In this document: positions 1 through 64,000 of the stretch, piece by piece
Layout: the number at the start of each line of letters is the position of its first letter
Position numbering within the stretch: the stretch's first letter is position 1
DNA from: Chaetoceros tenuissimus
Lineage: Eukaryota > Bacillariophyta > Thalassiosirophyceae > Chaetocerotales > Chaetocerotaceae
NCBI GenBank assembly: GCA_021927905.1
Contig: BLLK01000058.1
Location: forward strand, 372,001 to 436,000
Length of the DNA stretch: 64,000 nucleotides
Reading direction: 5' to 3'
The notes under the pieces: generated by a model
What the model was told of the DNA's origin: nothing
The model's database searches: none
The model's input: only the letters and a program-made list of their open reading frames with translations
Program-made: the position numbers and the translations under genes

Positions 1-298
1 TCACATACAGCTGTATATTGTCACAATTTTGTCCTAAAATAACGCTAAATTCTAAAGAAGTTGAAGTCAAAAATTCAAATTCGTGCATAATTTCTCCATA
101 TGGATATCTTCCTCATCTTCCCTTCAATAACTCAGTGTTCGCAAATTTAAATCCAGAACACTGGTTGTCAGTTTACATTACCATCGAAGAAAGCCAGACT
201 GCTCATAAATTATAAACCAACCCGAAATACAAAACATTACACTTCGACACGAATAAGTATCTTCATACAAAAAACATCACCCCAAAGAGCATTGCAAC

Positions 299-1617
299 AT
301 GTTTCGTACCTTTAAATCACTTGCGATCATTTCCTTCCTGCTTCTGATGCACATGGTAAATACTTTGTAGTCGTAAAGTTAGTGTTTCATTTCAATTAGA
401 TCAAAGTTCTCACGATTGATTCAATACTACTTGAAAGTGCGAGGCAAAAAATATTCTAAACCGGCCAACTGTCCTCCCGATGTGGTCAAATATATGCCTC
501 CAACAAATCTTGACGATGTTGACATTGATCAAGCCACATCCTGCAACAATTACGAAACGGCAGCCACTATTTCTATGGCATGGAATGGCATTGATCAAAT
601 CAGAGCTGGTAATCCATCGGCGCCTTCTCAGTTGAAATGGAACAAAGTTTCCTGTACCAAGAAAGGAAAATACCAATACCCAAGATTTTCATGCAATGTG
701 AATGGCCAAATGATCGTAATGGGTAAGAAGCAATTCCAAGACTGTCGCGCCAAGATGATTGCCTCTTGCCAGCAAATGGAACCTAATATGTGTCCTTGTT
801 ACGATACAAAAACTTTGTTTTCAAACTTTGAGGCTTTGAACCAACATAAAATTGATCCTGGCAAGAGTTGTAAGGTTGACAGCCCTATGGCAATTGCTAT
901 CAGCCCTAATTTTGGAGGTACGAAAGCTATGTGCTCCTTCAACTCCAGCAATAAATGGTGCATGAATACCTCAGGCCAAACCATGGATATCACCAGTACG
1001 CAGTTGGATAAGTGCGAAAGTGTCATGGAAGAATCTTGCGAGGCATTAGATGTTCCAACTTGTTATGACGAGCGTGATTATAAGTTCGAGGGCAAAACAA
1101 GGAAGAATTGCCAGTGGGCCGCCCTGGAATATGCTGATGGGAAAAAGAGAAGATGCAACAGAATGGACAGACAGGATAAAACCTATGTCTACGAGCATTG
1201 TAGATGGACTTGCAAGTAAGTCTCTTCAATTTTCTAAATGACAAGTTTGATCACCGTGCATAATGAACTAACAAAACCTTTTCTTCAAAAAGTGCATGTG
1301 AATGCCAAGACATGCCTCAATTCTATCTTGGCAATGACAGAACTAAAGATTGTGACTACTTCAACACTTTGAAAAATTCTAATAAAGCAGAGGATAGACA
1401 GCAATTTGAGAAGTACCGTCAAATTCCAGCTGTATCCCGTAGTTGCCCGATCACATGCAAGTCTGGATGCTGCATGGATAATCCAAAATTCAAGTTTACC
1501 ACTTCTAATGGAAAAGTATTTTCTTGTGGCGATGTTGCTTCAGGTTCAAATACAGACCTCTGTGTACAAAGAAACGTTGGAAGACATTGCAAAGCAGCAT
1601 GTGGCAATTGCCAGTAA
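299..1617 (+). CDS. secreted cysteine-rich protein with tandem ShKT-like domains
   Basis: Three exons: 299-355, 407-1215 and 1293-1617 (spliced 1191 nt, 396 aa). Exon 1 encodes a start Met, basic residues and a hydrophobic stretch (AIISFLLLMHM) typical of a signal peptide, so the product should be secreted or enter the ER. The rest is very Cys-rich. Three C-terminal blocks look like ShKT domains: one begins at CYDERDYKF and ends CRWTCNAC, the next begins DCDYFNTL and ends CPITCKSGC, and the last begins CCMDNPKF and ends CKAACGNC. The spacing, with a final C-x3-C-x2-C type end, is that of the ShK six-Cys fold, which occurs in secreted proteins of many eukaryotes as a binding or protease-accessory module. 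No enzyme domain is visible. The function is unknown. The 51-nt first intron is the least certain part. Confidence 0.72.
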
Positions 1618-2069
1618 TTTGCAAAGTATTGTTCCAGACTTGGTCACATCTCTACACCAGATCAGGTTTTGATACGCACCTTCTTTTCTACTACCTTTTT
1701 CTCCATGTCTACATGTTTATGATATATTTGATAAATTTTCACGCAAGTTCCCTCGAGCAGCACTACATATTCATTAACATTCAAGCTTTCTACACTTACG
1801 AGTACAGGATTCTTTTCCTACTACCGTCATCATTTATCTACAACCTATACAATTCACACATAATGCATTGCGACCCAAGTTTGACCAAGTCTCGGTTACA
1901 TGACTGCATATCCTTATCGTCAAATTTAAACATTTTACTTCTTTTGGGCTAAATATACATACTTTCATGCTATTCTCATGCTTTCAAATCTTGTCATGTT
2001 CATGACGTTGGGCATGTAAATTTCATACCATACCTTAAATAATACATTTTGTATAAAAATTTAAGTTAC
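1618..2069. other. convergent intergenic region
   Basis: This is the space between the 3' ends of two convergent genes. It is AT-rich and presumably holds both 3' UTRs. I see no further gene, repeat or structured RNA. Confidence 0.5.
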
Positions 2070-3704
2070 TTAGAAATGATATTGATTTTGTAACCATACA
2101 TCATCTTTGAAACCACCGCTATTACCCATATTCCATGTCCATCTGGCCGTTGTTGAATTTGATACCTCTAAAGATCCAAAACCATATACAGATCGATCCC
2201 TAATTGCCACCCAAACTTCCTTTTTTGGATTCAAATAGCTCTTGACATGCTCTTCTCGATTTCCACCTTCTCCAACAATTAGATACACTGGTGCACAACC
2301 ATCCTTGACACGCGATCCATTATACATCCCAAAGGTTCTCATGTAGGCATGATCATGTCCACTAATTACAATATTTACTTTGTATTGAAGAAACAATTCT
2401 TCCATTGAATCTTTCATGTCCATTGTCTGCTTTTCATCGTTATGTGCCTTGAATGTTGTATAGAATTGAGTATGCATCATGACAACCAACCACGGAGTTT
2501 GCTTTCTATCTTGATTGACTTTGATTAGTTCCCTCTTTAGCCACTTATACTGTTCTGACCCTTTATGGGTCTTACTATAAGAACTCAACACAATAGTTTT
2601 CACCATTCCATATTCGAAACTGTAAAAGGCATTACCGAAATCATACTGTCCTTCAAACACACTTGGTGTAGCGCAAAAAGTCCACACTTTTGCATCGTCT
2701 AAATTTCTTTCCTCCACAGGTTTCAAAACAGCATCACCCAAGCGATTCGGCATCCAGAATCTATTTTCATATGCCGTGAACGGCAAATGATTACCTTTAG
2801 CGTCACATTCAATTTCATGATTACCTGCTGCAACCATCATGGGTACCTTTTGCGTAATAGGTTCCATCAAATTGAACCAATTATCCCACTCTTGCTGGAT
2901 AGTATTAGCATAGCTCATATCTCCGGCAATCAATAATGCAGTGGGTGGATCTTCGTCTTGTAATGAAGATAGCATGTTCAACATGGTAGTTGTACTATTG
3001 TACGTTTGACCAAGGTCACCTACAATTGCAAATTTAACAGGTTTGGTTGATCCAGGTTTCGGAGCTGTTCGGAAGACCTTCCTCGCCTTGTTCGGATGTT
3101 CTCTTCGTAAATATCTCTTTGTTTGTGGAACCATGATTGATGAAGAATCCAATTGTTTCCCGGATAATTTTACAACCTTGATATCATACCAATAGTTGGA
3201 ATCAAAGTCCAAGTCATGAATCGCAACATGATATTGAAAATCACTATCATATGTTTCCGTCGTGGCGAAGGGACTGGTGTAGCTGTATTGTTTTATGTGC
3301 ACATTTTCATCATGTTCATGAATCAAGAATGAAGAATGTACGTCACTGTTGACAAGACCATATTGTACTTCAATCTGAATCTGATCAGGATGACACTCTT
3401 GTGTGATACGGTTTGGAATAGAAAATGATAAATGCATCCCAGTAGAAGATGGATTGATATCCTTGGATCTGTCCCCTAGACTCAAGTGTATTTGACTAGG
3501 TTGACATAAAGTTCTATATTTGCTGTGATAAAAACGATTGGAAGTCGAGATGAGGTCAAGAGTTTCTTGCGGAATCGTTTGTCCTGTTGGTGGTATTTTA
3601 TATGCAGACTCCTCGAATGATACTGGATCCTTCTCTCCAGTCACGACATGGAGGAGAAGAAGAAAGGCAAAGAGGAAACATTGACTTTCTTGTAATAGCC
3701 TCAT
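2070..3704 (-). CDS. purple acid phosphatase (secreted metallophosphoesterase)
   Basis: Single exon, 544 aa. It hydrolyses phosphate monoesters with a dinuclear Fe-metal centre. All five metal-ligand motifs are present in order: GDLGQT (about residue 228), GDMSYAN (about 260), GNHE (about 296), VVMMHTQF (about 407) and GHDHAYMRT (about 448). The N-terminal third resembles the fibronectin-like domain of plant-type PAPs. The ATG at 3704 is preferred because it directly precedes a hydrophobic signal peptide (CFLFAFLLLLHVVTG); the frame is open further upstream but holds no ATG. It is probably secreted or vacuolar, where such enzymes scavenge organic phosphate. Regulation by phosphate is plausible from family knowledge but not visible here. 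The next gene (cathepsin) is divergent, with its start 357 bp away. Confidence 0.93.
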   Translation of the reverse strand: MRLLQESQCFLFAFLLLLHVVTGEKDPVSFEESAYKIPPTGQTIPQETLDLISTSNRFYHSKYRTLCQPSQIHLSLGDRSKDINPSSTGMHLSFSIPNRITQECHPDQIQIEVQYGLVNSDVHSSFLIHEHDENVHIKQYSYTSPFATTETYDSDFQYHVAIHDLDFDSNYWYDIKVVKLSGKQLDSSSIMVPQTKRYLRREHPNKARKVFRTAPKPGSTKPVKFAIVGDLGQTYNSTTTMLNMLSSLQDEDPPTALLIAGDMSYANTIQQEWDNWFNLMEPITQKVPMMVAAGNHEIECDAKGNHLPFTAYENRFWMPNRLGDAVLKPVEERNLDDAKVWTFCATPSVFEGQYDFGNAFYSFEYGMVKTIVLSSYSKTHKGSEQYKWLKRELIKVNQDRKQTPWLVVMMHTQFYTTFKAHNDEKQTMDMKDSMEELFLQYKVNIVISGHDHAYMRTFGMYNGSRVKDGCAPVYLIVGEGGNREEHVKSYLNPKKEVWVAIRDRSVYGFGSLEVSNSTTARWTWNMGNSGGFKDDVWLQNQYHF

Positions 3705-4061
3705 GTTGGAAATCTTTTGTCTAGGTCGACAGGAATGATTCAAGCAAGTGTTTTTGGACTGACACGTTTGCGTTAGCGTTGGTAGCGTGCTGTCGTGACA
3801 ACACGAATAATGAGGGGACACAATACCGTTTATAGAGCGTTAAGGGCTTAAGTAAAAAACAGGGGCTTAAGTAAATCCCTCTAAAAGAATGCTCCAAAAG
3901 AGTGACCTCATCCAAAATTCCAAATTCCTGCTCTGACATCTGGCGAACAAGATTGAAGACTTTTGTGAACGGTGATGAACGCGAAAAAAGAATTACCTGG
4001 TACAACTCAACATAAAATCTAACGTTGTCGAAATACACGACATTCCTTCTCTAAACTAACA
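3705..4061. promoter_or_regulatory. shared promoter region of divergent phosphatase and cathepsin genes
   Basis: A 357-bp gap separates two divergent start codons, so both promoters must lie here. I could not identify a specific element in it. Confidence 0.4.
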
Positions 4062-5422
4062 ATGAAACTATTCAACCTCGCAGCAACTCTTCTAGTCGCT
4101 TCAGCTTCAGCAGCTGAAAAGTTCAATGAGATCAAGGTGCGTCATGTAAATCAAGAAAGGTGCACCACATTTGACACATCTAACAAGATGAACATCACTG
4201 TTGTACCTTCCACTTCATCACATCAAAAAGATTCTTTCGTCTTGTTCACTATGCTTCTCTCATCTAACCTATCCTTTTTCAACAGATTCTCGATGGTCAT
4301 ACTGTCAAGTCTCATGTAGAATCTCCTTTGCCGCACACGTATCTATCCGCAACAGCACTTCCACCATCCTTTACTTGGGGCAACGTTGATGGAGAAGGAA
4401 CTTCCTACCTGACTCATAATCTTAACCAGCACCTTCCTCAATATTGCGGATCTTGCTGGGCACACGGTAGTCTTTCCGCATTGGCAGATCGTATCAAAAT
4501 CGCACGTAAAGGGAGAGGAAACGACATCAACCTTTCTATTCAATACATTCTCAATTGTGGAGCTGAGACAGCTGGTTCATGTCATGGCGGATATCATACA
4601 GGTGTTTGTAAGTAATGATTTGTTTTTATTGCTTAAATTTGTGTATTTTTAAAATGATTTCTCATGAAAATTACAATCACTTTAGACCAATTGATTCAAG
4701 ACATGGGATATGTTCCTTACGATACATGTCAGCCATACATTGCGTGTTCGGCAGAGTCTACAGAAGGATTTTGCCAGCATGTTGATACTACCTGTAAGAA
4801 GGAGAATATTTGTAAGGTACGTCGACATGAATACTACATTAATATCAAATTAAGAGTTTCGTTCTGCTAACCAGCCCTGTAGACTTGTGATACTTTTGGA
4901 GGCATGGGAGGAAAATGTACTCCTATCGATTACTTCCCAAATGCAACTGTGGCAGAATATGGTATGGTCAATCAGGATGTAGATGAGATCATGATGGAGA
5001 TTTACACAAGAGGTCCAGTTGCTGCTACTATCAATGCTGAGCCGATTGTAGACTATACTGGAGGAATCTTCACCGATACTCAATACAGTCAAGAGACTAA
5101 TCACATTGTCAGTATCGTTGGCTGGGGAACAGATGAAGAGACTGGAATCAAGTACTGGATTATCCGAAACAGCTGGGGCGAATATTATGGAGAGTTAGGA
5201 TTTCTGCGCGTGGAAATGGGAAAGAACTTGTTAGGAATTGAAGGTGAGGTAGCATGGGCTACACCTGGTTCTTGGACTGAAGTTAATTACCCATGTGCTG
5301 AAAACGGTGAAAATTGCCACAGTGATGATGTTGGATATGGAAAAACAGATGGAGCCATGTTTTATGTAGATCCATCTAAAGACGTGCAAGCTGTTCAGAG
5401 AAGACTTCAGGCACACAACTAA
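4062..5422 (+). CDS. cathepsin X/Z-like papain-family cysteine protease
   Basis: Four exons: 4062-4136, 4286-4607, 4686-4816 and 4883-5422. The protein starts with a signal peptide (LAATLLVASASA) and has a very short propeptide. The mature enzyme begins near LPPSFTWGN. The catalytic Cys is in QYCGSCWAHG, the His in NHIVSIVGWG and the Asn in IIRNSWGE. The HLPQY stretch before the active site matches the short HIPQY insertion that marks cathepsin X/Z, a lysosomal carboxypeptidase, and the short pro-region also fits. Joining the exons restores continuous homology, for example V-Y-Q-L-I-Q-D across the second junction. About 45 residues follow the usual C-terminus. It is expected in the lysosome/vacuole or outside the cell. 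It is divergent from the acid phosphatase. Confidence 0.93.
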
Positions 5423-5497
5423 TTATGTAGAACACTGTGCACACGCTGAATAGCTATGACAATCACCTCTTGTAAATAATATAATTTGAACATAATT

Positions 5498-7715
5498 TTA
5501 AGATGTTTTCTGTCGTTTTTTAGTATTTTCCTCCTCCTTTCTCTTCTTCTCTGCAGCTTTCCTTTTCATTCTTTCTTTCAAAGAAAGTTTAGTTTGTGCC
5601 TTGGTTGTTTTCTTCTTTGCTTCTTTTTCCATCTCCTCTTTCAAAGCGCGCTCCTCTTCGTCAGCCTCTTTTTGACATCGGACACAATATCTACTTGTAT
5701 GAGTATCTCTATTTTCCGCACATAAAGTCTCCGGCTTCCTCAACTTTGGTGGATTTTGAGCTGGAGGTGGTTCAGTAAACCAGTCTGGAGGTTTCACGAA
5801 CTGACGAGCAATGCTTTTGCAAACCATTTGAACATAGTCTAACAGTGCATCTCGAGCAACATACTTTTCGTAAAATGCTTTGGCATTTTCTGCAATTTGA
5901 CGGCACTCGTCATCATGCTCTCTACACCAGCGGATCTTTTCTTCCAAGTCCGATAGATCTGATTTCACTGGTACATGATCATGATATGGTTTCAAAAGAG
6001 GAAAATACCACATGTTATCAGCAACTTGCCTTGATTCAACCTTTAATATTACGCTTCCTAAGCGCATCATGAACGCGTACCGACATGCAGCACAATGTCC
6101 ATCGACATAAACTAAATACTTGTATTTACTTTGCTCGTAGATAGGAGTGAAATGGTGTTTTCCTGCTGTAAAGTCAAATTCTTTTGCTCGTAAGAATGTC
6201 ATTGGTCTATCTGCAATCTTTTTGTCACGTAGGTTCCATCCTACAATAGCTGCATCCAAGAAAGGCTCTTCGCCTCCTTTCTCTTCGTCATCTTTCCATA
6301 TATGGCTGTACCAAGCTACTTTTAATCGCTGATTATTGTCAATCGTAGTCCCACCGCCAGTAGCGGTCCCTCGAAAAAAGGCTGTTGCAACACGATTGTC
6401 ATCCCATCCTCTTTCGAATTTACGAAAATTTTCCTCAGTGAACAAGTCACGAGGATTTGACGAAAAATTTGCTCTTCCCTCTGCATCCTTTTGATGCATA
6501 AATGTTCCAGGAAACACTTCTCCACAGGCACCTTCCCAATCCTCAGAACTCGGCCAAGGAATATCTGCAAATCTAGTTTCAGAAGCAGCGTAGAAAGACA
6601 CGATTGGAGCATAGGAATTGAATTTGTGTTCAGCAACTAAATCTACATCTTGATCCGGATCACGATCATCTTTATCATAAATAAATCCATATGGTTCGAC
6701 GGGAACTCCTCTGTCAACATTGATCTTCAGTTGAGGATAATCACGTTTATTCAAGAAGAATTCACAATCCGGTATTTCCCTTTCTCTACAAGCTTCCCCT
6801 AACATATCTCGCAAAGCAGCAAGGAATTGATCACCCCAAAATTGCATATTGGCCATGTCTTCAACCTTTGCCAATTCATTACATATAATGTTTCCATTAG
6901 CCCACCATTTGAACTTATCCTTTTCGATGTTTTCTTCCCTATAAAGTCCAGCTTTTTGTGTATAGTAGCTATCGAGTGATCCATCGCCTTCAAGTTTCAA
7001 CTTATCACCCCAAGTATTTCTATAGTCTGAATTGACGAAAGGTGCAAATATTCTAAGCTTTCCATTCCGAATCATGACAAAGATTCCACATTTCATATGA
7101 AAGAAGAGATATTTCAAAGTATTCATTGTTGATTCTGTTGTGGCACATTTATGTATTGGCTGATCTAGACGAAAATTAATTGCATCATACACCATTTTGG
7201 CTTCTGGGCTTTCATATATATTCTTCGAAGACTCTTTTTCCAACTGTTCCTTCTTTTCTTCCTGTTCACTTCCATTATTGCAATCTTTCAAATAAGTTTT
7301 GGGTACTGGTTTCATAAAGGATGGCTCTTTTCTTGCTGTATGAATCGCAGGGATAAGAACAGACTCAATCTGGTCCCAGTTAGTAAGCATGGTAAATCTG
7401 CAGGAGTGAGAGTATGTATTTGTTAGTGATGATGATGATGATGATGATGATCTTTGTGCCAAGTAAATGATAGCCAAAGATTGCACCCACTCAATTCCTA
7501 CTCACTACTTACATATGCATTAATTGAGGCATCTCTGGATTACTTCCACCATTGTAAGTATTGTACTCTTCCATAAAAGCTAGACATTCATCACGTGATT
7601 TGAACCTAGGAACTCCATTCTTAAATCGGGCTGTTGCCTCGAGCCAGTTTTGTGAGTCTCCCTTTTCGCCAAAGATCCCTCTATACTCTGGTTGCAACGG
7701 TGGTGGTGTTGACAT
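5498..7715 (-). CDS. GT90 / CAP10-type glycosyltransferase
   Basis: Two exons: 7715-7513 and 7397-5498, joined by a 115-nt intron, giving 700 aa. The C-terminal half carries the CAP10/POGLUT signature: FRGTATGGG near residue 408, then YLVYVDGHCAACRYA, a conserved VILKVES and a WYFPLLKPYHDHVPV block followed by a helix rich in acidic residues. Family members transfer xylose or glucose to proteins or glycans using UDP-sugars, normally in the ER/Golgi. No signal peptide or anchor is evident at the chosen start (MSTPPPLQPEY), which is odd for this family. The C-terminal 60 residues are a Lys/Glu-rich charged tail with runs such as KRKEEE. The intron contains an (ATC)8 microsatellite. Exact substrate unknown. 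Confidence 0.82.
7428..7451. repeat. (GAT)8 microsatellite
   Basis: Eight perfect GAT units lie inside the single intron of the glycosyltransferase gene. This is a simple repeat that is likely to vary in length between individuals. Confidence 0.9.
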
Positions 7716-8291
7716 TGAAGAATGAAGATATGAGATTTGTTTGTTTCAATTTATATTCAACCAAACGATAGATTCAAAGATCTTCCAGTGTTTTGTAACA
7801 TAGGTCTACAAGAGATACATACCGTCTTGTTTTTTCTATTTTCAGATCATCATCTCATCCCCCAAAATGGAGGATTTGGAGAAGGTAGGACGGATCGGAG
7901 GACGTTATTGTACGTAAAGCAACAATTTGCCACGTTTGTCGCAATTTGTCAATGTTCTCAATTATTTTGTCACAAATCTCATGTTCTCTTGTTCTCTTCA
8001 AGGTTCAAGGTTGGTGTTAAAGGAGGCTTATGCTCATACCGTACGTACGAATACGTATGGGCCATCTGGTTTTTACTCCAGAGAACAACAAGCAACGAGG
8101 AGATTGATTACATAGGATTTTATGAAAAGTTTACAAGAAGCTGGTGAATATTACTTCGAATTGCTTTGGATCTTACGGATAAAATTCACATCTCTTTATT
8201 GTTTTTCACTGAGAGGGAATTGAGTGGAGCGAGTCGAGTTCAATAATTACTCCGCTGAACGTAATAAAACAGGAAACTTTTTGAGAGAAGC
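7716..8291. other. divergent intergenic region
   Basis: This 576-bp region lies between the divergent start codons of the glycosyltransferase and the 7TM receptor and should hold both promoters. An open frame of about 136 codons on the plus strand has no recognisable content. No regulatory site was identified. Confidence 0.4.
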
Positions 8292-9851
8292 ATGACACTT
8301 GCTACCGTAAGAGACCAACATACAACTCAAACAAGTAGATCTCTACTAGGAAATGAGCTTTCCCCCCGGGCCCTCGCTGATGGTATCTCTGAAAATTATT
8401 TTGCTTTCACACGGACAGGTCTAGTTCTTCCAATTGTTGCAGGAACTCTGTCTTTTGTATCATCGAGCGCGATCATAATTACTATTTTGAGATCCAAGCA
8501 AAATACACAGTATCATCGCATCATGCTTGTGATGAGTATTTTCGACGCAATTTCTTCTTTATTTATTGCGCTAACTACTCTTCCAATGCCTAGCGAAGTA
8601 AATGAAGGCGACTCATATCATTTTCAAGGCGTCGCTCTAGGATCGACTGTAACTTGTGAACTACAAGCATTCCTCATTTTCTTTGGCTTGGGGATGTGTT
8701 GTGTATGCAGCATGTTTCTAAACATTTACTTTTTTGCTTCCATCAGATATGACGTCAACGAAAACAAGTTCCGAATCTTTGCAGAGCCAATTTTTCTGCT
8801 ATTCACGTCCTTTGCTTGGGTTCTTCCGATACACTTCCTTCGAGTAGACATGCTCAACCCATCTCCTTTTGAACCATTCTGTTTCTATTCAATATACCCC
8901 TACGATTGTCAATTTCCTGGCGGCCCAGATTGCATGCGCGGTGATAAAGACGCCCGGCTCACACAGGACAAATTCTATATGATGTATTTCTTGATTTTTA
9001 TATCTTCACTAATCGCAGTGCTGGTAATGACAATGATTGGTATTTTATGGACAGTGTTTTTCGAAAAAGTTGAAACTGTTGAAGCCAGTTGTGATATCAG
9101 AGAAGGAGGTCGAACAAATAATGGAACGATTCAAGATTCTCAGAATGATCCCTCTAATCCTACAATAGAGGCATTTGAGGAACATCAAACTCAGATAGTC
9201 GGCAGAGAATCTAGTCAAAAAGTTTCAAAGTTCTCACAAAAAGAGAAGAAAGCAATGGCAATACAAGCTCTCATGTATATACTTGCATGTTTATTAGTTT
9301 GGGGTTCTTCAGTGTTATCATTCTTTCAAACATTGGGTTTTGGAGCATTTTATGTGTTCTTCATGCCATTACAGGGCTTTTTCAACTTTCTTATTTTTAG
9401 TGGTGTCAAAGTATATGTCGCTACAGCAGTCACGAAAGAATGTTCCTCAATTGCTCACGCACTGCGAACTCTCTTCTTTTCTCCACATCTACTTAGTGAT
9501 CGTTCCATCATTGGAAACATGGATCTTGTGAGAGAACATGACACGAGAGAGAATAATGAAGTAGAAATATCAATCAATCTTAGTCCTTCGTTTTCCGAAC
9601 CAAATAATAATATTGGAGATGGTGTTGAAGATGAACTGAATGTGGATGATGAAATGTTGAACACTAGCATGGTCAAAGATTCTTTTAATTGCAACATTGC
9701 CGGTGGTGAAGATTTGTTAAGTGCAGGCACACCTACTTCTGTTTTCCCTGCTTCAAGTAGAGGTGACGAAGATTTAAGCTATATGTCCAAAAGTTGGAAT
9801 AATGCTTCTCTAGGTGCGGTATCATCCTCTGCCAGTACAGTGAAGCGATAA
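8292..9851 (+). CDS. seven-transmembrane GPCR-like receptor
   Basis: Single exon, 519 aa. Seven hydrophobic segments can be seen at about residues 44-66, 77-97, 122-150, 166-190, 229-257, 322-343 and 345-372. Segments 1-5 are separated by short loops. A long, polar third intracellular loop (about 260-320) precedes segment 6, and a Ser/Asp/Asn-rich tail of roughly 140 residues follows segment 7. Cys131 at the start of helix 3 and Cys in the second extracellular loop could form the usual GPCR disulfide. The arrangement fits a G-protein-coupled receptor; the subfamily is not assigned because the DRY and NPxxY motifs are not clear. Expected in the plasma membrane. Ligand unknown. Confidence 0.75.
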   Translation: MTLATVRDQHTTQTSRSLLGNELSPRALADGISENYFAFTRTGLVLPIVAGTLSFVSSSAIIITILRSKQNTQYHRIMLVMSIFDAISSLFIALTTLPMPSEVNEGDSYHFQGVALGSTVTCELQAFLIFFGLGMCCVCSMFLNIYFFASIRYDVNENKFRIFAEPIFLLFTSFAWVLPIHFLRVDMLNPSPFEPFCFYSIYPYDCQFPGGPDCMRGDKDARLTQDKFYMMYFLIFISSLIAVLVMTMIGILWTVFFEKVETVEASCDIREGGRTNNGTIQDSQNDPSNPTIEAFEEHQTQIVGRESSQKVSKFSQKEKKAMAIQALMYILACLLVWGSSVLSFFQTLGFGAFYVFFMPLQGFFNFLIFSGVKVYVATAVTKECSSIAHALRTLFFSPHLLSDRSIIGNMDLVREHDTRENNEVEISINLSPSFSEPNNNIGDGVEDELNVDDEMLNTSMVKDSFNCNIAGGEDLLSAGTPTSVFPASSRGDEDLSYMSKSWNNASLGAVSSSASTVKR

Positions 9852-10167
9852 AACTTAATTCAATGATGCTTACATTGTTTGTAAAAGTAGACGTATGTTT
9901 TCTGTTTAAAATCACCAATTTCCGGTTTTCCCGATTTTTCAAAAATCCAATACGTAGGAGGAAATGCGCGCGAAAACACAACTTTTTCTTTTTTAATTTT
10001 TGTTTGTTCTCTTTTTTAGTTCTCGTTCTGAACATTTTTTCATTCTCAATGCTATTGCTCACTTTCTATCCTATTCAGCCACAATATTTCAATGGCAAGT
10101 TTGACTTCCATAGCAACTAGAGTAGATTGAAGATTAAAGGAAAGTAGAAAAATTGTAGCAAGTCCAA
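9852..10167. other. intergenic region between two co-directional genes
   Basis: This is a 316-bp T-rich stretch containing the receptor 3' UTR and the promoter of the Fic-RING gene. No specific motif was recognised. Confidence 0.4.
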
Positions 10168-12402
10168 ATGTCGAAGTCTTTGTCTACCAAAAAGCCGTCC
10201 AAGGATGCAATCTCGAAAATGGTATATCATGACGACACAGAGGCAAATGAAGAATGCAGTATCTTCGTGAAAGTCAGTAACGTAAGAAGAAGTCAGTATG
10301 GGAGTTGCTTTTATACGTGTCAGTTATCTGATGAAGAGTTTGAAGTAAATGGTTTGATTTATTTACCTTCTAGAGATTCGGCAGAATCTATGTGGAGGTT
10401 TCGTCATTCTTTGTTGAAAGTGAATGGATATATTACAAGTGCAGGCAATATAATTCTCAGATCGATATCTGATAATCGGCAGACCAGAAAGAGCAATGTC
10501 TCTCGTGATGGAGATAATCATAGGCAGGGTACAAATGAATTCATACTGTGTGTTGTTTCTTTTGACATTATCGAGCAAGTAGAATTCTCAAGGACAGATT
10601 CTGTGCCTGTATATTCCAACTCAGAAAATGAAGGAAACAAGAAACTGCCTAGTTTACCAAATAGATCTAAAATTCCAGGAAGCCGGATTGCAAATACAAT
10701 GCGGGAACTATCAAATTGCTTCACGGAAGAAGAATTAGTTGGGATCTCTAATTTCAGCAATGACGCAAATAGAATCAAGGAAAAATGTGATCAAATCTCA
10801 TCATTTATTACCAGTCACAAGGCAATTATTGCTTTGCATCAAAATATGTCATTGCAAAACACTGTAGCTCAGTCTGGAGAAGAGCGAAAGGAGGAGGTCA
10901 ATAATAGCAATAACTACATCAAGGCAGTCACAGAATTTTCAGAGGCACAAATTACACGACAAATTGCATCCTTGGATTCTGCAACTTCTGTACCAAATTC
11001 AAAGAAAGCATTGGAACAATATATCAATTCCTTAAAATATGCCATTGAAAATGCACAATCAGGTAGTGCAGTGGATGTGGCACTTCTTTCTAAACTTCAT
11101 CGCACGTTGGGTGAGTCAATAATTGAAGACGCAGGGGAGCCAAGGAAGAAGCAAGTTAGAGCTGGAAAAACTATGTTTACTCCTATAGATGATGTCAAGT
11201 CGCAACTAGATGAGTATATATCTTTATTGCGAGATCTAGAAGATAAAATGTCTTTCGGAAATTCTTCAGATTCGAGTAAAGGACTGAGTCTGGTTCTATT
11301 TGCATCTGTAGCACTATTTGTACTTTGTGATATCCATCCCTTCCGAGATGGAAATGGTCGATTGGCGAGAATAATGAGTAACTTTGCTATGGTAAAGTGT
11401 GGCTTACCGTTTGTGGTAAACATCTTTGCAACTCCATTACAGCGATCCGAATATGTTCGTGCATTACAAATTACAAGAAGAAACGCAAGGATCGCTTCTG
11501 TTGGACTCGTGAGTCCCAATGTGTTTTCATTATTTAGACGGCAGATTGGAGTTATGGGACCTATAGTCAATGTGCTTTTAGATAGAATATTGAAAGCATG
11601 CATTGAGTGTCAGGAAGTAATTCAGGAAAAGAATAAATTGGAATCTGAAAACTTGGAGGCTGTCGCAGCGAGAAAGTTTAGAGAAAAAGCTGCAGCAGGA
11701 AATTGTCTGATTTGTATGGATGAAAATCCAAATATTGCAACACTTTGCTGTGGAAAGGCTGTGCATATCAATTGTATGGCAAAATGGTTGAGTAATCGTT
11801 TGGAATGTCCTCATTGCAGATACAACCTCCCTTCACTTCCAGCGCAAGATCTCTTACCTTCCACGCCAGTTGACCCTCCCCAGGTGCACATCTTTCCTCC
11901 AAACGATATGGAAACTACTACAACAGATGATACAACTACAAGTAGTATGGATGACGGTGTTTCGCAAACTCATGATTCAACTATGAGTGACACAGTGGAA
12001 GACACAACTGTGGATGATCAAGTAACTCAAGAAGTAAGTGAAAGTCAGATAGAAGTTGATGAAGATGACACAACAACAGATGTAATGAATGATACGGAAA
12101 GTTTTGAAGACACGACGACCACCGAAGATGATGATGTAAATGACAGCTCTGAGGTCCAAGATGAAACAATAGATGATACAACAACAACTGAATTTGAATC
12201 GAATGGCGTTGACTATGGCGATGGTGACGATCATGATACATCAAGCGAAACAATGCATGGAAATGAAAGTGGACAAACTCACGCGACATGCTATTATTAC
12301 GGATGTAGAAATAAGCCCGCGACAAACTGTTCAATGAATGCTTGTGGAAGTTGCTGTGTTCAATTCAACCCACATAGATGCTACAGACACAATGTATCGT
12401 AG
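10168..12402 (+). CDS. Fic-domain / RING-finger fusion protein
   Basis: Single exon, 744 aa. Residues about 30-105 form a predicted beta-rich N-terminal region of unknown type. A Fic domain follows, with a perfect active-site motif HPFRDGNGRLAR at about residue 390 (consensus HxFx[D/E]GNGRxxR). Fic enzymes usually transfer AMP or another phosphate-linked group to a hydroxyl side chain. Next comes a RING finger (C-L-I-C at about 512, then C-G-x-A-V-H-I-N-C and C-P-H-C near 548), the E2-binding module of ubiquitin ligases. A long Thr/Asp/Glu-rich low-complexity stretch (about 580-710, with DDTTT-like repeats) leads to a C-terminal Cys/His cluster (CYYYGCRNKP to CCVQFNPHRCYRH) that could bind zinc. 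A class II inhibitory [S/T]xxxE[G/N] motif was not found with confidence. Both catalytic modules look intact. Confidence 0.88.
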   Translation: MSKSLSTKKPSKDAISKMVYHDDTEANEECSIFVKVSNVRRSQYGSCFYTCQLSDEEFEVNGLIYLPSRDSAESMWRFRHSLLKVNGYITSAGNIILRSISDNRQTRKSNVSRDGDNHRQGTNEFILCVVSFDIIEQVEFSRTDSVPVYSNSENEGNKKLPSLPNRSKIPGSRIANTMRELSNCFTEEELVGISNFSNDANRIKEKCDQISSFITSHKAIIALHQNMSLQNTVAQSGEERKEEVNNSNNYIKAVTEFSEAQITRQIASLDSATSVPNSKKALEQYINSLKYAIENAQSGSAVDVALLSKLHRTLGESIIEDAGEPRKKQVRAGKTMFTPIDDVKSQLDEYISLLRDLEDKMSFGNSSDSSKGLSLVLFASVALFVLCDIHPFRDGNGRLARIMSNFAMVKCGLPFVVNIFATPLQRSEYVRALQITRRNARIASVGLVSPNVFSLFRRQIGVMGPIVNVLLDRILKACIECQEVIQEKNKLESENLEAVAARKFREKAAAGNCLICMDENPNIATLCCGKAVHINCMAKWLSNRLECPHCRYNLPSLPAQDLLPSTPVDPPQVHIFPPNDMETTTTDDTTTSSMDDGVSQTHDSTMSDTVEDTTVDDQVTQEVSESQIEVDEDDTTTDVMNDTESFEDTTTTEDDDVNDSSEVQDETIDDTTTTEFESNGVDYGDGDDHDTSSETMHGNESGQTHATCYYYGCRNKPATNCSMNACGSCCVQFNPHRCYRHNVS

Positions 12403-12603
12403 GAATAATAGTGTAGTTTGTACAATAAAAACTTGGTTATCCTTCCATATGCAATTGAGGTCGTAGAGGGAACTCACAAACTGACATAAGTGGAATTATA
12501 TCAATTAGCGCATGTAATAGACTCTTACAACACAGACTGGAGGCAGTTGACGCTCCTTTCATTCTAGTAAAAAATGACAATGATGATTGTCTTATTTATT
12601 TGC

Positions 12604-12607
12604 AAAA
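12604..12607 (-). terminator. Pol III terminator of the tRNA-Ile gene
   Basis: A run of four T residues on the minus strand lies 7 nt beyond the tRNA 3' end, the usual RNA polymerase III stop signal. Confidence 0.6.
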
Positions 12608-12614
12608 GTAATTC

Positions 12615-12688
12615 TAGCCTCGGTGGGGGTCGAACCCACGACCTTGGGTTTATTAGACCCACGCTCTAACCAACTGAGCTACGAAGCC
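12615..12688 (-). tRNA. tRNA-Ile (anticodon AAT)
   Basis: The minus strand folds into a full 74-nt cloverleaf: acceptor stem GGCTTCG/CGAGGCT (G-T pairs at positions 1-72 and 4-69), D arm GCTC/GAGC, anticodon stem TGGGT/ACCCA with loop CTAATAA, and T arm GTGGG/CCCAC around TTCGACC. The anticodon is AAT (read as inosine-AU), so it decodes Ile. There is no intron and the discriminator is A. Confidence 0.95.
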
Positions 12689-13007
12689 ATGTTGACAAAC
12701 GTGTCCATAATAAAAAATAGAAACTGTCTTGACTGAATGTCAAAAGTCAAAAGCAACGAAATCTTTTGTGTGTTTTTTCTTTGCCTCTTCTTTCATGTAT
12801 TGATTGCCTGATCACTACTACTTAGAACACAAAAGAATACATGGTCGTTTATTAGAACCTATTTGTGCTGTGGGGAACAATACTTATTTTTTGTTTCAGA
12901 AGAGATCAATAGTAAAGTAGCCTTGATCTAGGGAAAAATACAGGTGAAGAGTGGTGACTGGACTCCATTTCAAGTAAATAATTTAGGACTGCTTTTGGTT
13001 CACGAAA
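12689..13007. other. intergenic region upstream of TOR
   Basis: This 319-bp stretch lies between the tRNA 5' end and the TOR start codon and should contain the TOR promoter and 5' UTR. No recognisable element. Confidence 0.4.
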
Positions 13008-16000
13008 ATGAGTAACTATCAAAATTCCTATCATCGGAACTACACATCTCCACTAGAGGAATTGCTTAGTAAACTTCGGAGAAAATATGTTGCTGCTGCA
13101 GGGCCTCAACTTCATGGCTTTGGAAGAGACTCGACGTCTCAGATTTATGGAACAAATGATTTGTCAAATTTAGATTTTAACTCTCCACTTTTTCCGACTG
13201 ACTTTGAGGAGGGAGATGGTATGGAACAGAAGACAAATAACGAAGAAGAAAGGAATATGGAAAGGATTGAACGAAGGAGATCTTCCATGATGATGGTTAG
13301 GACATCATCTATGCATTTTTCTAGAAGAAAGTCTTCTATTGCACACCACCGATCGTCAATATCAAGTCTTGGGAGTAATATTGGCAATCTTAGTCCTCGT
13401 ACTGCAAGTAAAGTTGGACATCGCGGATCTATGAGTAACTTTTCAACAGCAGGATCACTTATTGATAGTGGTGTCATAACAGTTCATGGCTCAGTCAATT
13501 CGAGTACAATGCCTAATTCATCGTTTTTAGATCAAAAGACAGCGTTTCTGGAATGTACCACAAGATATAGAAGTGGTATTTCATCTACTTGTCATGCAGA
13601 AAACTTGTTTGCATGTGCCCCTCATCTTCGTCATATGACACAATCATCTGCTGATATGTTGAGCAGTGGATCGTCCTCTCGTAATCCTATAGCTGCATTT
13701 GTGAATGAATTAACTAGGTCAGGTGAAGCCACTTCTGAATCAAAGGATGGAACTGGTACTCTTATTTCTGATTATAGATCATCGTTGAATAGAAAGCATA
13801 CAAATACAGTAGTTGCGAGAGAATTGGCTACATTTGTTAGAGTGCTTGCGAATGAAATGTCTCATGAAGAATTTGCAGCAGTCGAAGCTGAGATTTTTTC
13901 TGATATTTTGAAATTTATGCATTCAAGTGATTGCAATAAAAGGCTTGCAGGTATTGCAGCACTGGATGCTCTCATAGGTGTAACTAGTGCTGATGAGGAA
14001 AAGAAGATCACAAAGTTTAGCAAAAACCTAAATGATAGTCTTTTCAAGGCTTCAAATGTTGACTATGAATTTCTTGCCGAGGTAACCAAAGCCCTAGGGA
14101 AGATGACTTTTGGTGGCACCAATGTGGACTATATTGAAACTGTAATCAAGCGTGTACCTGAGTGGTTAAAGAGAGATAGATCTGATCGAAGGTAAGAGCG
14201 CCATGCCATTCTGTGGATATTCTAAAAAGTTCCAAACATATTTTTTCTCACACTTTCAAAAGATTGGCAGCTGTTTTGACTGTCAAAGAATTAGCTCAGA
14301 ATGCACCTGCAACATTCTATTCCAAAACAAATCAACTCTCAATAGGAAAAGAAGGAGACACTAACGATATGGTATCACAATTATCGATTCTTAGCCAGGA
14401 AGGTGGTACCAATGCATTCATTTCTCAAATATTTCCAGTTCTTTTAGATCCACAACCAATCGTCCGTGTCTGTGCTGCAGATGCGCTTGCAGAATGCCTG
14501 GAGGTTATTGTTGATCCGAGTCGTAAGCACCATTCCACGACGAGAACATTATGTAAAGTTTATTCTTTCATCATGAAAGTTTTTAATGAGAAGAATACAT
14601 CTAAGAAACGTAATCACCACGATAATGCAAAAATTGAAGCAGCTCAACATGCTGCTTTACTAGTTATCGGTGACTTACTTGAACTACCTTTGGACTTCAT
14701 GCTACCAAGATTTGATGAAGCCTGTAAAGCAGCTTTGTCTCTAATGAATCATCCAAAGGCATTGATACGAGTGGAGGTGATTCGTTTATTGGTAAGTAAA
14801 ACTATTGGACCGTGACTCCTCATGCACAAACCTTTTTACTAATATTTGAACTTCGAAAAAAAAGCCGAGACTTGCTAGGAAATGTCCTGGACCATTCAGA
14901 AGGAGATATTTGGAAACAAGCTTAGAGTATATTATGCACTCAGCAAAATCTTTACCAACTGCAAGATCTTCAATTGACTTGAGACCAACAGCATACTTTG
15001 CACTTGGCCAACTCATCCTGGCTGTTTGTGAACATGAAAGTGGCGGGTGCTTTGTACCCGAGAAAACACTACAATTTTACAATGTTGATAATGAAAGGGA
15101 AGGTTCTTTCAACACAAACGTCACAGAAACGTCATATAGAATGAAGGCAGGAGATATCTATTCTAATATGAGTGACATATTCTCTCTTATCTGTGAAGGC
15201 ATGCAAACAGTTAAAATTGAAGCTCTTCATTGTGGTGCAGATGTCATCGAAGCTCTTGGATCCTATTCTGAATCATTTATAGATGAGACCTTAGATGCTA
15301 TGTTCCTATCTGGACTTAGTGATGATCTTATTTCATGCTTGAAGTCGATTGCGGGGTCTTTGCCTTCAAAAGCGTATGAAATTGAAAATAGATTATTACA
15401 GGAGCTGTCAACCATTCTTGCAGGAACTACACATGTGAAAGACATTTGCGATCCTCTATATGTGTCTCCTTTTGATAATGACGACGATAATGATGTTTTC
15501 ATTTCTTATAATCAGCGGCTATCCCCAAATGTGTCCATTAATTTGAGAGAAAATCCCGAAACGATACAAAAGTTATTACTCAGTTTAAGAACTCTGCGAT
15601 CATTTGGCAATATCCAGAGTAGAAAAGGATTAAGTCTACTACCGTTTGTTAGAGATGCAGTTGCACAATATCTATCCCATCCCTCTGTCGATGTTCGGAG
15701 AGAGGCTGCTTTGACATGTTGTTTTCTACTATTGCCTGTACGCGATGAAGAAACTTCGTCTATGACTTCAGAACCGAGGCTTGGAACCGTCTCGATGCTT
15801 CTGTTAGAAGAGGTACTACAGAAATTACTCAGAGTGGCAGTATCAGATTCATCGTTCATAATTAGAAATTGCATCATTCGTGCCTTTGACGAGAGGTACG
15901 ACCCTTATCTTTGCCAGACTCATCTCCTCCCCCCTCTCTTTCTACTAATGCAAGACGAGTCATTGGTAGTAAAAGCTGCAACCTTGGAATTACTTGGGAG

Positions 16001-19000
16001 ATTGGCAAGTATTAATCCGGGTCCATTACTTCCAGAGATGCGTCGAGTACTGATTCAGCTCATTTCAGAACTGAAATGTAGTGGAGACACAAACTGTGGA
16101 AAGGAAGCTGCAACACGTTTACTTATAGTATTCTTCAGAGCAAATGCTCTCCATCGACTCGTTCATCCATTCTTGCACTCTATTATAGAGGTCCTTCCAT
16201 TGAAGGGTCATGCTCCACGTGTAACTGTAGCTGCACTAGATGCTCTAGGTGAACTTGCTTCTGTTGTGAAAGAAGAGCTGAAGCCATGGATGCATCAGCT
16301 ATTACCTCATATTATGGAAATCATTCAAGATTCTAGCAGCTCGAACAAACAAAAGACAGGATTTAGATCTTTAGGATTACTCGCTGGAAATACAGGTTGT
16401 GTTATAGATTTGTATCTAGATTATCCCCGTCTTCTATCTCAGGCTTCGTCAATCCTACCTCGTGTCAGAAGAGCTCCCTGGGACTTACGCCAGGAAGTTA
16501 TTCGAACATATGGTATACTAGGTAAGAGATCAAGGTTTGTTCCATTAACTCAAAATATGCGTACCAGCCATATCTGAACATTATTGTTTAAGGTGCATTG
16601 GATCCCGATCGCTTTGTGACTAGGGATTCCTCAGTTCGAAAAACAAGTAGTGGGTATTTTGTGAATCCTGACGAATCAAACGTGGACATCGAAAAAGTAA
16701 GATATACTAGAGGGCAAAATTTAGTGTCTCTACCAGCTGCTTCAGGCATCTCTTTCCCTGTATCTCGTAGAATTGGATTTTCCACTGTTGACAATCGATT
16801 CGAAAAATCACAGATGTCAGATACTAAGGATACATCTCAAAAAAGAGAAGAAATAAGCGAAGACAAAAGTGACGATGACGACCCTGCACATCTCTACATG
16901 TATGAATTATATACTATGAATGCACAACCTGTTTCTAAGATTTCTCCTGCTCCAAGGCTCACTCCCGCACACCCAGAATTTTATGCGACTGTTGCATTAC
17001 AAGCTTTAACTTCAATTCTCAAGGATCCCACGCTGTCAGTATATCATCAAATTGCTATGCAGGCGATAATGTTCATTTTTGACTCTCTTGGACTTAGATG
17101 TGTCCAATTTTTGCGTGGGATTGTTCCTCATATTTTATACACCGCGCGTGCTTGTGGGCAGGCAACATTACGTGAAGCATTATTGAAGCAGATTGCACGC
17201 CTTAGTTCGATTGTTAAGGACAACTTGAAACCTTATGTTCCTGGTATATTTGAAGTTATCGAAGAATTCTGGGACTCTCAGCACCTGAAAACAATACTGA
17301 AACTTATTGAAATGATAGCAGTAGGAGTGCCCTCTGCATTCAAACAGTATATTTCTCTCATTATTTCAAAGTTTTTGGCAACCTTGAATGAATTCCAGTC
17401 CGGTAGTTGGACAAAAAGCCCTCAGAGCGCCAATGAAGCATTCACTCGTTTACACTTAATTCTTGAAAGTATTCGCAATTTGAGAGAAAGTATCGTGGCC
17501 TACACTCATGTAATAATACCGGCTCTGTTGAAATTGGTAGACTCACTCATAAATCCATCAATGCATTTCGGGATTAGGAATGAAAAGTGTTCTACTTTAG
17601 CTATATACACAATCAAGACTGTGTCATTACTTCTAAGAACCAACACAACAAATGCATTGAAGGGACAAGGCGAGCAAATGCCTGCTCTTGCTGCCCAACC
17701 TCTTATCCGAATGCTTGCTGCTAATACTGAAGCAAATAAAGAGGTTGGAATTTTGCTTATTGAGGCCATAAAGGTATGTGCAGTAAAGATAGGAAAATCA
17801 CGATGGTTGCCTTTGTATCATCTATCTGCTCGCAATGCAATATTTGAATGGCACAAAAAATACTATACTTTTACATCTGAAGAGGAGGAACAAAATGCTA
17901 TAGCAGCAAGAAAACACAATTGCTTAAGAGAATATGATGAACTTATTCAAGGCTTTGTGTCAATGCGCAAATTGGATGAGCTTTCCTTGACTGAGAGACT
18001 TGACAAGGATATTCAGCAAAAAGGGATTGATTCATCTAACCATCATCCACAGATAAATGATTTAGCTCCAGTTCCACAAAGTAAAGTCCAGCAACTTTCA
18101 CAATTGAATCTGTCTAGATCCTGGGACGTTTCTCAGAAACAAACCCGAGAAGATTGGGATGAATGGATGAGACATTTTGCGATTCAATTACTTCGTGAAT
18201 CCCCGTCGACTGCACTGAGGGCGACGGCCGAACTTGCTTATGCATACCAGCCGTTAGCTCGAGAACTCTTCAGTGCTGCATTCTCCTGCTGTTGGGCTTC
18301 TTTGGACGAGGAATACCGCATGGGTTTGATCCAAGCTCTGAAAACCGCATTTTTCGCAGACATATCACCAGAAATATTACAAACCCTGCTAAATCTAGCT
18401 GAATTTGCCGAGAGAGATGGAATTCCAGGTGGTGGACTGCCTATTGAAATTGACGTTCTAGCAGAACTAGCCTTGAAATGCAGAAGTTATGCCAAAGCAC
18501 TTCATTACAAAGAAAGGGAGCATGCACAAGGCGGAAAGGGGAATTGTATCGAAGATTTGATAACAATTAATAGGAAGTTAGACCTTCCAGAAGCTGCTCT
18601 GGGTGTCCTGAAAGCTGCGCAATCGGAACTTGAAAAGTCGGGTACTAAGTCTTGGGACATGCTGTATAGGAAATCAATAATGAACAAAAAACGAACTGAA
18701 TTTTCGTCGAGAATTTTCCATCGGCACCAAGGTGAAGGCTTAGCATACAGTGTAATGTCGACCGCTGATGAGATTGCAGCAAAGGGGACTGGGGCATGGT
18801 CTGGTGTCGAGATGCAAGAGAGTTGGTTGGCGAAACTAGGAAGCTGGGCCGATGCCTTAGCACTTTTTGAGAGTAGGCTCGAGGAAAACCCATCTGATAT
18901 TGAGGCTGTTCTAGGCTGTATGAATTGTCTTGATGCAAGAGGTGAATGGAAGAAGGTGCTTGAACTATCAAATAGAAGCTTCCATGCATTGACTGCAAGT

Positions 19001-22000
19001 GATACATCATATCGTGAATATAGGAAAGCGACCAAATTTTGCGCTCAGGCTTCGTGGAGGCTGGGAAAATGGGATGATCTTGAGAAATATTCATCGAGTC
19101 TACTAGAAGATAGATTTGACATCTTTCCAGGTTCTTCGAGACCAGACTTCGATGGGTCTTTTTTCAGCGCTATTTTGAATATTCATAGAAAGCGTTGGAA
19201 TCTAGCAGCCAAATTCATCGACGATGCTCGACAATCAATGGACTCTAGATTTACTGCCCTCATGAGTGAGTCTAGGAAACGGGCCTATCCAAGTATGGTT
19301 ACGGCCCAAATTCTTTCTGAAATGGAAGAAATTATTTCCTTTCGTAAACTTGAAGAAAGATCACTGGATAGTGTTGATAAACATATTGCGAATAAGGAAG
19401 ATGTTGAAGATGCTAGAGCTCGTCTTGTTGACGTTTGGAGAAAACGCTTGGAAGGATGTAGAGTTGACGCGGAGGTGCATTCTTCCATAATGGCAGTTAG
19501 ATCTCTTGTCTTGGGACCCATGGATGAGGTTGAAGCAACACTTACTCTTAGCAATTTATCTCGTCAAGCTCAAAAATACAAATTGAGTGAAAGAGTCCTT
19601 TTGGAACCTTTAGAACAACTGGGGGCTGATCTTCAATCTGTACTTTTTGGCTTTGAAATACCAAGTAATTTATCTCTTGGTCTTTTAAAAAGCAGGCATG
19701 CACCATTAGTAAATTCAACATTCCCGTTGAAAGATATTGTGTCCTCTGATGCGGGTTTTTTCTTACCTCTATATAATTTACAGCATCAATCTTTTTCAAA
19801 ACATCTCGCACAGATTGCTGGAGGAGTGACAAGGTAAGTTTTGAAATTATTTTGTCAGACAACTGTTTTTGCCATATCTCACAAGTTTATAGTCTTCGCA
19901 CTCAGCATCGCCTTTATTACGCTTATGTGAAAAATTTATGGGTAATGAATAATCGTGATGAAGCCCTGCACAGACTCGAAAAATTGGCTGATATTGTGGA
20001 TTTAGTTGCACATACATTAGATCCCAAGTCAAAAGATCTCAGAGTATCCTGCTGGTTAAAATTGGGAGAGTGGAAGATAAGCTCAAAGAACAGTCACATT
20101 TTCTCATTGCCAAAGCACACTCAATATGAGGCTCTTGTGTCTTTCAAGCGTGCGACGTATGAAAATGTGAATTGCTACAAGGCTTGGCACAAATGGGCTC
20201 TAATGAACTTTCGACTAGCGCAGCAACAAGATGAGAATCGACACAACATATTACGGAATTCCAATAATCGATCGGTAAGACTTCCTCAAAATAGTGACTG
20301 TAGTTTGACATTACAGAGTCATGTAGTAGCTGCAGTACAAGGATTTGTAAAGGCAACATGTCTAGGCACGAAAAGATGGAGTGCATCCGTTCAGCAAGAT
20401 CTACTGAACTTCTTGTCTTGTCTTTTTAAATACGGTCATGTACACGAAGTTGCGAGAGTAATAAATTTAGAGATCAAAGAAGTTCATCTTGAAGCTTGGC
20501 TTGGTGTCTTGCCTCAGTTACTTGCAAGAATTCACATTAAAGATCCTTCTGTTAGATCAATACTCCATTCTCTTCTTAGCAGACTTGGGAAGAAGCATCC
20601 GCAAGCTTTGATGTATCCCCTATCAGTTCTTGTAAAAAGTCCCGTTCAAGAAAGAAAAGATGCAGCTGAGAGCTTGATGAACTCATTGAAGAAGCACTCT
20701 TTTGCATTAGTAGAGGACGCCTTAATGGTTTCGTCTGAACTAATACGAGTTGCTATCCTATGGCTTGAACAGTGGCATGAAGGACTAGAAGATGCATCCA
20801 GACTATATTTTGGAGAGGGGAATGTTGCTGGAATGTTGGATGTGTTGCTACCTCTGCACGAAACTTTGGAACGCGGACCATCTACAAAACGTGAACAAGA
20901 TTTTCATCTAACTTTTGGTAGGAATCTTGCAGATGCATACACCTTTGTTAAAGAATATATTCGTTTAATTGAGGTAGATGGAGGAACCATTCCTACTCAT
21001 GGAGGTTTCTTGAATACAGGCGACAATCAAGTAATGATCAATTCCTCCCAAAAGGAAGAAGCTGAGAACGCAATGAATGCTGCATGGGATTTATATTACG
21101 CAGTTTTCCGACAAATCAATAAACAGCTGCCAGGCCTTACCACTCTTGAGCTGAGTCATTGTTCACCAGCACTACTTAATGCTAATAATTTGGAGCTCGG
21201 GGTGCCGGGATCATACAAAGTAAGTTTCGTTAGATCAATCCATTTTTATCAAACAATACAAGATTAACATTTCTGAACTTCATTTATAGGTCGATGGAAG
21301 TTTCGTAAAGATTGACGGTTTTCATTCCTCTGTTCAAGTTATCACCAGCAAGCAAAGGCCACGAAAGATAGTTCTAAGAGGGGGAGATGGTAAAGATTAT
21401 GTTTTCTTGCTCAAAGGACATGAAGATCTGAGACAAGACGAGAGAGTTATGCAATTATTTGGTCTCGTTAATGCTCTTCTTGCAAGAGACACAAGAACGA
21501 ATAATCACGATCTTAATATTCAAAGGTACACTATCACTCCCTTATCTCATAACGCAGGAATTGTCGGTTGGGTTCCACATTGTGACACTATTCATAGTTT
21601 GATTAGAGATTACCGCCAAGAGAAGCGGATTCGATTGAATATGGAAAATTTTGAGATGATGCGGATTTCCCAGGATTATGAGCAACTGACTGTCATGCAA
21701 AAAGTAGAAATTTTTTCTGAAGCTTTGGATCGAACAACTGGAAAGGGTAACGATCTCCAAAATGTTCTGTGGATGAGAAGCACAAATAGTGAGGAATGGC
21801 TGGACCGCCGCACAAAGTTTACAAGAAGTATTGCAGTCATGAGTATGGTGGGTTATATTTTAGGTTTAGGAGATCGCCACCCAAGCAACCTCATGCTTGA
21901 TCAGATAAGTGGTCGTGTATTACATATTGACTTTGGAGATTGTTTTGAGGTAGCTATGCACCGAGAAAAATTCCCCGAGAAGATCCCTTTTAGATTAACT

Positions 22001-22786
22001 AGAATGCTAATCAAAGCAATGGAAGTATCAGGTATTGAAGGTAGTTACCGTGATACATGCGAGCGTACAATGACAGTATTAAGAGACAACCGAGATTCCT
22101 TGGTTGCCATGCTAGAAGCATTCGTATATGATCCATTGATAAGTTGGAGATTGTTGGGACAAAGTGCAGCAGATGGACGGGATGACAAACAAGAAGACGA
22201 CTTAGTTCGCATGAATATCGCAAGCACTGCCATCGAGGAAGAGCAGAGTCAGGACGAGGATGTTTCCAATACAATTACAAACTCAGTCCTTTCAAATGTT
22301 ACCAACCCTCGATCTGATTCAAATTCTTTTCTACAAAGGAGAATGGTACCGTCTACTAATACGAATGTTACAGGTAGTCTACACGCGTCCCAAGTTCGAT
22401 CTTTTAAGATTTACTCCGAGATGCAGAGTCTTTCTTCTAATTTGAATCTCTCATCTAGAATTGCAAGCATTGCAGGAGATGAATCGAGTAGAGCTCTTAC
22501 TGCTGAGTCTCTTTCACGTTCTCGTGTTGAGAAGAGCATACGATATCGAGAGGCAATGAACTTGGCAGGGGATGGTGATGACTCTGCGACAGAGGAAGCT
22601 CTAAATGAGAAGGCTCTCAAGGTTATCAGAAGAGTTCAAGATAAATTGTCAGGTACAGATTTTAATCCTTCATCTGAAGATTTTGACTCTTTGGACGTTC
22701 AAAATCAGGTACAGAAATTAATTGTACAAGCAACAAGCACAGAAAATTTATGCCAGCTCTTTGTTGGATGGTGTGCATTTTGGTAA
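13008..22786 (+). CDS. TOR: target of rapamycin (TOR) Ser/Thr protein kinase
   Basis: Six exons: 13008-14191, 14263-14791, 14865-16521, 16593-19833, 19893-21219 and 21290-22786 (3144 aa; introns 59-73 nt). TOR is the central PIKK-family growth kinase of the TORC complexes. A Ser-rich N-terminus precedes a long HEAT-repeat solenoid, including a GALDP block typical of TOR. The FAT region follows. The FRB domain (about residues 2480-2630) contains EQWHEGLEDASRLYFGEG and AAWDLYYAVFRQINKQLP. The kinase has RPRKIVLRGGDGKDY, the catalytic GLGDRHPSNLML and the metal-binding HIDFGDCF. FATC ends in LFVGWCAFW, matching the invariant end of TOR. FRB Ser, Trp and Phe rapamycin contacts are kept, but the usual Thr three residues before the Trp is Asn. 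At about 3144 aa it is some 600 longer than human mTOR, partly from the Ser-rich N-terminus and a long linker between kinase and FATC. Confidence 0.97.
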
Positions 22787-22967
22787 AATGAAAAAACATA
22801 ATACGTACTTTATCTTATTTCTTTTAACCTCTGCGCAAAACTAGACGCAGAGGACCATCTGCAATCTAGTTCTAGAGTGAATTTTATAGAAGCTAACAGT
22901 CTGTGGAAGAAAGCACTTTCGAGACGTCGAAAAAGAAGAAGTTGTTTTTATCAAACATAATTTAGAT

Positions 22968-25900
22968 TTACAGTGCATCTAAGCTTGATTTAATTTTTGC
23001 TGCCTGGTCTTCAAGTTCCTGTAACTCAGTCTTGGCCTTTTCCACTAGTTCTGCTGGGGCTTTCTCTACAAATCCCTTGGATTTCAATCTACCTGCAAGC
23101 TTCTCGATCTCCTTACCAATCTTTGTTGCTTGTTTCTCAAGGCGTTTTCTCTCCTTTTCAGGGTCAATAAGTCCAGCAAGTGGGAGGTAAGCCTCAACAC
23201 CATCTTGGACTACAAGCTGCACTGACTCAACGGAAGCTGCCTTCTTGGCTTCATCGCTTCCTGTTTCTACAACAGAAACTTGATCTGGATCAAGTTTTGC
23301 TAGAAGGACTAATGACTTCACTTCTGACTCAATCATTTCCTTCAAATCTCCACTTGCAACAACAGTAGCGCTGATTTTCTTTCCTTGCTCTACGTTGTAT
23401 TCAGCACGCGCATTTCTAATACTGCGTGTAAGAGCCTGGAAACATTCAAATGCATTAACATCATCTTGATTCAAAGTAAGGGGTTCGTCATCATTCATTT
23501 GAGGCCAATCTGCAAGCATGAGAGCATTAGAAGCTTGGTCAGCACCTGGAGTTTTTCTTGGTAAATGGTGCCACAGTTGTTCTGTGACATATGGCATGTA
23601 TGGATGCAATAAACGCAAACTTGTGTCAAGAATATAAACGAGAACTCTTCTCGCACTCTTTGCCTCTTCTGGACTGCCTCCATTACCCTCATAAAGTCGA
23701 GTCTTTGAAATCTCAATGTACCAATCTGCGTATTGATCCCAAAGAAATTCATAGATCTTTTGTAGAATAACTGTTGAGATATTGTCTTGTTAAAAAGAAA
23801 ACTGGGGCTTCGATGCTTACCTTGCTTCCTGCCGCTCCAAGCTGGTAGTTCTCAATTTCCCTGGTAACATCAGATACTAATGCGTGACATTTGGAGATGA
23901 TGTATTTCTCAGGAAGAGGGAGGGATTCGTATTCTTCAGTTGTCATGGGTCCATCCACACCCAAGTTATCTTTTTCCTCGTCAGTTGCATCTTTTAATGC
24001 ATTATCTGTGACAAACTTACAACAGTTCCAGAGCTTGTTAGCAAACTGTTTGTTGGCTGCAATTTTATCCATATTAAGGGGAATATCTTGCCCAGGAGTA
24101 ACTCCTGTCACAAGTGAATATCTAAGACTATCAGCACCATACTCAGCTACTGTATCCAATGGATCAACAACGTTACCCTTTGTCTTCGACATTTTACTTC
24201 CATCTGCTGCACGAACAAGTCCATGGAGGTATACGACATTAAACGGAGATTTTCCGGTCAATTCAAGACCCATCATTGCCATTCGTGCCACCCAAAAGAA
24301 AAGAATATCGTAACCAGTCTCGAGACAGGTTCCTGGATAGAATCTTGCGAGATCAGAATTTGGATCGTTCTCATTTTTTGGCCAACCAACAGTTGCAAAT
24401 GGCCAAAGACCAGAACTAAACCAAGTATCTAAAACATCCTCCTCTTGACGAAGAACAACGTCTTCCGGATGCCCCATATCTACAGCTTGCTTTCTTGCAT
24501 CTGCTTCATTTCTAGCGACAACATATTCACTCTCGCCTGTCTCTCCAACGTACCATACTGGAATACGATGTCCCCACCAAAGTTGTCTAGAAACACACCA
24601 GTCGCGAATATCTCCCAACCAGTTGTACCAAATTTTATTGAATCTCTCTGGTACAATCTTGATATCTCCATCTTCAACGGCCTTGTATGCCTTTGCCCCC
24701 ATTCCTTCAGTCTTTAAAAACCATTGACTACTTACAAGTGGCTCAATCACTTCCCCACCTCTTTGAGAACGAGGAACACGTTGGGTATGAGGATCAACCT
24801 ATAGGGAAAAAGTAGTCAGTATTTTTTCGCAAATTTTATCATGAGTAGAAAATTTATATTGCTTCAGTCGTCTTACCTTGATGACAAGACCCTCTTTCTC
24901 CATTTCCTCCCAAAGTTTTTCCCTAGCATCAAAACGATCAAGTCCATTGTACGATCCAGCATTCTCATTCAAAGAGCCGTCCTTATTCATAATGTTGATG
25001 ATAGGAAGATCAAACTTTTTACCAATAGCATAATCGTTAGGATCATGACCAGGGGTAATCTTCAAAGCTCCAGTTCCAAATTCCATATCGACGTATTCAT
25101 CAGCGATGATGGGAATAGTTCTACCTCCACTCATCGGGACAACAACATTCTTTCCAACCATATCTTTGAAACGGTCATCATTTGGATTAACACAAACAGC
25201 AGTATCACCCATGATAGTTTCTGGACGAGTTGTTGCCACAGGTAAATATTCATCACTGTCTTCTAGCATGTATTTGAAAAAGTATAATTTTCCTTCTTCC
25301 TCTGAATATTCCACTTCCAAATCACTAACAGCTGTCTTTAACAAAGGTGCCCAGTTTACCATGTATTCTCCACGATAGATCAATCCCTTTTCATGAAATC
25401 TTACAAACGCTTCAGTAACAGATTCACAATTCTCAGCATCCATTGTAAATCTTTCGCGAGTCCAATCAGCTGATGCTCCAAGTGAACGAAGCTGCGATGT
25501 AATAGCTCCACCCTGTTCCTCCTTATATTCCCACACACGTCGAAGAAATTCCTCTCTTCCAACTTCTTCACGAGTTGTACCTTCCGAAATGAGCAATTTT
25601 TCAACTTGAAGCTGGGTTGCAATACCAGCATGATCAGTTCCTAAGCGTCAAATGTTAGAAATTGTCTCTTACGGAATAAATTGACAAATACCAAAAATAT
25701 CAAAACTAACCTGGAAGCCAAAGAACTGGACGACCTCTCATTCTATGGAATCGAGCCAAGACATCTTGCAATGCAACAAAGATTGCATGTCCCATATGTA
25801 ATCTACCAGTTACATTTGGAGGAGGCATAGGAAGGACATAAGGCTCTCTTCCATTACTTGCAGCTTCTTCCTTAGACTGCTTAGCATCAGGCTGAAAACA

Positions 25901-26242
25901 GCCAGCATCCTCCCACCATTTGTAAATCTTATCTTCGAAAAGTGCTGGTTCATATTTACCAATGATTCCCTGTGCCTTATTCTCTACATCGTACTTTGTA
26001 TCAACTAGACTCTTTGTTTCTTCAACAGAAGTAGTTGACACGGACAACTTCATTTCTTTATTGAAACTAAATTTTTGATTCATTCCAAAGAGAGAAGACG
26101 CAGATGAAACTACAGAACGTCTGGAAGGAGCAGTAAATGCTTTCACAGACGTGGACAACAACGCCATAGCCATCATTGTTCTTCTAGTACTGAATGAAGT
26201 AGACTTTCGTCGTTTGTTGCGAGTGTCAAGTTGACTTGGCAT
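22968..26242 (-). CDS. valyl-tRNA synthetase with plastid-type N-terminus
   Basis: Four exons: 26242-25711, 25640-24877, 24798-23821 and 23756-22968 (1020 aa). It charges tRNA-Val. The class I HIGH motif is HMGHA in NVTGRLHMGHAIF (about residue 152) and the KMSKS motif is KMSKTKGNVVDP (about 630). The first junction restores LPGTDHAGIATQ, a ValRS hallmark, and the C-terminal 70 residues are the helical coiled-coil arm of bacterial and organellar ValRS. The N-terminus is notable: a basic stretch, then at Met23/24 a hydrophobic MMAMALLSTSVKAFTAPSRR resembling a diatom signal peptide with a Phe cleavage motif. Translation from Met1 or from Met23 could send the enzyme to different compartments. 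Its 3' end faces that of TOR, 181 bp away. Confidence 0.95.
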
Positions 26243-26723
26243 TAGCTTAGAGTTTCTTTTCCAATTTCTGTATATCTTTGCTTTTGCAGCAAAGTTTTCT
26301 CAACAAAATCGAAATAAAAATTTACTCGATGAGAGATTGAAAATAGATATTCGATTCAGGGTGCGATACCTTTAACACTTTCTATACTCGAAAAGAGATG
26401 GAAATCTTTCTGCATAGAACGATGATATTCATCATTCATCATCACACAGAACACAGACCCAATTTCATTTATTGATGGGCAGAGGAGCAGGAGAAAACAC
26501 ATCATCCGACACAGGGGTACGCACGTAGTAGAAATCCCGTGTCAAGTTGGGAGTAGTGAGAACCTCATATCTTCTTTCTCACTTGCGATTGTCCACAGTC
26601 CACACACACATTTGATAGACAAATAAACTGTAATCATCAAGTAAAGACCGCTCTAAGCTAATCGAATTTGTTTCTATTTCAGCTACATACTTTACCAAAA
26701 AGATCTATATACTATCTACAAAA
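26243..26723. promoter_or_regulatory. bidirectional promoter region
   Basis: A 481-bp gap separates the divergent start codons of ValRS and the plastid protein to its right, so it should serve both. I did not recognise a specific binding site. Confidence 0.4.
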
Positions 26724-27746
26724 ATGAAGTTTTCAATTATTGCAATTTTTGCGCTTGGACTTTCCAATACTCAGGCATTCACTACGCCAAGATTTTCTTC
26801 AACATCCGTCAACACCAGGACTACAACATCTATCGCAATGGAAGGTAAAGATTTCTCTGAAAGCCCTACAGGTAAATCTAGATTTGATGGTAATCAAAGA
26901 GAACCAACCATTCAAGAAATCAGTATCATGGATGATATGATCACGAAAATGTCCAAAGCAAAACCATATGAACTACCAAATGCTGTATCAAAGGCTATCC
27001 GAGTTGTTTCATCTCCACGCTTTTTCATGCGAATTGCAGAACGTGTAGATATGGCCGAAAATGATGTTGAAAAGGAGCAACTGTCTGCTCTTGCAGCAAA
27101 TCTTGTGACCACCATTGAAGCAGTTGTATCTTCCACCGAAGAAAAGTTGGACGACAGAGCCAAGGCTGTTGAAACTGTTGTAAAGGCTGCAGCAGAACCT
27201 GATAGTGGTGAATTCCTTGTTCCATTGTCAGTGGAACGCGTTGATGCTATGCGAAAAGCTTTGAGTAAAATTGATCCTCATGAGCAAGATGAAGGATTTC
27301 TTTCTACCGTTGACGCATGGATAAACAAAAGCCACGAAGACGGGCTTGATGGTATGGTTGGCATCCTTCAAAAATTACTGCAAATGTATGCAGGAGAAGC
27401 AATTGCTCGGGCAAGAGTTGAGCTGCAAGCTAATGTTGGTGCAGCAGTGACTGGAGAAGATCAAAGTGAAGCTGATAAAGTTATAGCCGAAGACGAAGCT
27501 TCAGGTCCAAAGCCTGCATCGATTTTCATGGATAAACTCATGACAATGGATACAGACATGTGGGATAGTGCTATGGTAAATGAATTCAAGAATGAAGATG
27601 GTGTATCATCAAAAGCACTAACCTCAGAGGTACAAAGAACAATGGAAGCTGTTGTATTAGGACTAGAAAGTGGGTCAATGGCACAACGTGTACAAGCAGA
27701 ATACTTGAAAGAACTCGTGACTCGAATTGAACAATTAGAAAAGTAA
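26724..27746 (+). CDS. plastid-targeted protein of unknown function
   Basis: Single exon, 340 aa. A signal peptide (MKFSIIAIFALGLSNTQA) is followed by FTTPRF, the Phe-led cleavage motif of heterokont plastid preproteins, then a Ser/Thr-rich transit-like stretch. The mature part is mostly predicted alpha-helix, acidic and Ala-rich, with ordered segments such as ELPNAVSKAIRVVSSPRFF and DAWINKSHEDGLDGMVGIL. No catalytic motif or known fold is recognised. The intact presequence and regular composition say it is a real gene. It probably acts in the stroma, being soluble with no transmembrane segment after the presequence. Confidence 0.8.
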   Translation: MKFSIIAIFALGLSNTQAFTTPRFSSTSVNTRTTTSIAMEGKDFSESPTGKSRFDGNQREPTIQEISIMDDMITKMSKAKPYELPNAVSKAIRVVSSPRFFMRIAERVDMAENDVEKEQLSALAANLVTTIEAVVSSTEEKLDDRAKAVETVVKAAAEPDSGEFLVPLSVERVDAMRKALSKIDPHEQDEGFLSTVDAWINKSHEDGLDGMVGILQKLLQMYAGEAIARARVELQANVGAAVTGEDQSEADKVIAEDEASGPKPASIFMDKLMTMDTDMWDSAMVNEFKNEDGVSSKALTSEVQRTMEAVVLGLESGSMAQRVQAEYLKELVTRIEQLEK

Positions 27747-28637
27747 TTTTATAAAATTGAATCACACTAGCTTTAATAGGTTTTCTGTTGGATTTGTCGA
27801 CTCTTACTTTTGGCTTTGACAAACTTTTTACACTTATCGTAGAGTAATACTCAGTTTCTAGGTGAAGAGAATAAACATGACAAACAGAAGAGAATGGATC
27901 TTTTTATAATTATCTTGTTTGTTTTAATTTTCTAAATTGTTTACTTAGCTCAAAAATAGATACAAATGGAAATTAAAAATACAGAAAGGAATGAAAAGTG
28001 AAAAGCATTGGATGACCCCAACCATGGAATAACCCGGACGAAGTGAATGGCAACCGGTTTGTAGTTTTCAGTGCACAGTAAGTAGCGTCGGTGCTTACTA
28101 CGTACGCAAAAAAATAAAGTAGAAATAGATCGTAAATACGTAAATACTACGTATCTGTCCAAGGTAGATTGTATCTGTCAATATCTATTGCATATCTCTA
28201 ATCATGCCAATCGTCTAAAAAATTACATTTAGTTTATGAGGTACCTACGTAAGGTACTTACTTTTTAACTTAGCTAGATGATCTAAATATTTATCGGCCA
28301 ATCGAATCGAAAGCAAGAAATAAAAATATCTTCACCTTGACAAAATATCTGAAAATGTCATAATCGAAACCGGTAAAAGGTGGTGTCAGTTTCTGCTTCC
28401 ACATACGTCAGTATTTGTCAGCCATCATGTTCTCATTTTGACTATTTGAGAAGCTCGAGTTCCACCAGTTTTTCCTCAACTTCCTCACTCTGACGTGCAG
28501 TGAGCAGTAACACATGAGCAACCGAGCGAACTTCCTTTCCACCACCTCTTCTCATAAGCACACAAAATATCAAAACGTCAAAGCAAAATAAAATCATACA
28601 GTAAATCATACAGTTCATCATCACAACTAATAAAATC
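27747..28637. other. intergenic region upstream of the canonical HSF gene
   Basis: This 891-bp AT-rich stretch holds the 3' UTR of the plastid protein gene and the promoter of the HSF gene. Several TACGTA palindromes cluster at about 28100-28250. No gene is visible. Confidence 0.4.
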
Positions 28638-30190
28638 ATGTCTTCTACTTCAGGCAATGCTTCAAAAAGAGAAGAAGAAGAAGATGCAGCACTTGCTCTA
28701 GCTTCTCTATCGAATCCAAACACTAGTAGCGGCGCCTCCAACCGCGACAAAACTAGCAGCTCCAGTAACCAAAAAGTTGAAGCTAACGAGGAGATGGCAC
28801 CAGGATCTGCTAATCCCCTAACCAGATACAGCTCCTCATCTGGCTTCAGAATTCAGCAAATTCCGTTCCCAAGAGTTATTCACCAACCAATGAAACTTGC
28901 TAACTCTGTAGACCATACATATACCGACTACAGTGTTATTCCCGACAACGTGCTATCGCTGCTAGAAGAGGGAAGCCAACAGTACTTCCTCGGACTTGAT
29001 GCTGACCAGAGGAGAGGATGCGAGATAATGAAAGAGCAATTAAAAACTATTTTTGGAAAAAGCACTCCTAGTAGAAAACACAATGGCGGTGTATCAAAGC
29101 CATTTCCAGGAAAGGTAAGCACTAAGAGACTGTCGGTGCAGATTTGTCTATTCCTTCTTACTTATCTCATCTTTCATCTTTTTTAAAGTTGATTGATGTT
29201 CTAGAAATGGAAGAGGCTCAATCATGTATTGCATGGATGCCACACGGGAGATCATTCAAGGTTTTTGACCAAGACAAGTTGGTTTCAGAAATACTTACAA
29301 AACACTTCAAACAGTCCAAAATGGTTTCTTTCACTCGACAACTAAATCTTTGGGGCTTCAAACGCATCACAAAAGGGATCGATGCTGGTGCCTACTATAA
29401 TGAACGATTCCTCAAGGGTTATCCTAGACTTGCAACACTAATGAAAAGGCATAAAAACAAGGGTACCGGAACAAAGCTTGCATCAAATCCCGATAGCGAA
29501 CCAAATTTTTATAGTTTTCCTCGGCCTGGTGCTAGTCCACCTGCAGTTTCGATTTCTTCAAACGGAAGTAATCAATCAGGTCAGAACTCAGGTGTATCTG
29601 GGATGCTGAACAATGATCAGGTTCTCCAGCGTCTATTGCAATTAAGGGGAAATCCTGCTACAGTACCAAACTTGGTTGGTAATACATCTACAATACAGAA
29701 TTTAGCAAGAAACCGAAACGACGTTAATTCAGTCTCGGCTTCCAATACAACAAGAGATTCAAATAGTAGTGTTACTAGTGATGCGACTTCTCATGATGAC
29801 TTATTGGTAGCGTCTAGGCAGGCTCAAGTCAATAGTACTGGAAGGTTCGCTGGTGAACAAGGTTCACTGAATGGGAATATAAATCAACAAAGTGTCAACA
29901 GCAATTTAAACAATGTTTTGCTCCAGATTCAGCAACAGCAACGACTTCTTCAACCACAAAATCTAGACATATTGGGTGTACTTGGTCTTATCCAGCAACA
30001 ACAACAACAGCAACAACAGCAACAACAACAACTCTTGCTACAATTACAGGGCTTTGAAGGGTTTCTACAGCAGGCAAACCTGGTAGCAACACCATCCCAG
30101 TTGGGGAATAATGTCGACATCAATTCTTTGCGACAGAGTCTTTTGAACGCCGCAGCCGCTCTTGACAATTTCGATACAAGCAAAAAGTGA
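28638..30190 (+). CDS. heat-shock transcription factor, canonical recognition helix
   Basis: Two exons: 28638-29114 and 29189-30190 (492 aa). The HSF-type winged-helix DNA-binding domain starts at the exon junction (PFPGK, then LIDVLEMEE) and contains the recognition helix SFTRQLNLWGFKR, in which the invariant Arg, Gln and Asn of the HSF consensus are all kept. It is followed by a Ser/Asn-rich tail with a 13-residue polyglutamine run, typical of an activation region. Near the N-terminus lies DAALALASLS, a motif shared with the three other HSFs of this window. A nuclear regulator binding nGAAn repeats is expected. A clear HR-A/B coiled coil for trimerisation was not seen, as in many diatom HSFs. 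Confidence 0.93.
29993..30031 (+). repeat. CAA/CAG repeat encoding 13 glutamines
   Basis: Thirteen consecutive glutamine codons, mixing CAA and CAG, lie in the C-terminal region of the HSF gene. Confidence 0.9.
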
Positions 30191-30854
30191 ATGCAGCGCT
30201 TTTATTTAACTTATCTGGGGCATCGATAAGATAAAGGCTAAATATGATATAATATGATTCGATTTATGACTTTATGAAATAAATTTGCAATTAGAAGTAT
30301 TTTGTTTTTCCTCTAGCTGTTTTTTATTGTTCAATGACCCAATCATCGTGTGATTTCCATACGACCGCTAGACTTTTTTTTATGCTTGTAGGTAGTTGCT
30401 TGCAACTAAACTTTTCACCAGTGACGCATGAGGAGACACCTTGGTATCCTTTTTTTAATGTTTCACTCTTCCACTCCAACATACGTGTTTTCAGAAAAGA
30501 AGCTGAAATGCGTAATATCAAGAAATGATGACGCATTTAATAAAGACATTTCCATCATATAAGTGTTGTAAGTCGACCTACTTATGATGATGTACCTTAC
30601 TTTACAATGTTGTATCGTGTTAATCGTGGTACATGACCATACGTACAATTTCATTCAATTTTGTTGTTCACCCTTCACCCTTCACTCTGAACTCTGAAGA
30701 CCGCAACAACATGTTTTTCAATTTTGTAGGCGGTATGCCCTGCTACTTCTCTGTATGTTTGTATGTTTGCTCAATCCATGTAAATAATATATATGTTCAA
30801 TCAAAAAGCTCCTGTAGGCTATTATTCATCACGAACTCGAATATCTAGCTAGGA
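30191..30854. other. intergenic region
   Basis: This 664-bp AT-rich stretch lies between two co-directional genes. Short open frames on both strands have no recognisable content and I see no RNA gene. Confidence 0.4.
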
Positions 30855-31718
30855 ATGGCTTTCTACCCTCGCTCGTACTTCGTCTCGTGGCATGTAAAAT
30901 TTTCCTCTATTGGGTTAATCACTATTTTCATTTACTGTTTAAGACACTTCACCTTTTCAATGTCAACAAATGTAATCAACGCAAACAAGGTTCACAAATT
31001 CTTTATTTGTCGGCATGGAGAAACAGATGCTAATGAAAGTGGAGTAATACAGGGTTCAAGCGATTTTTCAAGTCTTACAATGAAAGGAAAGGAACAAGCG
31101 AGAAATTTGGGTCTTTCATTGAGCCACGCAGTAGCTATGAATCATGTATTTTTGAGTCCACTCAACCGTGCACAAGAGACATGGGACATTCTTAGGGAAG
31201 CTATGATCGAAAACAATAATGGGGGAGCAGAGATATACCAAAGGGAAATAGTACTGAACAATCTTAGGGAGATTGATTTTTATTCATGGGAAGGGCTTGA
31301 TAAAAACGAGATTAAAGCGCGATTCCCTACGTCTTATCAAGCATGGAAGAGTGGTGATCCAGAAGTGCTATCTGTTGAAGCTGAATCAGAGGAAATTAAA
31401 TATCCCCTGAAAGACCTTTGGGATAGGGCATCAGAAGTTTGGAATGAAATTCATGAGCATGAGCTGAATTATCTTTTGCAAAGCAAAATGACCACAGAAC
31501 ATTCATCATCTTCTCTTTTAGTTTGTCACGGGTCTCTTGGTCAGGCTCTACTAGGATCTGCATTAGGCGCTGATGCAAACTTTTTTCGAAAAGAAGAATT
31601 TCCGAATTGTGGTGTGGTTGAAATAGAGTGGGTACTTCATTCGAAAGAAAGCTTTGGAAAAGTTCACAGATGGAGATGGTATCGTCCCACTGTTGGAGAA
31701 TGGAATTATCACAAATGA
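30855..31718 (+). CDS. histidine phosphatase (phosphoglycerate mutase-like)
   Basis: Single exon, 287 aa. The catalytic motif ICRHGETDANESGVIQG (about residues 53-69) contains the phospho-accepting His. A conserved FLSPLNRAQETW block follows, then the acidic REIDFYSWEG region and a second His in LLVCHGSLGQALLG. This is the branch-1 histidine phosphatase fold, which includes phosphoglycerate mutases, fructose-2,6-bisphosphatase-like and other phosphatases; the exact substrate cannot be told. The N-terminal 40 residues include a hydrophobic segment (SSIGLITIFIYCLRHF) that could be an anchor or a targeting signal. It is convergent with the RNA methyltransferase gene, 91 bp away. Confidence 0.85.
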   Translation: MAFYPRSYFVSWHVKFSSIGLITIFIYCLRHFTFSMSTNVINANKVHKFFICRHGETDANESGVIQGSSDFSSLTMKGKEQARNLGLSLSHAVAMNHVFLSPLNRAQETWDILREAMIENNNGGAEIYQREIVLNNLREIDFYSWEGLDKNEIKARFPTSYQAWKSGDPEVLSVEAESEEIKYPLKDLWDRASEVWNEIHEHELNYLLQSKMTTEHSSSSLLVCHGSLGQALLGSALGADANFFRKEEFPNCGVVEIEWVLHSKESFGKVHRWRWYRPTVGEWNYHK

Positions 31719-31809
31719 AACGAATAACGAATGGTGAACAGTAAACATATATACTATGTAAAAGTTTTTCTGTACGTTGTGCAAGTGTTGAAATTTGCTT
31801 ACTGTGCCA

Positions 31810-33372
31810 TCACTGGGTCTTTCTTTTCCACCTTGCTATAAAAAAGCCATCATTATCTGCATTTGGCAAAAGACTTTTGTAGTGACTTTGCTCATTATTG
31901 TCATGATTTTGAAACGGCCAAGGTTCCCATTTATCTATAAAATGTATGGAGTTTTCAAAAGCATTGGCAACATCTTGGTTCTCGTGTGCAAAGATTGAAC
32001 ACGTTGCATATACCAACCTCCCTCCTGGTTTGACAAGATTAGAGGCTTCTTTCAAAATTTTAAGCTGGATCCTCGGGAAATCTTTGGTGATTTCTTCTTG
32101 GCTTATTTTGAACCTCTGCGATGGACGGCGTCTCAAAACACCTGTACTTGAACAAGGCGCGTCTACTAACACTGCATCAGCTATTGACCCCGTAAATTGG
32201 ACACCATCATCCAATGTCGTTTTCACGAGATCAGGCTGCAAACTATTGCACCCAGTTCGTGTAAAACTACCCTTCAGCTGCTTCATCCTATCATTAACAA
32301 TGTCATGTGCAATTATATTTCCATTGGGTTGACATCGTCTTTCCACAGCATCACTATTCATGTAACTAGCTATGGCAAATGTTTTGCCACCATTCCCACA
32401 ACAGTAATCAACAATTGTCTCATGATGTTTGGCTTCAAGTGCACTAGCAATTATCTGTGATCCAGCATCTTGAACTTCAAACCAACCGTTTTTCCAAGCA
32501 TTCATAGACCAAATGGATATCTTTGAAGAATTCCAATTTTCATCAGGTAGCAGCTGAAGGCATCCATCTGGATGATTTTTCTTCTCCAGCTTTGTTTTCA
32601 ATACCTTTGCAAAACATTCATCCTTTAACCTTTGAATTAGAACTTGGTCTGACCTACAGCGGATACTGTTTCTACGGATATATATAGGGCCAGGCTTAGA
32701 AAAAGTATCTGCAAATCTCTCTGCATTATTTGAGCCGTATTGTTGAACCATCATTTCTACAAAAAACACGGGTAGACTGTACTTCACAGATATGCGCTCG
32801 ATTTTGCTCTCTATCGCGTCTATTGGTTTCAACATTTCTTCATTGATGTTTCCGTCTAGAAAGTCAGCATGCATGTCGATCATTCTCCTAATGACTTTTC
32901 TTTTTTCACTTTTTGATTGACTGTTATCAAATTCATTTTTGCATAGAAATTGATAACGTATTCTCATCAACGAAGTTCCAAGCACCAGATCATTCAGACG
33001 TTTCCTACTTCTCTGTCGTTCCTCTATACCAATATCTTTTTCAATAATAATCTTCTGATAAGAACGAAGACATTTCTTGAGTGCCCTTTCTGCATCTATC
33101 GTTGAACTTTCAGTATAGAGATGATCATTATTTCCATCTCTTTTTGATAATTCCTCGTTCCAACTATTATAAATCACTGGAAGGAGAGCATCAGTTGCCA
33201 AATCTCTAAGTGTTTCATCCGATGTTTCCTCTAAAACGAAGGATGCAAGTAAAAAAGACGAACGAAAGCTTTTTTTGTTTTTGATGATGATGCCATTTCC
33301 GGTTAGGAAACCAAAGGTTGAAGTTGTGAGTTTTGCGCAAATGAGGATAGTTAGTATCGATGAAGAAATCAT
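31810..33372 (-). CDS. RsmB/NSUN-family RNA cytosine-C5 methyltransferase
   Basis: Single exon, 520 aa. It uses S-adenosylmethionine to methylate C5 of cytosine in RNA. The AdoMet site is VDYCCGNGGKTFAIAS, equivalent to the family DxCAAPGGKT. The two catalytic cysteines lie in VDAPCSSTGVLRR (about residue 405) and VYATCSIFAHENQ (about 458). The N-terminal half is likely the NusB-like or PUA-like RNA-binding region. The start MISSSILTILICAKLTTSTFGF looks like a signal peptide ending before a Phe, so plastid import is possible and rRNA of the plastid would be the likely substrate. That is inference from the presequence only. Confidence 0.88.
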   Translation of the reverse strand: MISSSILTILICAKLTTSTFGFLTGNGIIIKNKKSFRSSFLLASFVLEETSDETLRDLATDALLPVIYNSWNEELSKRDGNNDHLYTESSTIDAERALKKCLRSYQKIIIEKDIGIEERQRSRKRLNDLVLGTSLMRIRYQFLCKNEFDNSQSKSEKRKVIRRMIDMHADFLDGNINEEMLKPIDAIESKIERISVKYSLPVFFVEMMVQQYGSNNAERFADTFSKPGPIYIRRNSIRCRSDQVLIQRLKDECFAKVLKTKLEKKNHPDGCLQLLPDENWNSSKISIWSMNAWKNGWFEVQDAGSQIIASALEAKHHETIVDYCCGNGGKTFAIASYMNSDAVERRCQPNGNIIAHDIVNDRMKQLKGSFTRTGCNSLQPDLVKTTLDDGVQFTGSIADAVLVDAPCSSTGVLRRRPSQRFKISQEEITKDFPRIQLKILKEASNLVKPGGRLVYATCSIFAHENQDVANAFENSIHFIDKWEPWPFQNHDNNEQSHYKSLLPNADNDGFFIARWKRKTQ

Positions 33373-33840
33373 TGCTCCTGATCAATACTGCTTTAAGTAT
33401 TTATATATGGAGTAGCAGCACATTTCTCTTGCCCTACCATGTACCTTTCAACAGCGTTACTTCCTGCATTCATGCGTATGCTTCAAATTTCAAGTCTTCA
33501 CTTTTTACCTAACACCACCACCATAGTTTACGTGGCTCCAATAGTGGGGGGGAACTGTTTGGCTGGTGGATGTTTCTTTGTGTCTCAAAAAGACTCGACT
33601 CATTCATTATTCAGACAAATTTAGCATGATAAAAGAATTTATTCCATTCTGCAAACTCTTCTTTGTTCTTTCAATACAACTGTACTTGCTATCTCCCACT
33701 ACTCCATCGACAAAGAGCTGAAATAATTAAAAAAGAAGGCTCCTAGCGGCACAGTTCAGAGTTCGAATCAGTCAAAACAAAATATTTAAAAAAAATAGTT
33801 TTATTTTTAATTTCAATTTTATACCCTCATTATTATTTTT
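33373..33840. other. intergenic region between two minus-strand genes
   Basis: This 468-bp stretch covers the RNA methyltransferase promoter and the 3' end of the cyclin gene. A short A/T-rich tract lies at about 33785-33840. Nothing else was recognised. Confidence 0.4.
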
Positions 33841-35745
33841 TTAAAAGGGTGAAAATGGTGGAGACAGAATTCTCTTGTCGGCAGGAAGTATCTGCGAAAC
33901 TTTGTTGTACTTGTCAGATTTGTACTTTTCATAAACAGCGTTGTTTTCGTGACTCTTTATATCAATTGATTGCTCATGAAGATCCAATACAGAATCAAGT
34001 AAGTCATTAGTACTATATCCCGAGTAGTGCTCAAGTGTTTTACTGAAAAACGACTCTTCAGACTCGCCAACGTCCTTAATATCTAATGTAGCTCTAGCTA
34101 GGTAAACTGCGGTAGCTGCAATCAAGGAGGGCGGCCGACAAAGAAATATTGGGTTCATCGTTGCAAGTTCTAGAAAGTAGTTGACCAAGTGTACAAAAGT
34201 CCCTTGGGTTTCGGATTTATCTGCATCTCCCATAGAGCAAACTGGTCTGTGAAGTCCATTTCCACTGACATAGCTTGCTCGAACAAAAATATTGGCAAAA
34301 TGCTGAGGAGTGATGAGGTGAAGTTTGAACGACAGCAGTGAACAGATATCCATTTCCATTTGAATGAATTCCGAGGCTCTGTATTGAGATGCACTTATGT
34401 ACACAAAGTCTCCAAGGTCTGGATAGTTCTCATCGTGCATTTTGGATGCAATCATCATGCACGTGCATCCTAAAAGCTGTACTGATCGACGGTCAATGCA
34501 GAGCGTTCTACCGGATTCTTTACTACTGCTACTACTGCTGCTATTGGAACAACTAGAGTCTTCATCCCAAATATCATGTACAGAGTTCCTCACCATTTCA
34601 AAGTTTTCATTTGCGAGACATCTATCCACAAGACCGATGGCAGTATGAAGAGTCATATTGGAAAGCTTGTATTCTCCCGATACCTCAATCATCCAATCCA
34701 CGAGAACTTCACGAATCTGTGCGGTCATCACATCTCGGCCCTCGCCCTTCTTCTGTCTAGATAAGTAATTCATGTAGTAGTCAAATCTTTTCCTGTTGAA
34801 GGAAAATCCTGAAGATGTCTCATCCACGGACTCTGATAAATTGGAGATAGAAGATTCGGAATTCATTTCACTAGTATCTGATTTGTAAAATGTGGTGAAA
34901 TTCTTGACAGGTCTAAGCGCAAAATCAATCTCTATAGTAGCTTCACTATCTTCGCCTGACTGTTTCTTGGCTTCAAGAAGTCTAGGGGAACGTCTACGTA
35001 TTTTGGCCGATGGCTGTTGAGATTCTGAATCTTCCTCAGTTGTATTCCTTAAATGTAACGGAAAAAAGTTTTCACGTACGAATTCTAAATCAAGTTCTTT
35101 TTCGTAGAGGGATGCAATGTATTCACTAGAGTAGGATGACAAATATGACTCAGTCAACATATGAGACGAGTTATGATTGTAGTTGAAAGGGCAACCACAA
35201 GATCCGTTGACACTACTACTGCACGGTTTCCTTTGCTGACACTTTGAAATAAAGGGACAAACGATAGATTTCACTCCAGGAGGTAGCTGTGATTTTGAAG
35301 TAGCTATACTGGCAGTATCTTCACTACTAAATCTTGAACTGGAGGACGAAGACGAGTTATCAATCTTGGATCTCGTCCTTTGTGCTACAGATTCAAATTG
35401 CAGATCTGTAGCAACATTATCGCAGCTTTGGACTAGTTTCTTTTTCGGAGCAGGTAATGGTACTGGTGAAGGAGTAATAAGAGAATTTCTTTTCTGCTTT
35501 TTTGATACATGCTCTTGTGTGTTTATTTCTGGTTGCTTGGATCGCGTGGTTCTTCTCTCTGCACCCTGTGTAAATGTTGAAGATTTTCTTTTTACATGTG
35601 TAGATTTAGTTTTGGTGTTTGTAGTCTTTTTGGAAGACTTTCTTTTGGCATGTTTTGAATCATGAGAGGTATGTGAAGAATGAGACGCTATACATTTTGT
35701 GTTTTCGGTCCCTAAACGCTTCAATTGTGCCCTAGTTCTTGGCAT
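33841..35745 (-). CDS. A/B-type mitotic cyclin
   Basis: Single exon, 634 aa. The start at 35745 is the first ATG of the frame. The cyclin box lies at about residues 335-500, with MTAQIREVLVDWMIEVSGEY and later LLGCTCMMIASKMHDENYPD, the hallmark of A/B cyclins that bind CDK1/2-type kinases. A cyclin C-terminal fold follows from LHLITPQHFANIF. The long N-terminal region is basic and Ser/Thr-rich. An RxxL (RAQL) at residues 5-8 could be a destruction box, but it lacks the full consensus. A Cys-rich patch (about 175-200: CPFISKCQQRKPC, then CGCPF) is unusual for a cyclin. The promoter has E2F-like sites (see next entry). Confidence 0.9.
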   Translation of the reverse strand: MPRTRAQLKRLGTENTKCIASHSSHTSHDSKHAKRKSSKKTTNTKTKSTHVKRKSSTFTQGAERRTTRSKQPEINTQEHVSKKQKRNSLITPSPVPLPAPKKKLVQSCDNVATDLQFESVAQRTRSKIDNSSSSSSSRFSSEDTASIATSKSQLPPGVKSIVCPFISKCQQRKPCSSSVNGSCGCPFNYNHNSSHMLTESYLSSYSSEYIASLYEKELDLEFVRENFFPLHLRNTTEEDSESQQPSAKIRRRSPRLLEAKKQSGEDSEATIEIDFALRPVKNFTTFYKSDTSEMNSESSISNLSESVDETSSGFSFNRKRFDYYMNYLSRQKKGEGRDVMTAQIREVLVDWMIEVSGEYKLSNMTLHTAIGLVDRCLANENFEMVRNSVHDIWDEDSSCSNSSSSSSSKESGRTLCIDRRSVQLLGCTCMMIASKMHDENYPDLGDFVYISASQYRASEFIQMEMDICSLLSFKLHLITPQHFANIFVRASYVSGNGLHRPVCSMGDADKSETQGTFVHLVNYFLELATMNPIFLCRPPSLIAATAVYLARATLDIKDVGESEESFFSKTLEHYSGYSTNDLLDSVLDLHEQSIDIKSHENNAVYEKYKSDKYNKVSQILPADKRILSPPFSPF

Positions 35746-35875
35746 CTTTTTACAGTAATCAAAAATAAAGAAGGTTGGAAAGAGAGAGACGTAGATTCTT
35801 TTGTATCTCTTGCTTTTTATGATGATATTCAAACGTTGATGTAGTGGAAAAATTGCACAATATGTTTGTATGTTG

Positions 35876-35947
35876 TTTGGCGCCCAATCAGTCCTTGCAA
35901 AAAATTGAGCGGGAAGATGAAAATCCTACAGTGTACTTTTGGGCGCG
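35876..35947. promoter_or_regulatory. E2F-like sites and CCAAT box upstream of the cyclin
   Basis: Within about 200 bp upstream of the cyclin start codon are TTTGGCGCC (35876-35884), which matches the E2F core TTTSSCGC; an overlapping CCAAT (35884-35888); GCGGGAAG (35909-35916), which resembles an E2F half site; and TTTTGGGCGCG (35937-35947), an E2F-like variant. The cluster in a cell-cycle gene suggests G1/S-type control, inferred from known E2F/DP targets. Confidence 0.6.
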
Positions 35948-37180
35948 TTAGGGTCAGGGGCTCAATATTTTTAGAAACTTATCTCACCCCCTTACCAGAC
36001 ATATAACGTCTATCTCTTCGTTCATTTTGTTGTACCATACGTTTTTTATCATACTTCTTTTCGCGATATCATGAACAAATGAAAAAACTGTCTCGATTTG
36101 AAAAAAATCATTTAATTTGGAATTGTGAGCACACCGTACAACATTTTGCAGTACATTTTCATACTGTGTCATGCCCGGGAGATTAGGCTAATTTAGCTAA
36201 TATCAGCGATGACTCATTATCGCTCACAAAATGAAAAATAGAAGGTTACGCCAACTGATGAAGGCTTACCATGCCGAAACAAGTGGCTCTCATCTCCACA
36301 CATTGTTTTGGATCTACCTCTAACTATTAAAACTAGTTTCGAAAAAGTTCTACTTTACATCTACTCTACACTATACACCAGATTTGCTCTACATGATGCT
36401 GATACACAAATTATATAGAGTAAATTCTAAATATAGTGTATATTTTGTACGAATAGTCGTCTTTGAAACTTTTGATACCTCTATTTGATCGATGACATTA
36501 TGAATCTCAATAACTAAAACATATCTGATCCTCATATATTTTAATTGATGATACCCACTCCCAACACTGCTGAATCCATACTTCGGTTAAGTTGATTTGA
36601 CTAAAACTCACGCATCTTCTAGATGATAAACTTGTAAATTAAAAATTACAACCTCAACAGGTATGCAAGTCCATCAAAATCTTTTTTGATTGATTCTTCT
36701 ACAACCCACCAATTTGCATCATCATTAGAATTTAGCTGACATGAATGACGCATGTTTCGTGTGTATTGTGGATAATGGACGAGAGTAAGTTAGATCATTC
36801 TTTCCTCGAGAAACTCCAATATTTCTAGCACATACGGCCCAAATTATAAATTTAACATTGCTTTTTCTTTCAGTCTCTCTCATGTTTATTCTTGATATAT
36901 GTATCGCATTGTCCAAGATTGACATCTAGGTCAAACTTTTGCTTTTTACGATTACATCACAGAGTCAACTCTAACTGTGTTCCCTTAGATTCAATTAAAT
37001 ATTGTATTTCCTACTTTGACAAGTCAGTATTGATAGTAATAAACTCGTGCGTGTTGAAGCTTCATGATGAACTTTCAGTGATGTGATTGTTTTCTTCTTC
37101 GCAATCCAATAAATAGAATCCTCGAATCCTATTGGTCAAACAAGGATTTTTTGAGTGGCCAAGAGGAAGGAAGACACTCT
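35948..37180. other. long divergent intergenic region
   Basis: About 1.2 kb between the cyclin promoter sites and the start of the TRF4-like gene. It is AT-rich. Small open frames on both strands are short and lack motifs. No gene, RNA or mobile element is supported. Confidence 0.4.
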
Positions 37181-40100
37181 ATGTACGTACATGCAGTTCC
37201 TATTTCTCTCCCAGTACTTAGCACAAAACACATAAATTCATTACAGTACTTTGTTGTGCGATCAATCGACACTCCATATCAAGTGAAAAAAACATTCATC
37301 ACCATTACGCCTTCAAACACAAGTAAAAGAGAACCTTCTCTAGCAGCTAGCGGAACAAAAAAACGCAGTTACTACAAGAGAAGAAAAAAACGCAAATCTA
37401 CTACTACAGAAGAAAAGAAGAGTCAAAACCCGATCACCTCATTAGGGTTACCTGTATCTGAAAATTTACCAAAAAACACCGAGGGCAAAAAGAAGAGGAA
37501 AAATCGGGGTAGAAAAATGAAGGGGGCTGAGGCTGAGACAAGTAGCACCCCAAGTTCAAGAAATTCACCTCTTTGTGTGGAGTTTAGTTTCCACGAAAAA
37601 GGGAAACTAAACTCCACACAACAACATAGTACTGTAGAAACAACAAATGAGATGACGAGCAGTAAGACCTCTTTGGACCCACGATCATGGTTCCAATCCC
37701 TCTCTGCAGAAGAGAAAGCAAAGGCCATTTGTCTCGGCGATAGGAAATTTATCAAGCTTTTCCTAGAGTCAACCAGAGGTAAGTCGAACGTGTTTGGCAA
37801 TGTTGGAGTGGTAAAGTGAATAAACATGAATGAGTCTTGAACCTTCATCCGAACGACTGAGATGCTGAAAATGTTGAGATTTTATTTTATATACATATTT
37901 GTTTGTAGACTGGCAGTCTTTTTGCTGAGGTTTTACAAATGGACTCATTTTTAGGCTGTCATCCTTGCGAGAATTCATTTTTGACCTACAGTCTTGTCTA
38001 ACACTCTCTTTTTAACTTGTTTAGGCTCAGCCAACTCAAAATCAGTCGAAATCACAAAGAAAATACGGATTGAATCCGTGGAACAAATATTAGGTTCCGA
38101 TAGATCAAAGCCTGTCGAGGCTACAGTGTTTTCTCAGCCCAAAAACATGGGCCCTGTAGAGTCAAACTCTAGTAAACAGAATTCATTGGAACAAGGCAAG
38201 GAGAAACTTGGAGAGGACGAAAACGAGGAGAAGGAGAGCGTTTCATGTCCACCTGGCGAATCTCCTAGATTAGTAACCGAGGCTCACGAACATATAATAC
38301 AAGACGAAGATTCTTTTGAAAAAGAAGAAGCTTGCACGGAGGAAAAGGAAGATCAGGGAACCACCATTCATTTTGAAACTGGGATCAAGATTACAATACC
38401 TCATAATTCGCAAGCAAATAAAAAGGTCATTGCTAATGTCAACCAGGGGAAGAAAGCAGCGACTCCTCCAGTTCAATCCACTTCTTCCACAGATACTACA
38501 GAAGAACAAGTCTCCACTAATGAAGTGCATCAACATGTTGAATTTGGGGCGCTCAAGAATAATTCCAGTTCCAGCACCATTACTGAGAGTAAGAAATTTG
38601 CAAATCGTGCAATGAAAGAGTCTTCTTATAGATCCTCGTCCTCGACAATCCAGAAGAATCTAAGGTTTGTTTTCAGTGCTTCACAAAAATTTTCAAGGAC
38701 GAATTCCAACTCTACACATAAGGAAAGTCTACTCCTCACCTTAGATCCAACGTATTTGTCCAATGATCAATTTTTGGATGATGCTGAGAATATTATTGAA
38801 ACAAGATGTGGTTCAAAATACTCGTTTCTCAGTGAAGAATTCCGGATACAAGGCGAAAATAATGATTCGTCACTGCACTGGTTTAGTCAGTGTTTAGACT
38901 CTGAGGGAAAAGAAACCTCTTTTGTAGTTTTACTTTTGGCTCGGATAGAACAAGCTATTCTTGAGTCATATCGATCATATAGAGGGATGAAACGAGTAAA
39001 GAAGGAAAATCTTCCCAGTTATTTGAGAGTAAAACTTTGCAGCAAAGTTATACTGACAGAACTTTTCAAGACGAAGAAGAGTCTTCTCGAATATAACTTA
39101 TTGGGATATGAGGTAGATATTTCTCATTTCTCCATAAAGCCTATTCAAATTCAAGATTTACTCATGGTTCCTTGTGACAAATTATATGCTACATACAACC
39201 CAGATCTGAAGACACCCCCAAGTAGTGATCCTGTAGATGCTTTAGTTTTCAAGTGGAATAGAGTCATCACTGCAGCAGAAGAGGTTGTGAATAAATCTCG
39301 ACCACCGACGGACAATGAAGTGATGGAACTTTTTGCTGAGGATACTTCGATAAAAAAATCCAACAAGAAGAAAAAGAAGAAAAGGGTAAGTGCCATTACT
39401 TCACGAAGAAAATATATTAAAGTTCGTATTCGTTTCACTAACCTCTATAAAAAAGAAAAAGAAAAACAACAAAACTAAGGTGGAAAATCAGAACGACAAA
39501 TCTGAAAATACAAAGGATGATTTGTCAAAAAAAGAAGAGCCAAAATTAGACATTTCAAAAGTTCAGCAAGAAACAGAGTCTAAAACTGAGTCTTCTGCTG
39601 ACTGTGGAACGTCTTCCTCCTCGGTTGTATCAGCTGTATCACAATCATCATCGAAAAAGAAATCTACAAAAGAAAAACAAACACAGACTTTACAGAGTTC
39701 TAGAAATGATGCTTCCACTGAAACTACGACAATATCGAAAGTAAATGGTGTTCAGAGTGTCTTGAGTACTGGACGCATTGAAGAATCCTCACAAGACCAG
39801 AATGATGAAGGCTGGGAAACTGTTGAATCAAAAAAGAACAGAGAAAAGAAGAATTCTTCTAATAAACAAAACGAAAAGTCGAACTCTCAAGGTGGAAGTG
39901 GCTCAAGTCGGAAGAGCAAGAGCAAAAAGAACAGGAATCGTAATAGACAAAAGGACAAAGAGCAGGCTAAAGCAAATCTAGACTCTTTAGAAGAAGGTAT
40001 AGCGAAAAGAGGAACAAATACTACGAAGGCTCTGATGGAGGAACGGAATAAAAGACAGGGGTCTGGAAACAAGAAGAAAGTTGAGGCTAGACCAGCTGTT

Positions 40101-42554
40101 CCAGCAAAACAGACAAGCAAAAATGGGGCGACAATTAGAGATGTAGTTCTTGGGAATTTGGGTGGTACTGGAAATTCGCGTTTTCCAAGCACGGAGAATG
40201 CTGGAACTCAAAGTCGAAGTTCAGTTGGTACAAATACCAAGGACAAAGCCTCCAATCCTAGTTCTAAGAAGAAGAACCTTGTTGCGGACCAAAACACTGC
40301 CTCAACTCTACAAGAGACTGTTTCAGCTACCTCGAGATCCTGTGCAAATGCAGAAGATTCTGCTAAGGCTACATCCAAGAGGATACCGTTGTCAACTAAA
40401 TCTTCTATAGATGCTACAAACAATAACTTAGAGGGTAGGGACAATTCAAGTGACAGTACATGCGATGATATGGGCAGAAGTTTAGCAACATCAACAAAGA
40501 AAAGCGCAGCACCACCCCTTCAAACTCTAGTTGGACCAGGAAACTTGAACAGCGCCAACTCATCTGTCGCATCAAGTCTTGAAGCTCCTCACGCAACTCG
40601 ACATGGTGCGAATAAGCACGCATCATCTAAAGAGAATGATGTTGGATATCATCTTCTCAAAGTTTGTGAGAGATTATCAGCTGATATGAATTCTTTCATG
40701 ACAAGGAGGAGTCTAGCTCTTGCACAGAGGCGGCAAGAAAGAGGTGCATTGCTTGCATCTCTTCAAGAGACAGTGCAAAGCATTTGGATGGAAAACTGTC
40801 ATGTTGAAATGTATGGTAGTTGCGCAACAAAACTTGATCTTCCATCATCTGATCTTGATGTCGTTGTTTGTGGCTTCAATTCTATTGATAAAGAGAGTTC
40901 AAAGAAGAAGTCTGGTTCAGACGAGAACGAGGACACTGGGACTTCTCCTGGAACTTCGATGAATAGTGATATGCAGGCGTATGCCAATCAATTTTATCCA
41001 CCTTTATCTGTAAATGGGACACGTGTTTATAGGCTTGCAAGTGAACTTGAAAGAGTACCTTGGGCAGTCCAAGTAAAAGCAATTCCGACTGCTTCTGTTC
41101 CTGTCATCAAGATTCTTGCTGATCCTTCTAGATTACCAGGAGCTGCTGGTGCAGATTGGATGATTCAACAACAGCAAATGGCCGCAGCTGCAGTAGCAGC
41201 CACTGATATGAATTCTGGAAAGATGCCTGTATCACAATCTTCTAGTAATCATAAAGAGGGATCAAGCTTTGGAGATGAAAATGAAGACGATGAAAACGAA
41301 CAGACAAATAGCAACGGCATTAATCATCACATGCCTTCAATTACACATCCTAATCAGCCCACCTCTTATCATACAGCTATTCCACCATGGAGAGGTGCAG
41401 ATGTAATGAATGGTCTCCTTTCACTTGATATTACTTTTGAGGGTCCTGAACATGGTGGTCTAGGTTCAACTGCATTTTCGGAAAAGATCGTTAAAGAGGC
41501 TTGTCTGGAAACCGGCTTACCGCCAGAACAAACGCCTGTTGTACAAGTTCTAATGGTCATTAAGGAATTACTAGCTCAAAGGAGATTGAACGAACCGTTC
41601 TCAGGCGGCCTTTCAAGTTATGCTATTTTACTCCTTGTTGTTGCAGTAGTGAAAGAAAGAAGAATTATCAAAAAAGAATTGGAAAAGATAGAAAAGCAAA
41701 GGCAGGCTGTTGAGGGCTCTTCGGTTAACCAGGAAGGAGTGGTGGATTCAAAATCAACTGTCTGGCCAAGTGAAAAGTTTTCCAAAGGAAAGGCTCACCC
41801 CGAGAAGAAGAATGAAGCCACAGCTGTGCCATCCCTTCCAAAACGATCTTCATGGGCGTCTATTGCTATGAAATCTTCTTCAAATCACACACAGACGGAT
41901 GACGATGACAATGATGATGAGATAGTGTCAAAGAAAACTGAAGATGCACAACCATCTGTATCTTCAAAGGCTGAGGTAAAGTCTACAACAGCGAAGTCAG
42001 TTGGAAATGAGACAGGTATTAAGGATTCGACTTTTTTCCCTCAAGGATCTAATGATGTTCTAGAAGTCTTGTGTTCCGGCGAACAAACAGCAGGAAAGCT
42101 CCTCATGCACTTTCTACTTTTCTATGGTCGCCATTTCGATGCCATGGCTACTTGCATTGATGTCAGTGGAACACACCATCCTGATTACAAAATAAAACAA
42201 CAGTCCAAAATGCATGCCAGTATGCAATTGTCGCCATTTACAGTGAGGAAAGCGGGGGGTTCATACAATCCTATTACAGAGATGTATACAGTCGATCCAG
42301 TAATCGTCTATGATCCATTAGAAGGGGCTGAATCGAACAATGTAGCGAGAAGTTGTTATGCCTGGGAAAATATCCGTTGGACATTTGAACAATGTTATAA
42401 TACTCTTTCAGGTGTAGTCGAACTTGGGGCGGGGTCCAGTAATAATAGGAGTAGAAGCAAAACATGGCCTCAGCAGGAGAATGCATTTGAAAAGCAGTCG
42501 TCGTCTCAAGTCGATGAGCTATCACCGCTACTGGAGCTTTTGTTGTCATTTTAA
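37181..42554 (+). CDS. TRF4/PAPD5-like noncanonical poly(A) polymerase with very long N-terminus
   Basis: Three exons: 37181-37778, 38025-39385 and 39456-42554 (1685 aa; introns 246 and 70 nt). The C-terminal part is a Pol-beta-type nucleotidyltransferase: VEMYGSCATKLDLPSSDLDVVV holds the GS and DxD metal ligands (about residue 1110), and the PAP-associated region includes GGLSSYAILLLVVAVV and KLLMHFLLFYGRHFD. It most resembles TRF4/5 and PAPD5/7, nuclear enzymes that add tails to aberrant RNAs in TRAMP-like surveillance. The catalytic core is split by low-complexity inserts. The first 1000 residues are Lys/Ser-rich and disordered, apart from a more ordered block (about residues 430-650). The start is uncertain; a later ATG in exon 1 is possible. 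Confidence 0.82.
37573..37621. repeat. perfect 20-bp hairpin inside coding sequence
   Basis: The segment at 37573-37592 is the exact reverse complement of 37602-37621, with a 9-nt loop between them. It lies in exon 1 of the TRF4-like gene and codes for residues on both sides of FSFHEKGKLNS. A perfect 20-bp inverted repeat is not explained by the protein sequence. Confidence 0.95.
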
Positions 42555-43205
42555 TTAGCAAATATTTTATTTACATGTTTGAGGGATCTCATGTACATAA
42601 GCTGTGACGAAGCAAGATAATACTATTCGTACATTACAATTTTATTAAAAAGAAAGCTAGATTTATTCCAGTTTTGATTCAACTCTTATATTGTTCCAGC
42701 ATAGATATTTTTCCTTTCAAAATCCATCGATGGGCTTCCTTCCGAAGTGAAATTCCCCTACACACCTCATTCAACATATTGCAAGCAAGTAATCCAAAAC
42801 AAAATAGTCATGATGATATCAAAGTCCATAAGAAACAGTCTATATTGATAGTATCAATTCATGACAAGATAACAGAAGACATTCATGGTAAAATGAGATT
42901 ATTATAAATATAAACAATCTATCTAGCTAGTAGGCTGCTTGCTAAAAGAAGTAGTATCGACAGCTTCAATCCATCTGAAAATCTTGTCATATTTTGAAAC
43001 CTAGGTCTCGGACCACTCAAAATTATACCGAAAAAGTGTCTTCGATCCTTTTGGTTCCAATTTATGTTTTTCTCGAAATATGTTCAAAGTATAGCATGTA
43101 CTCTACGTACTCTACTTTGAGCAATACTTGTCATTCACAAAACTATCAGTGACGTTGAAAGTTATTCATTTCTCTATGCTAGTTAACGCAGCCATATTCA
43201 GACTT
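42555..43205. other. convergent intergenic region containing GPx 3' UTR
   Basis: This 651-bp stretch lies between the 3' ends of the TRF4-like and GPx genes. The right part should be the GPx 3' UTR with a candidate SECIS. No additional gene is supported. Confidence 0.5.
43066..43140 (-). ncRNA. candidate SECIS element of the glutathione peroxidase mRNA
   Basis: On the minus strand, about 72 nt past the GPx stop, AATGAC (ATGA at 43134-43131) is followed after 12 nt by AAA. The 3' partner CGAG lies at 43075-43072. Between them AAGTAT pairs with ATATTT and TCAAAGTA pairs with TACTTTGA, and GTAC/GTAC could form an apical ministem. ATGA - AA - GA order and spacing fit a eukaryotic SECIS, but the placement of the unpaired AA conflicts with the strongest pairing, so this is a candidate only. 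Confidence 0.45.
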
Positions 43206-43844
43206 TTAGTCCTCGCTCTTCTTAACCTGCTTCAAGAGCTCCTCGATATTACTCTTGAAACTGAGTGGGCTTTCAGTAGGTGCAAAGCGTTTCACAGGTT
43301 TTCCGTCTGGGCCAATAAGGAATTTCGCAAAATTCCATCTGATATCGTTTGAATCAGATCCTTCCGTTTGTAACTCTTGCTTCAAATATCCAAAGACTTC
43401 TCTTGCATTTTTACCATTCACATGAGCCTTTTCGAAGAAAACGAGCCTATCCTTAGCATCAAACTTTTCTACAAACTTGAGAATTTCCTCTGGGCTGCCT
43501 GGTTCTTGAGATCCAAACTGATTACATGGAAAAGCAAGAATTTCAAGTCCCTTCTCACGCAGTTCTTTGGATAGCTCTACAAATTCGGTATAATTTTGTT
43601 TGGTTAGACCTCATTTACTGGCGACATTCGTCACAATGAGTACTTTGTTTGAGTAGTCTTTCATTTCTTTCTCAGTTCCATCGATAAGTTTGTCCATACA
43701 TGCATAAAAACTATCGACGAAAACTGGCTTCTCTTTGCCAAAGGCAAATCTAGTTATAGAATCTTGAAACTTCTTGAGCACCATTAGAGGAGATTGATAC
43801 AATATGTACAGAACAGTGATTAGAAAGATTGCTAAGTAAAGCAT
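43206..43844 (-). CDS. selenocysteine glutathione peroxidase
   Basis: Single exon, 212 aa, with an in-frame TGA at 43613-43611 that encodes residue 78. Reading TGA as selenocysteine gives NVASKUGLTKQNY, matching the GPx active site NVAS-x-U-G. Translation in the same frame continues with FPCNQFG and RWNFAKFL, supplying the Gln and Trp of the catalytic tetrad. The enzyme reduces hydroperoxides with glutathione or thioredoxin. An N-terminal hydrophobic segment (MLYLAIFLITVLYILYQ) may anchor or target it to the secretory pathway. A candidate SECIS is in the 3' UTR. It should not be annotated as two fragments. It is divergent from the plastid NDH-2 gene. Confidence 0.93.
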
Positions 43845-44150
43845 TTGCTTCGTAAAATTACACCTATTGCGTTCAAAAGAGTGTGGTGTGATGGAGGAGA
43901 TGGGTTCTTATTTGTATTCCTTCTCATCGCATCTGCATCTCAAAAGAAGAAGGAAAGAGAAGAAGAGATGACGTGGTTGTGTGGTCTGTAAGATGATGAT
44001 AATTTTGGATTTCGGAGAATTAGGTGTCAATCAAAAGATGATCTGCATTCCTCTCCTGAAAGAATTCAAAAATGTACTAGAAGCTTCTGTTTCTCATTTA
44101 TTATTTATTATTGAAATTGTGTAAAAGAATTCCTACGAAAACAGAAACCT
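43845..44150. promoter_or_regulatory. divergent promoter of GPx and NDH-2 genes
   Basis: A 306-bp gap between divergent start codons of two redox genes. TGACGTGG at 43969-43976 is a bZIP-type (CRE/UPRE-like) half site; its use is unproven. Confidence 0.35.
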
Positions 44151-46211
44151 ATGGCAAGATACAGTATATCAGTTAATTTGCTTGCATTGCAAGTTTTGAA
44201 TGTAAACAACTACGTGGATGCCTTTGCTCCTAGCTCGGTTGTAAGATTGAAGTATCCCATGCAACTCGCTGCTCAAAAGGCACCAAAGAGGAAACCAGAA
44301 GCCTTTTCTCAACAAACTTCAAAAGAATCAGAAATCCCATATGATCCTTCTAGCGTATTTGAAGCTGCCAGTGGTGTAGACGAGTTTCTACACGAAGGAT
44401 TAGATCTTCAGACGGATGATTCTACTGAACTGGCAAATGAATATTCTATAGAAAATGAAGTTGCGCTCAAAGAATTCATCAAGATTGTAAATGAAAAAGA
44501 TAGAGGCATTTCACCTGACAGTGTGTTCGATCTTGATGATACAATTAATCAGCTTCTAGATAAAGCTTTTGACACAACTGAAGATGCTATGCTCATGTTC
44601 AGAAGAAAGATGAATGAAAATAATTTTCTCGAAGACAAAGATTCTTTGAACGCAGACGCTTTAAGCGAATGGAATGATCCAAAACAAGATCATAAACCTC
44701 GTGTATTGGTTGTTGGATCTGGTTGGGCTAGCCATGCATTTATCAAGTGTATAGATACTGAGAAATTTCGCATTCTAGTCTGCAGCCCAAGCAACTACTT
44801 CGTTTTCACTCCTATGTTAGCTTCATCGTCTGTAGGAACGACAGAAATACGCAGCATTATCGAAAGTACGAGAGATTCCAATCCTACCGTCAAGTTTCTT
44901 GAAGGAAAAGGCTTGGATATTGACACAGAGAATAAAAGTATGACTGTCAAACTAGGTGAAGGAAACATCATTGATGATGGCCCAGACAATGTGGAACAAG
45001 AGATCATTGAAATCCCATATGATATATGTGTTTACTCAGCTGGAGTCGGCCCAATTTCATCTTCATCTCGGACTCCTGGATTGTCAAGAGAGAATGTTCA
45101 CTTTCTCAAGTCTGTAGAAGATGCAAGGCGCTTGAGGTCGACAGTCATTACGCTACTTGAACAGGCATCTCAACCAGGACTGACAGACGAAGAGAGAAGA
45201 AAACTGCTTACCTTTGTTGTAGTGGGAGGCGGCCCCACAGGTGTTGAGTATTGTGGGGAGCTTTGCGATTTTCTCAACGATGTCACAGGCAAGGATGCGA
45301 GAACAAGCAAAGTGAAACGCAGTGTTGCTCCGTTTGCTTCTCTCGCCAAATTTACAAGCGTTAAATTACTTCAAGGTAATGAGGATGTTCTTCCAATGTT
45401 TGATAAAGAACTTAGACTAAGAGCTGAAGAAAGCTTGATTAATAGAGGAGTACATGTCATGACAAAAACTCGTGTTTCAAGGATTGAAGGTTCGAAGAAG
45501 ATCGTCATTGCTGATCAAAATGAAAAAGAAACAGAACTAAATTGCGGATTAATAGTATGGGCTGCTGGAACACAACCGGTGAAACTAACGGAGAAGGTCA
45601 TTGAAAGTGTAGATAAAGCATCTATCAGTAAGGGACTCAAAGTTACGCCAAAGAGCTTGTCAGAAAGAGGAAGAATTCCGGTTGATAATTTTCAAAGAGT
45701 TCTTGGGGCCCCTGCAGGAAGTATGATTGCGATTGGAGATGCATCAGGCACAGTCAATGCTGATGGAAAGTTGGCAAATCTCCCACAGACAGCACAAGTT
45801 GCAGCTCAACAAGGTGCATACGTTGCAAGATTGCTAAACAGAGGATACAATTTATCAGGTCTGACTGGATTTGATGATGAAAGTATTATTGAAAATTCAC
45901 TCTTCCTTCCTGTGCCAGTGAACATTGAGGCTGAGAAAGACAAGGAAGTAGCAAGGAAACTACGAGGAGCTGTGAAGGCAAAACCATTCAAATTTTTGAA
46001 TCTTGGTCAGTTAGCTTATACAGGTGGGGGAGAAGCATTAAGCCAAGTCCAACTTGGAAATTTGAAACTATTCAATAGTGCTGGGTCTGAAGGATTTCTT
46101 CTATGGAGATCAGTATATATTGTGAAGCAAGTGTCTACTAAAACAAGACTGCTGGTTCTATTTGATTGGTTCAAAACCAAGTTGTTTGGTCGTGATGTAA
46201 CTAGGATGTAA
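44151..46211 (+). CDS. type II NAD(P)H dehydrogenase, plastid-targeted
   Basis: Single exon, 686 aa. It is a single-subunit flavoprotein that passes electrons from NAD(P)H to quinone without pumping protons. The FAD site is VLVVGSGWASHAF (about residue 187), the NAD(P)H site is FVVVGGGPTGVEYCGEL (about 356), and the second FAD loop is MIAIGDASG (about 530). The C-terminus is amphipathic and Lys-rich, typical of membrane association. The N-terminus is a short signal-like stretch followed by DAFAPSS, a very good diatom plastid motif, and a long acidic linker (about residues 40-180) that is unusual. Chlororespiration at the thylakoid would be the likely role, by analogy with plant NDC1-type enzymes. 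Confidence 0.92.
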   Translation: MARYSISVNLLALQVLNVNNYVDAFAPSSVVRLKYPMQLAAQKAPKRKPEAFSQQTSKESEIPYDPSSVFEAASGVDEFLHEGLDLQTDDSTELANEYSIENEVALKEFIKIVNEKDRGISPDSVFDLDDTINQLLDKAFDTTEDAMLMFRRKMNENNFLEDKDSLNADALSEWNDPKQDHKPRVLVVGSGWASHAFIKCIDTEKFRILVCSPSNYFVFTPMLASSSVGTTEIRSIIESTRDSNPTVKFLEGKGLDIDTENKSMTVKLGEGNIIDDGPDNVEQEIIEIPYDICVYSAGVGPISSSSRTPGLSRENVHFLKSVEDARRLRSTVITLLEQASQPGLTDEERRKLLTFVVVGGGPTGVEYCGELCDFLNDVTGKDARTSKVKRSVAPFASLAKFTSVKLLQGNEDVLPMFDKELRLRAEESLINRGVHVMTKTRVSRIEGSKKIVIADQNEKETELNCGLIVWAAGTQPVKLTEKVIESVDKASISKGLKVTPKSLSERGRIPVDNFQRVLGAPAGSMIAIGDASGTVNADGKLANLPQTAQVAAQQGAYVARLLNRGYNLSGLTGFDDESIIENSLFLPVPVNIEAEKDKEVARKLRGAVKAKPFKFLNLGQLAYTGGGEALSQVQLGNLKLFNSAGSEGFLLWRSVYIVKQVSTKTRLLVLFDWFKTKLFGRDVTRM

Positions 46212-46553
46212 AGTGTAATGAAGGATTGAAATACCATAATATTAATATTTATTTTTCAAAAACTCCCAACTTGAAATTGGAATCAAAGGCTTTGTTGGCT
46301 TCGGTTGCTTGCTAGATAACAAAATAACGATTTGTAACGGTAAGTTGAAGTAGCCAAAACTGGGACACGATGTTTGTCTTCTATCACGAAGATGCACGAT
46401 GATCACATCACCTCTGATTACTTCCTCTTGGAACTTGGTGGGACATCATCACCTAGTGGCACTGCAACAAAATCAGAAGACCAATTTGCGTTCTGCACAT
46501 ACCATCTACAAGCTCTATTCCTCTAAAAGGTTGTAGAAAAGAATTCTATAAGG
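46212..46553. other. intergenic region between co-directional genes
   Basis: A 342-bp stretch with the NDH-2 3' UTR and the promoter of the next gene. No motif recognised. Confidence 0.4.
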
Positions 46554-48177
46554 ATGGCACGGTACCATGCATTTGCATTGCTGATTCTGTTGGAGAGTCG
46601 GAGTTTAGTATCTTCATACGTGCAACCAAGTATCCAAACAAATGGTTTTATTGGAAACAAGCTCAACTGTAAAACTGAACATATAGTTTCAATTACCACT
46701 AGCAAGACCAAGCCTATACTAGGTCAAAGTAGTAACAATTTGGAACTACGGGCGACTTTATTTCCTAAAACATCGAAGCAGAGATCAGTTGCTTTGTTTG
46801 GATCCGACGTCTCGTCAGATGAGGAAGAATTGAAAAAGCCAATCATTCAGAGATTATTACTTGGGATTATTTTGAAGCTGAAAGCCCTTTTTAAGCATAT
46901 ACTTGTAAGTAAATCTATGGGAATTGATATGTGTTGAAGTTTTTGTTTAAAAAGTGCATGTGATTGACTAAACATATGAAACCTTTTTACAGAAGATACT
47001 TTTTGTTATACCTTTCACCAAACTAAAAGCAATATTTGGTGTAGATACAAAAACCCAAGAAGATAACGAAACAACAGTAGAAAAGGAAGATGAAGAGAAG
47101 CATGAAAAAGTAGAAGAAATGAGTGAACAGAAAAGACTCACAAAAGTAGATGTTGAATGGGCAAAAGAGACTTTATCACGTATTGAAAGAGAAGAAAAAG
47201 AAATCATCAGTGAAAACAAGAAACCTCGAGTGGTTTACAAAAGTGTGGCCCCACCAGTTGAAGATGAAACTGAAGAAGAATGTCCATTTTACTTTACAGA
47301 TTGTTTAGACGAAGATGACAAAACGCCTGACGAAGTAGATGCAAAAGATGCAACTGTGGAAGCACAAGATGTGGAAGAGAAACCAGTAGTTTTTGATTCA
47401 GATGTCGATGAAAATATAGAAGAAGTACGTGAAGAGGCAGTTGATGTCTCGGAAAATGAAGACTCTGGAGTTGAAGTGGCCGTTGTAGCTGAAGAAGATA
47501 AAATCATTTCAGAAGCAGTTGATGAGGAAACTTTAGAAGCACAGGAGGGATCGGCCACAGAAGAAATTGCTGTTTCAGAAGATGTCCACGAGGAAACTAT
47601 AGTAGCTGATACTGTAGAGGTGCAACCAACAGTCCCTCGAGGAGAAAGATGGGCTGTCGCTGCTCCAGGAACTGATCTTACAGGAAAGTGGAAAATCGTT
47701 GTTACTGATGATTTTAAAAAGGAGTATGATCAATACTTGAAGAATTTGGGGCAGCCATCTCTTGTGAGATCTGTGGCAGTTTCAATTGTAGAAATGACAA
47801 GTGAAGAAGTGATCCAGAGTGACAATGGAAGGTCTTTGTGTATCAAAGGAAGGAATCTTAGAGGGGTATGGGATCGAACATTGTTATCATCTGGATCTGA
47901 TTTCGATTTTGAACACAAAGATGATCATGAGCACATTAGAGTTTCACTTGTTACAGCGGATAAGGAAAATGTGGAAGCTGAAAGTTGGTGGGAAAAGAAC
48001 GGAACTTTGCACCGATCATGGCTTCGAGGTGTGAAAAAATATGGAGGAGGTGATTTTGAAAGCCGAAGATATTTGTCAAACAAAGGGGATACTCTCATTT
48101 GTGAATCGATTTTTCACCCGCATGGAAGAGAAAAGGATAAAGCTGCCATAACTTGGACCTTTAAAAAAGAGAGCTAA
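46554..48177 (+). CDS. acidic protein with C-terminal calycin/FABP-like domain
   Basis: Two exons: 46554-46904 and 46993-48177 (511 aa). A hydrophobic start (MARYHAFALLILLESRSLVSS) suggests a signal peptide, possibly with plastid import. A middle region of about 170 residues is rich in Glu, Asp and Val and probably disordered. The C-terminal 160 residues begin LTGKWKIVVTDDFKKEYDQYL and end ITWTFKKES; the G-x-W start and alternating beta strands resemble a fatty-acid-binding or lipocalin beta-barrel. A small-ligand or lipid-binding role is inferred from that resemblance only. Confidence 0.72.
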
Positions 48178-48326
48178 TCACTAATACTCATAAATAGGTA
48201 AATTATTTCTTGTTTCAAAATTTTACATATATGTGTGTTTGTCGACATAGATAGACCCTGATACAAATACGAAGAATTCGTATACACATTATTTAATATC
48301 CCCCCTGTGCGAGTTTATGATACCAG

Positions 48327-49615
48327 TCAAGGACTGCCCATTCTCCTAATGAGGATTTGGTGTCCGTTGCTATTTACAGATGAAAGACCATGTCTCATTG
48401 TGGAAAAATTTAAAGGGATCTTTTGTTGCATTTTTCTTTGTTGTATAAAAGCATCATTTTGTGTAGAAAAAGAGTCTAGTGAAGAATTTCTGTTCGTAGC
48501 ATGTATTTGTGCAGCTCTGAAGTGCGTACAGACAAGTTTCATAACTCTTCTATGCTTCATTCTTTGCATCTTAACATACTTTAGGAGCATTAAAGTCTTC
48601 TCACTTGTGTTGCTAGCGTAGTCGGAGATTGTCATCTGATAGAATTCGCTCAGGTCTTGTGGATTTCTTGATAGTTCAATGACTCTGACAGCCTGCAGCT
48701 CACGGGCATAATTAAGATGTTGCCGCATCGCTTCCAATCTGTTCTCAAGCTCAATAGATGCATTATGTTCAGCAGCTGAAATAGTATCGCATAGAGCTTG
48801 CACTTTCGATTCTTCTGTTTCACTATGAAATGACTTTATCATGCGAGTTGTTTGTTCAAGACAAGATTAGTTCGTGTGACATTTTAAAATAAGAAATAGT
48901 TTTGACAGGGGGCTTTCTTACCTCATGTCGAAATGAAGGCAAACTACTTTCAGTTTTATCATAAAACTTTACGAACCCCCATTCTTGTAGCTTTTAGAAA
49001 CAAATGTAATTGTTTATGAGAATGAGGAACAAAGAGCGGGTCTACAACTTTTCATATATCCAAATTTTGAAATCTTACCTTTGACAGAAACGCCTCATAT
49101 TCAGGACGGATGCTAGTGAAATTTGTGGGTATAATTTGGTTGACAAAAACTTTGTGATCTTTGACGTAAAATGACCTTCCATCTTTACTCCATGTTATTG
49201 CAGTAGAGTTTTGAAAATTATTCAATACTCTTAGCAGCTATAGTGGGAACCAACAACAAGATGAGTGATTTTTAAAATTATGCGTTGAAAAAAATGATAT
49301 AATGACTTTTCGGAAGAATATGTGGCTCACCTCGACAGGGAAGTTATCTCGGTCACCGTCGCCATCGTTGTGCTTGTTCTGATTGGACAATTCTTTCGTT
49401 GTAGAAACTGGATGGGGTTGGTGAAAGTTGTAAGTTATAGATTCTTCAGGTGGAGAATTCTTTGTAGTGGGAGGTTGTTGCTTCGGAACTTCTGTGTTTA
49501 GTGGGGGAGTGTTGGTACTTTTAGTTTCTACATTTTTCGAAGTGCAAGCTAGTTGCATCAACGCTGATACAGCGTCCTTGTCTTCAGATTGATCAACTAC
49601 CCGGAATGTTGGCAT
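48327..49615 (-). CDS. HSF-like transcription factor with altered recognition helix (copy A)
   Basis: Four exons: 49615-49331, 49237-49079, 48990-48922 and 48833-48327 (339 aa). Exons 2 and 3 encode an HSF-type DNA-binding domain from LLRVLNNFQNSTAITWSKDG to KFYDKTESSLPSFRHE. The recognition helix reads AFLSKLQEWGF, so the canonical Arg, Gln and Asn (RQLN) are replaced by Ser, Lys and Gln. The aromatic/Gly-Phe scaffold is kept, so the fold is probably intact while DNA specificity may differ. Exon 1 carries DAVSALMQLA, the motif shared by the HSFs here. Exon lengths 159 and 69 nt equal those of copy B. The C-terminal part has a helix (KHRRVMKLVCTHFRA) with a counterpart in copy B. Confidence 0.85.
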
Positions 49616-49735
49616 GCTCAAATCTGAATCGAATTTGTAGTGTTGTATGGAACGGGTATTTATGTTGATGCAGTGTAATGGAGTTCCCTCGGTTATGGTT
49701 TATGGTTACTCATTCCACCTGACGTTGCAGGTAGC

Positions 49736-50075
49736 TCAGTATTCTGCATGCAACATTAAAGACCGTCTGCCTGAGTTACTAAAACGGTCTTGAAGGAAAC
49801 AAGAAAGAATATCCTCAAAAATTCTTTTTGTCTTACACGATTGATCGGAGAAAACACTAAGACTTTCTGGACAAATATAGTGTAAAATCGTCTCTAAAAA
49901 ATGATGATTTCCAATTCCCTGCTTTCCAAATAATTTTCGACCAGTCACGAGCATGACGGTAGGTATGGTACGAAGCCTGAAAAGTTTTCCACCACTATCT
50001 ATCTACCTTTTCTAGCAAGAAGAAGAAGGCTTACATATTATTCTTCTGGAGGTTAATTTGTTTCTTTCTCGTCAT
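49736..50075 (-). CDS. small two-exon gene between HSF copies
   Basis: Exons 50075-50035 and 49976-49736 joined by a 58-nt GT-AG intron give 93 aa starting MTRKKQINLQKNNM. The donor GTAAGC and the acceptor TTTTCAG are good, and the frame is restored exactly. The sequence VTGRKLFGKQGIGNHHFLET, a long helical stretch and a later FLQDRF weakly recall the diatom-enriched DUF6824 domain (G-N-x-x-F plus a later FL). The gene could be real, a truncated paralogue or a decayed remnant. No function is assigned. Confidence 0.45.
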
Positions 50076-50291
50076 GTCTAGAAAATTTGAGTTAGATCTG
50101 CGAATATAAGTTGCTCAACCTCCTCCTACATAGCAGGAGAATCTTGGACGCTATGCCAGCATGATGTGGTGAAGAGGATAAAGACTATTATTGAACTCAA
50201 AATAGAGAGAAGCTTTCCTCTGATCATCTAGACGTATGCAAGAACAATATTTTTTATTTTAATACATATGTATGTATGAATTATATCGCCA

Positions 50292-51903
50292 TTACCTGCT
50301 ACCGTAGTCTCTTCTATATAGTATTCGACTGGGGAAAGACGGTTGCGGTATTTCTGAATTTGACTGAGAATGGATTGAATTAAGACTTGTCATCGATTCT
50401 ACTGTTCTTCTACCTCTTCTTATGTCATTGTTTGACCTGGTACCTCTTTGCAATCTCAAATTACTTTCTGATAAAAAACTTTCTTGATGCGTTGGGTGAA
50501 TAGGTTGCTGGCGAAATTGATGTTCTGATGATGTGCGTCTAATTTCTGAGTTTGTTTGACGGTGTGCTTTCTTCAACCTCATAGAATGAACTAGGTGCGA
50601 ATGGGCAAGTTCCATCACCTCCTTATGCTCTTGTCTTCGATTGTGAACGTGTCGGAGAAGCTTATTATTGCTACCATGGTTTATCATCCTTTCTTCCTTT
50701 TGCATAGTATTCAGTTTGGTGAGTACTGAGCTGGGACTATCGGTCAAGTTGCGAAATGGATAATCAATTTCATCGCAAGAATTTCTTCTGTGCATTGCCT
50801 TGATCAAAGAATTTCTTCGTTTCCTGTAGAGAATTTCTGAAGGGCAGCTCAAACGTCGCAATGCAGTAGATTTTGGGATCTTTACGTCGGGTTTGTAGGA
50901 AGAATTTGAATATGAGTTTCTTTTTGCATACATGAGTGCGTTCTTTTGTTCAAAAGAGGCTTGTTTATGCATATCATGATATTGATGCGATAATCTTGAA
51001 TGCTGGATTCTGCTTTCGAAAATGGCAAGTTTATTTGAATCTTCTTTTCGAGTGAAGGACTTAAAAGTGATTGAAACATAATGGTCAGTTCGTGTTATGA
51101 TCCGAACAACAATAAAATTGTAGAAGAAACAAATAACTATACTTACTTCATGGCGAAAAAGAGGTAAAGTTGTTTCAGCGCTATCATAGAATTTGGTGAA
51201 GCCCAAAAGATGTAACTGTGGTTGTAGAAGAAAGGAATCGTGATTTTTAGTCTCGAATGAAAGTCCAAGAGAAGTCTAAAAAAAAACAATACTGATTTAC
51301 TCACCTTCTGCAAAAAATCTTCAAATCTGGGACGAATACAAGTAAAGTTGTTTGGCATAACAACATTCTCAAAATCTAAGTGATTTTTTACATAAAACGA
51401 CTTTCCATCTTTGCTCCATGTGATTGTATTGCAATTTTCAGGTCTATTGAGAACTTGTAGAAGCTATGTAAAAACCATACAGTATCACAAGGATGAGTAA
51501 TGGATGCATTAGATTGATGAAAAATGTGGATTGTAGAAACGTTTGTAAAGGTTTGAGTTTGTGCTCTTACCTCAGAAGTGAATAAGCCCAAGCAAGAATC
51601 TGCACTAGCATAAGAATGGATAGTTCCTTGAGATGCAGATTCATTAACAATTGCTGGAAGTTTGTCCGCATATGTTGTTTCAAACGGTACAAAATGATTT
51701 GTTTTGTATGGATTGTTGGAAGATAAATTACTGAATTTGTTTCGCTCTGGTTCATCATCAAACATATTTTCATTTAAGCTTCTTTTATCACAAGTAGTTC
51801 TCTCCATAATCATACTACAGGACGAAGAAGAAGAAGGTTCGACTGCGTTGCTAGACGAAGATGCTAAAGCCATCAAGGCTGTAACTGCATCTGTAGTGCT
51901 CAT
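50292..51903 (-). CDS. HSF-like transcription factor with altered recognition helix (copy B)
   Basis: Four exons: 51903-51571, 51463-51305, 51215-51147 and 51059-50292 (442 aa). The HSF domain runs from LLQVLNRPENCNTITWSKDG to KFYDSAETTLPLFRHE. The recognition helix is DFLQKLHLLGF, so the canonical Arg-Gln-x-Asn becomes Gln-Lys-x-His. The start ATG gives MSTTDAVTALMALASSSS, carrying the shared motif. The first domain exon is 159 nt and the second 69 nt, as in copy A, with introns at identical codon positions, showing duplication. The C-terminal region is basic and Ser/Arg/His-rich and includes RRQEHKEVMELAHSHLV, similar to copy A. The two copies are separated by the small gene at 49736-50075. 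Confidence 0.86.
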
Positions 51904-52746
51904 TGTAGGTTTTCTTGAAGTCAATTGGTATTACCTAGTTCTTTGATAAGGTCTGGGATACCCGAATACAAGTATTTCAATAGTTCGCCAATTGATAGGG
52001 GTAACATCTCTGTTTCCTTCGTTTTTCGTACCTGTCCCGAAAAGTCGGGAAGGGAAGTGTCAGATCGACAAAAGTCAAGGTCATGCTGAAATTTGATTGG
52101 TGCAGAGCAGACCACGTAAATATGAGGAATGCAAGTCACGGGTCATAAGTCTATCATTCTTTCATGCATTATTGTGGGAAAGATGTGGAAATTTTATACA
52201 TTCGCAAACAAAAATCTGAAGGGGTGGAGAAAGATATAGATCAGACTCAAATCCAAAAATAAAGAGAGGTTGGATTGCATTTGTAATTTATTTTCAACTA
52301 TGAAAAGAGAAAAGAGGATGGACATAGTCATAGTCAGATGAAATTTGTGATTTCGTTTTTCGTCCTAATTCCAGCCTTCCCAACTTATTTCTTATTTCTT
52401 TTGCTTGCACGATCCCTATCTTCATTTCACACACTTATCGAGCTTGAATTGAATCGAAGCAATTGAATCCAACTTCATGTCTTTTTTTAGATAAGATTAT
52501 TGGGCATAGAATTGCTTGTATGAATATTAGTGACAAGGTTGGTGTGATCAAACCGAAGAAGCCTCGCATGAGATAAATAGCAAGATGCCTAGCTCGTTTT
52601 TGTGAACGACGCTGTCCACGAATAGCAGGCAAAGCAAAATGCAAAGGTAAATCCAAATGAAGAAGAAAAAACTCTCAGATGGATTCGACAGCAGTAGAAG
52701 GAACAAGATTCTATTGAGAAAGCTGTAATCTCCTTCTTATTTTCTG
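51904..52746. other. divergent intergenic region
   Basis: An 843-bp region between the starts of HSF copy B and the Hsp70-like gene. A minus-strand open frame at 52435-52656 encodes a short hydrophobic peptide but has no good start and is not supported as a gene. Confidence 0.4.
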
Positions 52747-54405
52747 ATGTCATCTCAACTTAGAAATATTCATCGGCTGAAGTGGAGGAACAACTCCTCA
52801 CCTCTCATATCATCTTTTACCGAAAGGTGTACAAATAACAAGGATCGACATGAGCTTGAAAAAAATACTGAATTCCATAGTCTGAATTCTTTTAGATACT
52901 ATCATGCCACTCAAAAGAAGGAAATTTTGCCACTGATTGCAGTTGGTGTAGGATTCATTGGCCTTTATTCATTTCGCGCATTGAAGAGGATGGACAAAGA
53001 ATGGGAAGACTATGAAGAAGAACTCCGAGAATATAATTTGGAACATGGCATCAATAATGATGAAGACGTGGATAACGCTTTTGATGGTTCTGCAGCAAGC
53101 TCCTCCAATTCACAAGCTACTAGCAGTGTGGATCAAGCAAAACTATTTCGAGATGGGACCTTGGCTATTGATCTTGGAACATTGAACATTCGTATTGCAC
53201 ATAAACCAACATCTGGTGATGCAAAGCCAAATGTTGTTGTAAACAGGGAAGGGAAAAGAGCTACACCCAATCATATTTTATTTGAAGCAGATGGAAATTT
53301 TTTGACTGGTAGTCTAGCTTCTTCGAAATTATATGAAAGAGCAAATTCATCCTCTCCTGCTGTCAATCCTGGAGTTTTACTTCGTGGAAGCGATGATGAT
53401 ATCGAACCATCCATTTTGAATCATATGGTTCAAAAAGTTATTTCTTCATGTGCAAAAGATGCACTGGAACAGGCTATTGGACGTAAGACATTGCCAATGC
53501 AAAATTTGTTTGCAATTGATAGGGCAGATGGTTACAATGTGCGACCTGTTTTTATTTACCCGCCAAAATGCGATCAATCAAATGACAACAACGAAACACT
53601 GAGAAAATATAGAGAAGCAGTGCAAAGTCTCAGTTTACCTGATAGTATTTCTTCATTTGTATCAGAGCCTGTGTGTTCAGTTGCTGGAGCAAAGTTTTAT
53701 GACCTTTTGCCAAGCCAAACTCCGGGACCTGTCCTTGTCATCGATGTTGGTGCAAGCGTGACTTCAATGTCAATTGTGGATAATGATGAGTTGAAACACT
53801 CGTCGCAACTTGATGGTTTTGGTGGAGAATCTCTTGTAGAATCTCTAATGGATTACATCTGCAAGGATTTCTACAACTCAAAAGCATCTGATGTATCGGA
53901 TACCATGGCTGTCCAAAGAATTTATGATGCTTCAAAAGATGCTATCTTGGAATTGTCATCTGGAAGTAAGAAAAACCTAGGTCGGGTTCAGATCAACATT
54001 CCATATCTAAGTGTTGACGAGAAAATGCAACCGAAGCATCTAGACGTTGGAGTTAGTGCGGCTGTATTGAATCAAGAGTTTAATGATTTGATTTCCAGTA
54101 AAATTGTTGGCAAATCAGGCCCGCAGCAGAATTTCCTATCCAATTCCATGCCTACTCCAACGACATTGACTCAACTCATGTCATCCATGATCATGCAAGT
54201 AATGGAAAGTTCGAATTCTAATCCATTTTCTTTGAACTCGATACTTGTTGTAGGAGGTGGGAGTAGAAGTCCTGCTATCCAAAAAGCCATTAAGGAAGCT
54301 GTAAGCTCCCTAGCTGGGGATCAATATACACAAGAAAAAGTAATTATTCCTCGTGATGAGTTGATAGAGGAACTTACAGTTGTAGGTGCATCTCTTACTA
54401 AGTAA
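52747..54405 (+). CDS. membrane-anchored Hsp70-like ATPase without substrate-binding domain
   Basis: Single exon, 552 aa. Residues about 138-552 form an actin/Hsp70-fold nucleotide-binding domain: LAIDLGTLNIRIAHK (phosphate loop 1), FVSEPVCSVAGA, LVIDVGASVTSMSI (phosphate loop 2) and ILVVGGGSRSPAIQ (adenosine loop). The protein stops at ELTVVGASLTK, where an Hsp70 would enter its linker and peptide-binding domain, so substrate binding is missing. The N-terminus has a basic, Arg-rich stretch and a transmembrane segment (LPLIAVGVGFIGLYSF, about 60-76), then an acidic helix. A mitochondrial inner-membrane location is plausible. The phosphate-2 loop keeps DVG but lacks the usual DLGGGT pattern. 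Function unknown. Confidence 0.85.
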   Translation: MSSQLRNIHRLKWRNNSSPLISSFTERCTNNKDRHELEKNTEFHSLNSFRYYHATQKKEILPLIAVGVGFIGLYSFRALKRMDKEWEDYEEELREYNLEHGINNDEDVDNAFDGSAASSSNSQATSSVDQAKLFRDGTLAIDLGTLNIRIAHKPTSGDAKPNVVVNREGKRATPNHILFEADGNFLTGSLASSKLYERANSSSPAVNPGVLLRGSDDDIEPSILNHMVQKVISSCAKDALEQAIGRKTLPMQNLFAIDRADGYNVRPVFIYPPKCDQSNDNNETLRKYREAVQSLSLPDSISSFVSEPVCSVAGAKFYDLLPSQTPGPVLVIDVGASVTSMSIVDNDELKHSSQLDGFGGESLVESLMDYICKDFYNSKASDVSDTMAVQRIYDASKDAILELSSGSKKNLGRVQINIPYLSVDEKMQPKHLDVGVSAAVLNQEFNDLISSKIVGKSGPQQNFLSNSMPTPTTLTQLMSSMIMQVMESSNSNPFSLNSILVVGGGSRSPAIQKAIKEAVSSLAGDQYTQEKVIIPRDELIEELTVVGASLTK

Positions 54406-54470
54406 GGCATAATCTTTAAAAAATTTAAGTGCTATTTCTTGAAATAGACCAAAACCCATAGAAACTCTAT

Positions 54471-56231
54471 TTATGGACCAAATGATTGTGAACCGCCTCC
54501 ATTCCTTAACTTCTCTATCAACGCCATTCTTGCTTCGTTCTCCGCAGCATGTCTCTCTTGTGCGAGCCTTTGAGATGCCTGCAGTAATCTTAATTGTTCA
54601 ATTCTCTCAAGTTCGTTTTGAATCATCATTCTATTTTGCATTTGACCTGCAGAACCGTTTTGACTAAGAATTCGAAGAGCCTCTAGCTCTTGAAGTGATG
54701 ACACGTTTGCATTTCGGAGCAAATTATCTCTTTCTCTTTGTCGTAATTCTTCCAACTTTGCGGCCAAATTATCCTGTCCACCACCAAGCTGAGATAAGTT
54801 GTGTTGACCTATGTTCATACTCTGTAAAAGCTGATTATGATGATCAGACTGTGCAAGATTATTCAATTCCAGTTGTTCCAGAAGCGGATTACGCTGACCT
54901 TGTCCGGCATGTTGTCCCACTAAACTCCCGATGTTCATGTTTTGCAAGAATGGATTCGGTTGGCTCGCACGCCGTTCCTGATGCATTCTAAGCGCATTAG
55001 CCTGAGCAGCTGATCCAAGAGATGGACTGGCAAATGGTGAATTTTGCTGGTGTTGTGTTTGTGCTTGCTGTTGCTGTGCAAATTTCATGTTAAAAGGTGT
55101 AGTCTTGGAACGAGCAGAAAATGGCCGATCTGCCATGGATGCCTGCATTTGCTGCTGGGCAAGTAAAGCTTGTGCTGCTGCCGTGTTGTCTTGTCCCATC
55201 AACGACCGACCCATGCTCGCCGCTTGTTCATTGAGTAATCTCTGTGCCATTAATTGATCCATAGACTGTTGTTGAGTTTGATTTGTCCCGTTCAACAAAG
55301 ACTGTCTAGCTAGTAGCGATGCAACTGAGCCATTATTTACATCATCACTCATCTCCATGTCAGTATCTAAATCTGGGCTCATCATCTGACTTCGTAAACT
55401 ATTCATTTTCTGCATTTGTCCCCAAGCTGCATTTGCTGCAGCAGCAGTATTTCCAAGTAAATCTTCTCTGTTTCCGCGAAGTTGTGGAGCACTTTGATGA
55501 AAAGATGTCAGGGTCATCGGTGCCGCATTTCCATATTGAGTCTTTGGTTTGCTTCTGCATTCCATATCGCTCATTAGCTCAGGTTTATCTCGATTAAATT
55601 TCTTTGAAAAAGAAATAAGTAAGTTCATCTTCAGATGGAAGGAAAGCTAGAGTCTTTATATTCAAAAAGTGAAAGCTTACCTCGTGTTTATATGCAGGGC
55701 AACCAACTCTGCTATGTGTTTGGCACTTTGAAAAACCCCATCGGTATAACTGTGGTGCAGACATTTTGTGAGGAAAAAAAACAAGAGAAGCATCTAAAAA
55801 ATACACGTCGAAAAATAGGACACTCACCTTCCTTAGAAAGCTGTCAAACTTTGCCACTTTAAAAATACTAGGAAGCACTATTCGTTCAAAAGAAGAGCTA
55901 TCAAGAAAGATGAATGACTTCCCATCCGCACTCCATGCGATAATTTCGGTATAGTCACTAGAGTTCAAAACCGCCATCAACTATTGGACAATAACAAATT
56001 TAATTCGGTCAGATGTATATGTCACGCTTTGCTTCCTACAAATGTAAAAATCGTACTTACCTTCTCAGGAAATCTATTTGAAGAAGGAGTGGAGGAACCA
56101 GCCTTAGATGAAGTATCAGCTTCGCCTGTGTCCATAGCTTCCTCCATAATAGAGGCATCATCTCCATTCTTCGAGTTCGCAGCTAGGGCCATGAGTGCTG
56201 AAGCTGCATCATCATGTGTTGACCCATTCAT
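54471..56231 (-). CDS. HSF-like transcription factor with partly altered recognition helix (copy C)
   Basis: Four exons: 56231-56061, 55980-55828, 55749-55681 and 55601-54471 (507 aa). The HSF domain starts FPEK then LMAVLNSSDYTEIIAWSADG. The recognition helix SFLRKLYRWGF keeps the Arg but has Lys and Tyr at the Gln and Asn positions. The third exon is 69 nt, as in copies A and B. The domain ends YKHEKFNRDKPELM, close to the HxKFxR end of classical HSFs. MNGSTHDDAASALMALAANS carries the shared motif. The last exon encodes a long Gln/Asn/Leu-rich tail, likely an activation region. The ATG at 56231 is the first in frame; an upstream exon is not excluded. Confidence 0.87.
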
Positions 56232-57598
56232 GTTCTTGAAAAGTGATGTGATTTTTCCCTCAGTTGGATTTGTAGAAGATGGGAAGGTGTAGAAGAAAGG
56301 TGTGTTGGTGTCAAGGGAGTAGTGGTTCAAGAGCTCTGCAGTTTTGTAGCATCGATGTAGTATGCATGTGGAAGAAAGCCAACTGCATTCCTTTTCAGGA
56401 TAATACGTGGCAGGCGAAACTTACGGGAACGTGGACGTTTCAAGATTCTAGAAGAATGACAGAAGATGTTGTCGGTTGTCGAAGGTGGGTGTCGAACATC
56501 CGATGTCCTTTTTTGGCTACGCTGACAGAAAACTGACCTATTTCCTATTTCTGTATCATATTTTGTCTATTTCTCATAGAATCATAGAACCGACATGGCA
56601 TCTATCTCAAAAATAGCTTCCTTCCACCCGCCATCGCTTGCTTCCACAATAACAATATTTCACATTACTCTCAAATGATTTTTCGATTTGATTGTGACAG
56701 TAATAGATAGTCATAAATAAAAAATATGTGTTGTTATTTTTCAATAATTATTATATGTAAGATAAGATATTCATTTTACAAAATAACATTTTTTTTTTTT
56801 GGTTCCTTTTTTCCAAGGAACAGAGTGTCCAAATGGAAAGAAGAATGAAAGAAGTGACAATCTTGTCCTTCCCATCAAAAAATAGAAGGTAGGTCATGTT
56901 GAAAATATTAAATTAGAAATTGGTTCTAATGGAGGAAGTGTTTCGACAACGGAACTTCCCTGGGGGGTTGTATAGGCTATGGATAGGAATAGATGTGAGA
57001 TTCAAGTAGTAGGTTAGAATAGATTACCGGTAATCTGTCTTCTGTTCTAATTTTTTACTATTTTTATAGTGTACATACTTACTGTACTTGGAAAATGAGA
57101 GAAGTTGAAAGAGGGGCTGCTGACGCGTCCGTCAACTCGACAAAATAGGAGGAAGTACGTACAAGGAAGAATTGAAAAAAATTGAAAAGGGAGGGAAGGA
57201 GAAGAACAGTAGGAAGTTGAAGTACGTCATAGGTAGTAGGTTACTGTCGGAAGCAATCAGTCACGCCAAAAAAATAAAAGAATCATCAACAAAACAAACA
57301 TACCAACCGTCAAGAAGCACGCGTATGTACGGTATTGTAGTAATGTAGTAATGAAAAGTAAATCTTTAATCTTTGTACTTTGCTGGTTTTGGACTGGTAT
57401 GAAACAGGGGAGTAGCATCATCACTGTTGTTATACCTATGATAAAGCAAGGCTAGATTGCTTGATTTGTATATAATCGCACTCTTGTAACAAAAAGCTGT
57501 GTACCTTTGAATGCAGAAGAGGCAATAATAGGAGGTGACAAAAAGGCATTGGATTATTTGACTTGGGGAACTTAAAAATTGTACATCACAACGTGAAA
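56232..57598. other. long divergent intergenic region
   Basis: About 1.37 kb between the HSF copy C start and the start used for the mu-homology protein. It is AT-rich, with an A/T-rich stretch near 56700-56800. A possible first exon of the downstream gene (57351-57396, joined to 57546) would restore the frame but has a weak acceptor, so it is not called. No other gene is seen. Confidence 0.4.
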
Positions 57599-59971
57599 AT
57601 GCAATGTGGCCCAATGCCAACCGCTCAATTTGCATCGATATCTCTTTTGATGGATGATTCAGAAATAGATATTGATTCTCTTGTGCAGCTGACAACTGTT
57701 TTCTCACCTTTATCGGAGATTACACCTATGGCTGTAAAAAATGCACTTGGTGAACTACATTGTAAAATACAAAAAGATATCTCGTTTGAAGATAAAAGTA
57801 GAATTAATGATGAATTAAATGCTAACGGAACGACTTCGTCTGTACGGGCCAAACATGACCAGCTCCAAGGTGAGATACACAAAGACTTGGGAGATCAACA
57901 GTCTGTAGATGAAAAGAGTGCTTTCGAAAGATTGTGTGAGAGGGAGACCTATGAATATGAAAAGAGACTTAAAGAAAAGAAGAAGAGCAACTTTGCAACA
58001 TTTCGAACGAGTGAAGGCTTGGATATAGAATATACATTGATCACAGAACCCACATTGACCGAACGAATCATATCCACATTTCAAGTAGGGCCTGTGTCTT
58101 TACCTTATCATTGTCTTGTCTTTTCATGTGGAGTTTCCGGTTCGTCGATGTCAAAGATTTTATCACTTGATATGCCAGGATTCAGGAAAAGGATGAATCA
58201 ATTTGTTCAATTACTTTCGCGAAGTGAACTCTGTACGGATAGAAATGTGCAAGCTACACAAAAGGAAGACATTGAAATACGGCTTTTGTCTGTATTAATG
58301 AATGACGAATTCTTGATTGGTAATGAAGAATTTGATAATGATGGAATAGATGATATAATAAATGCAGATTGGAATGAAAAATCAAGCAAAAAGCTGGGTA
58401 AGCCAAAACTTTTCCCCAAAAAGTTGCTGAAGCGTAGAAAAAGGAAGCAAGTGGATGAAGTTGATGAAGTATCTAAAGCTATAACTTCCACAGCTCTCAT
58501 TTCATCATCAGCGACATCTTCCGAAATCGGTAGAATCATATCTGATCAAATGCAAGTTTTGGCCATTTCAAAAGCTAGTATGGAATTTGAAGGATACAAA
58601 CATGGTTGGAGATCAAATACATCATCGAAAACTGATCGTTCATCTGGGATAATGAAATCACCAACAAGAGTTAGCAGGAAACTCGGAAGAGATTTAATCG
58701 GATTTGATTATGTCCCGAAGCAGGCAAATAGTGAAGAATCAAGTGCGTTTGACAATGCAAGTGTTTCAGGGGGCATGAGTTATGTAAGTGACATGACAAG
58801 TGTAACAGGCAGTACTGTTGTTACAGAGTCAAGTTCTTCAAGTTCCATTCCTACATTGTCAGGTTCGAGTCGAGATTCTGTTTCAATCAAGAGGTATTCC
58901 AGGAAAAATAAACTCATCCCCCCAAAGTACGGTTCACTGCCATCGCCATCTAAGAAAAATACTTTACAAAATGGATTTGATCCGTTTGATTCCAATCAGA
59001 ACCAGCAAGTTTTTAACGATTCAATTCCAAAAATGCCAAACTATTCTTCACCAAATGGAAAGAGTAATAAGAAGAGGGGAGAAAGTTCAACTTATACTCC
59101 GCCGAGGTCGCCATATATACCTGGATCTAGAAAGATTTTTACAACAATGGCTCTTAATGAAGATTTAGTGTGTACGTACAAAGGTTCCAGAATGACATCA
59201 TGTATTGTGCAAGGAATTGTTCAAATACTTATGAACTCGGACTCGACTGCTTTTGTTCCATTTGCTGTGAGAGTCTTTGATGATGATGATCATATTAGTT
59301 CCATAGAAGCAAACAAACAATTTCTAAATGATGTGTCGAAAGAGAAAGAACCTGGTGAAGAAGATTGGGAGCATAAATACATTGTCACATTGCCGAAAGC
59401 GGATAACTACTATCCAATATTGAGATATGACTGCGGGGACAAACTAATCCCAGTTCCATTGGTACGTATCCAACTCAATGTACGTCTTTTTATTCAACTT
59501 CAACATATTTCTAAAACTATCATCATTTATTTACAGAGGGTTCAATCAAAAGTGAGGACAAATGGTGTTGTTTGCAGGGTAGCATTGCAAATAAGTTCTA
59601 ATCCTTCCAATGAAAAGCCTTTGACTGAACTGACTATTACACTCAGCGTTCCTGAGTCTGTCATTGGGGAATCAGTGATAACACAACCCGAAGGCGGAAT
59701 CTGGATTGCTAAGAAGCGCCATGTAGTCTGGTGCGTGAAGGAACTTGGCAGTGGTGAAAAGTTCGTTTTACAGGCTCAATTCCAACTTAAGAAGGGAACA
59801 TTAGAAAATGGTGACAGTCCCGCATTTTCTACAATGTTACAATGTCAATCAATGTCGGCGCAACTAAGTAATGTCTCTTTAGACTGTTGTGACGCAAAGG
59901 GATTTCCGGGAGAAGTGAATGTCAAAATAGCGCGAAGATTTCGGATCTCGCAGCGTGAGCTTGAGGGATAA
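57599..59971 (+). CDS. mu-homology-domain protein (muniscin/adaptor-like)
   Basis: Two exons: 57599-59461 and 59537-59971 (765 aa). The 75-nt intron is a multiple of three and has no stop, so an unspliced message would stay in frame. The last 245 residues resemble the mu-homology domain of muniscins (FCHO/Syp1) and AP mu subunits: EDLVCTYKGSRMTSCIV, a beta-rich segment, NPSNEKPLTELTITL and GGIWIAKKRHVVWCVKELGSGE. Such domains sort cargo and assemble with endocytic coats. The centre is Ser/Pro/Asn-rich and disordered, with a basic KRRKRK patch. The N-terminal 120 residues are not recognised. No F-BAR domain is present. An upstream exon may exist. Confidence 0.65.
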   Translation: MQCGPMPTAQFASISLLMDDSEIDIDSLVQLTTVFSPLSEITPMAVKNALGELHCKIQKDISFEDKSRINDELNANGTTSSVRAKHDQLQGEIHKDLGDQQSVDEKSAFERLCERETYEYEKRLKEKKKSNFATFRTSEGLDIEYTLITEPTLTERIISTFQVGPVSLPYHCLVFSCGVSGSSMSKILSLDMPGFRKRMNQFVQLLSRSELCTDRNVQATQKEDIEIRLLSVLMNDEFLIGNEEFDNDGIDDIINADWNEKSSKKLGKPKLFPKKLLKRRKRKQVDEVDEVSKAITSTALISSSATSSEIGRIISDQMQVLAISKASMEFEGYKHGWRSNTSSKTDRSSGIMKSPTRVSRKLGRDLIGFDYVPKQANSEESSAFDNASVSGGMSYVSDMTSVTGSTVVTESSSSSSIPTLSGSSRDSVSIKRYSRKNKLIPPKYGSLPSPSKKNTLQNGFDPFDSNQNQQVFNDSIPKMPNYSSPNGKSNKKRGESSTYTPPRSPYIPGSRKIFTTMALNEDLVCTYKGSRMTSCIVQGIVQILMNSDSTAFVPFAVRVFDDDDHISSIEANKQFLNDVSKEKEPGEEDWEHKYIVTLPKADNYYPILRYDCGDKLIPVPLVRIQLNVRLFIQLQHISKTIIIYLQRVQSKVRTNGVVCRVALQISSNPSNEKPLTELTITLSVPESVIGESVITQPEGGIWIAKKRHVVWCVKELGSGEKFVLQAQFQLKKGTLENGDSPAFSTMLQCQSMSAQLSNVSLDCCDAKGFPGEVNVKIARRFRISQRELEG

Positions 59972-60550
59972 ATGAAAGTTCAATTGATATAATAGCATGT
60001 TTTATACTAATTGGCTAAATTCAAATATTTTTTCAATTCAGAGCACTTTTAAAAATTATTATAGAAATCTCTGAAATTTATTTTTAGTTCAATCTCTACA
60101 CTTTTCTTTTGGCGATGGATGGTGTACATTTTTTATAATTAACCAATGCGATGTCACAATTCAGTTTTGTTAGTCCCATCTCCCTATCCTCTTCTTCTCT
60201 TCTTCTTCTTTGTTTCGCTCAGTTCCTAGCCAAATATGTACTGAAACCCATGACGTCATCATTTGAGGGGTTCGTGCCACCTGTCAGGTTGGTGTTGAGT
60301 CATTGAACACATCTTTTCCTTCTTCCTGCAGTTTTCTAGCGTTTCAGCTCAAGTTGAAAGTTTCGTCTGCGTCGAAGACCCATCAATCCAAATGATACAC
60401 ATCATCTCCATCTGGCCATCTGAGTAAGCGAATTAGAATTTTCGGGAAGAGACTGCATATAAATACATATAACTTTTTCTGTAGATCTCAACTCTCTACA
60501 AATTATTAAAAGAAGAGGTCTCATACATATAGCAATAAAGAAATAAAATC
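59972..60550. other. intergenic region upstream of the PDZ-PPR gene
   Basis: A 579-bp stretch with the 3' UTR of the mu-homology gene and the PDZ-PPR promoter. Apart from the CRE-like site listed separately, nothing is recognised. Confidence 0.4.
60251..60258. promoter_or_regulatory. palindromic CRE site TGACGTCA
   Basis: A perfect cAMP-response-element palindrome lies 293 bp upstream of the PDZ-PPR start. In diatoms TGACGT elements are known to mediate CO2/cAMP control of some plastid carbon genes; whether this copy works is inference. Confidence 0.45.
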
Positions 60551-63500
60551 ATGACAAACTACAAGAGGGCACTATCGATATTCCTTGCTCTTCACTCAGC
60601 AAATGCATTTCAACCAATATTACCTTCTCAACGACAGACCACACGAAGAGCTGCGTCCATCTCGACTCTTTTCAATGAAGAACCCAGCAATAGCAACAAG
60701 TCGCCAATGGCTAGTATAGGTGAATCGGTTCGTACAGTAAAGGTTGCGTACATAGATGCAGTTGATGCAGAAAAGGACGAGTTTGAACAACAACAACTCG
60801 AAACAAAAGCGAATCGTAAGAAACGGGTTGTATTAGCCTTAGCAGATGATATCAACGAACAGTTAACATTTGAATATGGTGTGGAGATACCCATTGTCAC
60901 TACGAAATCTGTTGGAATTTCACTGCGAGAAGTCAATTCTCAAGGTGAGCTGAATGAAATTGCTTTGGAATTGGATTCTCTGAGATATGTTTCTGTTGAA
61001 GAAGAGGAGATGCAAAAGACTAAAGGAATGATAATGACGATTGGTGAAGAAGGTGATGAAGGGACTGTACAGATTCTTGACGAGGACAAGTTTCAACTTC
61101 TGGATAAGAGTAGCTTGATGAATTCAAGTAGTGGTACTGGAATAGTTGTCAGTAGTGTTGTTAGAGGAGGTATTGCGTGGGAGCTTGGTGTGAGAGCTGG
61201 CGATTTCTTAGTTGCGACTTCTGCCACAATTGGAGATGTAAGTAAAAACTGTTCTTGTCATCCTCTTTCTTGTAAAGTTTATCTCATTTCATACTGCTTT
61301 TTCAATTCAGAAAATGTGGCCTAAGAGCACTGTAGAGGGTGTCAGATCTGCCATTTCATCCAGAAAAGTAATGTCCAAAACTATGAAGTTTAATTTCCAA
61401 CGAGTGAATGAAGTAGCAGGAGAATGTGAATCGGAACTGGTGCAGGAGTTTGAATTGTCTCTGTCAAGACCAATGGGTATTCATATTGAAGGTAAGTTTT
61501 GAAGTGTATTATTTAAATTTTTGGATCTTAATCATAATTGACATGCTTTTGAAAATGATGATTGTGTAGACACAAAAGATGGATATGTCAGAATATCAGG
61601 ATTTACAGAAGATGTACCAGAATACGTATCCAGTAACCTTAAAGTTGGAGATAGAATCACAGCGGTTGACTCTTCGCTGGGAAATCAGCTTTGGCCTGTC
61701 TCAAATGTCGAAGGAGTAGTTTCAGCTGTTACAACACGATTACCTGGGCAGCCAGTTAGAATTAGGTTTGAGCGTATAGTAGAAGAGGGAGCAGACTTAT
61801 CGGAAATTGCATCTATTCAAGATACAAAGGAGGTTAAAAATGCAAAGAAGTCGTTGACAAATGGACTTCTCTCTTCTTACTCTCGATTCGCAAAGGAAGT
61901 TAACGCAGAGGAAGTAGATGGTTTGCTCTCTCGTTGCTGTAGTATTTTGAATAGGTATATCACTGTTCACGATGAAAATTCAGTACGCAGTGCTGATGTT
62001 TTGGCAATCGTAGCTGAAAGAGTATTGGAATCTTTGGCTGATGTGTCTGCAAAATTGGATGCAAAGACTCTTTCACTGGTTATGAATGCATTCATTACGT
62101 GTGGTCAGCCTGAAAGAGCATTAGAGGCTTTTGAAGCCGCAGTAGGATTGAAAGCAGATGGATCGGCTGGAAAACCACAATCAAAAATCATTGGAAAGAA
62201 GGCAAAAAATAGAATTACTTCTTCCTTGAATGGACTTAATTTGTACACTGCTACTGATGTTATTCGTGCGCATGCAGCACTTGGTAACAGCCCAAATGCA
62301 AGAAGAGTCTTAGCAGCGATGGAAGGATCTTATGCTACTATTGATAGCTTACAATCGCACTATTGGGGTGATGATTTGAAACCTGATACAAAGTGTTTCA
62401 ATACTGTTCTTGCTGCTATTGCAAACGCAGAAGAAATAATCATAGCAGAAGAGATGTTTGAAAACATGGCTTCTTCTTCATTGAAAAAGAATCTAGTAAC
62501 ATACAACACCATGATAAGCGCATACGCTAGATGTGGACGACGCGAAGACGCCTTTGCTATGTTCAAAACTATGAAAAAAGCTGGACTGAAACCAGACAAA
62601 GTGACTGTTACTTCGCTGATAAAGGCTGTAATAAACGATGGTGACTTTGATACTGCAAGAAATTTGTTGAAAGATATGAAGAAGGCAAAGATCAAAGCAG
62701 ATGTTGTGACTTATAATACAGTAATTCGTGCCCTATGTGAGTCATCTAGATGGTTCGAAGCAAAGGAGCTGGTGGCAGAAATGGAGGCCAGCGGTGTTAA
62801 TCCTGATAGCAAAACTTACGGACTTTTGATGAATGGATTATTGAAACTGAAAAAGCCTGGACCGTGCCTAACTCTTTTTGAGTCGGCATGTGCAGACCAG
62901 AGAACAGCAGCGTTGATGGAAAACGTGCAACTGTATACAACAGCTATAACAGCTGCTGCTTCACTTGGGGATTCTGAGCGTGCATTTGAACTTATTTCAA
63001 GGATGAATTTCGCTGGTGTGAAACCAAATATGAAGACATTGACTGCTTTGATGAGCGCTTGTGTTTCAGATAACAAATTTACAAACGCGTTAGATGTTTA
63101 CAAAAAGATGAGTACTCCTGATGGCCATGCAAACACACTTGCATTGAAAGCATATTGTGGACTACGAGACTACTCATCAGCATTTGACTTACTAGTTGGA
63201 AAAGAATCACAATTTACGGGCAAGCAAAGCATAATATCTTACAACTACATCATTGGAAGTGCCCTAAATCAGAAAGACTTCGACACGGCTACGGTTGCAA
63301 TGGTACGTATTTGAATCCTGGTAAAATCCTTTACACTTTTTCTATGACCAAACTAAAAGCAATTTCCCAATTTACCTTCAGACAACTTTACTGCAAAAAG
63401 GTTTTATTCCTTCCAAGAAAACCTATGACATAATATTCAACACGCTTGGTTTATTTCAAAAGAATTCAGTAGCTAAAGACTCGACTGCTGAAAAAGATAA

Positions 63501-63918
63501 CTCTACGTTTAAATTCCTTCTGAAAGTTCTCGATCTTCTTGAGAGTAGAAAATTAAATCTGACTGGTCATCTTTATGCCGGTATTCTTGCTGAAGCAGGT
63601 AGATTAGGTGGTATGGAGAAAAAAATAGCCTCTTACATAGTTGAAGCTAAATCAGATGACACAATAAGAAGAGTCCATGTAGATGACTCAGAAACATTGG
63701 GATCTCAAAGACTACAATCGTCATGGTCGGATCTATTGGAAAATTATGCAGAAGTGAAACATATGCTAGATAATATAGATTTACCTCGTGTGAGAGTCCA
63801 AATTAATGAGCGTGAAATTAGGCAAGTTCTTTTTGCTGAGAGAGGAGTAACATACAATAAACGCCAGACAAAAGGAAAGAATCGTCGTCAGTCGTCGCGA
63901 CAAAAGACTTTGAGGTAA
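60551..63918 (+). CDS. plastid-targeted tandem-PDZ / PPR fusion protein
   Basis: Four exons: 60551-61237, 61311-61491, 61570-63302 and 63382-63918 (1045 aa). A signal peptide and NAFQP motif indicate plastid import. Two PDZ-like folds follow: the first includes GIVVSSVVRGGIAWELGVRAGD, the second LSLSRPMGIHIE then LKVGDRITAVD. From about residue 560 there are roughly nine pentatricopeptide repeats, for example LVTYNTMISAYARCGRRED and VVTYNTVIRALCESSRWFE, each about 35 residues. PPR proteins bind single-stranded RNA in organelles; PDZ domains bind peptide tails. Lys-rich linkers separate the parts. The last 25 residues are very basic. The fusion is unusual. A role in plastid RNA metabolism is likely; the PDZ partner is unknown. 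Confidence 0.88.
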
Positions 63919-64000
63919 TGATAAAAAGGAAATGTAGAAAGCTAATAATAATGAATCAATTTTCAACGACTGGAGACTGATAAATGTGACCATAATCTTC

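What the first reader, a model, noticed from the sequence alone, without database searches (positions are those of the whole stretch)
10168..12402. Fic AMP-transferase domain fused to a RING finger
One uninterrupted reading frame holds a perfect Fic motif (HPFRDGNGRLAR) and, about 120 residues later, a complete RING with all zinc ligands, then a Thr/Asp-rich repeat and a Cys/His cluster. Fic enzymes modify hydroxyl side chains; RING domains recruit E2 enzymes. Having both in one protein suggests a ligase that also AMPylates, or an AMPylator that directs its own or a partner's ubiquitination. I do not recall this architecture as a described family.
Basis: partly seen in the sequence, partly recalled or inferred. 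Interest (0 to 1): 0.75.

Follow-up and report, generated by a model that had tools for sequence, protein, structure and literature searches.

The report
Diatom Fic enzyme fused to RING
One diatom gene appears to join an enzyme domain that attaches a nucleotide to other proteins with a slightly unusual RING domain of the kind that recruits the ubiquitin machinery, a plausible but untested two-in-one protein-modifying enzyme.

Summary
The frame at 10168-12402 (+) is real: 744 codons, coding-like throughout. Residues 303-406 match Pfam Fic at E 3e-13, over the cut-off, with an intact HPFRDGNGRLAR loop; the modelled core is most like FICD in the PDB. A RING follows at 511-553 (zf-RING_2: 27.0 bits on the whole protein, just under the cut-off of 27.3; 32.1 on the fragment). 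One correction: it does not have "all zinc ligands". Lys530 stands at the fourth ligand position; all 64 other RING matches that I read from this genome have His there. Cys527 could stand in, roughly as in the NOT4 RING. Residues that usually touch the E2, and the linchpin Arg, are present. Residues 1-250 and the C-terminal Cys/His cluster match no family. It is the only Fic locus found in the genome, which fits Chaetoceros tenuissimus. Five literature searches listed no Fic-RING protein in what I saw, but no eukaryotic protein database was at hand, so neither conservation nor novelty is shown. Most likely an AMP-transferase that also recruits an E2; both activities are inferred.

The parts
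10168..12402 (+). whole gene, 744 codons, no intron needed
10252..10605 (+). N-terminal region, residues about 29-146, strand-rich in low-confidence models, no family; looks OB-like to the eye only
   Evidence: no credible match; low-confidence strands
10684..10935 (+). helical region, residues 173-256, that leads into the Fic core; would hold the inhibitory helix if there is one
   Evidence: helices 173-183, 187-216, 218-231, 238-256; ten-residue blocks at pLDDT 40-74
11074..11385 (+). Fic core, Pfam PF02661 match, residues 303-406
   Evidence: on the whole genome; model
11335..11370 (+). catalytic loop HPFRDGNGRLAR, residues 390-401
11515..11694 (+). helical linker between Fic and RING, residues about 450-509
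   Evidence: helices 450-493 and 497-509; blocks at pLDDT 65-81
11698..11826 (+). RING-type zinc domain, residues 511-553, with Lys530 at the fourth ligand position
11902..12285 (+). Thr/Asp-rich, probably disordered linker, residues 579-706
12289..12390 (+). C-terminal Cys/His cluster, residues 708-741, possible zinc finger, no family
12424..12429 (+). AATAAA just after the stop, a likely polyadenylation signal

Best explanation
A single diatom protein with no obvious signal peptide or membrane anchor (judged by hydropathy only), so probably cytosolic or nuclear. Shown by sequence: a Fic core with all residues of the catalytic loop, and a RING-type zinc domain after a helical linker. Inferred: the Fic core transfers AMP from ATP to a hydroxyl of a bound partner, and the RING recruits an E2 loaded with ubiquitin, so that the same partner, the E2 or the protein itself is modified. 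The N-terminal region and the last Cys/His cluster would be the partner-binding parts. Lys530 at the fourth zinc-ligand position is probably made good by Cys527, as an extra Cys does in the NOT4 RING. I hold the fused architecture at about 0.93, AMP-transfer as the Fic activity at about 0.7, an E2-recruiting RING at about 0.6, and both in one working enzyme at about 0.4.
For: Fic E 3.1e-13, 50.8 bits over a cut-off of 24; SoFic profile E 9.5e-18; H390, F392, D394, G395, N396, G397, R398 and R401 all present. Of these R401 is invariant and R398 nearly so over the 66 rows of alignment A2; the invariance of the rest of the loop is partly by construction, since loci were picked by that motif. AF2 core (15 of the 16 ten-residue blocks over 281-440 at pLDDT 81-97; 361-370 is 64) with FICD as the top PDB match, E 1.9e-9. 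RING fragment 32.1 bits, PDB relatives RLIM and AMFR at E 1.5e-6 and 3.8e-6; I515, W540, P548 and R551 present (that these are E2-contact and linchpin positions is recalled). NOT4 has C-x-C-x4-C where this has C-C-x4-H (register set by eye). The six most hydrophobic 19-residue windows all lie at residues 369-393, in the Fic core.
Against: Lys530 replaces a zinc ligand that is His in all 64 RING matches read from this genome, so the RING may be degenerate. The full-length model gives the RING only pLDDT 40-44 (no RING relatives in the alignment). BLAST's own alignment with NOT4 opens a gap at H533 and so does not bear out the register that I set by eye. The inhibitory motif cannot be placed, so the resting state of the Fic core is unknown. 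No NCBIfam model reaches its cut-off (7 weak matches). No relative with the same order of domains was found, so no conservation supports the fusion.
Confidence: 0.4

Rival explanations
1. The Fic core is the working enzyme and the RING is a degenerate, structural or protein-binding domain without ligase activity.
For: Lys530 at ligand 4, unlike all 64 RING matches read here; whole-protein RING score a little under the cut-off.
Against: All other ligands, an extra Cys at 527, and the usual E2-contact residues I515, W540, P548 and R551 are kept; NOT4 (C4C4) shows that the fourth position can differ (its activity is recalled).
Confidence: 0.3
2. The RING ligase is the working part and the Fic core serves as a regulated nucleotide-binding switch, or transfers a group other than AMP.
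For: Some Fic proteins transfer other groups (AnkX transfers phosphocholine, start of the abstract of PMC7228754 in the listing). The (S/T)xxxE(G/N) motif is not clearly present.
Against: The catalytic loop is canonical for AMP transfer; the best PDB and profile matches are AMP-transferases, FICD and SoFic.
Confidence: 0.2
3. Two genes, or an annotation artefact: the Fic and RING parts are separate transcripts read here as one frame.
For: No transcript data at hand; one AATAAA lies at 11632 within the linker and Met463 could in principle start a second product.
Against: One stop-free frame with coding-like codon use in all 12 blocks; a modelled helix 450-493 bridges the parts; another AATAAA begins 22 bases past the stop. 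An assembly error would have to keep frame.
Confidence: 0.05

Closest known systems
FICD/HYPE (human, worm Fic-1)
   Same: Fic core and catalytic loop; best PDB sequence and fold match
   Different: FICD has one transmembrane helix and TPR motifs (PMC4342408, passages); here no TPR match was found and no N-terminal membrane helix is apparent, and a RING is added. Grouping with FICD was not recovered but not rejected either (p-AU 0.10)
SoFic-type bacterial Fic proteins
   Same: profile match E 9.5e-18 over residues 271-441
   Different: RING and Cys/His cluster are added here; the consensus of the bacterial rows (SNAIEGN) carries the (S/T)xxxE(G/N) motif, which is not clear here
RING-H2 E3 ligases such as AMFR and RLIM
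   Same: domain size, spacing, E2-contact residues
   Different: Lys530 instead of the fourth ligand; fused to a Fic core
NOT4 C4C4 RING (1e4u, 1ur6)
   Same: also lacks the His at this position and has an extra Cys upstream (register by eye)
   Different: C-x-C spacing there, C-C here; pairwise match weak (29% identity, E 0.004 for one comparison) and gapped at H533

Membership tests
Fic AMP-transferases (PF02661) | family model over its curated cut-off | tested here: met
   50.8 bits against 24
Fic AMP-transferases (PF02661) | HxFx(D/E)GNGRxxR loop | tested here: met
   residues 390-401
Fic AMP-transferases (PF02661) | Fic fold | tested here: met
   confident core, FICD top match E 1.9e-9; TM-scores by query length are only 0.20-0.24 for the FICD rows because 446 of 744 residues have pLDDT under 50
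Fic AMP-transferases (PF02661) | AMP transfer | not testable with these tools
   needs an assay
Class II Fic (N-terminal inhibitory helix) | (S/T)xxxE(G/N) ahead of the core | tested here: inconclusive
   one alignment puts E256 on the invariant Glu but with K252 and F257 at the flanking motif places; another puts the motif over K252-A253; pLDDT under 50 at 239-258
FICD/HYPE | transmembrane helix and TPR motifs before the core | tested here: not met
   no TPR match at E 1 on the whole protein or E 10 on residues 1-250; the six most hydrophobic windows lie in the Fic core, none at the N-terminus; no membrane predictor was run
FICD/HYPE | groups with FICD in a tree | tested here: inconclusive
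   not recovered; held together p-AU 0.10
RING E3 ligases | RING model match | tested here: met
   zf-RING_2 32.1 bits on the fragment against 27.3, but 27.0 on the whole protein
RING E3 ligases | eight Cys/His ligands at canonical places | tested here: not met
   seven of eight; K530 at the fourth, extra C527
RING E3 ligases | E2-contact Ile, Trp, Pro and linchpin Arg (positions recalled) | tested here: met
   I515, W540, P548, R551
RING E3 ligases | ubiquitin transfer with an E2 | not testable with these tools
   needs an assay

The most novel reading that the evidence does not exclude
A eukaryotic enzyme that writes AMP and directs ubiquitin from one polypeptide, so that one modification gates the other (AMP on the substrate or on the E2 controlling ubiquitination), found in diatoms and independent of FICD.
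Probability: 0.25. Interest if true: 0.85.

Novelty: new variant of a known kind. Interest (0 to 1): 0.52.

Why it matters
The 2014 FICD structure paper says that only one Fic protein, FICD, had been identified in eukaryotic genomes to that date (PMC4342408, passages), although a 2015 survey already described four eukaryotic groups of Fic/Doc sequences (PMC4454073, passages). A Fic core physically tied to a RING would give a direct, testable link between AMPylation and ubiquitination and a clue to Fic function outside animals.

Tried and rejected
Full protein against viral contigs: no relatives. Fic alignment A1 against viral contigs: 5 loci, E 8e-16 to 6e-6; L097 and the identical pair L098/L099 entered the tree, L100 and L101 were dropped; I looked through the frames of L097 only, whose Fic frame is 251 aa with no RING to the eye. 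The tree put the diatom core beside three long-branched proteobacterial Fic proteins, L044, L064 and L071 (98/94, bootstrap not settled). I lean to long-branch attraction, which no call shows; those three also lack the Glu-Gly at the motif place, so a real kinship with Fic proteins without that motif is not excluded. C-terminal Cys/His cluster: one weak genome hit (E 0.06) in a cysteine-rich protein that looks like a secreted glucanase by inspection, taken as chance. N-terminal region: no credible PDB match (best E 0.61), single-sequence model mean pLDDT 47, so my OB-fold impression stays an impression; I did not run a fold search on that model. My early thought that the inhibitory Glu is replaced by Ala267 was dropped because the alignments do not agree on its place. 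NCBIfam: 7 weak matches, all far under their cut-offs, the first being XopAC/AvrAC with 24.8 bits against 450. A first RING count used a wrong ligand spacing and was replaced. VIA-align was not available.

Literature: searches (listings; 30 of 51 papers listed and 12 of 34), for a survey, and 13 and 34 for diatoms; passages were seen in PMC2686095, PMC4454073, PMC8097203, PMC12894286 and PMC4342408 and in three papers used for the organism. None describes a Fic-RING fusion in what I saw. No eukaryotic proteome could be searched.

Full report
What is there. The frame at 10168-12402 (+) runs 744 codons without a stop, which has a chance of about 8e-23 at the base composition of the window. Codon use trained on 13 other frames of the window scores frame 1 above frames 2 and 3 in 12 of 12 blocks of 62 codons, also across the Fic-RING joint and the Thr/Asp-rich tail. 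An AATAAA lies at 12424, just past the stop. Another AATAAA lies at 11632, within the linker between Fic and RING; I take it as chance because the frame and the modelled helix run through it.

The Fic core. Pfam Fic matches residues 303-406 with 50.8 bits against a cut-off of 24, and a SoFic profile matches 271-441 at E 9.5e-18. NCBIfam gives 7 weak matches, none over its cut-off. The loop HPFRDGNGRLAR is complete. In alignment A2 (the diatom protein and 65 of the 77 references printed) H390, P391, F392, D394-G397 and R401 are invariant; because the loci were picked by the motif, this says little for most of the loop, but R401 and the nearly invariant H311, G323, R398 and Y429 were not picked for. 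AlphaFold with this alignment gives a confident core, and Foldseek ranks FICD first at E 1.9e-9. TM-scores by query length are low, 0.20-0.24 for the FICD rows; 446 of 744 residues have pLDDT under 50.

Is the core auto-inhibited? In FICD the signature (S/T)xxxE(G/N) holds the inhibitory Glu234 (PMC4342408, passages). Here one alignment sets E256 on that column, with Lys252 and Phe257 in place of the flanking S/T and G/N; another alignment sets the motif elsewhere, and the model is not confident there. This stays open.

The RING. zf-RING_2 scores 27.0 bits on the whole protein, just under its cut-off of 27.3, and 32.1 on a 101-residue fragment. Against solved RINGs the order is C513, C516, C528, K530, H533, C536, C547, C550. 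Lys530 stands where AMFR has the fourth ligand, His. I read other RINGs of this genome with a pattern that leaves this position free: 25 distinct matches from 42 loci, some of them the same place, and a match in 39 of 40 further regions, some of them identical or near-identical copies. All 64 have His. They come (150 places scored of 307 candidates), were taken by score or picked by me, and lean towards canonical RINGs. Cys527 may take the role of the missing ligand: NOT4 has C-x-C-x4-C-x2-C there, this protein C-C-x4-H-x2-C. I set that register by eye; BLAST aligns C528 with the second of those Cys but opens a gap at H533. The positions recalled as E2 contacts (I515, W540, P548) and the linchpin (R551) are present.

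The rest. Residues 1-250 match no Pfam family in a credible way at E 10 (best is PCSK9_C1 at E 0.083, under its cut-off); both models suggest strands at low confidence. The C-terminal cluster matches no Pfam family at E 10, and its best PDB hits have E 3.5 and 6. The six most hydrophobic windows all lie within 369-393, in the Fic core; no signal-peptide or membrane predictor was run. I therefore place the protein in the cytosol or nucleus, unlike FICD, which is ER-resident (abstract starts). This is inference.

Where it comes from. The genome has 41,027,912 bases in 68 contigs, the longest contig among those that I fetched from is 4,456,483 bases, and the window is about 39% G+C. Chaetoceros tenuissimus NIES-3715 is published at 41.0 Mbp, 38.9% G+C and scaffolds up to 4.46 Mb, 85 in all (PMC8613185, passages). 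I take it to be this diatom; the different contig count is not explained. One Fic locus was found in the genome by the family, and the whole protein found no second Fic place at E 1. These searches run exon by exon, and another Fic gene broken by introns could be missed.

Relation to other Fic proteins. In a tree of 86 rows (83 of 88 prokaryote or viral-contig frames, five dropped as weak or second frames, plus the diatom core and two FICD fragments) the diatom core does not join FICD but sits on a long branch beside three long-branched proteobacterial proteins (98/94; the bootstrap had not settled). I lean to long-branch attraction, but those three also lack Glu-Gly at the motif place, so real kinship is not excluded. 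A tree with FICD and the diatom core together is not rejected (p-AU 0.10). Separate origin from FICD is thus possible, not shown.

How it most likely works. The best reading is an AMP-transferase that also recruits an E2, acting on a shared partner, the E2 or itself. The catalytic residues are shown; both activities, the partner and the order of events are inferred. The strongest rival is a Fic enzyme with a degenerate RING used as a scaffold.

Novelty. Searches for Fic with RING, ubiquitin ligase or Fido terms (two of the listings partial) showed no Fic-RING fusion in titles and abstract starts. In the passages that I saw, the Fido paper names fusions with HTH, TPR, LDL-receptor, EGF and other domains; of its two 'ring' matches I saw one, 'nucleotide rings' (PMC2686095). 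A 2015 survey holds no word beginning with 'ring' or 'ubiquitin' in its main text (PMC4454073). This is weak evidence of absence, since domain databases may already list such proteins. I file it as a new variant of a known kind.

Noticed in passing
window 13008-22786 +: A gene in several exons downstream that looks like a TOR/PIKK kinase by inspection (helical repeats, then a kinase core with GLGDRHPSNLM and an FATC-like end); labels are recalled, not tested.
   Followed up: no
window 12614-12689 -: tRNA-Ile (anticodon AAT) between the Fic-RING gene and the kinase-like gene.
   Followed up: no
window 8292-9851 +: 519-codon frame just upstream that looks like a multi-helix membrane receptor by inspection; no Pfam match at E 1.
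   Followed up: partly
G000 contigs C16, C27, C39, C14, C17: Clusters of neighbouring RING genes in this genome, for example nine zf-RING_2 matches within C16:3234046-3268872, which suggests local expansion.
   Followed up: partly
L133, L141, L154 and similar: Many of the RINGs read share a Cys-Cys-His run (PECCHRFC and the like), an extra Cys right after the third ligand.
   Followed up: no
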